Source: a virus
Reading direction: 5' to 3' (one strand)
Virus record (IMG/VR): IMGVR_UViG_3300030329_004520
Location: 18,544 to 82,543 of that record
Length of the DNA: 64,000 bases
Shown here piece by piece: positions 1 through 64,000 of this stretch (the stretch's first letter is position 1; the number at the start of each line of letters is the position of its first letter). A model generated the notes under the pieces. The model saw only the letters and a program-made list of their open reading frames with translations, searched no databases and was not told the DNA's origin. Made by a program: the position numbers and the translations under genes.

Positions 1-446
1 TATTTTGGGGTGGAAGTACAGAAGATGTTCTTGATGAAGAAACTAGTGAAGTTCTTGAAGAAGGCTCACTATATTGGGCATCAAGATTTTCTTATGAACT
101 TTCTTTTGCTGGAATAGATTCCAAATTCGGACTATCATTAAATAGTAACGAAGCTCAACTAATAGATGTGTCAATGGGTAATGACCTATTTGAAACATCT
201 CTTGAGTATGATTTGTCAGAAGAGGCAGATGGTGCGTATTGGTTGAGAGGTGTAGTAACACCTCCTCAAGCTCAAGGTGCATTTCTACTTCTCGGATATA
301 ATTCCGATGAAGTTGTGACATATGGAGTTGGGTATAAATGCTCAGATAATATGAAAGTTATGTCTGAGTTCACATCAGGATTAAAAGATGCTGATGGTAA
401 CGAAGTAACGAATGACTTTAATATCAGAGCAAGTTATTCATTCTAA
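1..446 (+). CDS. Outer-membrane beta-barrel protein, C-terminal part (5' truncated by window)
   Basis: The frame is open from the first bases (codons start at position 3) to the TAA at 444-446, so the gene begins outside the window. About 147 residues are visible. They alternate polar and hydrophobic residues in short strands (for example SRFSYELSFAG and FNIRASYSF) and finish with a terminal Phe, the usual C-terminal signature recognised by the BAM machinery in outer-membrane barrels. This suggests a porin-like protein placed in the host outer membrane. The internal ATG at 168 is not the real start, because the same frame continues upstream with the same barrel-like composition. The specific family is not recognisable. 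A second barrel gene lies at 60749-61837. Confidence 0.6.
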   Translation, partial: FWGGSTEDVLDEETSEVLEEGSLYWASRFSYELSFAGIDSKFGLSLNSNEAQLIDVSMGNDLFETSLEYDLSEEADGAYWLRGVVTPPQAQGAFLLLGYNSDEVVTYGVGYKCSDNMKVMSEFTSGLKDADGNEVTNDFNIRASYSF

Positions 447-470
447 TAAATAAACAATGGAGGAAATAAA

Positions 471-710
471 ATGAATGTAAAAAGTATTTTCGGAATGGTC
501 GGTGATTTTCTTGGTGGTATTGGTGCAGTTCTTGGTGGACTAATATCAGTAGGTGTATTATCACAGATAGTATTCGGTACTGGTTGGTTAGGTATCGATG
601 TTATCGGAAATCTTACAGGTATCGTTAATGGATTCTTAGGCGGTGGATTAACAGGTCTTATTGTACTTGTTGTTCTTGTAGGTCTATGGGATTCTAAACC
701 AGGTAAGTAA
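471..710 (+). CDS. Small glycine-rich membrane protein
   Basis: This is a 79-residue protein with ATG at 471 preceded by a GGAGG ribosome site. It is almost entirely hydrophobic, rich in Gly and Val, with GG repeats (FLGGIGAVLGGL, GFLGGGLTGL). Two to three membrane segments fit at about residues 12-35, 40-52 and 55-73, followed by a short charged tail ending in K. It follows the barrel gene by 24 bp and is closed by a terminator. The size and topology would suit a holin or pore-type peptide, but nothing specific proves that. No family recognised. Confidence 0.6.
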   Translation: MNVKSIFGMVGDFLGGIGAVLGGLISVGVLSQIVFGTGWLGIDVIGNLTGIVNGFLGGGLTGLIVLVVLVGLWDSKPGK

Positions 711-732
711 GTGATATAAATCACAATAAATT

Positions 733-762
733 ATGGGGCTTGAAATATAGCCCCATTTTTTT
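733..762 (+). terminator. Rho-independent terminator
   Basis: A perfect 8-bp stem (ATGGGGCT at 733-740 pairing with AGCCCCAT at 749-756) with an 8-nt loop is followed by a run of T to 762. It ends the operon carrying the barrel and the small membrane protein, and separates it from phoH. Confidence 0.85.
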
Positions 763-796
763 ATATTTAATTCAGAAAAAAAGATACCTACTATAA

Positions 797-804
797 TATT
801 TATA
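797..804 (+). promoter_or_regulatory. TATTTATA motif upstream of phoH (candidate late-type promoter)
   Basis: TATTTATA lies 35 bp before the phoH start, right after a terminator. The same 8-mer recurs in gaps before several other operons (6569, 20004, 33797, 50535, 57581, 59516). It is the reverse complement of the T4 late promoter core TATAAATA, so its reading direction is uncertain. Confidence 0.45.
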
Positions 805-839
805 GTAAACCGATAAAGGTTAATATAGGAGAGTTACTT

Positions 840-1703
840 ATGAGTAAAACAAGAAGTTCTCAAAAAAAGGTTACCCTTTCTGAATTAAATAATCATACCA
901 TTAATAATAAACGCCAGGCATTGAAAGACTTGAAGATGTTAAACTTCGATGATATTCAATTTAAGAATCCAGCACAAAGACGATTTTATAAAACTATATC
1001 AAACAAAGATATTACATTTGGAATCGGTCCAGCTGGTTGTGGTAAAACATATCTATCAGTTCATAGAGCTTTAAGAGAGTTAGGTGATAAAGATAATTAC
1101 ATCGATGGAATTGTAATTGTCAAACCACTCGTAGAAGCAGCAGGTGAAAAGATAGGTTATCTACCAGGTGATGTCGAAGAAAAGACAGCACCCTTTATGA
1201 TGTCGTTTTATTATAATATGGAACAGATTATTGGTAAACAACGATTACAAATCCTAAAGGAAAGTAATACAATTCAAGTAATACCATTAGCATTTATGAG
1301 AGGTATTACTCTAGCCAATAAATTCGTTATACTTGATGAAGCACAGAATGCTACACCTGAACAAATAAAAATGTTTGTTACAAGAATCGGTGAGAATAGT
1401 AAATATATAATCACAGGTGACTTGGAACAATCTGATATATCTAAACACAAAAGTGGATTAGAAGACGCAATCAAAAGATTTGCTGGTGTACACGGAGTAG
1501 GTTTAGCTTCATTTAAAGAAAAAGATGTTGTTAGACATTCTTTAGTAAAACGACTACTAAAAAGATATAGAGAGTCATTTAATATAATTGATGATGTATC
1601 AGCTGAAAAAACTATTTCTATGTGGATACACGAACAGGGTTTAGATTCAATAAACGATGGTTCATTAGATATTAAAGAGACATTTTATAAATTAAAAAAA
1701 TAA
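840..1703 (+). CDS. phoH: PhoH-like P-loop ATPase
   Basis: This 287-residue protein carries a Walker A motif GPAGCGKT at residues 63-70 and a Walker B stretch FVILDEAQN at 162-170, followed by the ITGDLEQSD segment typical of PhoH. PhoH-family proteins are ATPases often linked to RNA metabolism and, in host bacteria, to phosphate starvation. They are among the commonest auxiliary genes of marine phages, although their phage role is unsettled. The start has a GGAGAG site and is preceded by a TATTTATA motif and by the terminator at 733-762, so it opens a new unit. About 70 C-terminal residues extend past the core ATPase fold. Confidence 0.93.
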   Translation: MSKTRSSQKKVTLSELNNHTINNKRQALKDLKMLNFDDIQFKNPAQRRFYKTISNKDITFGIGPAGCGKTYLSVHRALRELGDKDNYIDGIVIVKPLVEAAGEKIGYLPGDVEEKTAPFMMSFYYNMEQIIGKQRLQILKESNTIQVIPLAFMRGITLANKFVILDEAQNATPEQIKMFVTRIGENSKYIITGDLEQSDISKHKSGLEDAIKRFAGVHGVGLASFKEKDVVRHSLVKRLLKRYRESFNIIDDVSAEKTISMWIHEQGLDSINDGSLDIKETFYKLKK

Positions 1704-1711
1704 AAAAAACC

Positions 1712-1741
1712 TTGACTTATGCGTCCAAGAAGTTGTATATT
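1712..1741 (+). promoter_or_regulatory. Sigma70-like promoter upstream of the 3D-domain gene
   Basis: TTGACT (1712-1717) and TATATT (1736-1741) are separated by 18 bp, with the -10 inside GTATATTGTAT. The same two elements with the same 18-bp spacing and the same flanking bases occur before the primase at 28031-28060, so the pair defines a likely early promoter class read by host RNA polymerase. The expected start of transcription is around 1748. Confidence 0.65.
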
Positions 1742-1765
1742 GTATAATATATAATGGAGAATAAT

Positions 1766-2278
1766 ATGTTTAAAGATTATATTTCAATATCTATAGCTAT
1801 AATACCAGCTATGATTATAACTTTTTTTGCTAGTGATATGCTAGATGAAAATTATGATGAGATAAGAATATTACGAGAACAGATATCTGAATTAGAAGAA
1901 AATTGTGGTAATACTTTAACAAACAGAATATCTTACAAGGTTACGGTAACTACTTATAACCCAACATATGCTCAATGTGATGATACACCAAATATTACAG
2001 CTGATGGTACGAAGTTTAATAGATGGAGAGCTACTTCTTATAGATATGTAGCTTTATCTCGTGACTTAATAGCTCGTTGGGGAGGTCCATTTGAGTACGG
2101 AGATTACATCGTAATCGAAGGAACTGGTGAATGGGATGGTGTATATCAAGTAAGAGATACTATGAATCCTAAATGGACAAACAGAGTTGATATACTTACA
2201 ACTAATAGTAGATTTAAATATAATAATATTACTATGTATAAATATGTAGATGATGAATACATAGTAGCAAACAATTAA
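1766..2278 (+). CDS. Membrane-anchored 3D-domain (double-psi barrel) protein, putative cell-wall enzyme
   Basis: A hydrophobic segment near the N-terminus (about residues 4-25) is followed by a short charged linker and a C-terminal domain with three features: TVTTYNPT near its start, then GTGEWDGVYQVRDTM, then NRVDIL. This order (T.TAY.P, G.Y...DTM, .R.DI) is that of the 3D domain, named for its conserved Asp residues. That domain is found in MltA-type lytic transglycosylases and Rpf-like cell-wall proteins. The layout suggests an inner-membrane protein facing the periplasm that could cut peptidoglycan during lysis. An ATG also exists at 1754, but the GGAG that would serve it lies inside the codons after it and is well spaced for the ATG at 1766, which I prefer. 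Confidence 0.65.
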   Translation: MFKDYISISIAIIPAMIITFFASDMLDENYDEIRILREQISELEENCGNTLTNRISYKVTVTTYNPTYAQCDDTPNITADGTKFNRWRATSYRYVALSRDLIARWGGPFEYGDYIVIEGTGEWDGVYQVRDTMNPKWTNRVDILTTNSRFKYNNITMYKYVDDEYIVANN

Positions 2279-2294
2279 AATAAGGAAGCACAAT

Positions 2295-2516
2295 ATGAAA
2301 TGTATGATGAGTGTGGATGGTTCTAACATCGTTAGAGTATCTGATGAAAAAGCGTCTAAATTATATGAAGAGGGATTCAGATATGTTCCAAAATCAATGT
2401 GGAAAGAAAAGGTTCGTGATGTAGAATCCACAGAAGAAGAAGTAACTAAATCACAGAAAAATAATAAATTATCTAAATCACAGAAAAGACATTTGAGAAA
2501 ATCTAAAAAGAAATAA
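2295..2516 (+). CDS. Small basic hypothetical protein
   Basis: This 73-residue protein has a compact N-terminal half (VDGSNIVRVSDEKASKLYEEG) and a charged, lysine-rich tail (KSQKRHLRKSKKK). The tail suggests nucleic-acid or ribosome contact, but no fold is recognised. A GGAAG site precedes the ATG. It follows the 3D-domain gene by 16 bp and probably shares its transcript. Confidence 0.55.
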   Translation: MKCMMSVDGSNIVRVSDEKASKLYEEGFRYVPKSMWKEKVRDVESTEEEVTKSQKNNKLSKSQKRHLRKSKKK

Positions 2517-2606
2517 TATATAATAATATTATTATATAATATATAATATATAATATAATAGTATATAATATAACAATATATAATATAATAGTATATAGGA
2601 GACTAA
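2517..2606. repeat. AT-only intergenic tract with a 23-bp direct repeat
   Basis: Apart from three G and one C before the ribosome site, this 90-bp gap consists of A and T in TATAATA-like units. A 23-bp unit at 2545-2567 is repeated exactly at 2575-2597, a 30-bp period. Several overlapping -10-like hexamers (TATAAT) are present, so it may act as a promoter region for the HD gene or as an easily melted segment. Confidence 0.6.
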
Positions 2607-3344
2607 ATGAAATTATCAGCTGAACAAATAAAAGAAAATTGGAATAAATTAATACAACTAATTGAGAATACATTTGAAGGTGAACGAAAAGAAAAACTTT
2701 TAAAAATGTACAAACATTTTGAAGATAGAATGATGTTCGCTCCTGCCTCAGGACAAGAACATTTTCATCTTTGTACACCAGGAGGTTATGTTCAACACAT
2801 TTTAAATATCGTAAAATATTCTTTATCTTTCTATCAGATATGGAAAGACAATGGAGCTTATGTCGATGACTATACGGTTGAAGAATTAATCTTCGCGGCT
2901 TTACATCACGACTTAGGTAAAGTCGGTGACTTAAACGAAGACCATTATATTCCAAATCCATCAGAGTGGCATAGAAAAAACCAAGGAAAGATTTATACAA
3001 GTAATCCTGATTTAAAATTTATGACACCACCTGATAGAGGTATTTGGATTTTAAACCAGTTCGGAATTACAATGACAGAGAATGAGTACATCGGAATTAA
3101 ATTAACTGATGGAATGTATGATGAAGGTAATATACAATATCTTAAATCATATGCTCCTGAAAGAAAATTAAAATCTAACATGCAACATATTTTACATCAA
3201 GCTGATATGACAACAACTCGTATTGAATTTGAAGATTGGTTACATGCTAAAGAGGGAATGGTTAATACGAGTGTTCCTAAAACAAAACAAGAACAAACAA
3301 AAGTTGACAATATGAAAAAAGCTTTTGATGAGTTGTTCGCTTAG
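2607..3344 (+). CDS. HD-domain metal-dependent phosphohydrolase
   Basis: The 245-residue protein shows the HD-superfamily metal ligands in order: H64 in GGYVQHILN, H101-D102 in the AALHHDLGK motif, and D200 in HQADM. These normally bind one or two divalent metals and hydrolyse phosphate ester bonds of nucleotides. HD proteins of this size occur in T4-like marine phages, where degradation of host or signalling nucleotides is a plausible role; the substrate cannot be read from sequence. The start follows an AT tract and an AGGAG site, and the downstream membrane-protein gene is 9 bp away. Confidence 0.8.
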   Translation: MKLSAEQIKENWNKLIQLIENTFEGERKEKLLKMYKHFEDRMMFAPASGQEHFHLCTPGGYVQHILNIVKYSLSFYQIWKDNGAYVDDYTVEELIFAALHHDLGKVGDLNEDHYIPNPSEWHRKNQGKIYTSNPDLKFMTPPDRGIWILNQFGITMTENEYIGIKLTDGMYDEGNIQYLKSYAPERKLKSNMQHILHQADMTTTRIEFEDWLHAKEGMVNTSVPKTKQEQTKVDNMKKAFDELFA

Positions 3345-3353
3345 GAGATAAAT

Positions 3354-3632
3354 ATGTGGTGGTTATTTTTTATATTATTTTTAATAATTAGTGTAGCATC
3401 TTCTACATTATTATTTTATGCTATGAAAAGAATAAATTTATATGAGAATATGTTAGTCGAGATTGAACAGATAATAAAATTCTCATCAACAAAAATGAAA
3501 CAAGTTGATGGTTTAGGACATTATGAATCAGATGATGAAACACAATTTTTCTTTGAACAATTAAAGGACATGCAAAAATTATTAGATTCTATTTTTGTTA
3601 AAGAAGAATCGGAGGAGAAAAAAAATGGGTAG
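3354..3632 (+). CDS. Small bitopic membrane protein
   Basis: Of its 92 residues, the first 20 or so form one strong membrane helix (WLFFILFLIISVASSTLLFY). A basic patch (MKRIN) and an amphipathic, Glu/Gln-rich, probably helical tail follow. No family is recognised. A TAGGAG site precedes the ATG. Its last codons overlap the sigma-factor start by 8 bp, so translation of the two may be coupled. Confidence 0.6.
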   Translation: MWWLFFILFLIISVASSTLLFYAMKRINLYENMLVEIEQIIKFSSTKMKQVDGLGHYESDDETQFFFEQLKDMQKLLDSIFVKEESEEKKNG

Positions 3633-4323
3633 AAAGAAAACAAAAAATTATTATTGGACAGATGATACTGAACAAGCTATAATAAAATATAATAGTGGAG
3701 ACTTGAATGAGAGTGAAAAGAATAAATTATATAATGATGAAATAGAATATCCATTTAATAAATTAGCAGAAAATATAATTAACACATTTAAGTTTACATA
3801 CTTTGATGATGTATTTAAAGATGTTCAACACGAAGTTGTAGTATTCTTGATAATGAACATGCATAAGTATGACCATACAAAAGGTTCAAAAGCTTTTAGT
3901 TATTTTTCAGTCGTAGCTAAGAATTATTTAATATTAAATAATAATGCTAATTATAAAAAATATAAATCTCACGATTCAGTAGATGCCGCACGAGGATTAC
4001 AATCACATACACCTAGTGAAGACCCCGCTATTATAGTAGAAGAATCAATTCGTTATTTCGAAGCCAAGACACCCGAAATATTTTCAAAACATAGAGATAG
4101 AGTTATAGCATATGCTATAATAGATTTAATGAAATCACGAGAGACAATAGAAGATTTTAATAAAAAAGCAATCTATATTCTTCTACGCGAAATGACAGAT
4201 GTTGAAACGGCTCATATAACAAAAGTTTTAAATGTTTTGAGAAAACATATGAAAACACTTCAGAATAACTTCCATACACGCGGTTCCGTATTTCCGATAT
4301 CTAAATTAGATAAGTTTTCTTAA
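3625..4323 (+). CDS. gp55: gp55-type late-transcription RNA polymerase sigma factor
   Basis: The protein (232 residues from the ATG at 3625) resembles T4/cyanophage gp55: an N-terminal KTKNYYWTDDTEQAI segment, then a helix pair around NKLAENIINTFKF, then the conserved KGSKAFSYFSVVAKNYL region that matches sigma region 2 (core binding and -10 recognition). In T4, gp55 with gp33 and the sliding clamp directs polymerase to late promoters. An upstream TTG at 3595 in the same frame adds ten basic residues, but the GGAGGAG at 3611-3617 sits 7 bp before the ATG at 3625 and decides the start. gp33 and clamp genes are not in this window. Confidence 0.85.
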   Translation: MGRKKTKNYYWTDDTEQAIIKYNSGDLNESEKNKLYNDEIEYPFNKLAENIINTFKFTYFDDVFKDVQHEVVVFLIMNMHKYDHTKGSKAFSYFSVVAKNYLILNNNANYKKYKSHDSVDAARGLQSHTPSEDPAIIVEESIRYFEAKTPEIFSKHRDRVIAYAIIDLMKSRETIEDFNKKAIYILLREMTDVETAHITKVLNVLRKHMKTLQNNFHTRGSVFPISKLDKFS

Positions 4324-4331
4324 AAAATATA

Positions 4332-4339
4332 TATTTATT
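4332..4339 (+). promoter_or_regulatory. TATTTATT motif (variant of the recurrent late-type motif)
   Basis: One base differs from the recurrent TATTTATA. It sits 17 bp before the ATG at 4357, in the gap that opens the tail/baseplate gene block, directly behind the late sigma gene. Confidence 0.35.
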
Positions 4340-4356
4340 CATATAGGAGAATTTAT

Positions 4357-4752
4357 ATGAGTAAAAATGAAATATTTGATGGAAAATCTTTCGAAGACTT
4401 GACGAAAGATATATACGAAAACCAACAGAACAAAAAGTTACAATTAGATTTATTAATTCAAGAGATTCACGGAATGATTCAAACACTTGATGATGCCGTA
4501 ATGGTTACACCTATGATTAAAGAACTCTTTGATGTTTCAGTAAAAAATGATGAGCATTTAGTTAAGTTAGCTAGTGTATGGCAACGAATATTATCAAAAT
4601 CTGGTAATGAATCTACTGATAGTATGTTATTAACTGAAGCCGAAAAAGAAGATTTAATTAATGCTCTTCAAGAAGATGTGCATGACATCCAAAGAAAAAG
4701 TGAAGAAATTCAAGCACTCAAAGAAAAAAAAAGTCTAAATAATTATGAGTAA
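4357..4752 (+). CDS. Hypothetical helical protein at the head of the baseplate operon
   Basis: This 131-residue protein is predicted to be almost wholly alpha-helical and acidic, with long amphipathic stretches (residues 20-75 and 95-125) that could form coiled coils, and no Cys. A GGAG site precedes the ATG. Its last 8 bp overlap the start of the spike-like gene, so it is co-translated with baseplate genes. That position suggests a small structural or assembly protein. No family recognised. Confidence 0.6.
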   Translation: MSKNEIFDGKSFEDLTKDIYENQQNKKLQLDLLIQEIHGMIQTLDDAVMVTPMIKELFDVSVKNDEHLVKLASVWQRILSKSGNESTDSMLLTEAEKEDLINALQEDVHDIQRKSEEIQALKEKKSLNNYE

Positions 4753-6064
4753 CTATATAAATAGAGAAAATGATGTAACTGGTAAGGATTATATAATTGA
4801 TAGTCCTGGTAGAATTACAGATTACTTACAATTTATACCTGCTACCGTAACTGGTGTAATAAACTCTGAAGAAGCTTTACTTTCTCAACCATCTAATGCA
4901 TATGAAAGTAATTTAATAACGGTTCGTATGAGTATATGGACTGAAGATGCTGGGACAATGGGAGATGATTTAAGAAAAGCTAGACCATTAATCCGAGGAT
5001 TTAGTGATAGTATTACGATAGATGAATCCGTATTAGTTACTGAAATTGGTGGTCAACTATATTATTTAGGTCCGTTAAATATAAAAAACAATCCAAGTTA
5101 TAATTGGGATGATACACAAAAAAAAGATACTCTACCGAGTGATAGTAGTACTAAAACAACATCTGTCAGTTTCCCTACAGGAACAAAGTTCACTAGACTT
5201 AACAAAAATTTTAAAGTAGATTTAGATGACCCATCGGGAAAGATAACTCCATTTCAACATGCAGCTAGTGGAAATGATGTATTTACTGATTTATTTACTG
5301 ATTTAACATTAGAGGGAAGACACGGTAATAGTATCAATATTGGTAGTAGAAATATAAATCCTCATATATTCATATCTAATGGAAGAAATCCATCTCAAAT
5401 TGAAGAAAGTATTAATGATAGTTCTATCCTCGCGATGATTAAGAGTGGTACTATCAATCAACATTTCAATCGAGAAAAATTAGATGATTCTCCATATGAA
5501 TTTAAATTAGCTGATGAAGAAATAGAAAGTCCTGAACAAACTATAAGGAATAGTTATTTATCAGCTTTAGGTCGAGGTCAAGGTATAGACGGAACAGATG
5601 ATGAAGATGTAGATAGTACTATATATGAATATGCGTTACCACAAACAATATTAAATTCTGACCGTGTAATTATAAATTCAAGGAGAGATAACATATATAT
5701 TTCTTCATTTAAACATATACATTTAGGTTCAGGTAATACGATGACTTTTTCAACTAGTAATAATGTTTTATTTAATGTTAAAGATACTTTTGTTGTTAAT
5801 TCACCAGAAATTAAATTAGGTTCTCAAAATGATGATGAAACACAACCCATTCCATTAGGAGATACATTAGTAGAGAAGTTAGAAGAGTTATGTGACCACT
5901 TAACACAATTATGTACTGATATATCAAGTATGACACATCCAACCCCAGCTGGTCCATCAGGTCCACCAGTAAACGCAGCATCGTTTTCTAGTTTATCTTC
6001 TAAGATAGGTTCGACTAAAGGTGCTTTAGAAGATATATTGAGTATTCAAAATAGGACAAAATAA
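4745..6064 (+). CDS. Putative baseplate spike / hub protein
   Basis: The 439-residue protein begins with a beta-rich part (VTGVINSEEALL, LITVRMSIWTED) compatible with an OB-type domain. Near residues 300-360 it has short repeated strands (SDRVIINSRRDNIYISS, LGSGNTMTFSTSNNVLFNV) of the kind that build triple-stranded beta-helices in gp5/VgrG-type tail spikes. A helical segment (LVEKLEELCDHLTQL) and a Pro/Gly-rich tail (TPAGPSGPPVN) follow. No lysozyme motif is seen, unlike T4 gp5. Location before gp25 and gp6 supports a central baseplate role. It overlaps both neighbours (8 bp upstream, 1 bp downstream). Confidence 0.6.
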   Translation: MSNYINRENDVTGKDYIIDSPGRITDYLQFIPATVTGVINSEEALLSQPSNAYESNLITVRMSIWTEDAGTMGDDLRKARPLIRGFSDSITIDESVLVTEIGGQLYYLGPLNIKNNPSYNWDDTQKKDTLPSDSSTKTTSVSFPTGTKFTRLNKNFKVDLDDPSGKITPFQHAASGNDVFTDLFTDLTLEGRHGNSINIGSRNINPHIFISNGRNPSQIEESINDSSILAMIKSGTINQHFNREKLDDSPYEFKLADEEIESPEQTIRNSYLSALGRGQGIDGTDDEDVDSTIYEYALPQTILNSDRVIINSRRDNIYISSFKHIHLGSGNTMTFSTSNNVLFNVKDTFVVNSPEIKLGSQNDDETQPIPLGDTLVEKLEELCDHLTQLCTDISSMTHPTPAGPSGPPVNAASFSSLSSKIGSTKGALEDILSIQNRTK

Positions 6065-6540
6065 TGCCATTAAATCCAATGACTTTGAAAAATGGTTTAT
6101 TAGATGTATGTAAGAGAGCCGAAAGCGGTGAAGATGTATCCTTTGTTGATATGGTAGATGCTATTGAAAAATATGCATTGGACTTACAATATCCTCCTCC
6201 AGTAGGAGTTAGTGCTGCGGCCGCCGCGATGAAAGGTACTTTAGCTGGTATAACTCATCAAATGGGTCCTCAAGCAGCTGGAATGATTGGTAGTGCTTTT
6301 ATTCAATTCGGTACAGCTGTAGCAGCTGGAATGCCTATAGGTGGAAGTGCTGTCTTTCCGACTATGCCACCACCCGGTCCACCCAATTTAGCATCTGCAT
6401 TTTCAGGTCCTCAAGATGCTCAGTTATTTGCTACAAAATTTTCTACTATTGTTGATGCTTGGATGAGAACAGGTATGTATGACGCATTCGGTGTCATCAC
6501 TCCTACAGGACCAGTACCCGGACCATCACCTTGGATGTAA
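6064..6540 (+). CDS. Hypothetical Ala/Gly/Pro-rich baseplate-operon protein
   Basis: The 158-residue protein has a helical N-terminus (residues 5-40), then small-residue segments (SAAAAAMKGTLAG, GSAFIQFGTAVAAGMPIGG) separated by Pro-rich turns (PPPVG, TMPPPGPP), and it ends PTGPVPGPSPWM. ATG overlaps the previous stop (TAATG). The composition suits a small structural protein packed in the tail, possibly a spike-associated or tape-measure-contacting component. No family recognised. Confidence 0.55.
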   Translation: MPLNPMTLKNGLLDVCKRAESGEDVSFVDMVDAIEKYALDLQYPPPVGVSAAAAAMKGTLAGITHQMGPQAAGMIGSAFIQFGTAVAAGMPIGGSAVFPTMPPPGPPNLASAFSGPQDAQLFATKFSTIVDAWMRTGMYDAFGVITPTGPVPGPSPWM

Positions 6541-6568
6541 AAAAATAAACAAATTTCTTAAAAATTTA

Positions 6569-6576
6569 TATTTATA
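6569..6576 (+). promoter_or_regulatory. TATTTATA motif (candidate late-type promoter)
   Basis: It sits within TATATTTATATATGA, a 15-base core shared exactly with the gaps before 20069, 50558 and 59556. It lies 30 bp before the ATG at 6607 and starts the gp25/gp6 unit. Confidence 0.5.
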
Positions 6577-6606
6577 TATGAATAGGTTTATACAACAGGA
6601 GGCCAG

Positions 6607-7047
6607 ATGAAAAAATCAGAATTAAGATTAATGATAAGAAAAATAGTTAGAGAAGAAGTCGCTATGTCAATTCAAGAAGTAATAACTGAATTAAAACAAC
6701 CGACTAATCAAATAACAGAACAAAAAGTTTCAAAACCGATACCGAAAAGACAAATTAGAAAAGAAAAACAAAGTTTTTCAAATAATTCTATAATCAATGA
6801 TGTTTTAAATGAAACAGCTGAAGCGGCAGATGAATGGGCAAGTTTAGGTGGAGGAACATTTGATTCGGGTAGAATGAATGAAGTTATGGCTAGACAATAT
6901 GGAGATATGGGAACTAAAGAAAGTAGTCAAGCTCATTTAGCAGCTTCTTTAGGAGCAGACCCGTCAAGTCCACCAGACTTTCTAACAAAAGACTATAGTC
7001 AACTTTTAAAGAAAGTTGATGAAAAGGCTAAACAGACTAGGGGATAA
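6607..7047 (+). CDS. Hypothetical structural-operon protein with basic N-terminal helix
   Basis: The 146-residue protein begins with MKKSELRLMIRKIVREEV, a basic amphipathic helix seen on many small virion proteins of marine T4-like phages (from memory). A Lys/Gln-rich linker follows, then an acidic Ala/Gly-rich C-terminal half. The start has an AGGAGG site and is the first gene after a TATTTATA motif. gp25 follows 2 bp downstream. Function unknown; a baseplate accessory or proteolytically trimmed virion protein is possible. Confidence 0.55.
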   Translation: MKKSELRLMIRKIVREEVAMSIQEVITELKQPTNQITEQKVSKPIPKRQIRKEKQSFSNNSIINDVLNETAEAADEWASLGGGTFDSGRMNEVMARQYGDMGTKESSQAHLAASLGADPSSPPDFLTKDYSQLLKKVDEKAKQTRG

Positions 7048-7049
7048 CA

Positions 7050-7487
7050 ATGGCATATGTGATAGATGACAATCTATACAATCCAGATGATTATGATGTA
7101 CAATGGATAGGATTCCGTATACCGTTTTCTTTCGGGGAACCGGGTGATACAATGAATGATGATACTATGGATAATATAGAAGATAATCTAGAAAATTTAT
7201 TTAATACAGAACCAGGAGATAGATTATTTCATCCGAAATTAGGTGTAAGTTTTAGAAAACATTTATTCGAGCAGATGGATAGAGATTTAGATGAATGGCA
7301 AGCAGTCGTTAAAGAAGATATAGAAACACAAGTTAAACGGTGGATGCCTTTTTTATCTGTAGATAGAGTTAAAGTATCTGAGAGTCCAGATAGAAATCAA
7401 TACAGAATCGCAGTAGATTTTCACATAACACGAAATCCTAAAATGTTTAGTTCAGTAGAGATAACAACCCCAGCAGGAGCTTATTAA
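7050..7487 (+). CDS. gp25: gp25-like baseplate wedge protein
   Basis: This 145-residue protein has the gp25/GpW hallmark: the EPG(D/R)R-type motif at residues 54-58 (NTEPGDRLFHPKLG). It is preceded by a helix (DNIEDNLENLFN) and followed by WMPFLSVDRVKV and the closing strands. In contractile injection systems gp25 joins the wedge to the tube/sheath and initiates sheath assembly. It is followed by gp6 with a TAATG overlap, the standard order in T4-like phages. Length matches the family (T4 gp25 is about 132 residues). Confidence 0.9.
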   Translation: MAYVIDDNLYNPDDYDVQWIGFRIPFSFGEPGDTMNDDTMDNIEDNLENLFNTEPGDRLFHPKLGVSFRKHLFEQMDRDLDEWQAVVKEDIETQVKRWMPFLSVDRVKVSESPDRNQYRIAVDFHITRNPKMFSSVEITTPAGAY

Positions 7488-9688
7488 TGGCAAACAATAC
7501 TATACAAAATGGATACTCTCAACAAATTACAAATTATCTTTCAAGAGATTTCAATAAATTAAAACATTCTTTAGTAGAATATACTAAAACTTATTTTCCT
7601 AATGTATACCAAGATTTCAATGAAACATCACCAGGTATGATGTTATTAGAATTAAATGCGTATGTTGGAGATGTTCTTAACTATTATGTTGATGATTCTT
7701 TTAAAGAAATGATGTTACCATTAACAGAAGACCGAAGGAATCTGTTAAATCTTTCTAAAGCTACTGGTTACAAACCTAGACCAGTTGTTCCTAGTTTTGT
7801 TGATTTAACTTTTGAATTGATAGTCGATGCCGATACATCAGATTTAAATAATGTATCAGCTAATGCTAGTCAATTTTTAACTTTAGATGCTGGAGTTAGA
7901 GTTCAATCGACATCTAATCCTGATATATTTTTTGAAACTCTACAACCGATAGATTTTAAAACTAGTTCTTCTATCGATGATGATTTTAAAATAGATTCTA
8001 TCGATGCTGATAGTGGTATAGTAGCTAAGTTTAAAGGGAAACGAAAAGTTATGGCCGTTTCAGGAGAATCTAAAACTACAACTATTCAAGTAGGTACAGC
8101 CGAACAATTTAAAAAAATAGTTTTACCTGAAACAAATGTTATAGAAATATTAAATGTAACAGATGATAATAATAATGTTTGGTACGAAGTAGACTATCTA
8201 GCACAAGAAAAAGTTCCTATTTCTACTTATTATGCTCAAGACCCTAATAGAGTCAGTGCCTATACAGACCCAAATGATTCTAACTTACCTGTACCATATA
8301 GTCTTTCGTTTATCAGAACTACTAAAAGATTTACAACAGAAATGCAAGAGGATAATAGAATGGCTTTAGTGTTCGGTAATGGTATAAAAAGACAGGGACA
8401 AACTTTTGAAACTACTTTCTTAGATATAGAACAAGAAGGTATCAGTTTACCTAAAACTAATTTTTCTCCAGAACCTTTGAATACAAGAGTTGGTCAATTC
8501 TATGCATCGTTAGGAGAAGCTCCCGCTAATACTTCTTTAACAATAAAATATAGAGTTGGTGGAGGTAGTGTTTCGAATGTAGCATCTAATGATTTAGTTA
8601 CTATTCAAAGTGCGACAACAATTCCAGCGAGTTTATCAATAAGTAACTTATCAGTTAAAAATGAGACACCATCACAAGGTGGACGAAATTCAGATTCTGT
8701 AAGTGAAATACGACATAGTGCGATAGCTAACTTCGCGACACAAGGTAGATGTGTAACTAAAGAAGACTATGAAGCGAGGGTTATGTCAATGTTACCTAGA
8801 TATGGAAGTATCGCGAAAGTATATTGTACAACGGGAGGTGAATTGTGGTCTCAGGATAATAATGATTTAGTGACTAGACTGAAAGACTTGATGAGTGTAA
8901 TGATGACACGAATGTTAGATGCGGGTCAAGGAGCATATGCATCTCAAGAAGATGTTAAATCGGTAGATTTATCTGATTTATTTACTGATTTAGTAGGAAT
9001 TGATAATCAGTATTTTACGGCAAATGATAAAGATGAATGGTTAGCGAGATATGAAACTTTAAGACAATTTACTAGTAATAATAATAATTTACCTACCGTA
9101 GATATCTATATTCTTTCGTATGACTTTAATGGTAATCTATGTTTACCGACGGCATTAATTAAACAAAATATAAAAAATTATCTAGCACAATTCAGAATAT
9201 TGTCAGATAAGATTAGATTAATAGATGGTTACATAATAAACTTTGGTGTATTGTTTGATGTGTTAGCGTATCCTAATTATGACAAAAATATTATTAAAGC
9301 TAAGTGTATTGAAAAAATTAAAAAACATTATGATATTAAAACAATGCAATTTAAAGAAATATTATACACTACAGAAATACAAAGTTTATTAACACAAGTA
9401 GAAGGTGTTAAAGCAGTAAATGATGTAATTTTCACACAGGATAGAGATTTTTCATTACCTGAATCTTCTCCACAAGCATTTGATAATTTACTATATAGTA
9501 AAACTATAAACATCGATGGTGAGACAATTAATATTAATGACAGAGGATATGGTAATCTTTATGATTTTGAACAATTTTTCAATATAGAAAATGCACCTCA
9601 AGGTAGAGGAGTAGTATTACCATCAGTAGACCCAAGTGTTTTTGAAATAAAAAATATGGATACTGATATAAAGGGGGTAGTTAGATAA
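7487..9688 (+). CDS. gp6: gp6-like baseplate wedge protein (baseplate J family)
   Basis: This 733-residue protein has the conserved gp6/gpJ N-terminus, where a sheath-proximal helix bundle contains ETSPGMMLLELNAYVGD followed by LLNLSKATGYKPRP. The middle holds beta domains, and the EIRHSAIANFATQGRCVTKEDYE region is typical of baseplate J proteins. gp6 dimers form the inter-wedge ring that ties the baseplate together. The length is close to T4 gp6 (660). It follows gp25 and overlaps the next gene by one base. Confidence 0.88.
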   Translation: MANNTIQNGYSQQITNYLSRDFNKLKHSLVEYTKTYFPNVYQDFNETSPGMMLLELNAYVGDVLNYYVDDSFKEMMLPLTEDRRNLLNLSKATGYKPRPVVPSFVDLTFELIVDADTSDLNNVSANASQFLTLDAGVRVQSTSNPDIFFETLQPIDFKTSSSIDDDFKIDSIDADSGIVAKFKGKRKVMAVSGESKTTTIQVGTAEQFKKIVLPETNVIEILNVTDDNNNVWYEVDYLAQEKVPISTYYAQDPNRVSAYTDPNDSNLPVPYSLSFIRTTKRFTTEMQEDNRMALVFGNGIKRQGQTFETTFLDIEQEGISLPKTNFSPEPLNTRVGQFYASLGEAPANTSLTIKYRVGGGSVSNVASNDLVTIQSATTIPASLSISNLSVKNETPSQGGRNSDSVSEIRHSAIANFATQGRCVTKEDYEARVMSMLPRYGSIAKVYCTTGGELWSQDNNDLVTRLKDLMSVMMTRMLDAGQGAYASQEDVKSVDLSDLFTDLVGIDNQYFTANDKDEWLARYETLRQFTSNNNNLPTVDIYILSYDFNGNLCLPTALIKQNIKNYLAQFRILSDKIRLIDGYIINFGVLFDVLAYPNYDKNIIKAKCIEKIKKHYDIKTMQFKEILYTTEIQSLLTQVEGVKAVNDVIFTQDRDFSLPESSPQAFDNLLYSKTINIDGETININDRGYGNLYDFEQFFNIENAPQGRGVVLPSVDPSVFEIKNMDTDIKGVVR

Positions 9689-10812
9689 TGCATTATTTCA
9701 TTTTTCCTACAGCAGATACATGGATATCAAGTGGTTCTAGTCACATAGATGGTACTGATTTCAAAGACCAAAATTTTGGTAAAGACCAAGTATTAGAGAT
9801 AAAAAAAGAATTTTGGAATAAAGCTTTTGATTATCCTACAAGAACATTAATTACATTTGCGGGTGAGGGTTTTACAGAAATGTCTCAATCAATAGTAGAT
9901 GGTGATATACCAACTGATGCTAAATTCTATCTTAGAATGTTTGAAGCACAAGGTAATACAGATATGTCTTTAGAATATACTTTAGGTATACAACCAATCT
10001 CACAATCTTGGATAGAAGGGACAGGTAAATATCTTGACGACCCTAAAACAACAAATGGTGTGAGTTGGGATAATAGGAGTTATCCAGATGGTGGTTCAGA
10101 AACTGAGTGGGTAACAAAAGGTGGTGCCATTTATTATAAACCATCTAGTGTATTAGTACTTAGTGGTTCAACACAAGCTTTTTCAAATGAATCACCTGAT
10201 GTAAATGTTGAAGTAACTGATATGGTGAATATGTGGTTAAAAGGACAAGAAAATAATAATGGTATGTTAATTAGATTCAATGCCGGTTCAGAGACAGATG
10301 ATTCAACTTTCGGTAAACTTAAATTTTTCGGTAAAGATACTCATACAATATATGCACCTCGTTTAGAAGTAAGATGGGATGGTCACAAACCAGTTACTGG
10401 TTCGAACACAGGTTCCTTAACACAATTAGATGTTTCAGGACAAGTAGATAATCATATTTATACTATAGCTTGGAATGATAAGTATAGAGAAACAGATAAA
10501 CCTAAATTTAGAATTGGAGCTAGAAAACAATTTATACAAAAAAGTTTTTCAACATCATATAATACAATATCTGGTTCTTTTATACCAGAGGGTAGTGGTT
10601 CATATGCGATTGTAGATGTAGCAACAGGAGAAAAGGTTATTGACTTTTCAGACAATTCAAAATTATCTTGTGATTCAAAGAGTAATTATTTTATTGAATA
10701 TATGAATGGACTATTTCCAGATAGGACTTATAAAGTATTAATAAAAGTTAAATACAATGATGGACAAGAAAGAATATATGATAATGATTTTGAATTTAAA
10801 TTAGTGAGATAA
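9688..10812 (+). CDS. DNRLRE-domain structural protein
   Basis: Residues 1 to about 230 follow the DNRLRE domain pattern: PTADTWISSG, NFGKDQVLEI, a RTLITFAG strand, SQSWIEGTG (the 'W.EG' turn), VEVTDMVNMWL with NNGMLIRF, and a closing APRLEVRW. DNRLRE domains are beta-sandwiches found in secreted surface proteins and often near glycan-binding parts. The C-terminal ~140 residues form a second beta domain (KPKFRIGARKQF, YKVLIKVKYNDGQ). Lying between gp6 and a large wedge-type protein, it is probably a peripheral baseplate component that contacts the host surface. T4 has no obvious equivalent. Confidence 0.65.
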   Translation: MHYFIFPTADTWISSGSSHIDGTDFKDQNFGKDQVLEIKKEFWNKAFDYPTRTLITFAGEGFTEMSQSIVDGDIPTDAKFYLRMFEAQGNTDMSLEYTLGIQPISQSWIEGTGKYLDDPKTTNGVSWDNRSYPDGGSETEWVTKGGAIYYKPSSVLVLSGSTQAFSNESPDVNVEVTDMVNMWLKGQENNNGMLIRFNAGSETDDSTFGKLKFFGKDTHTIYAPRLEVRWDGHKPVTGSNTGSLTQLDVSGQVDNHIYTIAWNDKYRETDKPKFRIGARKQFIQKSFSTSYNTISGSFIPEGSGSYAIVDVATGEKVIDFSDNSKLSCDSKSNYFIEYMNGLFPDRTYKVLIKVKYNDGQERIYDNDFEFKLVR

Positions 10813-10815
10813 TAA

Positions 10816-13800
10816 ATGGCTAATCAATATAAAAATCTAGCTACTTTTAATGCATACAAAGATAGAATATCAGAATATATTTCAGAAGAGTTAGTAAAGA
10901 CTCAGAACTATCTTAATATAATGCAAAAAGTTGTAAGTGGTATAGGTTACACACCAGAACCACCTGAAACTAGACAACCAGTTTGGTTTGAAGATTATGA
11001 TGCTAATAATGATGGTCGTATTGATGATACTGATGTTTTACTTTGGAATACAAATAATATCAGACCAGATATAGCTGAAGAAATACAACAGATGTTAGAT
11101 GGTACGATACCCTTTCCTCCACATCATCCGTCACACGATTATATGCACATGCAACGAGCGGGTGGTATATTTCAAAAAACTTTAAAAGATGGTAAAGTTT
11201 TTGTAGGTAGAAAAGTTGATGAAATAATGGTTGCATATGATGATGAGTTTTCTAGTCAACCTGAAGATGTATATATTATAGACTATATCGCATATAGATT
11301 GGGGGGTAATGAACCTAAGGATGCTATAAGTATAGGTATATTAGACCCTAATGATGATGGTAATCCTGAGTGGCACTGGTTACCGACACCTATTCCTTAT
11401 CTTATTATAAATAATGATGAAAAACTAGTATTAGCTCCTGATAGATTACAATTATTATTTGAAGGTACGGATTGGCAAGATACAGAATTAGGTCAACATA
11501 ATAATCTAAATAATAGTTCAGACCCACTAGCCGCATTTGAAGCTGAACTTCAAATCCATGGTTTTAAAGCTTTTACTAAAGATGATTATAAATTATGGGA
11601 TAATACAAGTCAATATTTACCTGTAGGTCTTAAAAGAAGACCCACGAGTAGAAAAATCTTAGAAGATTTAGTTGATACAGAAATTGTTGAACTATTACCT
11701 GGTGATTTAAATGAACAGATAGATAGATTGTTCGCGTTATGGAATAACATAAAAGATAAAATGCCTGTAGGTTGGAAAGAAACATCAAATATTAATCTTA
11801 TATCAAATGGAGATTTCGGTGGAGGTATAGGTCCAGGTGATTATATAGGTCAAAGTGACGATACAATAATTGGTACGGTAGTGAAAGAGAATCCAGGATT
11901 TTCACCGTATGTATTGAGGACTTCAAATAATAGTACAGACTTATATTATAATATAGAAATTCCTTTAGCCGATTGGCAAGCGGGTAATGATTTAGTTTTA
12001 TCTGGTTGGGTAGCTAAGGGTCCAGGTTATCCTCAGCAATATACACCTCATTTTTTTGGAAGACGGTGGGAATGGATGTATAGTAATGAAGAAGTAGTCA
12101 CTACCGTACAAGAACAGGGTAATAATTTATATGGTACAATAGTAGATGATTGGACAGAAAATGCTGAAGAACAAGAATGGCGAAGATGGAAAAAAGGAAT
12201 AAGTATTCCAACAGCACCAGCATCATCAGACCCCAACGCAACTATAATTAGTTGTAAATTAATTTGGAAATTAGGTAAAGTAACAGATGATTTATTAAAT
12301 GATGAAAGTACTAGTTTTAGATATTTTACTGGACTCAGAGTAGAATATGGTGATAATTTAAATGATAGTAATTATATACAACTAACTAATCCATCACAAA
12401 AAACTATTTTAAAATTAGCGAGAGACATACAAGATTTAGTAAGTCCTGGAAATGTTCCTATTTTTTCTACAAATAATGTAGAAAATCTTGTAGATGCTCA
12501 AAAGATTAGTGGTATTTTAGAAGAATTATTTTTAGAAATAAAAGAAACTTTATCAAATCTTTTAGAAGAATTTACATCACAATCTGCTGGAACAATAAAT
12601 CAATTATCATCTACATTCGGTAAAGCTATAGAACAAGCTACTGATGAAGACCAAACTTTAAGTTCGTTAGACCAAAATTTTAGTGTAACTTTACAAAATT
12701 TTTTAAATAGTATAGTTACATATAATAATTGGAATTGGGAAAATAATCCAGATGTAGGTATACCCACAGAACAAGAAATGTTAGATAATAATATCACAAT
12801 CGAATCAGGTTTTGTCCATCAAATAACAGAATTAAAAGCCAAAATAGATAATATTGAAAATTGGATAACTGCTTTAAATGCTGTTGAACAACAACCATAT
12901 ATAGATGTTAATCCAGAAGATACTTACGATGATGCATCATATAATGCGGGATATACAGCTGGTGAGACAGCTGGTTACGATGCCGCTTACGCAGAATACG
13001 CTGGTATAGAGGTAGCACAAAGTCAATATGATATGAACTTAGAATTGTTTGATTTAAATAATGATGGTATAATAAATTTTGAAGAAATACAAATGTTACA
13101 AGATACAAGTATAGACCATATTTGGTTAACAAGTACAGACCTTCAAAATCCGTATCGTACTGACCAGCAATTTTATATATCATTTTATAATCCGTGGGAG
13201 ACAGATGAAGATGACGGTGGGATATTTAATACTGAAGACTATATTGTACAATATCAATATAATAGACAGATTTTAATAGATATTATTCAAAGAATAATAT
13301 CAGGAGATGCTAACAAACATCCATATTCATTTGAAAATAATAATGAAGTTGTAGATACAAAAGATGTATTTGCTTTGTTATCATTGAGACCTTGGATGAT
13401 GGCGGACGGATATGAAGGTGGAATGCGATGTCATTATGAATATGGTACTTTTAAGAATTATGGTTTAGTACCTGTTGTATTAGATATGATGAAAGTAATG
13501 ACAAGAAGAGCTATAGAAAAAGGTTGGAGTCAACAACATCAACTTATTAGTCCATATACATCTAAGACGGTAGGTACTAGAATGACTGATGATATAACAA
13601 TGATGTTACAAAATTTTGATAATGTGGCGATTAGAAATTGGCATAATTATGCTCCATTTGAAGATGGTTCAAATAGTTGGCTTTGGGGTGGAGTAGTAGA
13701 AGATTCTTCTGACCACTCAAGTCAAGATGGTTCAGATGGTCAAGGTCCTGAATCAATGATGTTCTCTGATGATGACATTATGCATACTTGGGCAAAACAC

Positions 13801-14931
13801 GCTAGAATTACTGGAACTAATGGACAACCCACAGAATGGAATTTATACGCGGAACTAGACCCAGTAAACACTTTTATGGAAAATTTATATGGATGGCCTG
13901 GTCTAGAAGCAGCGTTAGACACTACTCCACCATACGATGCTATCAATTGGACTTGGCCTTATCATCCGAATGTAGAATATGATGGTGATGGTGGTCATCA
14001 CGGTGAAATATGGGAAAGAAGATGGCATCCTTATACTTTCGCTCAGCCATTTACGGTTGAAGGTTCAGACCCACTTGATGATGCTCATCACGAATACGAT
14101 GATATTAGGACTGGTTGGGTACCACCTAATACATCTGGATTTATAACGAATTATCCTAGTTATGATGATAATTACGGACATATATACATATGCTTTAAAG
14201 ATATACTATCTGCTATGTATTTATATCATCCTAATGTTTATTATCGTACTGATATTTTAGCAAGAGGAGGACCAGGTTCTTCTGAAAATGTCTGTGGACA
14301 TATGGAATGGCATGATGGTAGAGGACTACCACAACTAGTTATTGAAGAGATGATACTTCAATATACAAAAGACCATTTATTGTGGACACAATATCCAACT
14401 TGGGATGCTAAATTTCCTTTCCCTGATGATGATGATGATGATACTGGTCATGGAGATGGTGAACGACATTGGGAGAAAAGTAATGCTGAAAATCAATGGG
14501 GTCCTGGTTGTTTTAGAGCTGGAACAAAAATTAATACACCTGATGGATATAAAGTAATAGAAGAAATTAAAGTAGGTGATATAGTTAAGTCTTATGATAT
14601 TTATAAAAAAGAAGTTGTAAATAGAAAAGTAATTAAGACATTTGTACATTTAGATGATACTGATGGATTAATACTAAACAATAAAATAAATACAACACAA
14701 GAACATAGATTTTACACATCAGAAAATAAATGGGTACACGCTAAAGATTTAAATATAGGTGATAAGATATTAAATATAGATGGTTCATATAAATCAATTG
14801 AATCTATTGAATTAGATTCAGAAGCGTATACGGTATATAATTTTAGAGTTATAGGAACAGAAAATTATTTTGTTGAAGATATTTTAGCACATAACAGAAA
14901 AAATGAAAATGGTAACATTGGTCAATACTAG
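10816..14931 (+). CDS. Large baseplate-region protein with EF-hand/dockerin-like loops and C-terminal Hint domain
   Basis: The 1371-residue protein starts with a helical segment. A calcium-type loop lies at residues 60-73 (DYDANNDGRIDDTD), another at 746-757 (DLNNDGIINFEE), and a looser one is near 831-855. Residues about 330-500 look like a carbohydrate-binding-type beta domain (NLISNGDFGGG...). A Trp/His/Asp-rich region and a run of six Asp (GAT triplets 14424-14441) precede a Hint domain from C1232 to N1360 with an 11-residue tail. It sits between gp6 and the gpI-like protein, so a wedge or fibre-attachment role is likely. The host protein's fold is not recognised. Confidence 0.7.
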   Translation: MANQYKNLATFNAYKDRISEYISEELVKTQNYLNIMQKVVSGIGYTPEPPETRQPVWFEDYDANNDGRIDDTDVLLWNTNNIRPDIAEEIQQMLDGTIPFPPHHPSHDYMHMQRAGGIFQKTLKDGKVFVGRKVDEIMVAYDDEFSSQPEDVYIIDYIAYRLGGNEPKDAISIGILDPNDDGNPEWHWLPTPIPYLIINNDEKLVLAPDRLQLLFEGTDWQDTELGQHNNLNNSSDPLAAFEAELQIHGFKAFTKDDYKLWDNTSQYLPVGLKRRPTSRKILEDLVDTEIVELLPGDLNEQIDRLFALWNNIKDKMPVGWKETSNINLISNGDFGGGIGPGDYIGQSDDTIIGTVVKENPGFSPYVLRTSNNSTDLYYNIEIPLADWQAGNDLVLSGWVAKGPGYPQQYTPHFFGRRWEWMYSNEEVVTTVQEQGNNLYGTIVDDWTENAEEQEWRRWKKGISIPTAPASSDPNATIISCKLIWKLGKVTDDLLNDESTSFRYFTGLRVEYGDNLNDSNYIQLTNPSQKTILKLARDIQDLVSPGNVPIFSTNNVENLVDAQKISGILEELFLEIKETLSNLLEEFTSQSAGTINQLSSTFGKAIEQATDEDQTLSSLDQNFSVTLQNFLNSIVTYNNWNWENNPDVGIPTEQEMLDNNITIESGFVHQITELKAKIDNIENWITALNAVEQQPYIDVNPEDTYDDASYNAGYTAGETAGYDAAYAEYAGIEVAQSQYDMNLELFDLNNDGIINFEEIQMLQDTSIDHIWLTSTDLQNPYRTDQQFYISFYNPWETDEDDGGIFNTEDYIVQYQYNRQILIDIIQRIISGDANKHPYSFENNNEVVDTKDVFALLSLRPWMMADGYEGGMRCHYEYGTFKNYGLVPVVLDMMKVMTRRAIEKGWSQQHQLISPYTSKTVGTRMTDDITMMLQNFDNVAIRNWHNYAPFEDGSNSWLWGGVVEDSSDHSSQDGSDGQGPESMMFSDDDIMHTWAKHARITGTNGQPTEWNLYAELDPVNTFMENLYGWPGLEAALDTTPPYDAINWTWPYHPNVEYDGDGGHHGEIWERRWHPYTFAQPFTVEGSDPLDDAHHEYDDIRTGWVPPNTSGFITNYPSYDDNYGHIYICFKDILSAMYLYHPNVYYRTDILARGGPGSSENVCGHMEWHDGRGLPQLVIEEMILQYTKDHLLWTQYPTWDAKFPFPDDDDDDTGHGDGERHWEKSNAENQWGPGCFRAGTKINTPDGYKVIEEIKVGDIVKSYDIYKKEVVNRKVIKTFVHLDDTDGLILNNKINTTQEHRFYTSENKWVHAKDLNIGDKILNIDGSYKSIESIELDSEAYTVYNFRVIGTENYFVEDILAHNRKNENGNIGQY
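14509..14895 (+). other. Hint (Hedgehog/intein) domain at the C-terminus of a structural protein
   Basis: The 129-residue domain begins with C1232 (CFRAGTKINTPDGY), and continues with IEEIKVGDIVKSYD and a block-B TTQEH (T-x-x-H). It then has KDLNIGDKIL, and finishes with VYNFRVIGTENYFVEDI and the terminal His-Asn pair (H1359-N1360). All intein/Hint blocks are there, but the residue after Asn is Arg instead of Ser/Thr/Cys, and only 11 residues follow. Splicing is therefore unlikely. Self-cleavage at the Cys (N-S shift) or after Asn, as in bacterial intein-like and pretoxin-Hint domains, fits better. No homing endonuclease insert is present. Confidence 0.85.
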
Positions 14932-14946
14932 AGGAGAAAAAATATA

Positions 14947-15561
14947 ATGTCAAACTTAATAAATATATATGATGATGACCAAAGTGAATTGATTATTGAT
15001 AACACAGATTTTGACCCAACAAATACTAGAATTTTCCATAACTTAGGTGAAAAACCCGTAACACTAAATAATCCAGCTGGTGTATGGTCAGAATTTAATA
15101 CTAAAGCTAATAAATATCAAAATGCATCATTTGTAGAATTACACATATATGATGAGGGTGACAATTTTATATTAACTTTAAATAGTGGAAAACCTTTATT
15201 ACAACAACCTAGTACAGGTAAATTTTATTTCGGTGATTATCATATATATAATGATACATATATGACAGGCATTAAACATACAGCATATCCCCACGAAGAA
15301 TTAGCATTAGTAAGAGATACACAAATAATACCATATCCATTTGACCAACTTACTCCCGGTGATGAAAAAACAGGTCAGAGGTATGCTATTAAAATATCCG
15401 AAATTTTTGAGATTTTAAAAGTTAATTATAGTCTAAAAAAAGATACAAAGTTCAAATTTAAATATGCAATATTCGGAGATTTATTTTTACAAGCAGCTAC
15501 TCATTTTACAATAGCAGCTAGTGATAATATGGATATTGTAGACCAAGATGAGCCATTATAA
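14947..15561 (+). CDS. Hypothetical baseplate-operon protein
   Basis: The 204-residue protein appears mainly beta (FVELHIYDEGDNFILTL, TGKFYFGDYHIYND) with a helix-prone segment near residues 150-180 (KISEIFEILKVNYSL). GGAG precedes the ATG, and its stop overlaps the next ATG (TAATG), so it is co-translated with the large gpI-like gene. A structural or chaperone role for that partner is plausible. No family recognised. Confidence 0.55.
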   Translation: MSNLINIYDDDQSELIIDNTDFDPTNTRIFHNLGEKPVTLNNPAGVWSEFNTKANKYQNASFVELHIYDEGDNFILTLNSGKPLLQQPSTGKFYFGDYHIYNDTYMTGIKHTAYPHEELALVRDTQIIPYPFDQLTPGDEKTGQRYAIKISEIFEILKVNYSLKKDTKFKFKYAIFGDLFLQAATHFTIAASDNMDIVDQDEPL

Positions 15562-18500
15562 TGAGTAGTTTTTTTCCACAATTAACTCCTTCGGGTATTC
15601 GTTTCTTCGTTAAGAAGATAGCTAATTCAAAAAAAGAAGTACAAGTCAGTATTATTGATAATTCAATAACTTCATATGAAACTGGAATGTTTAGCTGGTT
15701 TAATTTAACAACAGGTACTGAACATACTAATAAGACACATCTTTATAATATATTTACTTCTTTAGCTACCACATCTAATTGGGCTATTAACCAAAATGAA
15801 TATGAACTTGTAATTTCAGTTGGAGAAGGTAAGTATATACCTATTTTAAATTCTTTATTTGTTCTAGACCCAGCTGCAGATAATAGTGATGTGAATGGTT
15901 ATCATATGGTATACAAAACAAATGAAGCTATACCAGCCACGATTAAGAAAAATCAAACTATAGATATATTAATATTAAAATCTGAATATTTAAATCAAGA
16001 AGTATTTTATGCGGGTAAACGACCACCCATTATTAAAAAATTCGGTAATCCGTTAATAACAGATTATTCTCAAACAATTCCATATCAAAAAGAAAAATTA
16101 GTTGAAGATTTTGAAAATTTTAATGAACTTACTGGTTCAGTAGGAAAGGAAAAATTAATACATACACTTTCTAGTTCTCTTCAAGAAAGATTAGTTGATT
16201 ATTCAGATTTCAAAAATTTTGTACATTTTGGTTCAGCTGAACAAAGAATTAAAAATTATAAAACAAAAGTAGCTGATATTGAAAATCTTCAAATTAATAT
16301 TTCTAAGTCTTTATATACAACCGGTCAAAGTGACCCTGATACATCTGATTTTAATCCGTCAAATCAAGAATCTGTAACATCAATTCGTAGTCAATATTTT
16401 AATGAACTGCGTACTATACTTAATGGTTTTACAGATTATGAAAAGTTTTTATATTATGATAATCAAATAAACTTTACTGGTTCATCACCTGGTATAGGTA
16501 TGAACTATATTGAATCTGAACCGTTAGTTACATCAGATGCTATAGAGAAGAAAGCTGATTTCGAAGGTTTTCCTTACGCATATTTTATTTCTGCTTCTAC
16601 TGATAAAGAAGTAGCATTCACAGCTGGTAAATATATGGCTGAGGGGAACCATTTTAATAACCAAACAGGTTCTTTCTATTTATCATTTTTAATGAAAGCA
16701 TCTGGTTCATTTGACGAGAGATTTAAACATATTAATACTCAAACAAGTTCTCTTGTTAATTATCCAGAAAATAGTTTAAATGTTAATAATATTTTAAAAC
16801 CATCATCAACGGGTAGTGAATATCGTAGATATGTATTTGCAGCATCAGCATCATATTGGTTACCGAATACTGGTTATCAAATCAGTCACCCTGGAGGTAA
16901 TCCAATAACTGATTGGAGTAGTGATAGTAATCAAGTAAAAATAATTAAAGAAGGAACTTCAGTTACTGGTTCTTTAGTTCAAGGATTTGGTGATTATGCT
17001 AATTTACTTACAACACCCGTAAATGCAGGTGAAAGTATTACTGGAAGTTTTGTACCGAAAGGAGATTTATTTAATATATCAATAAAAGATACAAGTATAG
17101 GTAAAGCTACTTCTGCTGTTGTAACTGATATTAAAGTAACTAAAACAAATCCACTTGATTTTCTACCATTCGCTATTCAGTATTCAGTTTCATCTTCAAC
17201 TTTCAATAATTGGTATGATGGTATATTATCTTCAGCTTCTTTTTTCGATACTCATAATATACATAGATTATATAATAATATTCCTCCTACTTTCCAAACA
17301 ATGGATACAGAGACAAGTAATAGAGATATGTTACAATATGTTGATATGATGGGAGAATTTTTTGATGAATATAAGGTATTAATTGATGATTATTATAGAG
17401 TATTTGATTTAGGATTTTCAGATTATGAAATGGTACCACCGAAATTTAATGCATTACTAGCTAATTCTTTAGGTTATGATTTCCTTTCAGAACAAAGTGG
17501 TAGTATTTTAGAAAAATTTGGTCTATTTGATTCATTCAGTTCTGAACAAAAAGAATACAATAATAAACTTTTTAATAATATATTAAATAATATTCATTAC
17601 ATTTATAAATCAAAAGGTACTGATAACAGCATCAGAGCTCTTTTGAATTGTTATGGTTTACCATCTAATGTTTTAAAAATAAAAGAAACAGGTCAAAATC
17701 TTAAATCATATGAGCAAACATTTTTATCTAATGATACACATTTAACAGCTGTAAATAAATTATCTGAGATGACTGGTAGTGTTAGTTTCGAACAATATAC
17801 TGAAGCATTTTTTACTTTAATAATGCATCCGATGATGAACTTGACAACAGAATGGAACTCTTCTAATGTTATATCTCAGTCAGCGGTTGAGGGTGTATTT
17901 AAAATGGAAACTACTCCGAATACTATGAGTTTATTTTCTAGTAAAGTTACAACTGGTGGAAATGACTTGTGGAGAGTTATTGTAATACCATCAGGTTCAA
18001 GTCAACCTAAAAAGGCAAAAGTTAAATTTCAATTAAATAAGTCAAATAAAGGAGTATCTCCTATCACAACACACGGAGACACTTATTCTATAGAAACACC
18101 TTATTTAGATATTCTTGATAGTAAATTAACTAATATTTTAATACAAAAAAGTGCATCATTGGCTAATGCATATCCTAAGACGGGTACTTATGATTATGAA
18201 CTAATAGTAGGTAAGTTGGATGGAGAACGACTTAAATTTGTAACAGGAAGTAAAATACAAGTTGCCGGTGGAACATTGGCTGGAGGAAGAGCTAATCAAA
18301 ATTGGCTTAGTGGTAGTATCAATCAATTTTATATTTGTCCAGATTATACTGGTTCAGTAGCGGAAGTAAGAAGTTGGAAAGAACCTCTTTCAGTCGGAGC
18401 ATTTAAACAGCATGTTTATAATCCAAAAAACATTGTAGGTAATCATTTCTCAAGTTCATTAGATGATTTAGAGTGGCATTATTATATGGGTGAAAATTAT

Positions 18501-19973
18501 AAATCAGGTTCAGATAAGTTTGAGGTAATTGATGTATCACCAAATACTCCGGACTATACAATAGTTGTTGATAAAAATTTATTTAATTCACAATCATTTT
18601 GGTATGATATGACTACTATTGAGACATTTAATTTTCCATTATATGGTAGTGGGGCAGGTACTTTAGTTTATAATGAAAACTCAATTTTAATACCAGATAC
18701 ATTTACATTAAAAGATGATTTGAGATATGACCAAAGTGTTATAAAACAAAATCACGATTTATTAAGTCACGATATAATTAATACACCACAATTAGATTTT
18801 TCCAGGTCTCCACAGAATGTTATTAACGATTTCTTAAAAGATAATTTGGGTAATTTAGATTTTAATGATTTGTTCGCCGACCCTAGAGATGAGTTTGAAG
18901 ATTCCTATGAAGCCTTAGATAAATTTAATCATAACTTAATTAATAAATTTGATATATCAATTAATATTAATAAATTTAAAAGAGGAGTATCAAGAATATT
19001 TAATTCATCACTTATAGAAAGTACTAAAAAAATGTTACCGGCTAGAGCGAAGTTAATAGATGGACTCGTTTTAAAACCAACATATACTGAACGAATTAAA
19101 ATAAAACCATTAAAAGAAAGACCTTCTGTTGAAAAGTTAGGTGACAATGAAGGAGTATTACCAGATACAAGTTGGACTTTTACACCCGGAGAAGAACATA
19201 AACCATATGCATATTCATTTAATGATTTAGATGCTGATTTTGAAGAGACTTTCTATCCATGGTATGAGAATAAAGGTGATAGTACAGGTATAATTTTAGA
19301 TGCGAGAGAATATCCAGATAGAATATTTGATGACAGACCGGAATTGTCTTGGGGTACTACACTTAATGATACTCATTTCGTTAGTCATTTAGATGCTGGT
19401 ATAAATAATGATTATAATACTGGATATTATGAAACTCAAGATGTATTTCATATGATTGGAGATATTGAATTTATATCTGGTTCATTACATTGGGGTTTAC
19501 CTCAAATTGATTATATGAAAGATAGTACTTTTAAAAATAAAAAATTATTGAAAACAAGTGATGCTGTAGCTAGTAGAGAATTAGGAACTACTTTACAATA
19601 TGTTTCTGTAAATAGTTCTTCTTATTATGGTAAACTAATTGATAATGAATTTAGAAGACCACAAAATCATCATACAACTTTTGGTGGTCATAGTCATATG
19701 AATTTAGGTAGAATATATGAAGGATATCAACATCGTGGTGATATAGACAATAATACTTATTCTAATAATACTAAAGTTTCTTATGTTGCTCCAGCTGTAA
19801 GTGATTTGGCACATAAAGTAGTTGTACCTAAAGGAGCGATGACTGATACAACAAGTAAATTAGCATATGAAGATTTAACTACACAGGCATTTTATCGTAT
19901 ACAAATTGATAATAAAGGTAAAGGAAAATTAAAAGTTATTAGGAATGATGAGATAGAAGGTACCGCATCTTAA
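15561..19973 (+). CDS. Large gpI/gp7-like baseplate wedge protein with LamG-like insertion
   Basis: In this 1470-residue protein, the region around residues 580-710 matches the tail protein I pattern: helices with LLANSLGYDF, then IYKSKGTDNSIRALLNCYG, equivalent to the KGT...AL...G signature of P2 gpI. gpI corresponds to the T4 gp7 core that bundles with gp6. Residues about 775-956 look like a concanavalin/LamG-type sandwich (FTLIMHPMMNL upstream, SGSINQFYICPDYTG, then WHYYMGEN). The long beta-rich N- and C-terminal extensions are unassigned. The order gp25-gp6-...-this gene supports the wedge call. It ends before a 95-bp gap with a late-type motif. Confidence 0.68.
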   Translation: MSSFFPQLTPSGIRFFVKKIANSKKEVQVSIIDNSITSYETGMFSWFNLTTGTEHTNKTHLYNIFTSLATTSNWAINQNEYELVISVGEGKYIPILNSLFVLDPAADNSDVNGYHMVYKTNEAIPATIKKNQTIDILILKSEYLNQEVFYAGKRPPIIKKFGNPLITDYSQTIPYQKEKLVEDFENFNELTGSVGKEKLIHTLSSSLQERLVDYSDFKNFVHFGSAEQRIKNYKTKVADIENLQINISKSLYTTGQSDPDTSDFNPSNQESVTSIRSQYFNELRTILNGFTDYEKFLYYDNQINFTGSSPGIGMNYIESEPLVTSDAIEKKADFEGFPYAYFISASTDKEVAFTAGKYMAEGNHFNNQTGSFYLSFLMKASGSFDERFKHINTQTSSLVNYPENSLNVNNILKPSSTGSEYRRYVFAASASYWLPNTGYQISHPGGNPITDWSSDSNQVKIIKEGTSVTGSLVQGFGDYANLLTTPVNAGESITGSFVPKGDLFNISIKDTSIGKATSAVVTDIKVTKTNPLDFLPFAIQYSVSSSTFNNWYDGILSSASFFDTHNIHRLYNNIPPTFQTMDTETSNRDMLQYVDMMGEFFDEYKVLIDDYYRVFDLGFSDYEMVPPKFNALLANSLGYDFLSEQSGSILEKFGLFDSFSSEQKEYNNKLFNNILNNIHYIYKSKGTDNSIRALLNCYGLPSNVLKIKETGQNLKSYEQTFLSNDTHLTAVNKLSEMTGSVSFEQYTEAFFTLIMHPMMNLTTEWNSSNVISQSAVEGVFKMETTPNTMSLFSSKVTTGGNDLWRVIVIPSGSSQPKKAKVKFQLNKSNKGVSPITTHGDTYSIETPYLDILDSKLTNILIQKSASLANAYPKTGTYDYELIVGKLDGERLKFVTGSKIQVAGGTLAGGRANQNWLSGSINQFYICPDYTGSVAEVRSWKEPLSVGAFKQHVYNPKNIVGNHFSSSLDDLEWHYYMGENYKSGSDKFEVIDVSPNTPDYTIVVDKNLFNSQSFWYDMTTIETFNFPLYGSGAGTLVYNENSILIPDTFTLKDDLRYDQSVIKQNHDLLSHDIINTPQLDFSRSPQNVINDFLKDNLGNLDFNDLFADPRDEFEDSYEALDKFNHNLINKFDISININKFKRGVSRIFNSSLIESTKKMLPARAKLIDGLVLKPTYTERIKIKPLKERPSVEKLGDNEGVLPDTSWTFTPGEEHKPYAYSFNDLDADFEETFYPWYENKGDSTGIILDAREYPDRIFDDRPELSWGTTLNDTHFVSHLDAGINNDYNTGYYETQDVFHMIGDIEFISGSLHWGLPQIDYMKDSTFKNKKLLKTSDAVASRELGTTLQYVSVNSSSYYGKLIDNEFRRPQNHHTTFGGHSHMNLGRIYEGYQHRGDIDNNTYSNNTKVSYVAPAVSDLAHKVVVPKGAMTDTTSKLAYEDLTTQAFYRIQIDNKGKGKLKVIRNDEIEGTAS

Positions 19974-20003
19974 TTTTTTTTAACATAAAATGAAAAAAAA
20001 CTA

Positions 20004-20011
20004 TATTTATA
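20004..20011 (+). promoter_or_regulatory. TATTTATA motif (candidate late-type promoter)
   Basis: It occurs inside CTATATTTATATATGA, preceded by an A-run, within the 95-bp gap between two structural operons and 57 bp before the ATG at 20069. The 27 bp around it nearly repeat the gap at 50524-50547. Confidence 0.5.
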
Positions 20012-20068
20012 TATGAAAACATATATGCAGTTAAGTTATAGTACATTTCATAATATAGGAGAACATTA

Positions 20069-20791
20069 ATGGGATATTTAGATAATTCAACTATTGTAGT
20101 TGATGCAGTTTTAACAAAAGAAGGTCGAAGATTATTGAGTGAAGGTCAAGGCCTAGATATTCAATATTTTACTTTATCTGATTCCGGTATAGATTATACT
20201 TTATGGAATCCAGACCATCCAAGCGGTTCAGCTTATTATGGAGAAGCAATTGAAAATTTACCATCTTTAGAAGCTTTACCTAGAGGTCAATTTTATATGC
20301 GTAACAAACTAATAACTTTAGGAAAAGGTGTTACGAGTATACCATATTGGGAAGTAAATGGTAACACAGATTTACAGATTATACCAATAAAAACATCAGA
20401 TGATAGTGACCCAAATACAGGTACATCAGATAATCCATCTTATTTAGGTGTAGAAGTTAACTTTGAAATAAAAGGTAGTACTGGTGAAGGTAATTATCAA
20501 TTAACAATACCAAATGCTACTGCTTTAAGTAGTATTCAGGCTGGTGATTGGGGTAATAATACTAATAACAATTGGCAAATAAATCCATTGAGTAACGAAG
20601 ATGGTCAGAGTGTAACTTATCTTCAAAATATAGAAGCGGCTGATGCAGCATTTTATAATTTACAACCTGGAAGTAATCAATTTTCAATTAGATTTAAAAG
20701 AACAAATGTATCAGCTGTAATGGATTGTTCACTTATTAGTCTACAGACTGGTATAACAAAAACTTTTAGACTAGATATAGAAGCAATTTAA
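20069..20791 (+). CDS. Conserved marine-phage structural protein
   Basis: The 240-residue protein starts MGYLDNSTIVVDAVLTKEGR, continues with FTLSDSGIDYTLWNPDHP and has PSLEALPRGQFYMRNKL. I recognise this layout from uncharacterised structural proteins of marine T4-like phages (from memory), without a known function. The rest is beta-rich. A GGAG site precedes the ATG, and the gene opens a four-gene structural unit behind a late-type motif. Confidence 0.65.
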   Translation: MGYLDNSTIVVDAVLTKEGRRLLSEGQGLDIQYFTLSDSGIDYTLWNPDHPSGSAYYGEAIENLPSLEALPRGQFYMRNKLITLGKGVTSIPYWEVNGNTDLQIIPIKTSDDSDPNTGTSDNPSYLGVEVNFEIKGSTGEGNYQLTIPNATALSSIQAGDWGNNTNNNWQINPLSNEDGQSVTYLQNIEAADAAFYNLQPGSNQFSIRFKRTNVSAVMDCSLISLQTGITKTFRLDIEAI

Positions 20792-20810
20792 TAATTAGGA
20801 GAATAATACT

Positions 20811-22085
20811 ATGCCAAATCATTATGGAAATGCCGGTGGAAATAGAGGAAGAGGAAATCTAGCTTCTAACACCCAAAGATTGAATCAAGGAGCGAGTCAA
20901 GGCACTGCATTCAGTCAACAAACTCAAGACCAATCTATCAATCTATCTTTCGGAGCAGCATTGTCAGTCGGTGATGTTTTGACAACTCAAACTAAAGTAA
21001 CCAAAGGGTATTTTACTGGTGATACTGGCTTATTAACTGGAAATTTGATTCACACTGGAAGTTTAGGTTCTACTAATTTACCATACTATTATAATTTAAC
21101 AAATAATCATCCTTTGTCATCAAGTGTAGCTACACAATTCGCAATAACATTTGGTCATAGAGGAGGTTCTGGTTCTCAATGTCTAGATGGTACTGGTAAT
21201 GAAACTTTAGTTGGTCCTAGTAAAGCTATTTATAATCAATTAGCTACTTTAGTATTACCGGAAGGTGAAGTATCGGGTGGTTTCGAAATATCAAAACAAG
21301 GTAATCACGCAGAAACTGCAGCTGGTCCTTTAACAGGTCCTGATGAATATATTTATGCATTAATTGGTCAACGAGGTCGTTTTAAAGATGAATTAGATTA
21401 TGGTAATTGGACATTAAAATTAAAAGGACAAAACTCTGATGGTACTGATACAAGAACATTATACTTAACTGATGATAGTAAAGATACAAGTGCTACCGTT
21501 AAAAATAGTATTTATGGTAGAAAATTTAATATCGTAAGTGGTTCAGTAGGTAATACAATAAGTAGTTCAGCATACAGAACATTTGGTTGGTATTATCCAG
21601 AAGCGGGTATGATGATATTAAGTGGTCACGAATTATCTGCTAGTATACCTGGACAAACAAACACCAAACATATGACTGCTAGTTTTGATGCATCTGTAAC
21701 AGCTGGAACACATTTAACACATAGTGGCTTCGCTCCTAACTTACATAATGGTGGTAATCCACAAAATGCACTGAGATTAGCTACTTGTATGAGATATATT
21801 AATACTGCAGAACAAAGATTTAGAAGTGCTCAAATTCAAAACAAGAAAAGTTATTTTTTAACCGTACCACCATCGGCTTGTAATTTTTCCACTAACCCGA
21901 CATTTACTTCTGGTTCAGCTGGAAAAATTCGACATAAATCTATGTATGGTAATCCGAATGTATTTATAACTACCGTTGGTTTACATCGTAGTGATGGACG
22001 ATTAGTAGCAGTTGCTAAATTGTCATCACCAATTATAAAAAACTTTGGAGTACAGACAACGATAAAAGTAAACTTAACTTATTAA
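20811..22085 (+). CDS. Structural protein sharing a module with the 1469-residue protein downstream
   Basis: The 424-residue protein has a low-complexity Asn/Gly/Gln-rich start (residues 1-45). A body of about residues 110-424 includes ITFGHRGGSGSQ, PDEYIYALIGQRG, FGWYYPEAGMMIL and a closing TVGLHRSDGRLVAVAKLS. The same landmarks recur in order at the C-terminus of the protein encoded at 23102-27511, so the two share a duplicated module. Virion location is inferred from neighbours; the function is unknown. GGAG site, 19 bp after the previous gene. Confidence 0.65.
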   Translation: MPNHYGNAGGNRGRGNLASNTQRLNQGASQGTAFSQQTQDQSINLSFGAALSVGDVLTTQTKVTKGYFTGDTGLLTGNLIHTGSLGSTNLPYYYNLTNNHPLSSSVATQFAITFGHRGGSGSQCLDGTGNETLVGPSKAIYNQLATLVLPEGEVSGGFEISKQGNHAETAAGPLTGPDEYIYALIGQRGRFKDELDYGNWTLKLKGQNSDGTDTRTLYLTDDSKDTSATVKNSIYGRKFNIVSGSVGNTISSSAYRTFGWYYPEAGMMILSGHELSASIPGQTNTKHMTASFDASVTAGTHLTHSGFAPNLHNGGNPQNALRLATCMRYINTAEQRFRSAQIQNKKSYFLTVPPSACNFSTNPTFTSGSAGKIRHKSMYGNPNVFITTVGLHRSDGRLVAVAKLSSPIIKNFGVQTTIKVNLTY

Positions 22086-22100
22086 GGTTGGAAAAATGAT

Positions 22101-23090
22101 ATGGCTACATTTTATAAAGGCATTGAATATGTATCAAATCCACGAGAAAGAGTAGTTTATTACAAAAACCAATCATTTACTAATACAGATGAGGGTATTT
22201 CTTCCGTACAATTCAGGTCAGAATCTTTACAATATGAATCAGCGACTGGTTTAAAACAACATACAATTTCTGGTAGTCATTATCAGTTCGCAGATAATTT
22301 TTTAAATTCTGATAAAGAATCTCAATTTGATGGATATGTAAACATACATAGAAATAAATTTTATACATCAGGTTCAGTACTTTATATTCCTCAACAATAT
22401 TTCGGAGAGCAGATAAAACCAAAATCTTTTACTTTAACTGATGACTCTACAGCTAAACAAGTAATAATAAAAGATGATGGAAGAGGTAACTTGTTTTCAT
22501 CTAATGCACATAATTCAAGAAGTGTAAGTTCCGTTTCGTCTTCAGATAATTATGTAGGAAATATTCATTATCAGAGTGGTGTAGTTTTACTTACAGAAAC
22601 AGCTTCGTGGTCAGGTTCTGGATTAAATACAACAGATATAAATTATAGTGATGTTACACGAGGTAGTTATAGAGTTGATTTTAATTCAACACAAACAATT
22701 ACACAAAATGAAATAATTGTAAAGATTAAATCACACGAGTTCAACGCAACAGGTAATCAAAGTATTTATAAAAACCATGACGCGGTCAGGTCATCAGAAA
22801 TAATAGAAAATATTTCTAAAAGTATAGATGATTTTTCACCATACGCAACAGGTATAGCATTTTATAAAGATATACCATCTGTTTTATCTATTAGAACGAT
22901 AGATACAGGTGAGAGGACTATAGTATCAAAGTCATATGATGAATCGTATAATCCTATAGATGAATATGTAGGAGATGATGTAGTTTTTTATGTTCCTGAA
23001 ACTGAACCATTAATGGTGGCCAAATTTCCTAGACCAATTAAAATAGATAGTACTGGTGATATAACATTAATTATTAGATATGATACATAA
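22101..23090 (+). CDS. Structural protein, beta-rich
   Basis: The 329-residue protein begins MATFYKGIEYVSNPRERVVY and is dominated by short strands with many Ser, Tyr and Asp. A helix-loop at KNHDAVRSSEIIENISK precedes the end strands (PIKIDSTGDITLIIRYD). It lies between two paralogous structural proteins and is probably part of the same assembly. Ribosome site weak (GGTTGG). No family recognised. Confidence 0.6.
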   Translation: MATFYKGIEYVSNPRERVVYYKNQSFTNTDEGISSVQFRSESLQYESATGLKQHTISGSHYQFADNFLNSDKESQFDGYVNIHRNKFYTSGSVLYIPQQYFGEQIKPKSFTLTDDSTAKQVIIKDDGRGNLFSSNAHNSRSVSSVSSSDNYVGNIHYQSGVVLLTETASWSGSGLNTTDINYSDVTRGSYRVDFNSTQTITQNEIIVKIKSHEFNATGNQSIYKNHDAVRSSEIIENISKSIDDFSPYATGIAFYKDIPSVLSIRTIDTGERTIVSKSYDESYNPIDEYVGDDVVFYVPETEPLMVAKFPRPIKIDSTGDITLIIRYDT

Positions 23091-23101
23091 AAGAGAAAAA
23101 G

Positions 23102-26100
23102 ATGGCACAAAATAATCAAAATCAACAAACTGATACTGGTGGTAATAATAATATAGATTATACAATAAATTTATTTTTACACGGAGTAGATGTAGGAACT
23201 ATTGTAGAAATAGGAACAGCCAATTCATTTTTTGGTAATCAACGACTTACAAATGTACCTTCAGTAGAAGAATTAGAATTAGTTAGTCAAATAAATCCTA
23301 TAAGTAGTGCACATCCACAGATGTTAAACAAATGTTTTCAATTTCCGGGATATCGTCTTTCTACTAATAGTGCAGATACTTATGAAGAATCTTTAATTAA
23401 TCCATTAGGTGGTTATGGAGCTTTAAGTCATACTAGTTGGAACACTTATTTTGCTGATTCAAGTTGGAAATATGAAGGTAGTAATAGTTCTGTTTATTTT
23501 ACAGCACCGGCTCAGAATAATACTTGGAATTGGACTACATATTTACAAGTTCTTTTAAATCACAATAGAATAAGTGGACTACCTATGTTACTTGATGAAA
23601 GTAGTCATTTAACTCGTTGTAAACAAATTATAAGAGGTGTTGGTAATGGAAATCCTCCATATGAGTGGATACCAGTAACTACACCATTAATAAAAACTAG
23701 AATGTTATTACGAGAATGGCATGACACTAGTTTACAGACAACAGACGATTGGGTAGAATTTTATTGGGTAGCACAATGTAATGGGCATGTTAATGGAATA
23801 ACTGGAGACCCTACTACTGATTTTCGTTTATTAGATAGTTCTGGTACTCCTATAGAATTTGGTACTTTTCCTGGTATGGAATTCGGAGCTGCATTGACTG
23901 GTACATATACTAATCCAAATGGCCAAACTTTTGGTATAGAAGGTAACATATATGATTTATATCAAGTAGCATTACCATATGGTATGCCGAAATTAGTAAT
24001 ACCATTTAGACGACCTTTATCAGTTACTTTTGATGATTGTTTTGCGGACGGAGCTGAGTACCAAGGAGCACTTGATGGTGAAGGAATTACATTCGGAGAT
24101 TTTTCAGAAACTTTAGGATTCAGACAACCACGAGTTTTCCCGTTCACTGGATTACATAATCCAACAGGACAAGTAACTGATGGCTTTCCACATAAAGGTT
24201 TTGCACCGGGTGATGAACCAAACGATGCTTTAATAAATGCATATGAGTCACAGGACAATTATATACAAGATACAGCTGACCAATGGGGACCTTACATATG
24301 GGGTATAGGAGAATTTTCTTCTTATCAAGATAGACACCGATTATTTGGGATAAATAATGGAAATCTTTCATTACAAGGATTTTTCATTAATGATTATGAT
24401 TTAGCTAACATATACGAATATGATTCACATACAGGTTTCCCTATAAATCATAATGCAGATACTTATCAAGCCAATATGAATATATATAATCAAATAATAA
24501 ATCATCCTAATATATCTCTACAAAATAAACAGAAAGTTTATTTAATGCGACAAAGATATGCTATGACTGCACTTGATGGTTGGGGACAAGCGACTGGTGG
24601 ATTTTTACCATCTATACAATCAGTATTAGATGCGTATCAAATGAGTTCTGGATTAAATTCATCTAATAGTTTAATGATTGATATTAATGAAAAACTATGT
24701 CCATTAGGTCCTCCGGCACCAGCTGGTTATGACCCAATAGTAGGTCATAATTGGGAACAATTTTTTGGAATATCAGCTGATGAGAATATATCATTTTCAG
24801 ATGGATATGTTCCATTTTATTTTTCTAATTCATTAAATTTTAATGTTACAGATGAAACTACTACAGATGGTTTTAACAACTCAGCTCTTATAAATAGTTT
24901 TAATAATTATTGTGCCGAACATTCTATTCAGATAAGTGGAGCAAATTTAACAAATTTATTCCATTTATGTCAAGAATTTGTAGATAGAAAAATATGGGAA
25001 TGGTGTTTCGATGCATATGTAGTAGCTAGACAACTTTATAGTGGTTCAAGTCCAACACCAACTCCGACAGAATTATTCATATTAAGTGAATCTGGAACAG
25101 GAGCTATAACATTACAAATGATACAAGAAAATGAATCACTATCAGCGGCTGATAAAGATAAAGTTACTTTATTTAGATTAATAGTGATGACATTGTATAG
25201 TATGTGGTTACAACAATATAATAGTGAAAATGGACCCGCGTTTAATCATCCTAATCATTTATTCGCTCCGTTTACAGGTCAATGGTCAGAATCAGAAGGA
25301 GCGACAACTGAAGAACAAAGCACTTTAAATGATATTAGTTATCCACCACATGCGGCATGGGAAACTTATGTTGAGAATGGTTGGTCAGATTGGATAAAAT
25401 TAGCTATAATAACTCTACCGACGAATTATGGTGGTATACAAATGTTTGAAACTTATAATTTTATAATATATTGTGCCTCAGGTGGAACAATATATATACC
25501 AAATGATACATATCAAGCTACACCGAGTGATAATTTCTTACCAGATGCGATGACAAGTGATGTAGATTGGGGAGTCTTTTATCAACCAATGGGATATATT
25601 CTTGAACCTGGATGGAATACTATCACTTACTATGGTCCCGATTTTACAGGAACAAATCCGTGGGCAGAAGCTGCTTATATAAATGAAAATTTTGATGGAC
25701 TAAATGGTCAAATAGAATTTATTAATTTTGGTAGTTCTCAATCTTTAATATATTCATATGAATCTATTACTACTGATGAAGGTAACTTCGTCACAGGTTT
25801 CTATCCTTCGAGTGCAACAGGTGAAACTATTTTAAAATATGGTCAAGAAATACAAGTTAAAGTTAGTGAACAACAAGTTGAGTTTGAAACTATGGCATTC
25901 GGTAGTCCTATTGAAAATGTTTATAATTATTGGTTTAGTACGAATACTACTATGTATCAAATGGTACAAACTTTGATGATGGCCGGTTATAATGGTACAA
26001 CATTAGATGCTAATGGTGATGGAGATATAACTTTAGCTGACGGAATGGCTATAGCTAATGCATTGGATGATTATAGACCATATCAATTTATTCAATGGGC

Positions 26101-27511
26101 TCAACAGATTGGCCAAAGTGATATTATATATCAATATTTTCCACCGAATGGTATGACGATAAATCCTTTAACACAAGATGAAATACAAGAATTTGGTTTA
26201 CCTCCAATGCCAAGTTTATTTTACGCACCAGCTGGCTCAGTAAAAACATTTGACGCAATACAAAATTTAACACATAATAGAACACGAGGTTACTTTAAAG
26301 GTAATCCAGCATTGAATGAAATCGGTGCTACAACAATGTTAACAGCTACTAATGGTAATTCTACATTACCCAACTATGAAGGTACGAATGCATCACAGAA
26401 TGAAATTGGAGCACGATACATTAATGGTAACCAAATATTTACTCAAAGTCGTAACCCAAGTAATGACCCATATAATTATGTTATTTTAGATGGTGACCCT
26501 AGTAACGCCGATTCAGAACCTATCTTTTCTGTTAGTTTTGGTCAAAGAGAGGGTTCGGGTTCAAGAGTTAGTGGAAATGGTAAATCGGCGGCATATGCTA
26601 TATATAAACAATGGGCTAATACACTACTTGGTACGGAACGAGGAGAATTTTTCTCAATATCAGGTTCTTTGAGAGGTACAGATTTAGCTCCTTCAGATAA
26701 TGTCAATAGTAATTCACCTATTTCTGATTCAAATAGAAATCCTGACGAATATATCTATGTTTTATCTTCTATTAAAAAAGGTGATGCTATTTTAGATAAA
26801 AATATACCAGATTGGCAAATAACTTTAAGTGGTTCCAATCTTACAGGAGGAGGAGCTACCGTAAGTTTTGTTAGTGATTATGAATTTAATAAAGGTGGTT
26901 ACTATCAAAGTAATGGTTTACTAAGATATAATATAATTAGAAAACAAATACAGGGAGATGGTTCTAATCAAGGCTTAACGCCACCAAGTTCAGCTTCTTA
27001 TGGTCATTTTTATCCAGATATGGGAGTTTGGGTATTCAATGAAATGGTAGTAAGACATTTTGGAGGACAAGGAAGTACTGATGTAGTTGATTTCAATAGA
27101 CCTGGTAAATCTCATAATGGTTTAGCGATGAATGGAGCAGCAAGAAGTGATAAAGAATATAATAATGCATTAAAATTTGTAAATGCTCTTAGAAATAGAG
27201 GAACAAGTAAATGTATTGAAAGTTTAGTTTACCAAAATGAAGAAAACTTAAAATTATGTGTAGCTAGAATAAAGCCTGAAGAATTAAATTATACTTTGAA
27301 TCAAACAAGATTAGAAAAAAATGGTAAATTAAATACTTTTAGTAATACTATGAATTATGAAGAAAATACTGATAATACTCCTACATCGTTTGCTAATAGT
27401 ATTCAAATATATGATAAATATGGTTATATGGTGGCTGTAGGTAATTTAAGTACACCATTAAAAAAAGATTTTAATTCAGAAATAGTTATTAAAGTTGTAG
27501 TACCAACATAA
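23102..27511 (+). CDS. Large virion protein with dockerin-like loop and duplicated C-terminal module
   Basis: The 1469-residue protein has a long Trp/Tyr/Asn-rich N-terminal region without a recognised fold. A calcium-type loop lies at residue 969 onward (DANGDGDITLAD) followed by a second helix, as in dockerin or EF-hand repeats. Residues about 1130-1469 match the product of 20811-22085 (SVSFGQREGSGSR, PDEYIYVLSSIKKG, YGHFYPDMGVWVF, YGYMVAVGNLS). The fusion suggests that the shared module is the virion-attachment part and the N-terminal ~1100 residues are an added outward domain. It precedes the recombination block by 10 bp. Confidence 0.62.
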   Translation: MAQNNQNQQTDTGGNNNIDYTINLFLHGVDVGTIVEIGTANSFFGNQRLTNVPSVEELELVSQINPISSAHPQMLNKCFQFPGYRLSTNSADTYEESLINPLGGYGALSHTSWNTYFADSSWKYEGSNSSVYFTAPAQNNTWNWTTYLQVLLNHNRISGLPMLLDESSHLTRCKQIIRGVGNGNPPYEWIPVTTPLIKTRMLLREWHDTSLQTTDDWVEFYWVAQCNGHVNGITGDPTTDFRLLDSSGTPIEFGTFPGMEFGAALTGTYTNPNGQTFGIEGNIYDLYQVALPYGMPKLVIPFRRPLSVTFDDCFADGAEYQGALDGEGITFGDFSETLGFRQPRVFPFTGLHNPTGQVTDGFPHKGFAPGDEPNDALINAYESQDNYIQDTADQWGPYIWGIGEFSSYQDRHRLFGINNGNLSLQGFFINDYDLANIYEYDSHTGFPINHNADTYQANMNIYNQIINHPNISLQNKQKVYLMRQRYAMTALDGWGQATGGFLPSIQSVLDAYQMSSGLNSSNSLMIDINEKLCPLGPPAPAGYDPIVGHNWEQFFGISADENISFSDGYVPFYFSNSLNFNVTDETTTDGFNNSALINSFNNYCAEHSIQISGANLTNLFHLCQEFVDRKIWEWCFDAYVVARQLYSGSSPTPTPTELFILSESGTGAITLQMIQENESLSAADKDKVTLFRLIVMTLYSMWLQQYNSENGPAFNHPNHLFAPFTGQWSESEGATTEEQSTLNDISYPPHAAWETYVENGWSDWIKLAIITLPTNYGGIQMFETYNFIIYCASGGTIYIPNDTYQATPSDNFLPDAMTSDVDWGVFYQPMGYILEPGWNTITYYGPDFTGTNPWAEAAYINENFDGLNGQIEFINFGSSQSLIYSYESITTDEGNFVTGFYPSSATGETILKYGQEIQVKVSEQQVEFETMAFGSPIENVYNYWFSTNTTMYQMVQTLMMAGYNGTTLDANGDGDITLADGMAIANALDDYRPYQFIQWAQQIGQSDIIYQYFPPNGMTINPLTQDEIQEFGLPPMPSLFYAPAGSVKTFDAIQNLTHNRTRGYFKGNPALNEIGATTMLTATNGNSTLPNYEGTNASQNEIGARYINGNQIFTQSRNPSNDPYNYVILDGDPSNADSEPIFSVSFGQREGSGSRVSGNGKSAAYAIYKQWANTLLGTERGEFFSISGSLRGTDLAPSDNVNSNSPISDSNRNPDEYIYVLSSIKKGDAILDKNIPDWQITLSGSNLTGGGATVSFVSDYEFNKGGYYQSNGLLRYNIIRKQIQGDGSNQGLTPPSSASYGHFYPDMGVWVFNEMVVRHFGGQGSTDVVDFNRPGKSHNGLAMNGAARSDKEYNNALKFVNALRNRGTSKCIESLVYQNEENLKLCVARIKPEELNYTLNQTRLEKNGKLNTFSNTMNYEENTDNTPTSFANSIQIYDKYGYMVAVGNLSTPLKKDFNSEIVIKVVVPT

Positions 27512-27521
27512 GGAAAATAAA

Positions 27522-28034
27522 ATGGTTACATTAGGATTAGATGCATCTACGACTTGTGTCGGATATGCATTCACACAAGATAAGAAGATTCTCGATATGG
27601 GATTCATCGACATCAAAAAAGAAAAAACACCAAAAGATAAAGTTCAGAAAGTTCTTGGATTTCTCAATGAAAGTTCGTATATTGATGAAGTTATGGATAT
27701 TAACATTGAAGATAATCTATCAGGATTTGCTGGTGGAAGAACTTCACAACAAGTTATTATCAAATTAGCTAAGTTTAATGCTATACTATGTTTTATGTTA
27801 GAAGAAATGTTTGAGTTTAATGTTCATAGTATAAATCCAATGACTGCTAGAAAACAAGTGTTTGGAAAAGCTAGAGTCAAAGGAATCAAAGCTAAAGATT
27901 TAGTTAAAATGAAAATAGAAGAAATGTATAACACAAAGAAATGGTGTAAAGAAACTACACGAGGTAATTGGGATAAAAGAAATATCGATATGTACGATGG
28001 TTTAGTAATGTCACTTTTTAAAAATAAAGCTTGA
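27522..28034 (+). CDS. RuvC-like Holliday-junction resolvase
   Basis: The 170-residue protein has the RuvC/RNase H-fold signature: GLDASTTCVGYA with catalytic D7, E63 in INIEDNLSGF, and the C-terminal acidic pair D156 and D159 in IDMYDGLVMS. Such enzymes cut four-way DNA junctions, needed to resolve recombining or branched replicating phage DNA before packaging (T4 uses the unrelated gp49). The length is normal for RuvC (about 170). Its stop overlaps the -35 box of the primase promoter. Confidence 0.85.
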   Translation: MVTLGLDASTTCVGYAFTQDKKILDMGFIDIKKEKTPKDKVQKVLGFLNESSYIDEVMDINIEDNLSGFAGGRTSQQVIIKLAKFNAILCFMLEEMFEFNVHSINPMTARKQVFGKARVKGIKAKDLVKMKIEEMYNTKKWCKETTRGNWDKRNIDMYDGLVMSLFKNKA

Positions 28035-28060
28035 CTTTTATACTAAAACCTTCGTATATT
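28031..28060 (+). promoter_or_regulatory. Sigma70-like promoter for the primase unit
   Basis: TTGACT (28031-28036, overlapping the RuvC-like stop codon) and TATATT (28055-28060) are spaced by 18 bp, with flanking GTATATTGTAT, the same as the promoter at 1712-1741. The predicted start of transcription falls at about 28067, so the primase ATG at 28068 would be the first codon of a leaderless message. No ribosome site is visible before that ATG. Confidence 0.65.
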
Positions 28061-28067
28061 GTATTAA

Positions 28068-28988
28068 ATGTATAAATACGAATTAGTCACATTATTAGAA
28101 AAAGTATTAATGAAGAGTTACCAAATGAAAAATGGTGAGCATGCTTTTCATTGTCCTTTCTGTAATCATCACAAAAAGAAATTACAAGTAAACTTTGACA
28201 CCCAAAAATGGCATTGTTGGGTTTGTAATGCTGGTGGTCATAAGATTGGTATATTACTCAGAAAGATAAATGCACCTAAACAAATCATTTCAGAGGTATT
28301 GAAAATACTCGGTGATTATAGAGGTGTCAAACACGAAAAAGATGAAAAAACAGAATATAATGTTAGTTTACCACAATGTTATAAACCTCTTTGGAAAAAA
28401 TCAGATGATACATTATATAAGCATGCGATACATTATTTGAAACAAAGAAATATCGGTCCGATAGATATTCTTCGTTATTCAATAGGATATTGTTCATCAA
28501 ATGGATACTCTAATCGTATTATTATTCCGAGTTATGATGCTGATGGTAAATTGAATTATTTTATAGCACGAGATATGTTTCCAAATTCAAAGTTTAAATA
28601 TAAGAATCCACCAATGTCAAAAGACACGGTGTGTTTTGAGATGTTTATAAATTGGAAAGAACCAATTGTTTTATGTGAAGGAGCATTTGATGCTATAGCT
28701 ATTAGAAATAATGTAATACCTTTATTAGGTAAATTTCCAAGTAAAACATTAGTTATGAGATTAGTGGAAAAGAAAGTAAAAAAGATTTATATCGCACTTG
28801 ATGAAGATGCGAGACAAGATGCCATTAAGTTAAGTAAGTTTTTAATGGATTATGGTATTGAAACATATTTAATAGACTTGAAAGATAAAGACCCTTCAGA
28901 AATGGGATTTAATAAATTTTGGAATTTATTACACGATACAAAACAAACAAAATTTTCAGATATAGTTAAGGGGAGATTATATGCGTAG
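28068..28988 (+). CDS. DNA primase (zinc ribbon + Toprim)
   Basis: The 306-residue protein has an N-terminal zinc ribbon with C29/C32 (CPFC) and C50/C53 (CWVC), and a Toprim domain with E204 in LCEGAFDAIAI and D245/D247 in ALDEDAR. This is the DnaG/T7-type primase architecture, which makes RNA primers for lagging-strand synthesis. No helicase domain is fused, so a separate replicative helicase must lie elsewhere. It is probably translated without a ribosome site. Its end overlaps the nucleotidyltransferase start by 8 bp. Confidence 0.88.
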   Translation: MYKYELVTLLEKVLMKSYQMKNGEHAFHCPFCNHHKKKLQVNFDTQKWHCWVCNAGGHKIGILLRKINAPKQIISEVLKILGDYRGVKHEKDEKTEYNVSLPQCYKPLWKKSDDTLYKHAIHYLKQRNIGPIDILRYSIGYCSSNGYSNRIIIPSYDADGKLNYFIARDMFPNSKFKYKNPPMSKDTVCFEMFINWKEPIVLCEGAFDAIAIRNNVIPLLGKFPSKTLVMRLVEKKVKKIYIALDEDARQDAIKLSKFLMDYGIETYLIDLKDKDPSEMGFNKFWNLLHDTKQTKFSDIVKGRLYA

Positions 28989-29490
28989 AAATTGGAACGA
29001 AAATTGGAGAAAATCAATCATAGTATTAAGTGGTGGATTCGACCCAGTACACAAAGGACATTTGAGAATGTTCAGAGAAGCGAGTTGGTTAGGACACCAA
29101 GTAATTGTAGGATTAAATTCAGATGATTGGTTGACTCGTAAAAAAGACAAACCATTTATGAAGTTTGAAGAAAGAAAAGAAATACTTGAAGGATTTAAAT
29201 ACATAAATCAAGTATTACCATTTGATGATTCAGATGATACGGCTAGTGATTTAATTAGAAGAGTTCATAATATTTATGATAGTGAATCACACGAACACGA
29301 ATATGAAGATGCGGGTCATATGGGTATGGTGGGTTATTATCAAATTTATTTCGCTAATGGTGGTGATAGAACTTCAGATAATGTACCTGAGATGAATATT
29401 TGTCGAGAATTAGATGTAACTATGTTATGGGGTGTCGGTGGAGGAAAAATCCAATCATCATCTTGGTTAATAGGAGGAAAAGATGAGTAA
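28981..29490 (+). CDS. Cytidylyltransferase-like nucleotidyltransferase
   Basis: The 169-residue protein carries the nucleotidyltransferase motif GGFDPVHKGHL (HxGH at residues 24-27), followed by VIVGLNSDDWL and KFEERKEIL. The C-terminal half has FANGGDRTSDNVPEM and a Ser-rich QSSSWLI in place of the usual ISST loop. Relatives such as glycerol-3-phosphate cytidylyltransferase and the RfaE nucleotidyl domain join CMP or AMP to a phosphorylated sugar or alcohol. Similar proteins occur in marine T4-like phages (from memory). The overlap with a HAD phosphatase cluster suggests a small sugar- or nucleotide-activation step. Substrate unknown. Confidence 0.8.
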   Translation: MRRNWNENWRKSIIVLSGGFDPVHKGHLRMFREASWLGHQVIVGLNSDDWLTRKKDKPFMKFEERKEILEGFKYINQVLPFDDSDDTASDLIRRVHNIYDSESHEHEYEDAGHMGMVGYYQIYFANGGDRTSDNVPEMNICRELDVTMLWGVGGGKIQSSSWLIGGKDE

Positions 29491-29626
29491 AGATACAACA
29501 CCAGAACAATATTTAGAAATGTGGTTATCAGAACAGATACCTACAGGTGAATGGTTACGATTATTGGAATGGAGAGAAGATATTAAAGAGGTATATGAAA
29601 AACATTTAGAGGCTAAAGATGAATAG
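29483..29626 (+). CDS. Small acidic hypothetical protein (47 residues)
   Basis: ATG at 29483 follows a strong AGGAGG site at 29473-29478. The 47-codon frame starts MSKDTTPEQYLEMW and ends with KHLEAKDE. It overlaps the previous gene by 8 bp and the next by 8 bp, the same coupling pattern as its neighbours, which supports that it is real. It is predicted helical and acidic with three Trp. No family recognised. Confidence 0.6.
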   Translation: MSKDTTPEQYLEMWLSEQIPTGEWLRLLEWREDIKEVYEKHLEAKDE

Positions 29627-30368
29627 AGTTTATATATTTGATGTAGATGGAACATTAACACCATCAAGACAACCGATGACAAAAAAGTTTAGAGATTTTT
29701 TTAAAAAATGGGCTTTAGAAAACACATTTTATTTAGTTACAGGTTCTGATTTACCTAAACTTCAAGAACAAATGGAAGGTCTAGAAATACACGCCGATGG
29801 AATCTTCACTTGTTGTGGAAATGAATTTTGGCAAGCGGACCCAGCAGTACATCCAAAATATTGTGATTTAATTTATCAAAATAGATTTACTCCACCCGAT
29901 TCTCTAATTGAATACTTAGAAGAAAAATTAAAAGAAAGTAAATATTATCATAGAGCGGGTAATCATATTGAAAATAGAAAGTCTTTATTAAATTTTAGTG
30001 TAGTTGGTAGAAATTGTACATTAGAACAAAGAAAAGATTATTTTGAATGGGATAAAGAAAGAAATGAAAGAAAAAGTATAGCTACTGGTATAAAGTTTGG
30101 TTGGTCAAAACTAGATGCTGTCATAGGTGGCCAAATATCTATAGACATATATCCAAAGGGTAGAGATAAATCACAGATATTGGATATCATAGAACAAGAA
30201 AGACTTGTAAAACCTGATGAATATATTTTTATAGGTGATGGTATCAATAATAAGGGCAATGATTGGCCATTAGCAAAATTAATGCTTACTAAAAAAGATT
30301 ATTGTTCATCATATCAAACAGATGGTTGGAAAGAAACACAAAAAATATTGGAGAATTTAATTGATTAA
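29619..30368 (+). CDS. HAD-superfamily phosphatase, phosphomannomutase-like
   Basis: The 249-residue protein has HAD motif I FDVDGTLTPS with D8/D10, motif II in YLVTGSD, and the terminal GDGINNKGNDWPLA that carries the motif IV acids. The cap segment around IDIYPKGRDKSQIL is the form seen in eukaryotic-type phosphomannomutases and sucrose/trehalose phosphatases. Acting on a sugar phosphate would pair it with the nucleotidyltransferase two genes upstream. It overlaps the nuclease gene by 8 bp. Substrate is inferred only. Confidence 0.78.
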   Translation: MNRVYIFDVDGTLTPSRQPMTKKFRDFFKKWALENTFYLVTGSDLPKLQEQMEGLEIHADGIFTCCGNEFWQADPAVHPKYCDLIYQNRFTPPDSLIEYLEEKLKESKYYHRAGNHIENRKSLLNFSVVGRNCTLEQRKDYFEWDKERNERKSIATGIKFGWSKLDAVIGGQISIDIYPKGRDKSQILDIIEQERLVKPDEYIFIGDGINNKGNDWPLAKLMLTKKDYCSSYQTDGWKETQKILENLID

Positions 30369-33300
30369 AACAATAGCACATTTAGCAGATATACATATTC
30401 GTAAACTACATAGGTTTGTAGAATACAGACAAGTATTTAAAAAACTATACAAACAATTAAAAGATTTAAAACCAGACGCTATATACATTGGTGGAGATGT
30501 TGTTCACGGAAAACTTGATACATCACCCGAAGAAGTCAGAATGGTTGCAAACTTCTTTTTAGAATTATGTAAGATAGCTCCAACGATTGTTATACCAGGT
30601 AATCACGATTGTAATTTAAATAACAAATCAAGAGAAGATACTCTTTCACCTATCGTAGATTTAGTACAAAAGATTACACCTAATTTACATTATTGGAAAA
30701 AGTCAGGTGTTTATACAATTGATAATGTAGATTTTGGACATATGTCAATATTTGACCACGATAAAGAAGGTAATCAATTAACAGATGGTTTACCTAATCC
30801 AGATGATTTAAAAAATAAACATAAAGTTGCGTTGTTTCACGGTGGAGTAGATAAACATTTATATGATAATGGGTTCGCTGTTAGAGATGAGCATGTTAAA
30901 CTTGACACATTTGCTGGATATGATATGGTGTTGTTGGGTGACATACATAAAAGACAATTCTTAAATGAAGAAGAAACAATTGCATATCCTGGTTCATTAA
31001 TTCAACAGAATTATTCAGAAGAACCAAGTCACGGATTCTTATTATGGAATGTAGAAACAAAGAAAGCTGAATATCACGAAGTAGAGAATGATTATGGTTA
31101 TAAAATATTAAAAGTAGAAGAGGGTGAAATAAAAAATTCTACAACAAATGATAATCCATTTGAATTAACATTTATGCCACCAAAAGGTAGAGTAAAGATA
31201 AAATTTTGGGATACAACACTTGAACAAATTAAAGATATACAAATCGGTTTGAGAAAACAATATCCTAAACTTAAAGAAATAATAACAGAAAGACAAGATA
31301 ATATATCAATAGGAAGTGACAGAGAAAATAAATTAGATATTGGTGATGTGAGAGATGTTAATTATCAGAATGAATTATTAGAAGATTTCTTGAAAAGAAA
31401 TGTTGATGGTATAGATGATAAAACAATACAAAGAGTTCAAAAGATAAATGAAATGACAAATGATTCACCAGAGATATATGATGGTGATATTACAAGGAAT
31501 GTGGATTGGAAAATAAAGTCGTTTGAGTTTGATAATATGTTTTGTTATGGTAAAGGTAATAAAATAGATTTTAGTAAATTAGATGGAACGGTAGGAGTTG
31601 TAGCTCCTAATCATTCAGGTAAATCATCTATAATGGATGCTATTGCTTATACAATATATGATGTATGTAGTAGAACAACACGAGCGTTGGATGTAATGAA
31701 TAAGAAAAGACAAACATTCAGAGCTAAATTAAATCTTGAAATCAATGGTATAGATTATTGGATTGAAAGAGATGCTCAATATAAGAAAAGACAACACAAA
31801 GATGGTACAAAAACTCATATGTGTCCAGTTAAAGTTAAATTTTATATGATTGATGATGCTGGTGAAGAAGTAGATTTAAGTGGAGCGGCAAGATTTAATT
31901 CAGCATATGGAAGTGGTACAAACGAAGAAATCAAGAAAGTGTTAGGAACATTTGACGACTTCATCCTTACCTCGTTATCGCTACAAACCAATGGTATGAA
32001 CTTCCTCGATAAGAAACAAGCCGAGAGAAAAAAAATTCTTTCTACTTTTATGGATATTGAGGTGTTTGAACAACTTGAAACCATTGCCAAATCTGATTCC
32101 AATGAAGAGAGAATTATGTTACGACAATTTCAAAAGAAAGATTCGTATAAAGAAATAGGTACGATAAATCAAAGAATTACTGAATTAGAAAAAGATGAAA
32201 AAGAATTAGCTAATAAAGATAAACAAATAGATGATAAATTAACTGATTTAGAAACAAAAAAAATTGAATTAGTTAAAAAATTATATAAGATAGATGAGAC
32301 TTATGATATAGATGAATTACAAACATTAAAAAATTCTAGTTATAGTGAAAAACAAGATATAGAAAAAAAACTTAAAGAAGATAAAGAATATAAAGAAACT
32401 TTACGACCAATGTATATGGATTACCACAAAAAACTCGCAGAAGTTGATGAAGAGAAAATACAATCAGATTATGAAGATTATAAAGAAATTAAAAAAGCTT
32501 TAAGAGAAATCAAAAGTCAAATGAAATTAATTGAAACTAAATCTAAATCATTGAATAGACATGCTGATGATTTAAAGAAATTTGAGTATGATGAAAATTG
32601 TGAATATTGTATTAAGAATGGTAAAGAACAAATACACGAACAAGAAGAAATACAATCTCAATTAATGGATTTAGATGAAGAATATAAAGAGTGGGAAACA
32701 CACTTTAAATTAAAATCTTACGCTCTTGAAAAATTAGGTGACGCTGAGAAAAGAAATAGAGATTACAAAATATTTTCAGATGAATTAAATCAAATATCTC
32801 ACGACGCTGTTAAAATAGGTGGTAAGATAGATAAGAATGAAGCTAGATTAAAACATTTAGAAAGTAATTTAAATAACATAGATAGTAAGATTAGTAGATA
32901 TTATGAATTAGAACAAAAGATTGAAACAAATAATGATTTAAATGAACAAATATCCACACTTACAGATAAGATATCTCAACTACAGATAGAATCAATATCA
33001 GTTGATAAAGAATATAAAAAAGTATTATCGACTTTATCAGTAGCTAAAAATCAAAAACAACAAATAGAAGATGATATTCAAAAACTTGTTGATATAGAAC
33101 AGAAAATATTAGATTATGATTTATATCTTTTAGCACTATCTAAAGATGGTGTTCCGTATGAGTTAATCTCAAAAGCAATTCCAGCTATTGAAAGAGAAAT
33201 CAATTATGTATTAGAAAATATGAATGCTGGTTTCCATATTGAATTAGAGATGAAAGATAAAATGATTGACGCCTTTATATGTTATGGTGATGATAAATGG

Positions 33301-33588
33301 AATCTTGAATTATCAAGTGGTATGGAAAGGTTTGTTTCATCATTAGCAATTAGAATAGGATTAATCAATGTATCAACATTACCTCGTCCTAACTTCATTA
33401 TAGTAGATGAGGGATTCGGTGCTTTAGATTCGGATAATATTGCTAATATGCAAGGAGCGTTTCAATACTTGAGAACTCAATTTGATTTCACTATGATTAT
33501 AACTCACTTAGATACAATCAAAGATTATATGGATACATTGATTCCTATTGATGTAGAGAATGGAATTAGTAAAGTTACTTATGTATAA
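30361..33588 (+). CDS. gp47-gp46: Fused Mre11-Rad50 (SbcD-SbcC, gp47-gp46) recombination nuclease
   Basis: This is a single 1075-residue frame. Residues 1 to about 340 are an Mre11/SbcD phosphoesterase (HLADIHIRK, YIGGDVVHG, VIPGNHDCN, LFHGGVD, LLGDIHKR). From about residue 381 it becomes Rad50/SbcC: Walker A APNHSGKSS at 415-423, a long charged coiled coil with the zinc-hook C747-x-x-C750, a signature LSSGMERF near 984 and Walker B FIIVDEGFGALD with D1016/E1017. In T4 these are two proteins (gp47, gp46) that resect DNA ends for recombination-dependent replication. The start is TTG at 30361, overlapping the HAD gene end; no stop or second start separates the halves. Confidence 0.92.
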   Translation: MIKTIAHLADIHIRKLHRFVEYRQVFKKLYKQLKDLKPDAIYIGGDVVHGKLDTSPEEVRMVANFFLELCKIAPTIVIPGNHDCNLNNKSREDTLSPIVDLVQKITPNLHYWKKSGVYTIDNVDFGHMSIFDHDKEGNQLTDGLPNPDDLKNKHKVALFHGGVDKHLYDNGFAVRDEHVKLDTFAGYDMVLLGDIHKRQFLNEEETIAYPGSLIQQNYSEEPSHGFLLWNVETKKAEYHEVENDYGYKILKVEEGEIKNSTTNDNPFELTFMPPKGRVKIKFWDTTLEQIKDIQIGLRKQYPKLKEIITERQDNISIGSDRENKLDIGDVRDVNYQNELLEDFLKRNVDGIDDKTIQRVQKINEMTNDSPEIYDGDITRNVDWKIKSFEFDNMFCYGKGNKIDFSKLDGTVGVVAPNHSGKSSIMDAIAYTIYDVCSRTTRALDVMNKKRQTFRAKLNLEINGIDYWIERDAQYKKRQHKDGTKTHMCPVKVKFYMIDDAGEEVDLSGAARFNSAYGSGTNEEIKKVLGTFDDFILTSLSLQTNGMNFLDKKQAERKKILSTFMDIEVFEQLETIAKSDSNEERIMLRQFQKKDSYKEIGTINQRITELEKDEKELANKDKQIDDKLTDLETKKIELVKKLYKIDETYDIDELQTLKNSSYSEKQDIEKKLKEDKEYKETLRPMYMDYHKKLAEVDEEKIQSDYEDYKEIKKALREIKSQMKLIETKSKSLNRHADDLKKFEYDENCEYCIKNGKEQIHEQEEIQSQLMDLDEEYKEWETHFKLKSYALEKLGDAEKRNRDYKIFSDELNQISHDAVKIGGKIDKNEARLKHLESNLNNIDSKISRYYELEQKIETNNDLNEQISTLTDKISQLQIESISVDKEYKKVLSTLSVAKNQKQQIEDDIQKLVDIEQKILDYDLYLLALSKDGVPYELISKAIPAIEREINYVLENMNAGFHIELEMKDKMIDAFICYGDDKWNLELSSGMERFVSSLAIRIGLINVSTLPRPNFIIVDEGFGALDSDNIANMQGAFQYLRTQFDFTMIITHLDTIKDYMDTLIPIDVENGISKVTYV

Positions 33589-33742
33589 CAGATAATTTCT
33601 TACCAACCTTCTTACCATTTGAAAGATGTTCAAATAATATTCTTGAAAGATTAGCTGATACGGTTAATCCTCTCATTTTACTATCTTCTTCTAATAGTTC
33701 ATCTATTTCATTACTTATTGATATTGACCTGATTTTCTTCAT
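33575..33742 (-). CDS. Ribbon-helix-helix (Arc/MetJ/CopG-type) DNA-binding protein
   Basis: On the minus strand, ATG at 33742-33740 opens 55 codons ending TAA at 33577-33575. The protein reads MKKIRSISISNEIDELL, then EEDSKMRGLTVSANLSRIL, then FEHLSNGKK with a basic end. This is a short N-terminal beta strand (alternating I/S), two helices joined by a G-L-T-V-S turn, and an N-S-R start of helix B: the RHH pattern. RHH dimers bind operators through the strand. It converges on the nuclease gene, overlapping its end by 14 bp, and is the only supported minus-strand gene. TATAAATA (the T4 late core) reads on its strand 55 bp upstream of its ATG. Confidence 0.72.
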   Translation of the reverse strand: MKKIRSISISNEIDELLEEDSKMRGLTVSANLSRILFEHLSNGKKVGKKLSVIHK

Positions 33743-33796
33743 ATTAATAAATATTAATAATTTTTATTAATCTTTAAAAGATTCTCATAAAATTAA

Positions 33797-33804
33797 TATT
33801 TATA
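33797..33804. promoter_or_regulatory. TATTTATA / TATAAATA site between the divergent RHH and fibre genes
   Basis: On the + strand TATTTATA lies 24 bp before the fibre TTG start. On the minus strand the same bases read TATAAATA, the exact T4 late core, 55 bp before the RHH start. It could serve either gene or both. Confidence 0.45.
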
Positions 33805-33828
33805 GATGTAGAATCATGGAGAATTTAT

Positions 33829-36800
33829 TTGGCAATTAAAAGATATCCACCTTCGTTTGATAAGAATAAGAAGTATCCACCACAATATGATTTAGAAAAT
33901 ATAGATGTGTTTCTAGAATCACCTGTAGGTGATTACTTTAATATTAGTGGTCTGCCTAGTGAGATTGGATTTGGTAAACACGCATTTAGTCTTTATGTTA
34001 CAGAACCACTAAATGGTTTACCATTAAAAGACTATGGAAATATTTTAATAGAAGCAAAAGATGCAGCAGGTACCTTAATATGGTCTGGTGTAACACAACA
34101 TTCTGATATTAGTGGAGCAGCTGTTTGTTATATTTGGGTAAAACAAGACCCTCTTAGAACTGAAAAAAATATAATTGATGGAACTGGAACATTAACTATT
34201 GTAGGGCAATTATCTAATGTACCAAATCAATATAGAGATGTATATAATTTAAGAACTACTATACCATTAAATATACGAAAAAGTTTTTCAAATCTCTCTC
34301 CTTTATTTTTTCAAAGTTCATCTTTAATTCAAAGTACTTTAGCAATTTCAGAACAACTTGAAGCTGATATTGATAATGCTAACTTTAATAGGTCATATGC
34401 TGACATAACAATTAAAAATTTAGAAACTTATGGTGGTCAAGTAGATTCAATTCAAATAAGTTACTTAGAAAGTGGTTCTTTATCGACTTTAACAGATAAT
34501 GACTATACATTTTTAACGCAACATACAATACAAACAACAAGTGCTTCTTTTGAAGATGAAATTGACTTTAAGATATCAGAAGGATTAAATCCTACTAGTC
34601 AATCATTTAGAGTATTAATGCCACCTATGGCAAATCAATCTGGTAGTGATTTTGGATTAGATAATAATAAATTTAAATTTAAGTTTGAATTTTTAAATAA
34701 AAATAATGAAAAAGCTAAAGCAGTTACTACTAATACTGATTTAATTATTACTTCTTCTTGGATTGAGTTCGCCGGACCTGCTACGGTTATTACTGGTGAA
34801 GATAATTTAATAGCGGGTCAGATGTTTATTGGTAATTCAGTAGGTGATGGTATTGAAGTTAGTGGTCAATCTTCAGCATTTTTAAGAAGTATAGGTTATT
34901 TAGGATTTAATAGTGCATCGGCTGGTAGTGGTTCTGGATTTATGTTATATTCTGGTTCTGTTCTCGGAGCTAATACAGATGAATATTCAAATGGTGGTAT
35001 AGGATTTGAATTTGTTCAAGATTCTAGTTCTTATATGAAATTTGGCAGTGCTAATAATTTATTCGATATTAGAGCTAAAACATTTTTCGTAGGTAGTGAA
35101 ACAACACAATTTATTAGTGGTTCTAGTGGTAAAGTAGAAATAAGTTCATCTAAATTTCATTTGAAACCTGATGGTAGTGTTACTATGTCAGGACAATTAG
35201 CTGTAGAAGCTGGTGGTACAATTGGTGGTTTTACAATATCAGATGATGCCCTTTCAACAGATACTTTTATACTTAGTAGTAGTCAAGTTCTTAATGACCC
35301 TGTTTCATTTATTTCTTCTAGTGCGTTTAAAGTAAGCGCCGCCGGTAAATTAACAGCATCAGAAGCATATATAGCAGGAGCTGTTATAACAGGCTCAACT
35401 GGTGATTTCAAATCTATAGTAGCTAGAGGAGTTAGTATAGGTGGTAGTGGTGATACTACTGAAGGACAGATTTCAACTACACAAGTTACTGCTAGTGTTA
35501 TTTCTGCGTCAAGTACATTACTTACAGGTGAATTGACAGCTTCTTCGTTAGATGTGACAGGTACATCTACTTTTGATGGAGCAGTAACATTTAATGGTGA
35601 TGTAGGTGCAGTCAGTTCTAGTAAGATAATAAGTGCTTCTCGTATTCACGGTGAATTAGGAGCAACTTTTAATGGAAATGTAATTGTAAATGGAGATGTA
35701 AAGGCAGAGAATTATATAACAGAAGAAATAACTATTATTACTTCTGAAGGTTCAACACGATTCGGTGATACACAAGATGATAGACACGAATTTACTGGGT
35801 CTTTAGAAATTCATCACACAGGTTCAATTGGTTTTCATTTAACTGGTTCTGACGCACGAGTAGATGGAAACATAAGTGCGAGTGGATATGTCGCTGCAAG
35901 TTCATTAAAAGGAATAAGTCCATCTGGTGGAGATTTAATAGATATTGTCAAAGCCTCAAATTCTCAAATAATTGTCGGTGATAGTGGACTGAATAACCCA
36001 TTAATTCTTAATGGAAACTTATGTTCTATACAAATAGGACCTGATATTAATGAATCTTATGCCGGTGGGACTCCGGGTGATAATAAAATTACTTTTAGTA
36101 CACAGAATAGTTATTTTTATGGTAAAGCTATGTTTGGAGGAATCAATACAGATTCTAGAGTACTTAGTGATACATTAACCGTAGCAGGTTCATATAGTGG
36201 AAGTGGTGATTTAAAAATATCGAATGGAACAAATACTTTACATTATGATGTATCACGACACGCAATTTCATCAAGTGGAGCTACTCTTGATTTTATGGGA
36301 ACAGATTTCTCATTCAATACAAATGATTTATTTATTGACCAATCTACAAGTAGAATTGGTATCGGAACGACAAGTCCAACAACAACATTAGAAGTAGTTG
36401 GTGACATCAGTGCGAGTGGTGTTGTATATGCTAGTAGATTCGAAGCTAGTGGTTCTGGAACAGCCATTGACATTGTTGATAATTTAGATATAACAGGAGC
36501 TCTAACGGCGAGTGCAGGTATTAGTGCTAGTGGACATATTGTTACAACTAGAGGGATTAAATCAAAAGAAATAGATGCCAACGGTGACTTAACTCTACAT
36601 AAACTTAACGCTGGCACTAGAAATATAGTATTTAAAACTGATGGTGATTCATCTGGTGATATGGATGCAGCTATAACATTAGGTTCTTCTGAAGATTTAA
36701 CAATACGAACTCAAAATGATGGTGGTGATATAGAAATAAAAACTACTAATTTTGATGATGCAATTTATATAGATGATTCGACACAAAGAGTTGGTATTGG

Positions 36801-39708
36801 AACAAATGTTCCCGGTGATAAATTTACCGTAGCCGGAAACATAAGTTCAAGTGGTGTTGGAATATTCAGTAGTTTAGATATATCTGGTAATATAGATGTC
36901 GATGGAACAACTAATTTAGATGTAGTTGACATAGACGGAAATGTAGATGTAGCTGGAACACTTACTTTAAATAATACGACAACAACAACAGATTATATTT
37001 CATCACCATTTTATCAAAGTGGTTTCGCGGGAACAGGTTGGAGAATAGAATCAGGCTCTGAAGCAACTTCTTTGACCGTTGATGATTTAACCGTTCGTGG
37101 TAATATGAGTGTCTATGAATTACTAATACATCAAATAAGAGCTACTAATGGTAATTTATTTATTTCAAATACAGGTAAAATAATATCGGCCAGTATAACA
37201 AATACCAGTGAACAAGAATTTAAATTATTTTTTGATACAGGTTCAGGGTATGGTCATTCATTTAGACCAGGAGATTTAATACGAGCACAAAGATGGCAAC
37301 CAGATGCTAATGGTTCAGGCTCTCAAGTTTATAAATCAGATTTAGCTATTATATCTGTTACTGATACTACTTCATCTATAGCTAGACTTACTGGTTCAAT
37401 GGATGCAGGTTCAACAGATATACCACAAGCAGGTTATGAATATGTAAGAATAGGAAACTATACTACTTCAAGTAGACAAGGTTCAATTTATATGACAGCT
37501 GATGATGGTAATGCACCATTCATTGATGTAGTTGATGATGTTACTAAACATTCAGAATTTGGTTCAAAAGTTAAAACAAGAATTGGTAGATTATCAGGTA
37601 TTACTTCTACTACTTTCCCAAGTATAGGTACAGGACTTGATGAATATGGTTTTTATGCATCTGGTTCAGCTTTCTTAGAAGGTGGTATCAATGCCACAAA
37701 GGGAAGTATTGGTAATTGGTATATAGGAACAAGTGTAATATCAAGTTCTAATATAACACTTGATTCTACTAATCAAAAAATAACTATACAAAATACAACT
37801 TTTGGAAATGCCGGTGTTCAATTAGAATATGCAGGTAGTAAAGGTAAATTTTCTGCCGGTGATGGTTCAAATAAATTTATAAAATTTGATGGTACAAGAG
37901 CTACAATTAAATCAGATAATTTTGAACTTGATAGTAGTGGTAATATTACAGCCTCAGATGCATTACTAAGTGGTAAATTAACTTCAACAGAAGGTGCCAT
38001 AGGTGGTTTTACAATAAATGATACAAGTTTATCAAGTACTAATTTTACTTTATCAGCGTCATCTGTCGCGGAAGAATTATTTATTTCACATTCTTCATTT
38101 AAAGTTAAAAATACAGGACAGATAACTGCTTCAGCTTTATTCTTGACTGGTTCTGGTGGTTCAAATTATTTACAATATAAAAATGGTACATTGACCGTTC
38201 GTGGTGATGTAGCAGCTACAACAATCTCAACACCAAGTGCTTCAATTAATGCAGATGGTTATTTATCAGCTACATCTGGTTCAATCGCTGATTGGATAAT
38301 TGATGGTACTAATGGTACATTAACAGGTGGTAACATTGTATTAGATTCTAATTCTGATAATGGAATAATTGCAGTCGGTAGTGGTGTATCTAAAACAGCA
38401 GGAGATGGTGTCTATATAGACGGAAATGGAAACTTTAGAGTTGGTGACTTTGATGGTGATAGAATACATTTTGATGGAAGTAGTCTTAATATAACATCTT
38501 CTAAAGTAGACATAAGTGGTAGTAAAGTAATATTAGGTGCACCGAGATTTTTACTCGGTGATAATACAAATTATATTAGTGGGTCAAATGGAAATTTAAA
38601 AATAGTAACAGGTGATGCTACATTAAGTGGTTCATCTGTTGATATATTAACAAACAATTTTTATTTTGGTGGTGAAACAAATTATATTAGTGGGTCTTCT
38701 GATGGTATAAAATTAGTAGCTACTAATACTACTTTAAGTGGTTCTAGTGTTGATATTAAAACACCAAAGTTTTTATTCGGAACACCAAGTGGAGAATTTG
38801 CTCAATTTATAAGTGGTGCTAATGGTAATATAGAAATTTCTTCATCTAAATTCCATCTTCAAAATGATGGTGATTTAGTTATGAAAAATATGACGGCATC
38901 AAATGCTAATATACAAGGTATACTTAGTTCAAGTCAAGGTGATATAGGTGGGTTTAAAATTGGTTTAACTTCAATCGAATCAAATCAAGGAACTTTAAAA
39001 CTAAAATCAAATGGTCAAATAACAGCCTCTGCAGTATCAATGTCAGGAACAATTGTAACAGATGATATAGATGCTACAGGTGGAACGATAGGTGGATTTA
39101 CACTTAATACCACATCGATAAGTGCAAGCAATTTATTTATGAAATCATCAGGACAAATAACAGGTTCAGATGTATTATTTGATGGTGGTGAAATTGGTGG
39201 ATTTTCAATAAGTAGTAATGAATTAAGTGCGAGTGGATTAATATTAAGAACAGCTCAAAGATTTACAGATGGTCAGATAACTAGTTCTAATGTACTATTT
39301 GACGGTGGTAAAATAGGTGGATTTAATATATCAGATTCTGTACTTAGTATAGATAATATTAAATTATCAAGTGTAGAAAAAGGTTTAGTAATTAGTAGTA
39401 GTCAAGGTACTGGTAAAGTAAAACTTTCTTCTGGAAGTTTATCTGATACGACAGGTACTGCAACTAGTTTAATTAATAACGGGGGATTTGAAGAAGATAC
39501 TGATGGTGATACAGGACAAGATGTTAAGGATTGGGGTGTAAATTCATCTACTATAGCTATAAATAGTACTAATCAATATTTCTTATGGAACTCCGGTTCA
39601 ATAAAAGTGAATGTAACTGCTTCTAATCCAGCTGCTGGAAATAGATGTTTTCAAATATCTGTACAAGCAGAACAAGGTAGTGGAGGCGGAGGTTTAGAGT
39701 CAGAGTAA
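33829..39708 (+). CDS. Giant tail-fibre protein 1
   Basis: The 1959-residue protein starts at TTG 33829 (GGAGA site just upstream). The N-terminal ~330 residues (KRYPPSFDKNKKYPPQYD, then beta domains with VFLESPVGDYF) are unique and probably attach it to the tail. From there it is built of short beta repeats of two kinds, (D/N)ISASG with GIGT-xx-P-xx-LEV units, and IGGF-T-I units ending GQITAS. A distinct ~240-residue module (residues about 1059-1297: RGNMSVYELLIHQIRATNG) is shared with the next protein. It ends in half of a carbohydrate-binding-like fold (NGGFEEDTDGD) and a Gly-rich tail. Confidence 0.8.
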   Translation: MAIKRYPPSFDKNKKYPPQYDLENIDVFLESPVGDYFNISGLPSEIGFGKHAFSLYVTEPLNGLPLKDYGNILIEAKDAAGTLIWSGVTQHSDISGAAVCYIWVKQDPLRTEKNIIDGTGTLTIVGQLSNVPNQYRDVYNLRTTIPLNIRKSFSNLSPLFFQSSSLIQSTLAISEQLEADIDNANFNRSYADITIKNLETYGGQVDSIQISYLESGSLSTLTDNDYTFLTQHTIQTTSASFEDEIDFKISEGLNPTSQSFRVLMPPMANQSGSDFGLDNNKFKFKFEFLNKNNEKAKAVTTNTDLIITSSWIEFAGPATVITGEDNLIAGQMFIGNSVGDGIEVSGQSSAFLRSIGYLGFNSASAGSGSGFMLYSGSVLGANTDEYSNGGIGFEFVQDSSSYMKFGSANNLFDIRAKTFFVGSETTQFISGSSGKVEISSSKFHLKPDGSVTMSGQLAVEAGGTIGGFTISDDALSTDTFILSSSQVLNDPVSFISSSAFKVSAAGKLTASEAYIAGAVITGSTGDFKSIVARGVSIGGSGDTTEGQISTTQVTASVISASSTLLTGELTASSLDVTGTSTFDGAVTFNGDVGAVSSSKIISASRIHGELGATFNGNVIVNGDVKAENYITEEITIITSEGSTRFGDTQDDRHEFTGSLEIHHTGSIGFHLTGSDARVDGNISASGYVAASSLKGISPSGGDLIDIVKASNSQIIVGDSGLNNPLILNGNLCSIQIGPDINESYAGGTPGDNKITFSTQNSYFYGKAMFGGINTDSRVLSDTLTVAGSYSGSGDLKISNGTNTLHYDVSRHAISSSGATLDFMGTDFSFNTNDLFIDQSTSRIGIGTTSPTTTLEVVGDISASGVVYASRFEASGSGTAIDIVDNLDITGALTASAGISASGHIVTTRGIKSKEIDANGDLTLHKLNAGTRNIVFKTDGDSSGDMDAAITLGSSEDLTIRTQNDGGDIEIKTTNFDDAIYIDDSTQRVGIGTNVPGDKFTVAGNISSSGVGIFSSLDISGNIDVDGTTNLDVVDIDGNVDVAGTLTLNNTTTTTDYISSPFYQSGFAGTGWRIESGSEATSLTVDDLTVRGNMSVYELLIHQIRATNGNLFISNTGKIISASITNTSEQEFKLFFDTGSGYGHSFRPGDLIRAQRWQPDANGSGSQVYKSDLAIISVTDTTSSIARLTGSMDAGSTDIPQAGYEYVRIGNYTTSSRQGSIYMTADDGNAPFIDVVDDVTKHSEFGSKVKTRIGRLSGITSTTFPSIGTGLDEYGFYASGSAFLEGGINATKGSIGNWYIGTSVISSSNITLDSTNQKITIQNTTFGNAGVQLEYAGSKGKFSAGDGSNKFIKFDGTRATIKSDNFELDSSGNITASDALLSGKLTSTEGAIGGFTINDTSLSSTNFTLSASSVAEELFISHSSFKVKNTGQITASALFLTGSGGSNYLQYKNGTLTVRGDVAATTISTPSASINADGYLSATSGSIADWIIDGTNGTLTGGNIVLDSNSDNGIIAVGSGVSKTAGDGVYIDGNGNFRVGDFDGDRIHFDGSSLNITSSKVDISGSKVILGAPRFLLGDNTNYISGSNGNLKIVTGDATLSGSSVDILTNNFYFGGETNYISGSSDGIKLVATNTTLSGSSVDIKTPKFLFGTPSGEFAQFISGANGNIEISSSKFHLQNDGDLVMKNMTASNANIQGILSSSQGDIGGFKIGLTSIESNQGTLKLKSNGQITASAVSMSGTIVTDDIDATGGTIGGFTLNTTSISASNLFMKSSGQITGSDVLFDGGEIGGFSISSNELSASGLILRTAQRFTDGQITSSNVLFDGGKIGGFNISDSVLSIDNIKLSSVEKGLVISSSQGTGKVKLSSGSLSDTTGTATSLINNGGFEEDTDGDTGQDVKDWGVNSSTIAINSTNQYFLWNSGSIKVNVTASNPAAGNRCFQISVQAEQGSGGGGLESE
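39034..39080. repeat. 47-bp exact direct repeat, copy 1
   Basis: This 47-bp stretch in fibre gene 1 is repeated without mismatch at 46973-47019 in fibre gene 2. It encodes VSMSGTIVTDDIDAT. The identity of third codon positions shows a recent copy or ongoing gene conversion. Confidence 0.8.
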
Positions 39709-39760
39709 AAATAATGAAAAATAACAAAAAATATATATATATATCTAATAGAGAGATTTA

Positions 39761-42700
39761 ATGTCAACAAAAGTAAATATAAGTACTCTTCAATTTGAAT
39801 TATCACAATCAGTTACCGCTAGTGGTGAAACGAAATTTACTACGGGTGAAACGGTTGAGGTTAGTTTTCTTACAAAAGGTTCTTCTCAGAATGGTGCCTT
39901 TACGAATCAAAATTTAGATTTATTCTATGCAGCAGATAAAGAATCACCTTCTTGGACAAGATTTACTAATTATCCGAAAGCATTTTATTCACCATCTACT
40001 ACAAATTATGTTACAAGAAGTTTTGTAGCGGGTGTTCCTACACCTATAGAAGCTGTTAAAATGGTAATAACAGGTTCAGTACATTCAACAGCTTCATATA
40101 ATGTATCATTATCAGATGATGGTAATTATCCTGAAGTCAAATTAAATTATGATAATATAGCTGTAAAAATACATACACCTAAAACAGAAATAACTGATGA
40201 GGGAGTTCTAATTTGGAATTCACCTAACAAGTATATCAAAGCAGATTCAGATGGTATTGAAATTAAAGGTGGAGCAGCTGAAGTAGAAACTTTGATAGCG
40301 GACACTATCCAAGTATATGGTGATGTTACTGCATTTGGTCAAATGGTAACAACTAATCTAGAACCATACACAGATAATCCAACTAACATAGGAACTACAT
40401 CTACTCCAGGAGCAGCGGCCGAAACAAAATATGCCAAAGGAGACCATCAACACGATTTACCATTTTCAATTTTAAATTCAGTTGCACAAGAAGGAGAGTT
40501 TACAAATATAAGTGGTTCAGTATATTCAACCGGTTCATTTGGTAGAGTACAATTACCTGATAGTGGAAAAATAACTTTAGGAACAGGTAGAGATTTACAA
40601 ATATATCATAATGGAACTAATTCATACATTCACGACGCTGGTTATGGTAATTTAAAAATATTAGCTTCAAATCTAGACATACAAGACAAAGATGGAGCTA
40701 ATTATATAACAGCTGTTGATAACTCTGGTGTTACGATATATCACAATGGTAATCAAAAATTTCAAACTCAAGTCGGTGGTGTAGAAATTCAAGGACATAT
40801 AACTGCAAGTAATTTAGCTGCTGGTAATAATATAAGTGCGAGTGGAACAATAGTTGGTTCAAATTTAAGTGGAACAAATACAGGTGATGTTACATTAGCT
40901 GGTACAAGAGATTATATAACAATCAGTAATCAAGTGATTACACGAAATGAAATTGATATAATGGATGATACAAATTTATCTGTTTCAGATACAAGTGGTC
41001 AGACTGGTATTAATATGACATTTACTAGTGATAACATTTCAGGTGTTGTATCGGGTTTGACTACAACTTCTGATGTTCAATTCGCTAGTGTTACTGCCTC
41101 TAATATAACTAGTTCGAAAACGGGTTCAATAAGTCATATTGATGTAGATAAAATTTTAATTGGTGGTGCCCCCGTTTCAGATTCTGTAGTAAATATTAGA
41201 CAAAATGCAGCTGTACCAATTACAAGTGATAGACAAGATAATGGAGACCACATTGTTTTAAAAAGAAGTGGAACAACAAGAGGAACTATACACACATCAG
41301 CAGCTTCAGGTCACGAATTTGAATTATATAGTGTAGGAGATTTAATTTTAAACAAAACAGATGGTGACAATGTTGGTATTGGAAAACTATCTCCAACAAA
41401 AAAATTAGAAGTAGAAGGTGACATAAGTGCTAGTACAACAATATATGCTAACACATTTGATGGAAAAGATGTCACTACTACATTAGCCGACAAAGTTATT
41501 GACAGACTAACAGCCGGTAAAATAGTAAATGATAGATTAGCTAATAGTACAATAACAATAGCGGGTTCATCAACAGCTTTAGGTACAAGTATATCAGCTA
41601 ATACAATAGCAGGTCAAATAGGTAATGACCAAATAAGTGGTGACCAAATAAATGGTGGAACAATCGATTCAACTACAATTACACATTTATCATCTTCCAA
41701 TATTACAGCCAGTGCAAACATAAGTGCAAGTGGTGATATTTTATCTGATGGTACTGGTTCATTTAAATATATAGAAGTTGTTGGAGATATATCAGCTAGT
41801 GGAACAATAACAGCAGATAACTTTGTTTCGACTGGAGCAGATGATATAATTGATTTCGGTGATAGTCTTTCTATAACAGGTAATATATCTGCTAGTGGTG
41901 ATATAAGTGGAAGTGGAACTGGTTCATTTGGACATCTAATTGTTAAAACAGATTCTGCTGGAAGTTCAGGTTCATCTCTTTCTGTTGCCGTAGGCGGAGC
42001 TGCTAATAATACATTGACGATAAAAGATGTAGATACTAAAATAGGACATCCAAATATATCTTCAACTGGAACTTTATTCTTACAAGGAGGTGGTGGTGCC
42101 ACACAAATTGGTGGAGACTTATTACCAACAGCTACTCGTGATGGTGATGATTTAGGTTCTTTAACTAGAGAATTTTCAAAATTATATGTTGTATCATCAT
42201 CAGTAAGTCGTTCATTAGTAAATGAAAATTTAGAAGTAGGTCAAACAGGTTCATTCGGAAGAATCGGTATCGGAACATCAAATCCAATAGCACCATTAAA
42301 TATAGCTCATGCATCTAATACTAGTGGCACTACTACTGGAACGACACTTCTAAGTCTTACACATTATGTCGGTTCAGGTTCAGCAGCTGAAGAAGAAGCT
42401 GATTCATCTGGTGATTTAAGAGCTCAAAAAACATTTATAGATTTTAATTTAAAAGACGGAAATTCAAACTCTACACCACAAGTTAGGGTAGGAGCAGAAG
42501 TTGGAATCGATGATATGAATGCTAGTAATCTAGGAGAAGAGGGTGCGGGAGCATTTGTAGTTTATACAAATTCAGGTTCAAGTACTAATAACGATACAAC
42601 TTATTTACTAGAAAGAATGAGAGTTAATCATATTGGTAATGTTGGTATTGGAACATCAAGTCCAACAGAAACATTGCATGTTGAAGGTTCAAAAGTTAGA

Positions 42701-45700
42701 GTTAAAATGGGTTCTGATTCTCTTGATATGCAACCATTAGCTTCAGAGTTTGCAGACCATCCATATTTTGAAATAAAAGATTTTTCTGGTTCTCGCGCCG
42801 CATATTTTGGTGGAGGTGTTAGCGGTTCTTATACACATCTTTATACAGCACAGGGAACTAATTTAGTATTAGCATCTGCTGGAGCAAATGTTGGTATTGG
42901 AACAATAGCACCAACAAAAGCATTACAGGTAAATGGTGACATAAGTGCAAGTGGTGATTTATATGTTACAGATATACAATTTACAGGAACTACAAATTAT
43001 ATTAAAGATAAAGATGGTGATAATAGAATTTCATTAACAAGTGGTGGTGATACAATATTTTATGACCACGATGGAACTGCAGCATTTTATATTGATACTA
43101 CATCACCTCGTGTTGGTGTCGGAACAGCGACTCCTGATAAAGAATTACAAGTAGCTGGTGAAATATCATCAAGTGGTGATGTATATGTAGGTGGTAATCA
43201 TTTAAGATTTACAGGAACTAACAATCACATCGATGCATCAACAGCAGGAACTATAAAGATAACATCACAAGGTACTGAAACAGCTACATTTACTGGAACA
43301 GCATCTACTTTAAGAAATCCGAATATAACAGATACAATTTCTTTATCTGGAACACAAATAGTTGATGCATCAAGAAATTTAAATAATATAAATAATATAA
43401 CAGCGACAGGAAACATAAGTGCAAGTAATAAAAGTGGAGTTCATACACTTGGTGGAAATGTCGGTATCGGAGTAACAGACCCAGACAGACCTTTAGAAGT
43501 TGTATCAGGTAATGACAATATAGCTAAATTTTATTCAACTGATGATATAGCTATTGTAGAAGTAAGAGATAATGATACCACTACACATATTGTTGCAAAA
43601 GATAGTTATATGTCTTTAGGAGGAACTGGAGGACTTAACGCAAATAATTTAAATATAAATACATCTGATGGTAAAGTTGGTATCGGAACAACAAGTCCAG
43701 ATAATCTATTACATCTTCGCGAAGCTGGCAATAGTAATGCACAACTTTACATATATGCTACAGGTTCTGCTGGTAATGAAAATGCAGCAGGTATTAAATT
43801 TAATGCATCAAATAACTATTCACAAGTAGGATTTATAAAAATTGATGATAATGGTTTCCAATTTGGAACAACTGATAACGAAGATATTAAATTTTTTACA
43901 GATGATAATGTAGAATCACTTAGATTAAAACACGCTTCTAATCAATCTGCAGATGTACACTTTCACCCAGCTTCTGTGACTTTGTTTGTTTCACAAAGTG
44001 GAGCTGTTGGTATCAACACAACATCTCCTGGTAATTCATTACCAATTGGTTTTAATTCATCAACTCCAAAATTATTAGAGATTAAATCTGAAACAACTTC
44101 AGTTGATAGTGGTCTTCTCTTACGAAGAAGTGATAACGCTACTGGTTTAGATTTATGGTCTGATAGTCACAATGGTAAAGTGTTTATTGATAGTCTTCAT
44201 AACGATGACGCTTCAGAAATGCACTTCAGAACAAGAACTTATAGTAGTGGAGATGCTGATAGTGCTATAACTATACTTGGTAGTGGAAATGTCGGTATCG
44301 GAGATACAGGTCCAGCTGAAAAATTAGTTGTTGATGGTAAAATACTTACAGATGATTCTGTTATGACACCAAAAGTTCAAGCAGCTGGCTCAACTGGATT
44401 ATATTTAACTGATGATAGTGGTACAACGACAAGTGGTATTTTTGTACAAGATGGTGGTAATGTTGGTATCAACATAATAACTCCGAGTGAAAAATTAGAT
44501 GTTAATGGAAACATAAAAACACACGGAAATATTTCATCACCAACTTTTGAAAGTGGGTTCGCTGGTAGTGGATTTAGAATCACATCTGGTTCAGATGGAA
44601 AAACATCTTTTGCAGTTGATGATTTAACCGTTAGAGGTTCAATGTCAGTATTTGAATTATTGATTCACCAAATTAGAGCAACAAATGGTTCTCTATTCGT
44701 TTCTAATACTGGTAAATTAAATTCAGCTAGTTTAGATGATGGTGATAAAAAATATACTTTATTTTTTGATACTGGAAGTCAATATGGTCATTCATTTGTA
44801 GTTGGTGATTTAATCAGAGCTCAAAGATTTAAACCTGATGCTAATGGTTCAGGTTCTCAAATTTTTAAATCAGACTTGCATGTTATTTCTACTAATACAA
44901 CACAATCATTAGTAGCTGTATTATCAGGTTCAGATACTCCAGAAATAGGATATGATTATGTAAGAATTGGAAATACTTCAAATGCTGATAGACAGGGTTC
45001 TGTTTATTTAACAGCTGATGATGCTAATGCACCATTCATTGATGTTGTTGATAATATAAGTTCTCACTCTCATTGGAATACATCAGGTAGAGTAAAAGTT
45101 AGAATGGGTAAACTAGATGGTATAACAACATCTACTTTTGGTACACTTGATAAATATGGATTCTATGCAAGTGGTAGTGCATATCTTGAAGGTTCAATAA
45201 ATGCAACATCTGGTAAGATAGCTGAATTTTCAATAGATAGTTCTTCAATATCAAGTTCAAATGATAATTTAAAATTATTTAGTGATGGTGTAATATCAGG
45301 TTCAGATGTATTTTTTGATGGTGGACAAGTCGGTGGATTCACAATAGATACAAGTGAAATAAAATCAAATAATGCAAGTGGAGAGACAGGACTAAGATTA
45401 AAAGCAGGCGGACAGATAACTGGTTCAAATGTGTTAATTGGAGGTGATTCAGAAATAGCTGGTTGGAATGTAACTGATAATAGTCTTTCAAAAGGTAGTG
45501 TTACAATAGCTTCATCAACACAATTAATTAGATTGGGTGGAGTTACAGATTTCACAAACGATGATAGTGCTAAAAAAGGTATCCTTATGGGATTGGATAG
45601 TTCTGATTATGAATTTTTTGTTGGACAAGAGGACACTCAATTTATGCATTGGGATGGTACTCAACTTAGAATATCATCTTCTAACTTTAGTTTAGAAAAT

Positions 45701-47992
45701 GGAAACATAACAGCTTCAAATGTAGATTTAAGTGGAGTGATAAGTGCAAGTGAAGGTAACATTGGTGGATTTACAACAAATGCCACAGAAATTAAATCTA
45801 ATAATGCTAGTGGTGATACAGGATTAAGATTAAAAGCAAGTGGTCAAATAACTGCATCTGATGCTAAAATTACTGGTGATATTACAGCTACAAGTGGTCA
45901 GTTTAGTGGTGATGTTATTGCTACTCACATCAATACTGATAGTGGTTCTATTGGTGGATTTATAATTGGTTCAAATTTAATTTCATCATCAACAGGAACA
46001 TTAATATTAAAAGATAACGGACAACTATCTGGTTCTGCTGTGTCAATGAGTGGTACGATTGTCGCAGAAAGTGGTAGACTAGGTGGTTGGGATATTTCAG
46101 GTAATGATATAGTTGGTAATAATATAACATTAGATGCCGCTAGTTCAAGAATTTATAAGACAGATAGTAATGATGAGTTAACTGGTTACTATATGGATTT
46201 CACACCAGGTAATAATTACTATGTAAGATTTGGAACAAACTTCGCAGTATCATCAAGTGGACAATTAATTGCAAGTGGTGCGAGAATAGAAGGTGTCTTA
46301 ACTTCATCAGCTGGAAAAATAGCTAATTGGAATATAAATACTAATACTTTATCTTCAACTAATGGTACAGGTGTTACACTTGATTCAAGTACACCGAGTA
46401 TCTATTTAGGTGGAAAATCCTCATTTACAGATAATACTGATGGTGTATGGATTGGAACTGATGGAATTTCAATTGGTGATGCTGATGAATTTAATGTAAC
46501 AAATGTTGGAGTTTTATCAGCTACAGGAGCTACAATAAGTGGTTCTTTATATTCAACTGATGCAAATATAAGTGGTATATTAAGTGCTAGTACAGGAAAC
46601 ATTGGTGGTTTCACAACAGACGCAAATGAAATTAAATCAAATGATGGTTCAAAATTAAGATTAAAAGCGAGTGGTGAAATAACTGCATCTTCAGCATTTA
46701 TAGAAGGAACGATATCTGCAAGTGCAGGTAACATCGGAGGATTTACAACAAATACAACTGAAATTAAATCTAATGATGGTTCAAAATTAAGATTAAAAGC
46801 AAGTGGTCAAATAACTGCCTCTGAGGCTAAGATAACAGGTGATATTGTTGCTAATACAATTACAGCGAATACATCAGGACAGATTGGTGGATTTGATATT
46901 GGTTCTAATATCATTTCAGCATCATCAGGAAACTTAATATTAAAATCAAGTGGACAGATAACGGCATCAGCTGTATCAATGTCAGGAACAATTGTAACAG
47001 ATGATATAGATGCTACAGGCGGTCACATTGGTGGATGGAATATAGTATCAGATGATTTATCTGCAGGTCAAGGTGACGAATATATTCAACTTGTTCCTGA
47101 CACACCAAAAATAAGATTAGGTGCAAAAGGAAGTATAGCAGATAGTAATACTGGAGTTCATATTGGAAGTGATGGATTAGCATTAGGTGCAAATTCTGTA
47201 TTTAAAGTTACACACGAGGGAGTTCTAACTGCAACAGAGGCAACAATTACAGGAGACATAACAGCAACATCAGGTGTATTTAGTGGTTCAATATCAGCTA
47301 GTGCAGGTACAATTGGAAATTGGGATATAGGAAGTACATTATCAAGTGGTACTGATTTTGTTTTAGACCCTAATACGGGTGGAAGAATCACGATGAATAA
47401 TAAGACTACTGCTTGGTCTTCAACTCTTGGTATTTATATAGGTTCAGCAAGTGTAAATAATATTGCAGATGAATATGTTATTGCTCTTGGTGATACTTCA
47501 ACTAATGATGGTGGTTTCTTTGCATCAACTGGTACAGGCGCTGACTATGTATATTTAGGTGAGTTCGGACAAGCCAATAGTACTAATGATGATGTAAGTG
47601 ATATGTCTGGAAGTTTTATTAGTTATAAATCATCAAATCAATCTATAGCAATATCATCTAAACATTTTAAAATGGATGAAACAGGAGATATCCAAATAAG
47701 TTCATCTGGTGATAGTGCACAAATTTTACTTGATGTTGATACACATAAACAACAAGGGATAGAATTAAATAGTGATAAAGGTATTTTTGGGTATGGTGAT
47801 AAAGATGGAAAAAGTAAAGAATTAGAAACACATGGAGGAATGTTTAAATTCACAGCAGCACCTATATCAATTGAAGGTGGTTTAGGAGGTCAAGGCTGGC
47901 CAACAGATGATACATCAAATGAACCTCCGACAACATTTGGGAATTCAAGTAATGAAGAAGCTTCTCCGGGGGGTGGTTATGAAGGAACTTAA
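39761..47992 (+). CDS. Giant tail-fibre protein 2
   Basis: This 2743-residue protein is the largest gene in the window. The first ~140 residues are beta strands ending VKLNYDNIAVKIHTP, which look like the second half of a carbohydrate-binding sandwich whose first half ends the previous gene. The rest repeats the same units as fibre 1 (GNISASG, VGIGT-P-LEV, IGGF-T-IKSN, GQITAS), and residues about 1592-1824 copy its RGSMSVFELLIHQIRATNG module. The C-terminus is Gly/Pro/Ser-rich (GGLGGQGWPTDD). A long repetitive, extended trimeric fibre is the likely product. Upstream an AT run and a GAGAG site set the start. Confidence 0.8.
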   Translation: MSTKVNISTLQFELSQSVTASGETKFTTGETVEVSFLTKGSSQNGAFTNQNLDLFYAADKESPSWTRFTNYPKAFYSPSTTNYVTRSFVAGVPTPIEAVKMVITGSVHSTASYNVSLSDDGNYPEVKLNYDNIAVKIHTPKTEITDEGVLIWNSPNKYIKADSDGIEIKGGAAEVETLIADTIQVYGDVTAFGQMVTTNLEPYTDNPTNIGTTSTPGAAAETKYAKGDHQHDLPFSILNSVAQEGEFTNISGSVYSTGSFGRVQLPDSGKITLGTGRDLQIYHNGTNSYIHDAGYGNLKILASNLDIQDKDGANYITAVDNSGVTIYHNGNQKFQTQVGGVEIQGHITASNLAAGNNISASGTIVGSNLSGTNTGDVTLAGTRDYITISNQVITRNEIDIMDDTNLSVSDTSGQTGINMTFTSDNISGVVSGLTTTSDVQFASVTASNITSSKTGSISHIDVDKILIGGAPVSDSVVNIRQNAAVPITSDRQDNGDHIVLKRSGTTRGTIHTSAASGHEFELYSVGDLILNKTDGDNVGIGKLSPTKKLEVEGDISASTTIYANTFDGKDVTTTLADKVIDRLTAGKIVNDRLANSTITIAGSSTALGTSISANTIAGQIGNDQISGDQINGGTIDSTTITHLSSSNITASANISASGDILSDGTGSFKYIEVVGDISASGTITADNFVSTGADDIIDFGDSLSITGNISASGDISGSGTGSFGHLIVKTDSAGSSGSSLSVAVGGAANNTLTIKDVDTKIGHPNISSTGTLFLQGGGGATQIGGDLLPTATRDGDDLGSLTREFSKLYVVSSSVSRSLVNENLEVGQTGSFGRIGIGTSNPIAPLNIAHASNTSGTTTGTTLLSLTHYVGSGSAAEEEADSSGDLRAQKTFIDFNLKDGNSNSTPQVRVGAEVGIDDMNASNLGEEGAGAFVVYTNSGSSTNNDTTYLLERMRVNHIGNVGIGTSSPTETLHVEGSKVRVKMGSDSLDMQPLASEFADHPYFEIKDFSGSRAAYFGGGVSGSYTHLYTAQGTNLVLASAGANVGIGTIAPTKALQVNGDISASGDLYVTDIQFTGTTNYIKDKDGDNRISLTSGGDTIFYDHDGTAAFYIDTTSPRVGVGTATPDKELQVAGEISSSGDVYVGGNHLRFTGTNNHIDASTAGTIKITSQGTETATFTGTASTLRNPNITDTISLSGTQIVDASRNLNNINNITATGNISASNKSGVHTLGGNVGIGVTDPDRPLEVVSGNDNIAKFYSTDDIAIVEVRDNDTTTHIVAKDSYMSLGGTGGLNANNLNINTSDGKVGIGTTSPDNLLHLREAGNSNAQLYIYATGSAGNENAAGIKFNASNNYSQVGFIKIDDNGFQFGTTDNEDIKFFTDDNVESLRLKHASNQSADVHFHPASVTLFVSQSGAVGINTTSPGNSLPIGFNSSTPKLLEIKSETTSVDSGLLLRRSDNATGLDLWSDSHNGKVFIDSLHNDDASEMHFRTRTYSSGDADSAITILGSGNVGIGDTGPAEKLVVDGKILTDDSVMTPKVQAAGSTGLYLTDDSGTTTSGIFVQDGGNVGINIITPSEKLDVNGNIKTHGNISSPTFESGFAGSGFRITSGSDGKTSFAVDDLTVRGSMSVFELLIHQIRATNGSLFVSNTGKLNSASLDDGDKKYTLFFDTGSQYGHSFVVGDLIRAQRFKPDANGSGSQIFKSDLHVISTNTTQSLVAVLSGSDTPEIGYDYVRIGNTSNADRQGSVYLTADDANAPFIDVVDNISSHSHWNTSGRVKVRMGKLDGITTSTFGTLDKYGFYASGSAYLEGSINATSGKIAEFSIDSSSISSSNDNLKLFSDGVISGSDVFFDGGQVGGFTIDTSEIKSNNASGETGLRLKAGGQITGSNVLIGGDSEIAGWNVTDNSLSKGSVTIASSTQLIRLGGVTDFTNDDSAKKGILMGLDSSDYEFFVGQEDTQFMHWDGTQLRISSSNFSLENGNITASNVDLSGVISASEGNIGGFTTNATEIKSNNASGDTGLRLKASGQITASDAKITGDITATSGQFSGDVIATHINTDSGSIGGFIIGSNLISSSTGTLILKDNGQLSGSAVSMSGTIVAESGRLGGWDISGNDIVGNNITLDAASSRIYKTDSNDELTGYYMDFTPGNNYYVRFGTNFAVSSSGQLIASGARIEGVLTSSAGKIANWNINTNTLSSTNGTGVTLDSSTPSIYLGGKSSFTDNTDGVWIGTDGISIGDADEFNVTNVGVLSATGATISGSLYSTDANISGILSASTGNIGGFTTDANEIKSNDGSKLRLKASGEITASSAFIEGTISASAGNIGGFTTNTTEIKSNDGSKLRLKASGQITASEAKITGDIVANTITANTSGQIGGFDIGSNIISASSGNLILKSSGQITASAVSMSGTIVTDDIDATGGHIGGWNIVSDDLSAGQGDEYIQLVPDTPKIRLGAKGSIADSNTGVHIGSDGLALGANSVFKVTHEGVLTATEATITGDITATSGVFSGSISASAGTIGNWDIGSTLSSGTDFVLDPNTGGRITMNNKTTAWSSTLGIYIGSASVNNIADEYVIALGDTSTNDGGFFASTGTGADYVYLGEFGQANSTNDDVSDMSGSFISYKSSNQSIAISSKHFKMDETGDIQISSSGDSAQILLDVDTHKQQGIELNSDKGIFGYGDKDGKSKELETHGGMFKFTAAPISIEGGLGGQGWPTDDTSNEPPTTFGNSSNEEASPGGGYEGT
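46973..47019. repeat. 47-bp exact direct repeat, copy 2
   Basis: Identical to 39034-39080, 7.9 kb away in the same orientation. Nearby in this gene a 29-bp unit (46640-46668) also recurs exactly at 46772-46800. Confidence 0.8.
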
Positions 47993-48008
47993 TAATAAGG
48001 AATAAAAT

Positions 48009-50507
48009 ATGTCAGATTATAATTATGAATTTAGAATATTAATAGATACAGAAGAGGGTTATAAATATAGCTATGGTACATCTTCTTTAGTTAGTTTAGA
48101 TGCAAATACGAGTAAAGTTGTTACTACTGAAGATGCACTTAGTCGTATTAATTCAATGCATAGTATGTCATACTATAATGCCCCCGCATTCACAACAGGT
48201 AGTGCTTTATATACAGAAGCACCAGAACAATCTATAGGTTCAGGAAAAGTTGCAGTACCTACTTTTGAAGAAACCATTATCGGTGGACATGCAGTTGACT
48301 ATCAATATGTTTCTTGTAGTATAAAAGACAACAACTTATCAGGTTCAATAATTTTTCATTCTAATACAACTCCATTTACAACACCGATGGGTGACACAAG
48401 AATTTTAAAAAGATATAAGTTTTGGGGTAATAAAGTTTGTCAAGTATTAGGCCTTCCAGAGAATTATTGGATTTATTCTGATAAGTTTAGATTATCAAAT
48501 ACTGGTTCAGAAGCAAATTATATATCCGGTGATGTTTTAGCTACTTCTTTAAATTTAAAAACAAATTTTGCAATAAATAATGCAGGTTCAATTACATCAG
48601 ATTTACCATTTAGACATTATCAAGAAGCGGATAGATTTGTAAGATGGACAGATGTTTCATCAAGTATTCCTAACAATAAAATGTTGATAGGATATAATCA
48701 ACACAGAGATGAATATGGTATTGAAATGCCTTCTCAAGACCATTTGATGATAAGTGCTTCTGCAGTTACAATGAGTGGTGATTTAATTATTCAAGGTAGA
48801 GGATACAATCAAGACGGAAATACTATTGACCCTTTAATTGGTAGTGAACAAACAGGTTCTTTTCTAAGAGAAGTTGTAGCTGGTTCAAGTCAAGGTAGTC
48901 TAACATCAACAAGTGCTGTGGCAGTAGGAGCTGTTATAAGTATACCTGATTTAACAACTTCTGGTAAACCAACTTTTGCACAAATAACTTCAAGTGGACA
49001 GATAGAAGCTCGTGATGACATTATACTAAGAGATGGAAGTGGAACAGGTGATACTCTTGTTAGAATTTATGATTCAAATGATGATGGAGTTATTGATGTT
49101 TATCAAAACAATGCAGTAAAAATACATTTAGATGGAAATGGAGATTCTTATTTTATGAATCAACTTTGCATTGGTCATACATCTACAACTTATAACTTAG
49201 GAGTTCACCAAGGGAGCTCAGCTGCTAATTATATACACATTACTAATACTACTACTGGAAATGCATCTAATTCTGGATTTTTGGTAGGAATAGATTCGTT
49301 TGAACAAGCTAAGCTTTGGCAGAGTGAAAATGATAATATGATTTTTGGAACAAATAATACTGAAAGAATGAGACTTACTGCAGGAGGTTTGTTGAATATT
49401 GGAGAAGGAATGCTTAGTACTTCTCCTCAATTTGGTGATGGTAGAGTTAATATATCTGCTTCAAGTAATGTTGGTTTAGTTGTCGAAGCAGATGATAATG
49501 CAACCATCGGCAATCCAACTATGATTCTTTGTGGAAATAATAGAAAAGATGCCACACATTCAAGTACTCTTTTAAGATTACATGCCCCACAACATAATGC
49601 TACAGAAAGAGGTAATGGAATTGTTTTTACTAATAGTCGGAATGACCACCAATGGTTTATAGGTAGACCTTATGATTATGAATATTTTGTGTTGTCACAC
49701 GATGATACTAACTCGGGGGCCATACCTTATATAGCATCTGCTTCAATAATTCATAAACCTTCCGGTGCAACTGGATTTGGTATGGTTCCTACTTATTTTA
49801 TGGATATTACAGATAGTCCAGGGCCTGGTAGTTGTATAATGAGGATAAAACACGAAAATACATTATCAAACCAAAATAATCATATACTAAGTTTACAAAT
49901 GGGTGTTTCGGAACCTGATACAGATGGTGGTGAATGGTTTGTTTCATTTCTAGATGGTAATGGTACCCATTTGGGTAGAATAGAGGCTGATGGAAGTGGT
50001 GGAGTAACTGACCCATCTGCATTTACAGGAAAACACCCAAGTGTAATTGCAAGTGGAAGTTATGAAATAGGTATGATTGTAGAATCTACTGGTGAAATAT
50101 GGGCTAGACATACAGCTTCATTACATACTGGTATACCAAAAGTGAGTTTATCAACTACAGATTCATCTAAAAAAGTATATGGTGTTATGTCAAAATTATC
50201 AGGTAGTTATGAGGGATATGTTAGTAAATGGGGAGTAGAAAGTGATGAAATGCATATTAATATAAACTCACTAGGTGAAGGTTTAGTTTGGGTAACAAAT
50301 AAAAATGGTAATATAGACAATGGAGATTATATTGTTTCATCTGTTATACCCGGATATGGACAGAAACAAAATGATGATTTACTGAGAAATTCAACGGTAG
50401 CTAAGTCTGTAGAAACGATTGATTGGAATAGTGTAACAGACACAATTACATATAATGGAACAGAATATAAAAAGTATTTAATAGCATGTACATATCATTG
50501 TGGATAA
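48009..50507 (+). CDS. Tail-fibre protein with conserved C-terminal domain
   Basis: The 832-residue protein has a unique N-terminus (MSDYNYEFRILIDTEEGYKY), a middle of fibre-type beta repeats with a DSNDDGVIDVY loop, and a distinct C-terminal ~170 residues. That domain holds GSYEIGMIVESTGEIW, VSLSTTDSSKKVYGVM, ININSLGEGLVWVTN and NIDNGDYIVSSVIPG. It resembles auto-processing or chaperone-type ends found on phage and algal-virus fibre proteins (G2-peptidase-like), a tentative match from memory. Such ends help fold trimeric fibres. It begins 16 bp after fibre 2. Confidence 0.68.
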   Translation: MSDYNYEFRILIDTEEGYKYSYGTSSLVSLDANTSKVVTTEDALSRINSMHSMSYYNAPAFTTGSALYTEAPEQSIGSGKVAVPTFEETIIGGHAVDYQYVSCSIKDNNLSGSIIFHSNTTPFTTPMGDTRILKRYKFWGNKVCQVLGLPENYWIYSDKFRLSNTGSEANYISGDVLATSLNLKTNFAINNAGSITSDLPFRHYQEADRFVRWTDVSSSIPNNKMLIGYNQHRDEYGIEMPSQDHLMISASAVTMSGDLIIQGRGYNQDGNTIDPLIGSEQTGSFLREVVAGSSQGSLTSTSAVAVGAVISIPDLTTSGKPTFAQITSSGQIEARDDIILRDGSGTGDTLVRIYDSNDDGVIDVYQNNAVKIHLDGNGDSYFMNQLCIGHTSTTYNLGVHQGSSAANYIHITNTTTGNASNSGFLVGIDSFEQAKLWQSENDNMIFGTNNTERMRLTAGGLLNIGEGMLSTSPQFGDGRVNISASSNVGLVVEADDNATIGNPTMILCGNNRKDATHSSTLLRLHAPQHNATERGNGIVFTNSRNDHQWFIGRPYDYEYFVLSHDDTNSGAIPYIASASIIHKPSGATGFGMVPTYFMDITDSPGPGSCIMRIKHENTLSNQNNHILSLQMGVSEPDTDGGEWFVSFLDGNGTHLGRIEADGSGGVTDPSAFTGKHPSVIASGSYEIGMIVESTGEIWARHTASLHTGIPKVSLSTTDSSKKVYGVMSKLSGSYEGYVSKWGVESDEMHININSLGEGLVWVTNKNGNIDNGDYIVSSVIPGYGQKQNDDLLRNSTVAKSVETIDWNSVTDTITYNGTEYKKYLIACTYHCG

Positions 50508-50534
50508 AAAATAGAAAAAAAAATGAAAAAACTA

Positions 50535-50542
50535 TATTTATA
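50535..50542 (+). promoter_or_regulatory. TATTTATA motif (candidate late-type promoter)
   Basis: It lies within ACTATATTTATATATGA after an A-run, 15 bp before the ATG at 50558. The downstream gene has no clear ribosome site, so the message would have a very short leader. Confidence 0.5.
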
Positions 50543-50557
50543 TATGAGTAAAAACAT

Positions 50558-50890
50558 ATGGCTTTAATTAAGTGGACAGACGCTGATACTACTTGGGCTG
50601 AAATGAATCAAATATGGAGTTTGGTTGAAGAAGTCGTCACCGTAGTAGAAGAAGGTGTAGGTGGTTCAACACCAAAAGCTAGAAAGAAAAGATTAGAGAA
50701 GTTTTTAGCTCAAGAACCAGAAAAGAAGAAAAAACTTATACATTTAATATGTAGAATTGAAGGTGTAAAGGTTTATGATGATAAAAAAGAAGTACAAGAT
50801 GATGTACAAGTTACATTAGAAAAAGTAGAAATGTTAGCTGAACAAGTTCTAGGGAAAAAAATAAAAGTGGAGAATCCAGATGTCGTATAA
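50558..50890 (+). CDS. Hypothetical protein, possible fibre accessory
   Basis: The 110-residue protein begins MALIKWTDADTTWAEMNQIW, then has a helical Val/Glu stretch, a Gly turn (EEGVGGSTPKARKK) and Lys/Glu-rich helices. It appears fully helical and is not a repeat protein. The last 11 bp overlap the next gene. No family recognised. Its position between fibre genes suggests an assembly chaperone or minor virion protein. Confidence 0.55.
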   Translation: MALIKWTDADTTWAEMNQIWSLVEEVVTVVEEGVGGSTPKARKKRLEKFLAQEPEKKKKLIHLICRIEGVKVYDDKKEVQDDVQVTLEKVEMLAEQVLGKKIKVENPDVV

Positions 50891-51425
50891 ACTATACACA
50901 GATAAAACAGAAACATTTAAGTGTAAGATACATTTAGAAGGAGCAGAACTTAATGAAGCGATATCTCGTCTAGTTATTGAATCATCTAGAATAAATTTAT
51001 TATTTGAAGGAACAATTGATAAAAATGGTAATTGTGAAGTACCAATAAAAAAATTAAAAAATATTTTAAAAGAAAATGATACAGGTAAAATGAAACTTGA
51101 AGTTATAGCAGATGATACATATTTTGAACCGTGGACATCAGATTTTTCAGTTGATACGAGTAAGAAAATAAAGGTTGAAGTTAAAGAATATAAACAACAA
51201 AATACTAAACCTAAAATAAAAATAACTGAAATTAATAAACCTAAAGAAGTAAATCCTATTACTGAAATTTCAAATATGCTTAATAAAAAAGGTATAACTT
51301 TGAGAAAATTTGTAGAAAATAAAACAAAGTTTTTACCAATATTGAAAGAATATAGTGAAAAAGTTAAATATGACAAGGGTACTAAATCATTTATAATTGA
51401 AGTTATTAAAAAATTAAAACAATAA
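50880..51425 (+). CDS. Hypothetical protein with beta-sandwich N-terminus
   Basis: In this 181-residue protein, residues 1 to about 105 look like a beta domain (TFKCKIHLEGAEL, INLLFEGTIDKNGNCEVPI, MKLEVIADDTYFEPW). It is followed by a basic linker (KQQNTKPKIKITEINK) and a helical end (RKFVENKTKFLPILKEY). The arrangement recalls small head or tail accessory proteins of T4-like marine phages, but no family is identified. AGTGGAG upstream may serve as its ribosome site. Confidence 0.55.
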   Translation: MSYKLYTDKTETFKCKIHLEGAELNEAISRLVIESSRINLLFEGTIDKNGNCEVPIKKLKNILKENDTGKMKLEVIADDTYFEPWTSDFSVDTSKKIKVEVKEYKQQNTKPKIKITEINKPKEVNPITEISNMLNKKGITLRKFVENKTKFLPILKEYSEKVKYDKGTKSFIIEVIKKLKQ

Positions 51426-51435
51426 GGTTATACAT

Positions 51436-51963
51436 ATGTCATTCGATTTAACGAATAAGAATATATCGGATACTTTCCAGAATCTACTACAACAGACTGG
51501 TAGTAGTAGTCAAATATATGATTTGGAAGGTACTCAAGTAAATCATATAAATATTACCAATATATCTGCCTCAGTATTAGAAATACCAAATAGTAGTGAC
51601 CAATCAGGTAACAAATTACATTCAAGAAGTGGAACACTTTATTTTGGTGATACTAATCTTGCCAGTGGTGGTGGTGGTATAACAAATGTTATTGAAGACA
51701 CAACACCACAATTAGGTGGCCAACTTGATTTAAATGATAAAACTATTAGTGGTTCAATGATAGTAACTGGTAGTTTAGAAGTTAAATCTGTAAATGCAAC
51801 TGATGATTTCTTTTTGTTAAAAACGGGTAGTTTAGATTCGGTAAAAGTTAATGGTCAAGGTGTTTTACAATTAGGTGGATTTACATTTACACCAACAGCT
51901 GTAAGAGGTGGTGTTTATTATAATCATACTGAAGACGAATTTTTTGTAGGAAAAAATAATTAA
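51436..51963 (+). CDS. Short tail-fibre-type protein
   Basis: The 175-residue protein has a non-repeat start (MSFDLTNKNISDTFQNLLQQ), then fibre strands (HINITNISASVLEI, SGTLYFGDTNL, GGQLDLNDKTI) and the end GGVYYNHTEDEFFVGKN. It is a compact version of the repeat proteins around it and probably a short fibre or an adaptor. It ends just before an AT-rich gap. Confidence 0.62.
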   Translation: MSFDLTNKNISDTFQNLLQQTGSSSQIYDLEGTQVNHINITNISASVLEIPNSSDQSGNKLHSRSGTLYFGDTNLASGGGGITNVIEDTTPQLGGQLDLNDKTISGSMIVTGSLEVKSVNATDDFFLLKTGSLDSVKVNGQGVLQLGGFTFTPTAVRGGVYYNHTEDEFFVGKNN

Positions 51964-51996
51964 TATATACTTATATATAGATACTAGGAGAATGTA

Positions 51997-53034
51997 ATGG
52001 CTGAATGGAAAAAAATAATAACGAGTGGAAGTAACGCTCACTTAAATAACATTACTGCAAGTGCAGGTATAAGTGTGGCTGGTGTAGCTACTTTTAATGA
52101 TATAACTGCAACAGGTTTAGCAGACCAAAGTTCGGAAGCAACAGCTTTAGTGATAGATGGTTCAAATATTGTTGGAACACGAGAACTTGGTTCAAATGCA
52201 TTTAATTCTACAACAATTGGAACAACAACAAATGCTTTAACCGTAGATGATGCCACCATACAATTAAATACAGGCACTACATTTAATGGTTCAGCTGCTA
52301 GAACAATTTCAATAAAAGATGGTGGGGTTGATTCAGATGCTTTAGCAGCAGATATATCTGTAACAAGTTTTACATCAACAACTATAACAGCAGCACAAAT
52401 TTCAGCAAGTACAGGTTTAAGTGCTAGTTCAGCAGAAATCGGTGGAGCTTTATCAGTTGAAGGTGATGTAGATTTTAATGGTGACTTAGATGTAGATGGC
52501 CAGACTAATTTAGATGCTACAACTATAGCAGGAACACTTGTTGTTGATGGTACAAGCATATCATTAGATTCAACTTCAACTTTAAATATAGATAATTCAA
52601 ATACTTCAAATGGTATTACGATTGGTACTGCTACAAGTGGTGTTCCAATTACAATTGGCCACACAACTTCTGAAGTTACGGTAGGTGATAATCTAATCGT
52701 TGTCGGTGATTTAACCGTTCAAGGTGATACAACAACTTTAACAACTACTAATACAGAAGTAAAAGACCAATTTTTATTCTTAAATAGTGGTTCATCAGCA
52801 GGAGACGCAGGTTTAGTTGTTTCAAATGGAGGTACTAATTCCGGTTCAGCTTTTTTCTTCGATGATAGTGCTGATAGATGGGGATTTGCAACAGGTTCAG
52901 TAGGAAAAACTGCTACAAGTGTAACTCCAACTGGATATGCAGTTGCAGCTGTAACAAATGATAATGTTACAGAGTATAGAAAAAATGGAAATATCAGAGT
53001 TGAAAGTGGCGAAATCTATATTTATGTTGAATAA
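51997..53034 (+). CDS. Tail-fibre protein with WKKIITSGS N-terminus
   Basis: The 345-residue protein starts MAEWKKIITSGSNAHLNNIT, nearly the same start as the 808-residue protein at 53315 (MPSWKKVITSGSSPVFNQIT), which suggests a common attachment site. It continues in beta repeats, then LTVQGDTTTLTTTNTEVKDQ and FLNSGSSAGDAGLVV, sequences typical of marine T4-like phage structural proteins. AGGAG site. The upstream gap has an AT-rich TACTTATATATAG, a weaker version of the late-type motif. Confidence 0.72.
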   Translation: MAEWKKIITSGSNAHLNNITASAGISVAGVATFNDITATGLADQSSEATALVIDGSNIVGTRELGSNAFNSTTIGTTTNALTVDDATIQLNTGTTFNGSAARTISIKDGGVDSDALAADISVTSFTSTTITAAQISASTGLSASSAEIGGALSVEGDVDFNGDLDVDGQTNLDATTIAGTLVVDGTSISLDSTSTLNIDNSNTSNGITIGTATSGVPITIGHTTSEVTVGDNLIVVGDLTVQGDTTTLTTTNTEVKDQFLFLNSGSSAGDAGLVVSNGGTNSGSAFFFDDSADRWGFATGSVGKTATSVTPTGYAVAAVTNDNVTEYRKNGNIRVESGEIYIYVE

Positions 53035-53043
53035 GAGGTATGA

Positions 53044-53241
53044 ATGGCAGTAAACTTTAATGGTGGATTCACAATAGGTGGTGAAAAACATCCTTTAACA
53101 TCAGACGAAATAAGATTTTTATTAACAATTTTAAGAAGTTGTAAATTTCAAGGTGATGAATTAGAAAATCTAATGGTTATTGTAATGAAATTACAAGAAG
53201 AATATAAAGAAGTTTTAAAAAAAGAAAAACAAACAAAGTAG
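53044..53241 (+). CDS. Small hypothetical protein between fibre genes
   Basis: This 65-residue protein has a short beta start (NFNGGFTIGGEKHPL) and two charged helices (SDEIRFLLTILRSCKFQ and KLQEEYKEVLKKEKQ). It could act as a small fibre-assembly or adaptor protein. The start follows AGAGG and lies 9 bp after the previous gene. No family recognised. Confidence 0.55.
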   Translation: MAVNFNGGFTIGGEKHPLTSDEIRFLLTILRSCKFQGDELENLMVIVMKLQEEYKEVLKKEKQTK

Positions 53242-53314
53242 TTATTGGCCTAATGTGTGGCAACATTGGGAAGTGGGCTTATCACAAGTAACCAACCATA
53301 ATTAGGAGGAATAT

Positions 53315-55741
53315 ATGCCAAGCTGGAAAAAAGTCATAACATCAGGGAGCTCTCCCGTATTTAATCAAATAACCGCAAGTGGAAACATAAGTTCAAGTAA
53401 TAATCTCATTGCTAAGGGGTGGTATGGAGAAAACGGTGATAACTATATTTTATCAGGTCTACCTAATCTTGCAATAGGTGATTCCGATATATTTTTCAAT
53501 ACAGAACAATCGTATGTATTTAGTTACGATACTGCTGAATCTATGGAAGTATTCGCAAAACAGAAAAAGTTAAGTTTGGGTAATATAGCTTCATTAAATC
53601 GTCAACCTCAAAAGTCAACTTTTCATTTAGTTGGTGATATGACAACAACATCACATATAACCGCAAGTGGAACTATAAGTGCGAGTCTTGGTATTAGTCA
53701 ATTTGATAAAATACTTACATCGGGCTTAAGATTTAAGAGACCTGGAACGGGTGCAATATCTGTAATGACCTCTACTCACGGTGATAGAAGTAATGATATT
53801 GTATTTAAAATACCAGGTGACATAAGTGCTAGTGGTGATTTCTTTTTATCTGAATCAGTTAGTTTCGCGACAACTAATGATATTGACATATATGGTAATG
53901 GTAGAGATTTAGATTTTAGAGCCGGTGGAACTACTGGTGTAAGATTTACAATAAACGGGGCAAACTCAAATGTAGCCATAGGAACTACAAAAGATACATC
54001 ACACGAATTAACCGTAGAAGGTGACATAACTGCTAGTGGAACAACTTATTTAAATACTTTAGAACTTACAAACATAACTGCTAGTAGTGATATTTATGCT
54101 CAAAATGTTTATGTTCCAGATGGCGGTGATGTGGGGGCTGTTGGTATTAGATGGGTATTTAATGATACTGATAATTACATTAAACCAAATGCTGTAACCC
54201 ATAATATTGTATTGGGAGATGATGACCGAGTAGATGATGTTTATGGTGTTCTTATTGAAAAATTAGATAATAATACAACAAAACCATTTTTGTTAATTGT
54301 CAATGATGATGACGCAGCCGATAGAGCTTATATTACTACACGAACTGATAGAGGTGGTTCAGGAGAGGATAGAGCTTGGTCATTTGGTACTAAATATTCA
54401 TCTGATGCTTTTATGATATCAAGTGGTAGTGGTCACGGTGGGAATATTGCTGGTAGTGAAACATTTTTTAATTTACAATCAAATAATGATGGAACAGCAT
54501 ATTGTGGTATAAATACATTATTAAAAACACCACCACAAGCTTTAACCGTAGGTGGTGGTATAAGTGCTAGTGGTGATTTCTTTTTAGGAAACAATACACC
54601 AGGACATTTCATAAGTGCTAGTAATGGTAATATGGAATTAAGTGGAAGTGGAACTGCAGTACTTGAAGTAGTAGGTGACATAAGTGCAAGTCAAAAATTA
54701 TATGTAAATGAAATAACAGCAAGTGCAGGAATAAGTGCAAGTGGTGATATAACAGCTACGGGAGATATATATGTAAGTAATATAATACTTCCCGATGATG
54801 GTGTTGTCGGAGCCACAAATGAAAAATGGGTATTCAATGAATCAGATAATATCATTAATACATTTAATGCTAATACAAAGGTAATATGTAAAGGAAGTAG
54901 TACTGATTACGCTACATATGAAGATTATCTTGATGGTGGTGGTATAGGGGCGTTCACTAATTATCTTAATGGTACTAATCCACAAATGTTATCTGTTAAT
55001 ACTAGAGATGCGACAGGTGCACATGCATATAATCAAATTAGAACGGGTAAAGATGACCGAATGTATAATTATGGTATTCATGCATCATCTGGTGATTTCT
55101 TTATAGCTAGTGGGAGTATTACACGAACACATTTTGTAATACAAGATGCAACAGCGAATGTGGGTATCGGAACAGCTTCTCCAGGTGAAAAGTTAGAAGT
55201 AGTTGGAAACATAAGTGCAAGTGGTCTTATACATGCAGGTGCAGTAAGTGCGAGTGGAAATTTACGAATAGGAAATCCTCCTACAAATGCAGTAGGAAAA
55301 TTTAATGTAAATCATGGACATCCTACGGGTTCATCAATACAAAGTGCGTTGGGAAAAGGTACTGGTGAAATTATACAAATGGGTGGTGTAACAACAACAG
55401 CAGGATTAATTTATGTTTTATCAGAAGATTCTACAGCATGGACTTTACCCGATATAGATACAGAATCAAAAATTACTGGTTTATTAGCTGTAGCGTTGGG
55501 AACAAATTCTACAACAGACGGAATGTTGATACGAGGAATGGCGCAAGTATCTCAATCTGGTCGTATACCTCGAGGTAGGCCTGTTTATTTGCGTGATGGT
55601 GGTATAGTTACAGGTTCTGTTCAAGATTATGGAGATGATGATATAGTTAGAGTTCTCGGTCATTGTTTAGATTGGGGAAACTCAAATGGTTCAGCTTCAA
55701 TTTATTTTAATCCTGATACTACTTGGGTTGAGGTATCATAA
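53315..55741 (+). CDS. Tail-fibre protein with WKKVITSGS N-terminus
   Basis: The 808-residue protein shares its N-terminus with the product of 51997 and is then built from HITASGTISAS, GDISASGDFFL and GIGTASPGEKLEV units. A non-repeat C-terminal part (residues about 690-808) includes GTGEIIQMGGVT, TGLLAVALG and RPVYLRDGGIVTG. The end resembles a tip domain that may bind receptor. A strong AGGAGG site precedes it, and the 73-bp gap upstream holds no other recognised element. The stop overlaps the methyltransferase start (TAATG). Confidence 0.75.
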   Translation: MPSWKKVITSGSSPVFNQITASGNISSSNNLIAKGWYGENGDNYILSGLPNLAIGDSDIFFNTEQSYVFSYDTAESMEVFAKQKKLSLGNIASLNRQPQKSTFHLVGDMTTTSHITASGTISASLGISQFDKILTSGLRFKRPGTGAISVMTSTHGDRSNDIVFKIPGDISASGDFFLSESVSFATTNDIDIYGNGRDLDFRAGGTTGVRFTINGANSNVAIGTTKDTSHELTVEGDITASGTTYLNTLELTNITASSDIYAQNVYVPDGGDVGAVGIRWVFNDTDNYIKPNAVTHNIVLGDDDRVDDVYGVLIEKLDNNTTKPFLLIVNDDDAADRAYITTRTDRGGSGEDRAWSFGTKYSSDAFMISSGSGHGGNIAGSETFFNLQSNNDGTAYCGINTLLKTPPQALTVGGGISASGDFFLGNNTPGHFISASNGNMELSGSGTAVLEVVGDISASQKLYVNEITASAGISASGDITATGDIYVSNIILPDDGVVGATNEKWVFNESDNIINTFNANTKVICKGSSTDYATYEDYLDGGGIGAFTNYLNGTNPQMLSVNTRDATGAHAYNQIRTGKDDRMYNYGIHASSGDFFIASGSITRTHFVIQDATANVGIGTASPGEKLEVVGNISASGLIHAGAVSASGNLRIGNPPTNAVGKFNVNHGHPTGSSIQSALGKGTGEIIQMGGVTTTAGLIYVLSEDSTAWTLPDIDTESKITGLLAVALGTNSTTDGMLIRGMAQVSQSGRIPRGRPVYLRDGGIVTGSVQDYGDDDIVRVLGHCLDWGNSNGSASIYFNPDTTWVEVS

Positions 55742-56286
55742 TGGAATTACAAGAATGGGCAAGTGGTTCTTTTCAAGAAACTGATACTGATTATAAAATA
55801 GCAGGTCAAAATATTTTATATAAAAATGAAGAAACTTTTTTAGTAAAAGGTGTAGAGTTATTATGTGATGCAATAAATCCTAAATCTGTATTAGAATTTG
55901 GATTCGGAAAAGGTTGGACAGCAACAGAATTTCAACGAAAAGGTGTTACTCGGCATGTTATACTTGAACCTAATATAGAACTTTATCAAGCAGCATTAAC
56001 TTGGAAAGCTAACTATAGTACTAACATAGATATACTTAATATTTGGAGTTGGGATTATAGTGGAGGAGAAACTTTTGATTTAGTCTATGATGATAGAGAA
56101 CCAGTAACGGCTGATGATTGTGATAATCATTTTAATCATATGAAAACTATATTACCTTCAACACAATTATATGCATTTAATTCTCATATAGCTACAGGAG
56201 ATAATTTTGGTAGGTCTATTGAATATACATTAAATGGTATTAAGTACAGACAAAGTTTAACAGAAGGTTTTTATGGCAACGGTTAA
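55741..56286 (+). CDS. Class I SAM-dependent methyltransferase-like protein
   Basis: The 181-residue protein carries motif I VLEFGFGKGWT (residues 50-60), an acidic end of strand 2 at VILEPN, and FDLVYDDREP as the motif IV region, as in class I methyltransferases. It is not a DNA methylase of the DPPY type. It is embedded in the fibre cluster and overlaps both neighbours (1 bp and 14 bp), so it is made together with fibre proteins. Modification of a fibre protein or of a host-surface or small-molecule target is possible. Substrate unknown. Confidence 0.68.
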   Translation: MELQEWASGSFQETDTDYKIAGQNILYKNEETFLVKGVELLCDAINPKSVLEFGFGKGWTATEFQRKGVTRHVILEPNIELYQAALTWKANYSTNIDILNIWSWDYSGGETFDLVYDDREPVTADDCDNHFNHMKTILPSTQLYAFNSHIATGDNFGRSIEYTLNGIKYRQSLTEGFYGNG

Positions 56287-56854
56287 TTTACACCCAGAAA
56301 GTACCGTAACAAATGGTTGGACGGTAGGATTAGCTTCATCTGCAGATGTTGCATTAAGTGATACTAATGCTTTAACTTACATAACAACAGCACTTCAGAG
56401 TAGAAATTGTACCGTTGAATTAGGTCCGTTACCAGTCAATGCAACATCTGTTTCAAGTGTAAGACATTATATATCTGGATTTGTTTTTAATACGAGAAGT
56501 GGAACAACAGAGGTACAAGTTAAATTACAAAATAGTTCAGGAACTGATTTATGGTCAGAAAATCATACATTGAATTTTAATTCTTATAATGCAGAAGACC
56601 ATTATGGAACAGCTAGAACGAGTCGTGCAAACGGTGATGTAAGTGCATGGACTCTTAGTGATATAAATGGTTTACGATTAAATATCAACACAACACCTGA
56701 AGACCCACCTCTTATATCTCAGGCACGAATTGTTAAAGCATTTGTTGAAGTAACATATTCGACCGGATATGGGAATAGAGTTAGTAATGTAGCTGATATC
56801 GCAAAAGTAAATGGAATAGCTACTGGAGATATAGATAATATAAATGGAATATAG
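56273..56854 (+). CDS. Beta-rich fibre-cluster protein
   Basis: The 193-residue protein begins MATVNLHPESTVTNGW and follows the outline of a jelly-roll-like domain: VRHYISGFVFNTR, VQVKLQNSSGTDLW, and RIVKAFVEVTYSTG as the closing strands. This kind of fold is common in virion proteins that hold or extend fibres. It overlaps the methyltransferase by 14 bp, and the next ATG follows its stop directly. Confidence 0.6.
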   Translation: MATVNLHPESTVTNGWTVGLASSADVALSDTNALTYITTALQSRNCTVELGPLPVNATSVSSVRHYISGFVFNTRSGTTEVQVKLQNSSGTDLWSENHTLNFNSYNAEDHYGTARTSRANGDVSAWTLSDINGLRLNINTTPEDPPLISQARIVKAFVEVTYSTGYGNRVSNVADIAKVNGIATGDIDNINGI

Positions 56855-57028
56855 ATGGCAATAACAACACAACAAGAATTAGTAGATACATTTTTTCCAG
56901 ATGAAAATAAATCAATAGATGATTTAGTTAATCATTTATATGATTTACAAAAAGGATTATATACTAAAGAAGAAATTAAAACAGAGTTAAAAGATAAAAT
57001 AACAAATGTATCTGATTGGAGTATCTAA
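56855..57028 (+). CDS. Small hypothetical protein (57 residues)
   Basis: ATG at 56855 abuts the previous stop (TAGATG), and its stop abuts the GTG start at 57029, so it fills an otherwise empty gap exactly. The protein starts MAITTQQELVDTFFPDEN, is helical and charged (YTKEEIKTELKDKI), and ends VSDWSI. The perfect tiling supports it as real. No family recognised. Confidence 0.62.
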   Translation: MAITTQQELVDTFFPDENKSIDDLVNHLYDLQKGLYTKEEIKTELKDKITNVSDWSI

Positions 57029-57577
57029 GTGGCATCAACTGGTGTAATAGAAGGTAGTTCTAGTAGTGGTGATGTCACATTCGCAACTGCTTGGTTTTCA
57101 TCTTCTGGTACGGTAGTTTGGTTAAATAACACAACATATTCTGAAATAACAGGTTTTAGTGGAACAATTAATGGTACGGTAACGGGTGTTAAAGTATATC
57201 TTATAGATACTTATCTTCCATTAGGTGGAAGCGCAACGATGGATGTATATTTATCATTTGATGGTGGTTCAAACTATTCGTATAAAAACTCCGGTACTTT
57301 AAGTGGAACATCTACTGATGATATTACTATTGGAGCTGAAGATGAACTTATAACAACTGGTAACGGTTGGTCAGCTAATATTGATTTATCTAGTTTTTCT
57401 GACTTATCAGATATAAGAATAAAGGGTATGAGACAGGGTTCCTCAATGGTTATGTATAGTAATCATGCTGAGATAGAAATTTTTTATACGGCAGCTGCCG
57501 GTGTTACTACTAGTCAAAGATTAAGACTTTCTTCGGGAAACTTAAATTTAAAAGCTGGTAAATTAAAATTAAAATAA
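57029..57577 (+). CDS. Beta-rich fibre-cluster protein, GTG start
   Basis: The 182-residue protein begins at GTG 57029 directly after the preceding stop. It is Ser/Thr/Gly-rich with beta strands (VTGVKVYLIDTYL, ATMDVYLSFDGG, DIRIKGMRQG) and closes HAEIEIFYTA, the outline of a small sandwich domain. A Lys/Leu-rich tail (SSGNLNLKAGKLKLK) follows. Possibly a fibre adaptor or tip. No known family. Confidence 0.58.
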   Translation: MASTGVIEGSSSSGDVTFATAWFSSSGTVVWLNNTTYSEITGFSGTINGTVTGVKVYLIDTYLPLGGSATMDVYLSFDGGSNYSYKNSGTLSGTSTDDITIGAEDELITTGNGWSANIDLSSFSDLSDIRIKGMRQGSSMVMYSNHAEIEIFYTAAAGVTTSQRLRLSSGNLNLKAGKLKLK

Positions 57578-57580
57578 ATA

Positions 57581-57588
57581 TATTTATA
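57581..57588 (+). promoter_or_regulatory. TATTTATA motif (candidate late-type promoter)
   Basis: It follows AAATAAATA directly and lies 19 bp before the ATG at 57608, with an AGAGAG ribosome site between. Confidence 0.45.
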
Positions 57589-57607
57589 TTAAACAGAGAG
57601 ATATCAT

Positions 57608-58924
57608 ATGGCAATAAGATTTGAAAAGGGTGGATTTTTAGGACACATCAGTGCTAGTGGTGGTAATATATTTATTGATACTAGTGGTTCTGTTGGAACA
57701 ATAAATCTAGGAACTCAATTAGAAATTACAGGTTCTAAAATCATTGAAAAAGATAAAGACGGAAATAAAAGAGTAGTAAAAACATTTAATGCAGATGGTT
57801 CAATCACACGAGAAGAGTTCAGTCCAAGTAATCAAAATTATGCTCAAAACACTTATCTTAAAGATGGTTCAGGTACTGAAACTATACAAAGTGCAAGTTC
57901 TGACTCAAATCAAATACAATTTCAACAAACTGCAAACGGAGCATTAATTATTGTTTCCGGTTCAGGACTTCCCGGTATTCTTATTGCGGGAACTTCAAAT
58001 AGTCCAACTAATACTGGATATTATACTAGAAAAGATGTAGCGAAAGGAACGGTATATTCTACTAATGCGGCTAGTCCACCTACCGTGTCTACAGGTATAG
58101 ATAGTACGGGTAATTATTATATAGATACTAATGGTGTATCTCCGATATCTACAGCTCCTTGGGACACTAGGTTTAAAATGACACCTAAGGGTGATATATC
58201 AATGAGTGGTGACTTAACCGTCACTGGTAAATTAACGGCAGAAGAATTTCATACAACTTATACATCATCTTCAATAGTTTATTCTAGTGGTTCAACAGCA
58301 TTCGGTGATTCTACTGATGATACTCATATATTTACAGGAAGTTTAAGTGGTGAAAAACATTTAACTATAGCAGGTGACATAAGTGCAAGTGGTAATTTAC
58401 TTTTAAAACAAGGTGCATCAACTGGAGGTTTTATAGTACTAAATCAGATGGTGGGGTTTTCAGGTGGCTTTCCTCAAGATGATTACATATCATATTCATC
58501 AGTAAATGATGGAATTACTATTAAATCAAATCATATTATATTAGATGCATCAGCGGAACTGGGTATCGGAAACGATTCACCACCAGAAAAATTGACCGTA
58601 GAAGGTAATATAAGTTCAAGTGGAGCTACAATTCATAAAATACATCAATTTGCTGATGGAGATACAACACCGAGTGTATCTAATAAAACTATATTTAAAA
58701 CTGCTAATTCAACATCAACAACTATAACGGGATTAGATGATGGTGTGCCCGGACAAATAGTACATATTTTAATACAAGATAACAACACAGATTTTACAGA
58801 TGGTACAAATTTTAATTTGTTTAGAAGTTTAGATTGGACAGCAGCCGCAACAAATGATGTTCTAAGTATGATATGTGTAGATGGTACAAAATGGGTGACT
58901 TTACAAAGAACTGATAATTCATAG
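57608..58924 (+). CDS. Tail-fibre protein with shared C-terminal tip domain
   Basis: The 438-residue protein opens MAIRFEKGGFLGHISASGGN, has fibre repeats (GDISASGNLLL, LTVEGNISSSG) and ends in a ~95-residue domain: FADGDTTPSVSNKTIFKT, then DDGVPGQIVHILIQDN and CVDGTKWVTLQRTDNS. The same domain ends the next protein. Because it is the only non-repeat part in common, it is likely a trimerising or receptor-contact tip. Confidence 0.72.
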   Translation: MAIRFEKGGFLGHISASGGNIFIDTSGSVGTINLGTQLEITGSKIIEKDKDGNKRVVKTFNADGSITREEFSPSNQNYAQNTYLKDGSGTETIQSASSDSNQIQFQQTANGALIIVSGSGLPGILIAGTSNSPTNTGYYTRKDVAKGTVYSTNAASPPTVSTGIDSTGNYYIDTNGVSPISTAPWDTRFKMTPKGDISMSGDLTVTGKLTAEEFHTTYTSSSIVYSSGSTAFGDSTDDTHIFTGSLSGEKHLTIAGDISASGNLLLKQGASTGGFIVLNQMVGFSGGFPQDDYISYSSVNDGITIKSNHIILDASAELGIGNDSPPEKLTVEGNISSSGATIHKIHQFADGDTTPSVSNKTIFKTANSTSTTITGLDDGVPGQIVHILIQDNNTDFTDGTNFNLFRSLDWTAAATNDVLSMICVDGTKWVTLQRTDNS

Positions 58925-58932
58925 GAGAAAAT

Positions 58933-59496
58933 ATGGCGAGAGATAGTGTAAGACCAGAATTAAGTTCATCAAGATTATTTACTAGAGGTAGTAAAGATTT
59001 GGAAGGTGGTGTAGTTGATACCACACATTATAATTTTATGTCATCTTCTTTCATAACGAATGAATATCTATCAGATTCTGGAATGTTTGGAATAGTAGCA
59101 CCTTTAGTTTATCAAATGGATTTGATTAAAGATGATATAGATAATATACATACTGAAGTTTCTGCTAGTTCATATACAGAAACAATAAATAGTGGTTCGT
59201 TTGTATCTGAAATAAAAACATTTACTTCTAGAGATACAACACCTTCAGTTAAACACGGAACTTTATTTAAAACTAATAATGATAGACCTATAAGTATTAC
59301 AGATTTTGATGATGGTCAAGCTGGACAACAAATTACTATTATTATGGGTTGTGATAATACAGGGTTTACTCACAATAGAACTAAACTATGCTTAAGTGGA
59401 GCAGCTAATGTATTAAGATTTTATACCGGTGATACAATTTCATTTGTCTGTGATGGAGATAAGTGGTACGAAACAAATCGTAGTGATAATACTTAA
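58933..59496 (+). CDS. Short fibre/tip protein paralogous to the upstream C-terminus
   Basis: The 187-residue protein has its own N-terminus (MARDSVRPELSSSRLFTRG) and a helical segment (YQMDLIKDDIDNIHTEV). Then comes the same ~95-residue tip domain: FTSRDTTPSVKHGTLFKT, DDGQAGQQITIIMGCDN, CDGDKWYETNRSDNT. It lies 8 bp after its paralogue with a GGAG site and is the last gene of the fibre block, followed by a late-type motif. Confidence 0.7.
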   Translation: MARDSVRPELSSSRLFTRGSKDLEGGVVDTTHYNFMSSSFITNEYLSDSGMFGIVAPLVYQMDLIKDDIDNIHTEVSASSYTETINSGSFVSEIKTFTSRDTTPSVKHGTLFKTNNDRPISITDFDDGQAGQQITIIMGCDNTGFTHNRTKLCLSGAANVLRFYTGDTISFVCDGDKWYETNRSDNT

Positions 59497-59515
59497 TAAA
59501 ATTTCATTTTTTTTA

Positions 59516-59523
59516 TATTTATA
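59516..59523 (+). promoter_or_regulatory. TATTTATA motif (candidate late-type promoter)
   Basis: It sits in a T-run within TATATTTATATATGA and is followed by ATAG, very similar to the site at 6569. It is 32 bp before the TTG start at 59556. Confidence 0.5.
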
Positions 59524-59555
59524 TATGAATAGATACATAAAACTGGAGAATCGTT

Positions 59556-60290
59556 TTGGTTAAAATGATGGATTTATTGACTGAAGGTATACACGACAAA
59601 GGTATCTTTAAAGCTATTTTTATGGCGGGAGGTCCTGGTAGTGGTAAATCGTATATAGCAAAAAATATATTTGGTATACCGGTTAATAGTGTGAGTAATA
59701 TAAGTATACAAGGTTTAAAGACGGTTAACTCAGATAGAGAGTTTAAATTTTTATTAAAGAAATATGGATTTGACCCTAAATTTTTAGATATGTATCCACC
59801 CGGTACTTTTGATGATGAAGGTGGATTAAGAGATTTCGCAAAACAATTAACTCATCAAAGAAAACTTGGATATCTAAATGGTAAATTAGGAATGATTATC
59901 GATGGTACAGGTTCAAAATTTCATAAAGTTAAAAAGGAAAAAGATTATTTACAGCAACAAGGATATGATTGTTATATGGTGTTTGTGTCAACTTCACTTG
60001 ATGTTGCACAAAAAAGAAATATGAATAGAGACAGAGTATTAGACCCTAAGATTGTAGAAGCTTCTTGGAAATCTACAAGAAAAAATTTAGGAGCATATAA
60101 AAAATTATTTAAAGGTAATTTTGGTCTTGTACATAATGATAAATTTTTAGAACCTGAAAAAGCGAGACATTTCTTTGGTAATTTAATTAAAGGATTTGCA
60201 AATAAATTCGCAAGTGAACCTATTAAAAATCCAATAGGTAAACAATGGGTTCAAGACCAAATTGATTTAAAAAATCGTGGTGTAAAATAG
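59556..60290 (+). CDS. P-loop kinase (zeta-toxin / polynucleotide-kinase-like)
   Basis: The 244-residue protein has Walker A GGPGSGKS at residues 25-32 after a hydrophobic strand (KAIFMA), then NSDREFKFLLKKYG, LGMIIDGTG as a Walker-B-like strand, and CYMVFVSTSLDVAQKRN with a LID-type R/N-rich stretch. This matches small nucleoside or nucleotide kinases and zeta-toxin-like phosphotransferases. Related ATPases are common in marine T4-like phages, but the substrate is unknown. The likely start is TTG at 59556 (GGAG 7 bp upstream); ATG at 59565 is an alternative. Confidence 0.72.
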   Translation: MVKMMDLLTEGIHDKGIFKAIFMAGGPGSGKSYIAKNIFGIPVNSVSNISIQGLKTVNSDREFKFLLKKYGFDPKFLDMYPPGTFDDEGGLRDFAKQLTHQRKLGYLNGKLGMIIDGTGSKFHKVKKEKDYLQQQGYDCYMVFVSTSLDVAQKRNMNRDRVLDPKIVEASWKSTRKNLGAYKKLFKGNFGLVHNDKFLEPEKARHFFGNLIKGFANKFASEPIKNPIGKQWVQDQIDLKNRGVK

Positions 60291-60303
60291 ATTTTTGATA
60301 TAA

Positions 60304-60324
60304 AGGTTACACTAATTATAACCT
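60304..60324 (+). other. Inverted repeat in the leader of the envelope operon
   Basis: AGGTTA (60304-60309) pairs with TAACCT (60319-60324) across a 9-nt loop. No T-run follows, so it is not a standard terminator. It lies 11 bp before the MscS-like start and could be an operator or an mRNA hairpin near the ribosome site. Confidence 0.3.
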
Positions 60325-60335
60325 AACGGAGAACT

Positions 60336-60752
60336 ATGATGGAAGAACAAGTCCAATCAATGGTTTCAGAAATGCTCGGAAAATATGGGTGGTTATTTAT
60401 AGTTGGTGTTCTAACATTACTCTTCCGTTCTACAATTGAAAAATTTGTAGCGGGTTTAATGATTTTTATGGGTAATGATTACAACGAAGACGATGTAGTA
60501 GAAGTAGACGGAAAACCGGGAAGAATAGTAAGATGTGGAATCTGGTCTACAACATTCTTCACATATGATGTCAGAGAAGGTATCATAGTTGGTGGAGCAA
60601 AACTGGTAGTTCAGAATGACAAACTGAAAGACCTTAAAATAGAAAAACCTTTACCACTTTTGGACTTGTCAAAATATAAAGTGGATACAACTTGTCAAGA
60701 GTTATTAACAGAATTGACAAAGTTACAGACGAAGCAGGAGAAAAAGAAATGA
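60336..60752 (+). CDS. Minimal MscS-like mechanosensitive-channel protein
   Basis: This 138-residue protein has a membrane helix at about residues 16-34 (YGWLFIVGVLTLLFRST) followed by IEKFVAGLMIFMGND, which aligns with the pore-lining TM3 end of MscS. The next residues follow the MscS beta domain: EDDVVEVDGKPGRIV aligns with the family's VGDWVEI-x-G-x-V motif, and CGIWSTTFFTYD with its G-x-x-x-T-x-(I/F)-T strand. LVVQNDKL stands where MscS has PNSKI. The first two MscS helices and the alpha/beta cytoplasmic cage are missing. ATG at 60336 follows CGGAG. Its stop overlaps the barrel gene start (ATGA). Confidence 0.7.
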   Translation: MMEEQVQSMVSEMLGKYGWLFIVGVLTLLFRSTIEKFVAGLMIFMGNDYNEDDVVEVDGKPGRIVRCGIWSTTFFTYDVREGIIVGGAKLVVQNDKLKDLKIEKPLPLLDLSKYKVDTTCQELLTELTKLQTKQEKKK

Positions 60753-61837
60753 AAAAGTTATTAATAACATTATTAGCAACTACTATTTTATTTGCTGAAG
60801 AAAAAAGTAATTATTTTGTAGATAACTTTCTAAAGTATTCAACATTCTATACGAGTGTAAGTTTACAGGCACCCTTCGAACCGACACAGAAGTTTGATTT
60901 TAATCAAGACTTAGGAACATTCGTTGAAACCACTGAAGAAGTTGAAGGTTCATATAATGTTTCATTTGGTATACGGAAACTAGCTAGATTCAAATATCAA
61001 TCAAAGGGTAAGAATTTTTATGATGGTTCTGAAAAAGAATTATCAGATGTAGCTACAATCGGAAATGTAAGTGGTTGGGAATATTTAATTAAATATTCAG
61101 CCATTCGTTCATTCGGTGAAGAGTTTGTAGACTCTGAAAATTGGATTAGATATGTAGGTGATAATTTTGTTGTTAAAGGTTCATATGCTAACTTTGGATT
61201 ACAAGACTTAGAGTTTGGTGGATTAGATGTTAGATATAAAAAACCAGTCGGAACAAATTGGAATTTTTCTGTAGGTGGTAACTTTAGAGGACATCCAGCA
61301 TATGGACTATTTCCATTCAATGATTGGTTAGCTGATTCAAATGGTCAATGGTGGACATTGGCTTATGATTATGGATATGATGATGAGTATTGGTTTGATG
61401 ATATAAATGAAAATGGTATTCAAGACCCCGGAGAATATGGTGACTATCAATGGTTTGATGAAAATAATGAATTAGTTGCTGATACAGATGATGAGTTCTA
61501 TGAATATTATTATGGTGATTTAATTACACTTTACAATGAAGAAGAGGTTGATAAACTTGGCTGGCAATACGAAGCTTCATTAGTTTTAGGTGTAGATTAC
61601 TATTTATATGATAGACAATATTGGGTTCATGGATGGGCTTCTGTAATGCCATTTAGTAAAGGACTTACAGATTATGCTTTTGTATACGAGAAAGGTGATA
61701 TTGACTTTGATATTGGTCTAGTGGCAGGATATAAATTGAATAGAAATTTTGGTATCTTCGGTGAAGGTAGATATTTAAGATATTGGGGAATTGATTCTTA
61801 TGAATTAAAAGCAGGAATCAATTACACTATTTTTTAG
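60749..61837 (+). CDS. Exported outer-membrane beta-barrel protein
   Basis: The 362-residue protein starts at ATG 60749, overlapping the previous TGA with AGGAG upstream. A longer frame from TTG 60692 lacks a ribosome site and would bury the signal peptide. MKKLLITLLATTILFA is a clear signal peptide. The mature part has alternating strands (YNVSFGIRKLARFKY, NWNFSVGGNFRGH, GWQYEASLVLGVDYYLY) and ends YELKAGINYTIF with terminal Phe. An acidic loop at residues 218-229 (DINENGIQDPGE) resembles calcium-binding loops. It is probably inserted into the host outer membrane and may act in receptor masking or permeability. Exact family unknown. Confidence 0.75.
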   Translation: MKKLLITLLATTILFAEEKSNYFVDNFLKYSTFYTSVSLQAPFEPTQKFDFNQDLGTFVETTEEVEGSYNVSFGIRKLARFKYQSKGKNFYDGSEKELSDVATIGNVSGWEYLIKYSAIRSFGEEFVDSENWIRYVGDNFVVKGSYANFGLQDLEFGGLDVRYKKPVGTNWNFSVGGNFRGHPAYGLFPFNDWLADSNGQWWTLAYDYGYDDEYWFDDINENGIQDPGEYGDYQWFDENNELVADTDDEFYEYYYGDLITLYNEEEVDKLGWQYEASLVLGVDYYLYDRQYWVHGWASVMPFSKGLTDYAFVYEKGDIDFDIGLVAGYKLNRNFGIFGEGRYLRYWGIDSYELKAGINYTIF

Positions 61838-61845
61838 GAAGACAT

Positions 61846-62532
61846 ATGAAGATAGGTGAAATATTAGTTCAAAAAGGATATATTACTCAACAACAGCTTG
61901 ATGGTGTGTTGGCAGTGAAAGGTCCTGATGCTCAAGTAGGACAAGTTCTCATACAATGGGGACTACTTACTGATGCACAATTAATGGAAGCATTGGAGAT
62001 ACAAGCTCCACCTCCACCTCCACCTCCACCAGTTCAACCGGTTCAGACAGCTCAGCCAGTCTATCAACAGCCACCTGTAACAACTCCACCACCAAGTGGT
62101 GGTCCAGATTTAACAATGGACAATTTACAAACATCAAAGTTTAAAATTGATTTAAAGACTATGATATACATCGGTTCATTATTAGTAAGTGGTATCACAA
62201 TGTATTTTACATTTATGGCAGAATTAGATGATAGATTCGGAGCATTAGAATCACAAGACAATACTCTTGTTGTTGATATTGATAAAAGATTAACATCATT
62301 AGAAACAACAATTGATAAGAGAGTAACAGAATTAGAAAATAAATTTACACCAATTGGTGACGGGGTTTATTCAGTAGACCCAAATACAACTTGGCCACCA
62401 AGTCGTGGTGAGTATACTATGAAACAGAATATGAATGCAAATAAAATTTTAGTGTTAGAAGAAACTATAGACAGATTAGAAAAAACTTTAGAAAAGTTAG
62501 AAAATAAATTAGATAATAAAGTTGATAAGTAG
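61846..62532 (+). CDS. MshEN/GspE-N-type domain + Pro-rich linker + TM + coiled-coil protein
   Basis: In this 228-residue protein, residues 1-53 hold two short repeats, MKIGEILVQKGYITQQQL and VGQVLIQWGLLTDAQL, the pattern of the N-terminal domain of type II secretion/pilus ATPases (MshEN, which in some proteins binds cyclic-di-GMP). A Pro-rich linker (CCACCT tandem repeat around 62008-62028), one TM helix (about residues 104-124, MIYIGSLLVSGITMYF) and a C-terminal coiled coil (LEETIDRLEKTLEKLENKL) follow. No ATPase domain is present. The topology would be cytoplasmic N-terminus and periplasmic coiled coil. Placement among exported proteins suggests it links cytoplasmic sensing to the envelope. 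Confidence 0.68.
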   Translation: MKIGEILVQKGYITQQQLDGVLAVKGPDAQVGQVLIQWGLLTDAQLMEALEIQAPPPPPPPPVQPVQTAQPVYQQPPVTTPPPSGGPDLTMDNLQTSKFKIDLKTMIYIGSLLVSGITMYFTFMAELDDRFGALESQDNTLVVDIDKRLTSLETTIDKRVTELENKFTPIGDGVYSVDPNTTWPPSRGEYTMKQNMNANKILVLEETIDRLEKTLEKLENKLDNKVDK

Positions 62533-62540
62533 GAGGGGTT

Positions 62541-62924
62541 ATGTTTAAGAAATTAATTATATTGGGTATGTTAGTTACATCACTTTTTGGTAATGTTCGA
62601 GAACTAACAGATGAAAACTTTGATAAAGCTATAAAAAGAGGTGTAGTAGTAATTGAATATTATGCCGGTTGGAATAAAGCTAATATAGTAACAATATTAG
62701 ATGAATGGGATAACTTTGAAGTCAGTAGAGTGTTTAGATTAGATGTTGAAAAATATGATAAAATTATGACTTCACAGAAAGTAGTAGTGTTACCAACAAT
62801 AATTTTTTATCTTGATGGAGAAGAAGCAGCGAGACTTCAAGGTAATATGAAGTTTCAATTAGAAACAACAATAAAAGAACTTGACAGAATGGTTGAGGAT
62901 TTAAGAGGAAGTAAATTTAATTAG
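62541..62924 (+). CDS. Exported thioredoxin-fold protein lacking the redox cysteines
   Basis: The 127-residue protein has the signal peptide MFKKLIILGMLVTSLFG, then a thioredoxin-like order: RELTDENFDKAI, VVVIEYYAGWNKANI (the strand and the W-C-G-P-C position), VFRLDVEKY, then VVVLPTIIFYLDGEEAARLQG with the conserved cis-Pro. At the active site the two Cys are both Asn (WNKAN), and the entire protein has no Cys, so disulphide exchange is impossible. It is more likely a binding or chaperone protein in the periplasm. Strong AGGAGGGG site. Confidence 0.78.
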   Translation: MFKKLIILGMLVTSLFGNVRELTDENFDKAIKRGVVVIEYYAGWNKANIVTILDEWDNFEVSRVFRLDVEKYDKIMTSQKVVVLPTIIFYLDGEEAARLQGNMKFQLETTIKELDRMVEDLRGSKFN

Positions 62925-62933
62925 GAGAGAGTT

Positions 62934-63881
62934 ATGAAAAAGTTATTAATGTATTTAATGAGTTTTATGTTACTATTCACAATTAGTTGTGATGGTGACG
63001 ACCCAATATCAGGTGGAGTTGACCCTGAACCAGAATTAGTTGGTTGTGAAGCCACAACATTCTATGATTGGAATGATTTTGAATTTTCAACATCACTTGA
63101 TGCAGGTGCTACTACTTGGTTAGGTTTTGAATTAGATGAAACAACTTTATTCTCAATCAATTTAAATCAAGCAGGTTTTCATTGTGCTATATTTACAGAG
63201 TGTGATGGTGAGTTAGGTTCACCACCACCATTGTATAGTTTTATGACAAATGGAAATGGTCAAGAAGTTGGTATAGTAACAGAGGGAATTTACTATTTAG
63301 AAATTACAAATACAAGACCTGGTAGATTAGATTTTGATTTTAGTATTCAGTTAAATGATATAGTTTATGGTTGTATGAATGATGATGCTATAAATTATAA
63401 TGGTGATGCTAATGTAGATGATGGTAGTTGTGAATTTAATGATTGTAATGTAGATTATTATGTAGAAGCTTATGATGATTATGCTTCTAATCTTTATTTC
63501 CCAATGGTATTAGATTGTGATGGTAATTGTGCACCTGAAAGTTGGATTGGTGATAATTATTGTGATGACGGAGCTTATGGTATTTATGGACCAGATGGTG
63601 AAGTTGTTCCAATTAACTTATGGTGTGAAGAATTAAACTTCGATGAAGGTGATTGTGAAGTTATACCTGGTGAATGTACAGAAGGATTAATCGAAGATTG
63701 TAATGGGATATGTGCACCTGCAGGATGGTTAGGTGACGGATTCTGTGACGATGGTTCTTATGAGTATAATGGTAATCAAATATTCTTTAATTGTGAAGAG
63801 TTTGATAATGACAATGGTGATTGTGATGTTATGGGAAGAACAACACGAAGACCATCAAATAGAGTTTTTATAGGACAATAG
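62934..63881 (+). CDS. Cysteine/aspartate-rich surface lipoprotein
   Basis: The 315-residue protein has a signal sequence ending FTISC, with C19 as probable lipid-modified Cys. Residues about 37-135 look like a pre-peptidase C-terminal-type beta domain (TTWLGFELDETTLF, GIYYLEITNTRPG). A GCMNDDAINYNGDANVDDG repeat unit follows, then two Notch-like Cys/Asp repeats (DCDGNCAPESWIGDNYCDDG and DCNGICAPAGWLGDGFCDDG), each closed by a (D/N)-x-GDC. These units are, from memory, typical of secreted proteins in Marinimicrobia and Bacteroidota and rare in phages, so the gene may be host-derived. The last residues (RRPSNRVFIGQ) are basic. AGGAGAG site. Confidence 0.75.
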   Translation: MKKLLMYLMSFMLLFTISCDGDDPISGGVDPEPELVGCEATTFYDWNDFEFSTSLDAGATTWLGFELDETTLFSINLNQAGFHCAIFTECDGELGSPPPLYSFMTNGNGQEVGIVTEGIYYLEITNTRPGRLDFDFSIQLNDIVYGCMNDDAINYNGDANVDDGSCEFNDCNVDYYVEAYDDYASNLYFPMVLDCDGNCAPESWIGDNYCDDGAYGIYGPDGEVVPINLWCEELNFDEGDCEVIPGECTEGLIEDCNGICAPAGWLGDGFCDDGSYEYNGNQIFFNCEEFDNDNGDCDVMGRTTRRPSNRVFIGQ

Positions 63882-63882
63882 T

Positions 63883-64000
63883 ATGAAAAAGTTATTAATG
63901 GGTTTACTGCTGGTATCATTTTTGGTATCAGCGGAACCTGAAAAAAAAGAAGAAGTTGGTAGATATAAAATAGAGATTACAACATATGTTAGTAAAAAAG
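63883..64000 (+). CDS. Exported protein, N-terminal part (3' truncated by window)
   Basis: ATG at 63883 comes one base after the previous stop. The 39 visible codons begin MKKLLMGLLLVSFLVSAEP, a signal peptide with a likely cut after VSA, then EKKEEVGRYKIEITTYVSKK. The first 17 bases of the gene match those of 60749 and 62934, as if the leader had been copied. No function can be given from the fragment. Confidence 0.7.
   Translation, partial: MKKLLMGLLLVSFLVSAEPEKKEEVGRYKIEITTYVSKK

Follow-up and report, generated by a model that had tools for sequence, protein, structure and literature searches.

Three genes of an envelope cassette at the end of an uncultured marine viral contig form a conserved unit, which stays together in a large group of phages and is usually located next to lysis genes in relatives of the contig. 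They encode an outer-membrane beta-barrel (BARREL), a single-pass membrane protein with a coiled coil (MSHEN) and a thioredoxin-fold protein lacking the CxxC motif (TRX). With a probability of roughly 0.4, this trio is a late envelope-spanning complex which breaches the outer membrane at lysis, or gates this breach, and would then be a functional analogue of the spanins, not a member of their family; its complex formation, localization, timing and function are what we infer here.

The cassette and its gene content

The window, meaning the whole stretch of 64,000 nucleotides that was analyzed, comprises the final 64 kb of an 82,543-base record of an uncultured virus, and the cassette is therefore cut by the end of the contig and not by that of the window. 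Positions 60336 to 64000 contain five complete, co-oriented genes for envelope or exported proteins and a sixth gene, which is incomplete at the contig end (Table 1). MSCS and BARREL overlap by 4 bp (ATGA), and the subsequent gaps amount to 8 bp (BARREL to MSHEN), 8 bp (MSHEN to TRX), 9 bp (TRX to LIPO) and 1 bp (LIPO to the sixth open reading frame). The preliminary description of this DNA, which was made from the sequence alone, had reported such an arrangement with gaps of 1-9 bp or overlap, and the open reading frames bear this out. The gene identities proposed there (MscS-like protein, outer-membrane barrel, MshEN-TM-coiled-coil protein, Cys-less thioredoxin fold and Cys-rich lipoprotein) were confirmed by Pfam, structural models, profile searches and the lipobox.

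Table 1. Features of the cassette and its upstream neighbor (positions in the window).
Feature	Position	Strand	Basis
AAA_33/zeta-toxin-type kinase, upstream context gene	59565..60290 (alternative start 59556)	+	Pfam Zeta_toxin 6.4e-9, synteny
MSCS: minimal MscS-type protein, 138 aa; optional mobile part	60336..60752	+	Pfam MS_channel_2nd
BARREL: exported ~12-strand outer-membrane beta-barrel, 362 aa; core gene 1	60749..61837	+	AF2, Foldseek
MSHEN: cytoplasmic MshEN domain, Pro-rich linker, single TM and periplasmic coiled coil (predicted topology), 228 aa; core gene 2	61846..62532	+	
MshEN domain of MSHEN, aa 1-53	61846..62004	+	profile vs PDB 5htl
Predicted single transmembrane helix of MSHEN, about aa 106-125	62161..62220	+	N-in/C-out by charge
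TRX: exported thioredoxin fold without CxxC, 127 aa; core gene 3	62541..62924	+	Pfam Thioredoxin, AF2
LIPO: Cys-rich lipoprotein, 315 aa, lipobox Cys aa 19; lineage-specific	62934..63881	+	sequence
Small exported protein, start only (contig end)	63883..64000	+	homologues L004:15549-15779, L006:13591-13797

All five complete genes are under purifying selection (median pN/pS 0.24-0.35 for the window together with its relatives L003, L004, L005 and L006), which supports their coding status. Homologues of the sixth protein are exported proteins of 76 aa (L004) and 68 aa (L006). The full five-gene order is found in L003, L005 and L006, whereas L004 has an insertion of three genes behind BARREL. The cassette comes after tail-fibre-like genes, and in all close relatives the adjoining upstream gene encodes the AAA_33/zeta-toxin-type kinase. 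This kinase had been overlooked in the preliminary description, as had the fact that fewer than six genes make up the conserved unit.

The three core proteins

BARREL has a signal peptide, an AlphaFold model (AF2) with about 12 membrane strands (pLDDT 81) and a C-terminal beta-signal (...INYTIF), the features which characterize outer-membrane barrels. In a Foldseek comparison of the model against the PDB the porin NanC was the best match (4.7e-5), with OMPLA and OmpG ranking lower. A search against solved structures by sequence gave no match at a meaningful E-value; among predicted viral structures, an unnamed phage protein with 29% identity is the closest. The family has conserved charged residues, some of which are likely to face the pore. 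A function as OMPLA-like phospholipase was rejected, as the strand number is the same but no HxSNG-type Ser/His pair occurs among the invariant residues.

The BARREL profile matched at least 569 viral stretches in IMG/VR, whereas 84,980 bacterial and archaeal genomes yielded no more than five contigs, at least some of which are likely viral contigs in metagenome-assembled genomes (MAGs). The closest of the five, from a Pelagibacter MAG (77% identical), is collinear with viral contigs and therefore looks viral itself, and host genes were consequently rejected as the source of BARREL. No Pfam or PHROG family was matched, and no tested member matched any of 50,697 phage records (INPHARED). The BARREL family is also a marker of a large phage group to which nothing in the searched annotated phage records corresponds.

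The N-terminal domain of MSHEN is homologous to MshEN domains; profile searches yielded MshE from V. cholerae (PDB 5htl) with 1.1e-9 and PilB with 6e-11, and over the MshE, PilB and PilF receptors the matches span E-values from 1e-9 to 5e-18. It shares the homologous 53-residue tandem domain with these receptors, but carries it on a single-TM phage protein without any ATPase. Binding of c-di-GMP by MshEN relies on two 24-residue RLG...LxxxLxxQ motifs with a 5-residue spacer (PMC5013675). This motif is degenerate in MSHEN, where K and Q replace both Arg, and a motif scan found the strict form in no member of the family; an active c-di-GMP sensor is hence unsupported. Most relatives of MSHEN consist of the TM and the coiled coil alone (90-114 aa) and have no MshEN part. 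With a family mean of 1.98 K+R per 12 residues before the TM and 1.03 after it, and a heptad-like C-terminal part of 51-103 aa, MSHEN is predicted to be N-in/C-out with a periplasmic coiled coil, the latter judged from sequence features.

TRX matches the Pfam family Thioredoxin (5.6e-9), and its AF2 model (pLDDT 87) matches thioredoxins in Foldseek (7e-8). Pro85 and a Gly are invariant in the family, the former corresponding to the conserved (cis-)Pro of the thioredoxin fold. A CxxC motif is present in only one of 145 relatives, and the mature TRX of the window does not contain any Cys. Since CxxC is missing, an active thiol-disulphide enzyme was rejected.

The trio as a conserved unit

Among 166 fetched BARREL loci, homologues of MSHEN occur in 135 and those of TRX in 145, with all three genes being complete in 121 loci (72 non-redundant). 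Of 130 pairs of MSHEN and TRX, 126 are spaced by at most 60 bp. Gene orders differ between lineages (BMT, MTB and TB, with BARREL being first or last), which means that the trio persists through rearrangement. Moreover, the distances of the three families co-vary with r = 0.72-0.86 across the 72 non-redundant genomes, down to about 11-26% identity. Linkage, co-variation and changes of order without splitting together define BARREL, the TM-coiled-coil protein and TRX as the conserved unit. The idea that the cassette moves as a set therefore holds for this trio core, but not for six genes, as the full set recurs in close relatives only and the six-gene cassette had to be rejected as a fixed unit.

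Lineage-specific additions

MSCS, the MshEN domain and LIPO are lineage-specific additions to the trio. MSCS matches Pfam MS_channel_2nd above the cut-off (3.2e-6) and shows the layout of MscS channels, i.e., a hydrophobic, TM3-like N-terminal stretch followed by the MscS beta-domain. At 110-138 aa, it differs from bacterial MscS proteins by the absence of the extra TMs and of the C-terminal cage. It matched 61 viral loci, about 24 of which have it immediately 5′ of BARREL; in the remaining ones it stands alone at unrelated places, sometimes on the opposite strand. Genes occurring singly in unrelated places had been named in advance as evidence against a joint system, and this is what was found for MSCS, whereas the trio stays together. 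Only 11 of 50 trio records contain MSCS. No match was found among the 50,697 phage records, and no description of a phage MscS in marine or cyanophages was found in the literature.

LIPO (lipobox LFTISC; median pN/pS 0.35) is restricted to the relatives L002-L006 and duplicates of those contigs. In sister lineages, a membrane protein with Popeye and cNMP-binding parts is encoded immediately after TRX; no description of phage Popeye proteins was found in the literature. The degenerate MshEN motif, the MscS channel and the Popeye/cNMP-binding protein suggest a lineage-specific regulation.

Linkage to lysis genes

A sample of 50 BARREL-bearing records was scanned for lysis genes. Peptidase_M15_3 was above the cut-off in ten of them, in all ten cases on the same strand and 0.7-2.5 kb downstream of BARREL (rough chance product 2e-10, which ignores relatedness). 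GTA_holin_3TM was above the cut-off in seven, each time on the same strand and no more than 2 kb downstream. If M15, holin-like, DUF5675 and related genes are taken together, a lysis-type or lysis-candidate gene is present within 6.5 kb in 38 of the 39 loci with sufficient flanks. In this count, M15, DUF5675 and small TM genes were called by family or by eye, with DUF5675 and cluster c61 entering only as candidates, and some holin calls (c9, c13) are based on shared sequence features instead of a Pfam match above the cut-off. The types of lysin and holin exchange between loci while the trio remains. In L080, for example, genes for a tail-fibre-like protein, a small TM protein, BARREL, the TM-coiled-coil protein, a DUF2279-like protein, TRX, an exported protein, M15 and a holin follow each other, and several of these genes overlap. 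The cultured flavophage P12024S has a matching portal-to-M15-holin layout, with the same M15 and holin but without the trio, whose slot is occupied by a different single-TM protein.

The sole exception among the 39 loci is the lineage of the window itself. No endolysin or other lysis gene was found in its 82.5-kb record, neither inside nor beside the cassette, and in the T4-like group to which it belongs a GH108 endolysin is encoded 12-43 kb from the trio. With the endolysin being unlinked in this lineage, a role in lysis is one that we infer.

A lipobox scan of 70 loci revealed one o-spanin-like small lipoprotein (Pro-rich, 61 aa, L114) and one doubtful match of 48 aa; the other lipoproteins are lineage-specific and have about 180-315 aa. 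As a small outer-membrane lipoprotein partner with a lipobox is characteristic of two-component spanins (PMC6139136), and such a partner was sought at the trio loci and not found, the trio was not classed as a spanin. Two further spanin features were recovered: MSHEN appears to be an inner-membrane N-in/C-out protein with periplasmic coiled coil, and endolysin and holin linkage exists in relatives, but not in the T4-like group of the window.

Possible function and alternative explanations

In the proposed mechanism, BARREL would reside in the outer membrane, and the TM-coiled-coil protein would have its anchor in the inner membrane and extend its coiled coil into the periplasm. TRX, being redox-dead, could serve as a periplasmic adaptor or chaperone linking the two. 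The module is probably expressed late. The complex would come into play no later than the outer-membrane step of lysis. Following the action of holin and endolysin, it would breach the outer membrane or license its breach, and in this way fulfil the role of spanins while being built differently. The T4-like lineage would have gained the MscS-type channel, the MshEN sensor-like domain and the Cys-rich lipoprotein, which could tune timing or osmotic behavior. The conservation of the trio, its linkage to lysis genes in relatives, the layout in P12024S and the scarcity of small o-spanin-type lipoproteins beside it are in favor of this lysis reading. What counts against it is that a 12-strand porin-like barrel is unlike any known spanin, that the endolysin is unlinked in the T4-like group of the window and that P12024S has the M15 and holin genes but not the trio.

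Four other explanations have to be considered. Osmotic control before lysis, as suggested in the preliminary description, would have the inner-membrane coiled coil, BARREL and LIPO tether the membranes in a Tol-Pal-like manner, with the MscS-type channel venting solute and preventing an early burst. The MscS-type beta-domain with its N-terminal TM stretch and the predicted N-in topology of the coiled coil fit such envelope stabilization, and the nearby lysis genes are also compatible with a role in lysis timing. The reference of the preliminary description to the time before lysis points in the right direction, since in relatives the trio is part of lysis operons. The osmotic part, however, is weakened by the absence of MSCS from 39 of the 50 trio records and its separability elsewhere, and no peptidoglycan-binding domain of the Pal/OmpA type was found by Pfam in the trio or LIPO, so that this explanation appears unlikely.

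Superinfection exclusion or receptor masking, in which BARREL or LIPO would block or replace a phage receptor, had been suggested as well. The position after tail-fibre-like genes, the export of the outer-membrane proteins and the existence of phage-borne porins (BFVD annotations) are in line with it, and T5 Llp is encoded beside the receptor-binding protein. Yet BARREL is conserved across hundreds of phages, and no hypervariability is seen in the large outer loop predicted for it (2.25 bits vs. 2.5-3.1 bits in the strands). A blocker would need neither an inner-membrane coiled coil nor a thioredoxin fold, and linkage of the trio to M15 and holin is not in favor of it either. This suggestion thus gained no positive support and is quite improbable.

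A phage porin acting with a periplasmic binding or adaptor protein might also raise solute or nutrient uptake in oligotrophic sea water, for which the similarity of BARREL to NanC/KdgM-type 12-strand porins and its charged, possibly pore-facing residues could be cited; as the trio sits in lysis operons and its periplasmic partner has a thioredoxin fold instead of being a solute-binding protein, such a channel function seems at least as improbable. Virion or virion-assembly proteins are highly improbable despite the adjoining tail fibre genes, because the Sec signal peptides of BARREL and TRX, the lipobox of LIPO and the TM of MSHEN mark them as envelope proteins, in agreement with the preliminary description, and no PHROG tail family was matched.

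The hosts of the trio phages are probably Bacteroidota or relatives, as judged from sequence similarity to cultured phages. The nearest cultured relatives of L154 and L140 are immuto (ribonucleotide reductase 75% identical) and P12024S (portal 34%), respectively, whose hosts are marine or Baltic flavobacteria. For the phage of the window this support is weaker; its primase is about 39-41% identical to those of Flavobacterium phage immuto and a Microcystis phage. In a survey from 2025, cyanophages yielded no spanins and Bacteroidetes phages yielded unimolecular ones only (PMC12596118), and an alternative outer-membrane device in these phages would fill this gap. Tentatively, and with more doubt than for the lysis role as such, the trio might represent a third outer-membrane-breaching architecture in addition to two-component and unimolecular spanins. 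It would then serve a large group of uncultured marine phages whose probable hosts are Bacteroidota and relatives, and some lineages would have equipped it with nucleotide or tension sensors. Being widespread and strictly linked, the trio beside holin and endolysin is a concrete and testable candidate for outer-membrane breaching in marine phages.

Comparison with known systems

BARREL resembles NanC/KdgM-type porins, OMPLA and OmpG, the top structural matches of its model, but its identity to them is only about 10% and it is encoded in phage contigs. Phage-encoded porins and exclusion proteins of the T5 Llp type are, like members of the trio, phage-borne outer-membrane proteins near tail genes. 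They act singly and on specific receptors, whereas the trio is a conserved three-protein set predicted to span the envelope. With two-component spanins such as lambda Rz/Rz1 the trio shares a short, presumably N-in inner-membrane coiled-coil protein, which is encoded beside endolysin and holin and has an outer-membrane partner. Unlike in Rz/Rz1, this partner is a beta-barrel of about 360 aa and not a small lipoprotein, the third member has a thioredoxin fold, and there is no recognizable homology to spanins.

Further genes of the window phage and its relatives

Directly after TRX, the exported thioredoxin-fold protein of the conserved trio, related phage contigs encode a membrane protein that combines a Popeye domain with a cyclic-nucleotide-binding domain, and a literature search for phage Popeye proteins yielded no description. 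In flavobacterial-type phages, exported proteins of clusters c101 and c6 are encoded close to the trio. Judged by eye, their short C-terminal tails resemble type IX secretion sorting domains.

A 168.8-kb relative of the window phage encodes an actin homologue of the Volactin family and, in addition, a second porin-like exported protein that is distinct from the first. In another viral stretch (L013) two genes for the minimal MscS-type protein (MSCS) were found without an adjacent barrel, one copy being strongly diverged (40% identical to the window MSCS).

Features in the window and in related IMG/VR viral stretches
Feature	Location	Remark
Popeye protein	L015:13497-14150 and relatives	POPDC1-3 match, 1.4e-13
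Exported proteins	L080:7971-8480, L133:7524-8303 and relatives	c101, c6
Volactin-family actin homologue	L211:13963-15018	E 2e-75
Second porin-like protein	L208:6825-7664	weak Porin_O_P match
MSCS pair	L013:10037-11041	near tandem
LIPO C-terminal repeats	window 63041-63870	CMNDDAINY...DDGSC; WLGDGFCDDG...FDNDNGDC

The window's own record also contains, in its first 18.5 kb (stretch L067), genes for RimK, peptide deformylase, phosphomannomutase, HSP20, a pyrimidine-dimer glycosylase and a ferredoxin-type protein, with some of them possibly inside the window. The repeats of the window's Cys-rich lipoprotein (LIPO) resemble the calcium-binding repeats of secreted proteins from marine Bacteroidota/Marinimicrobia.
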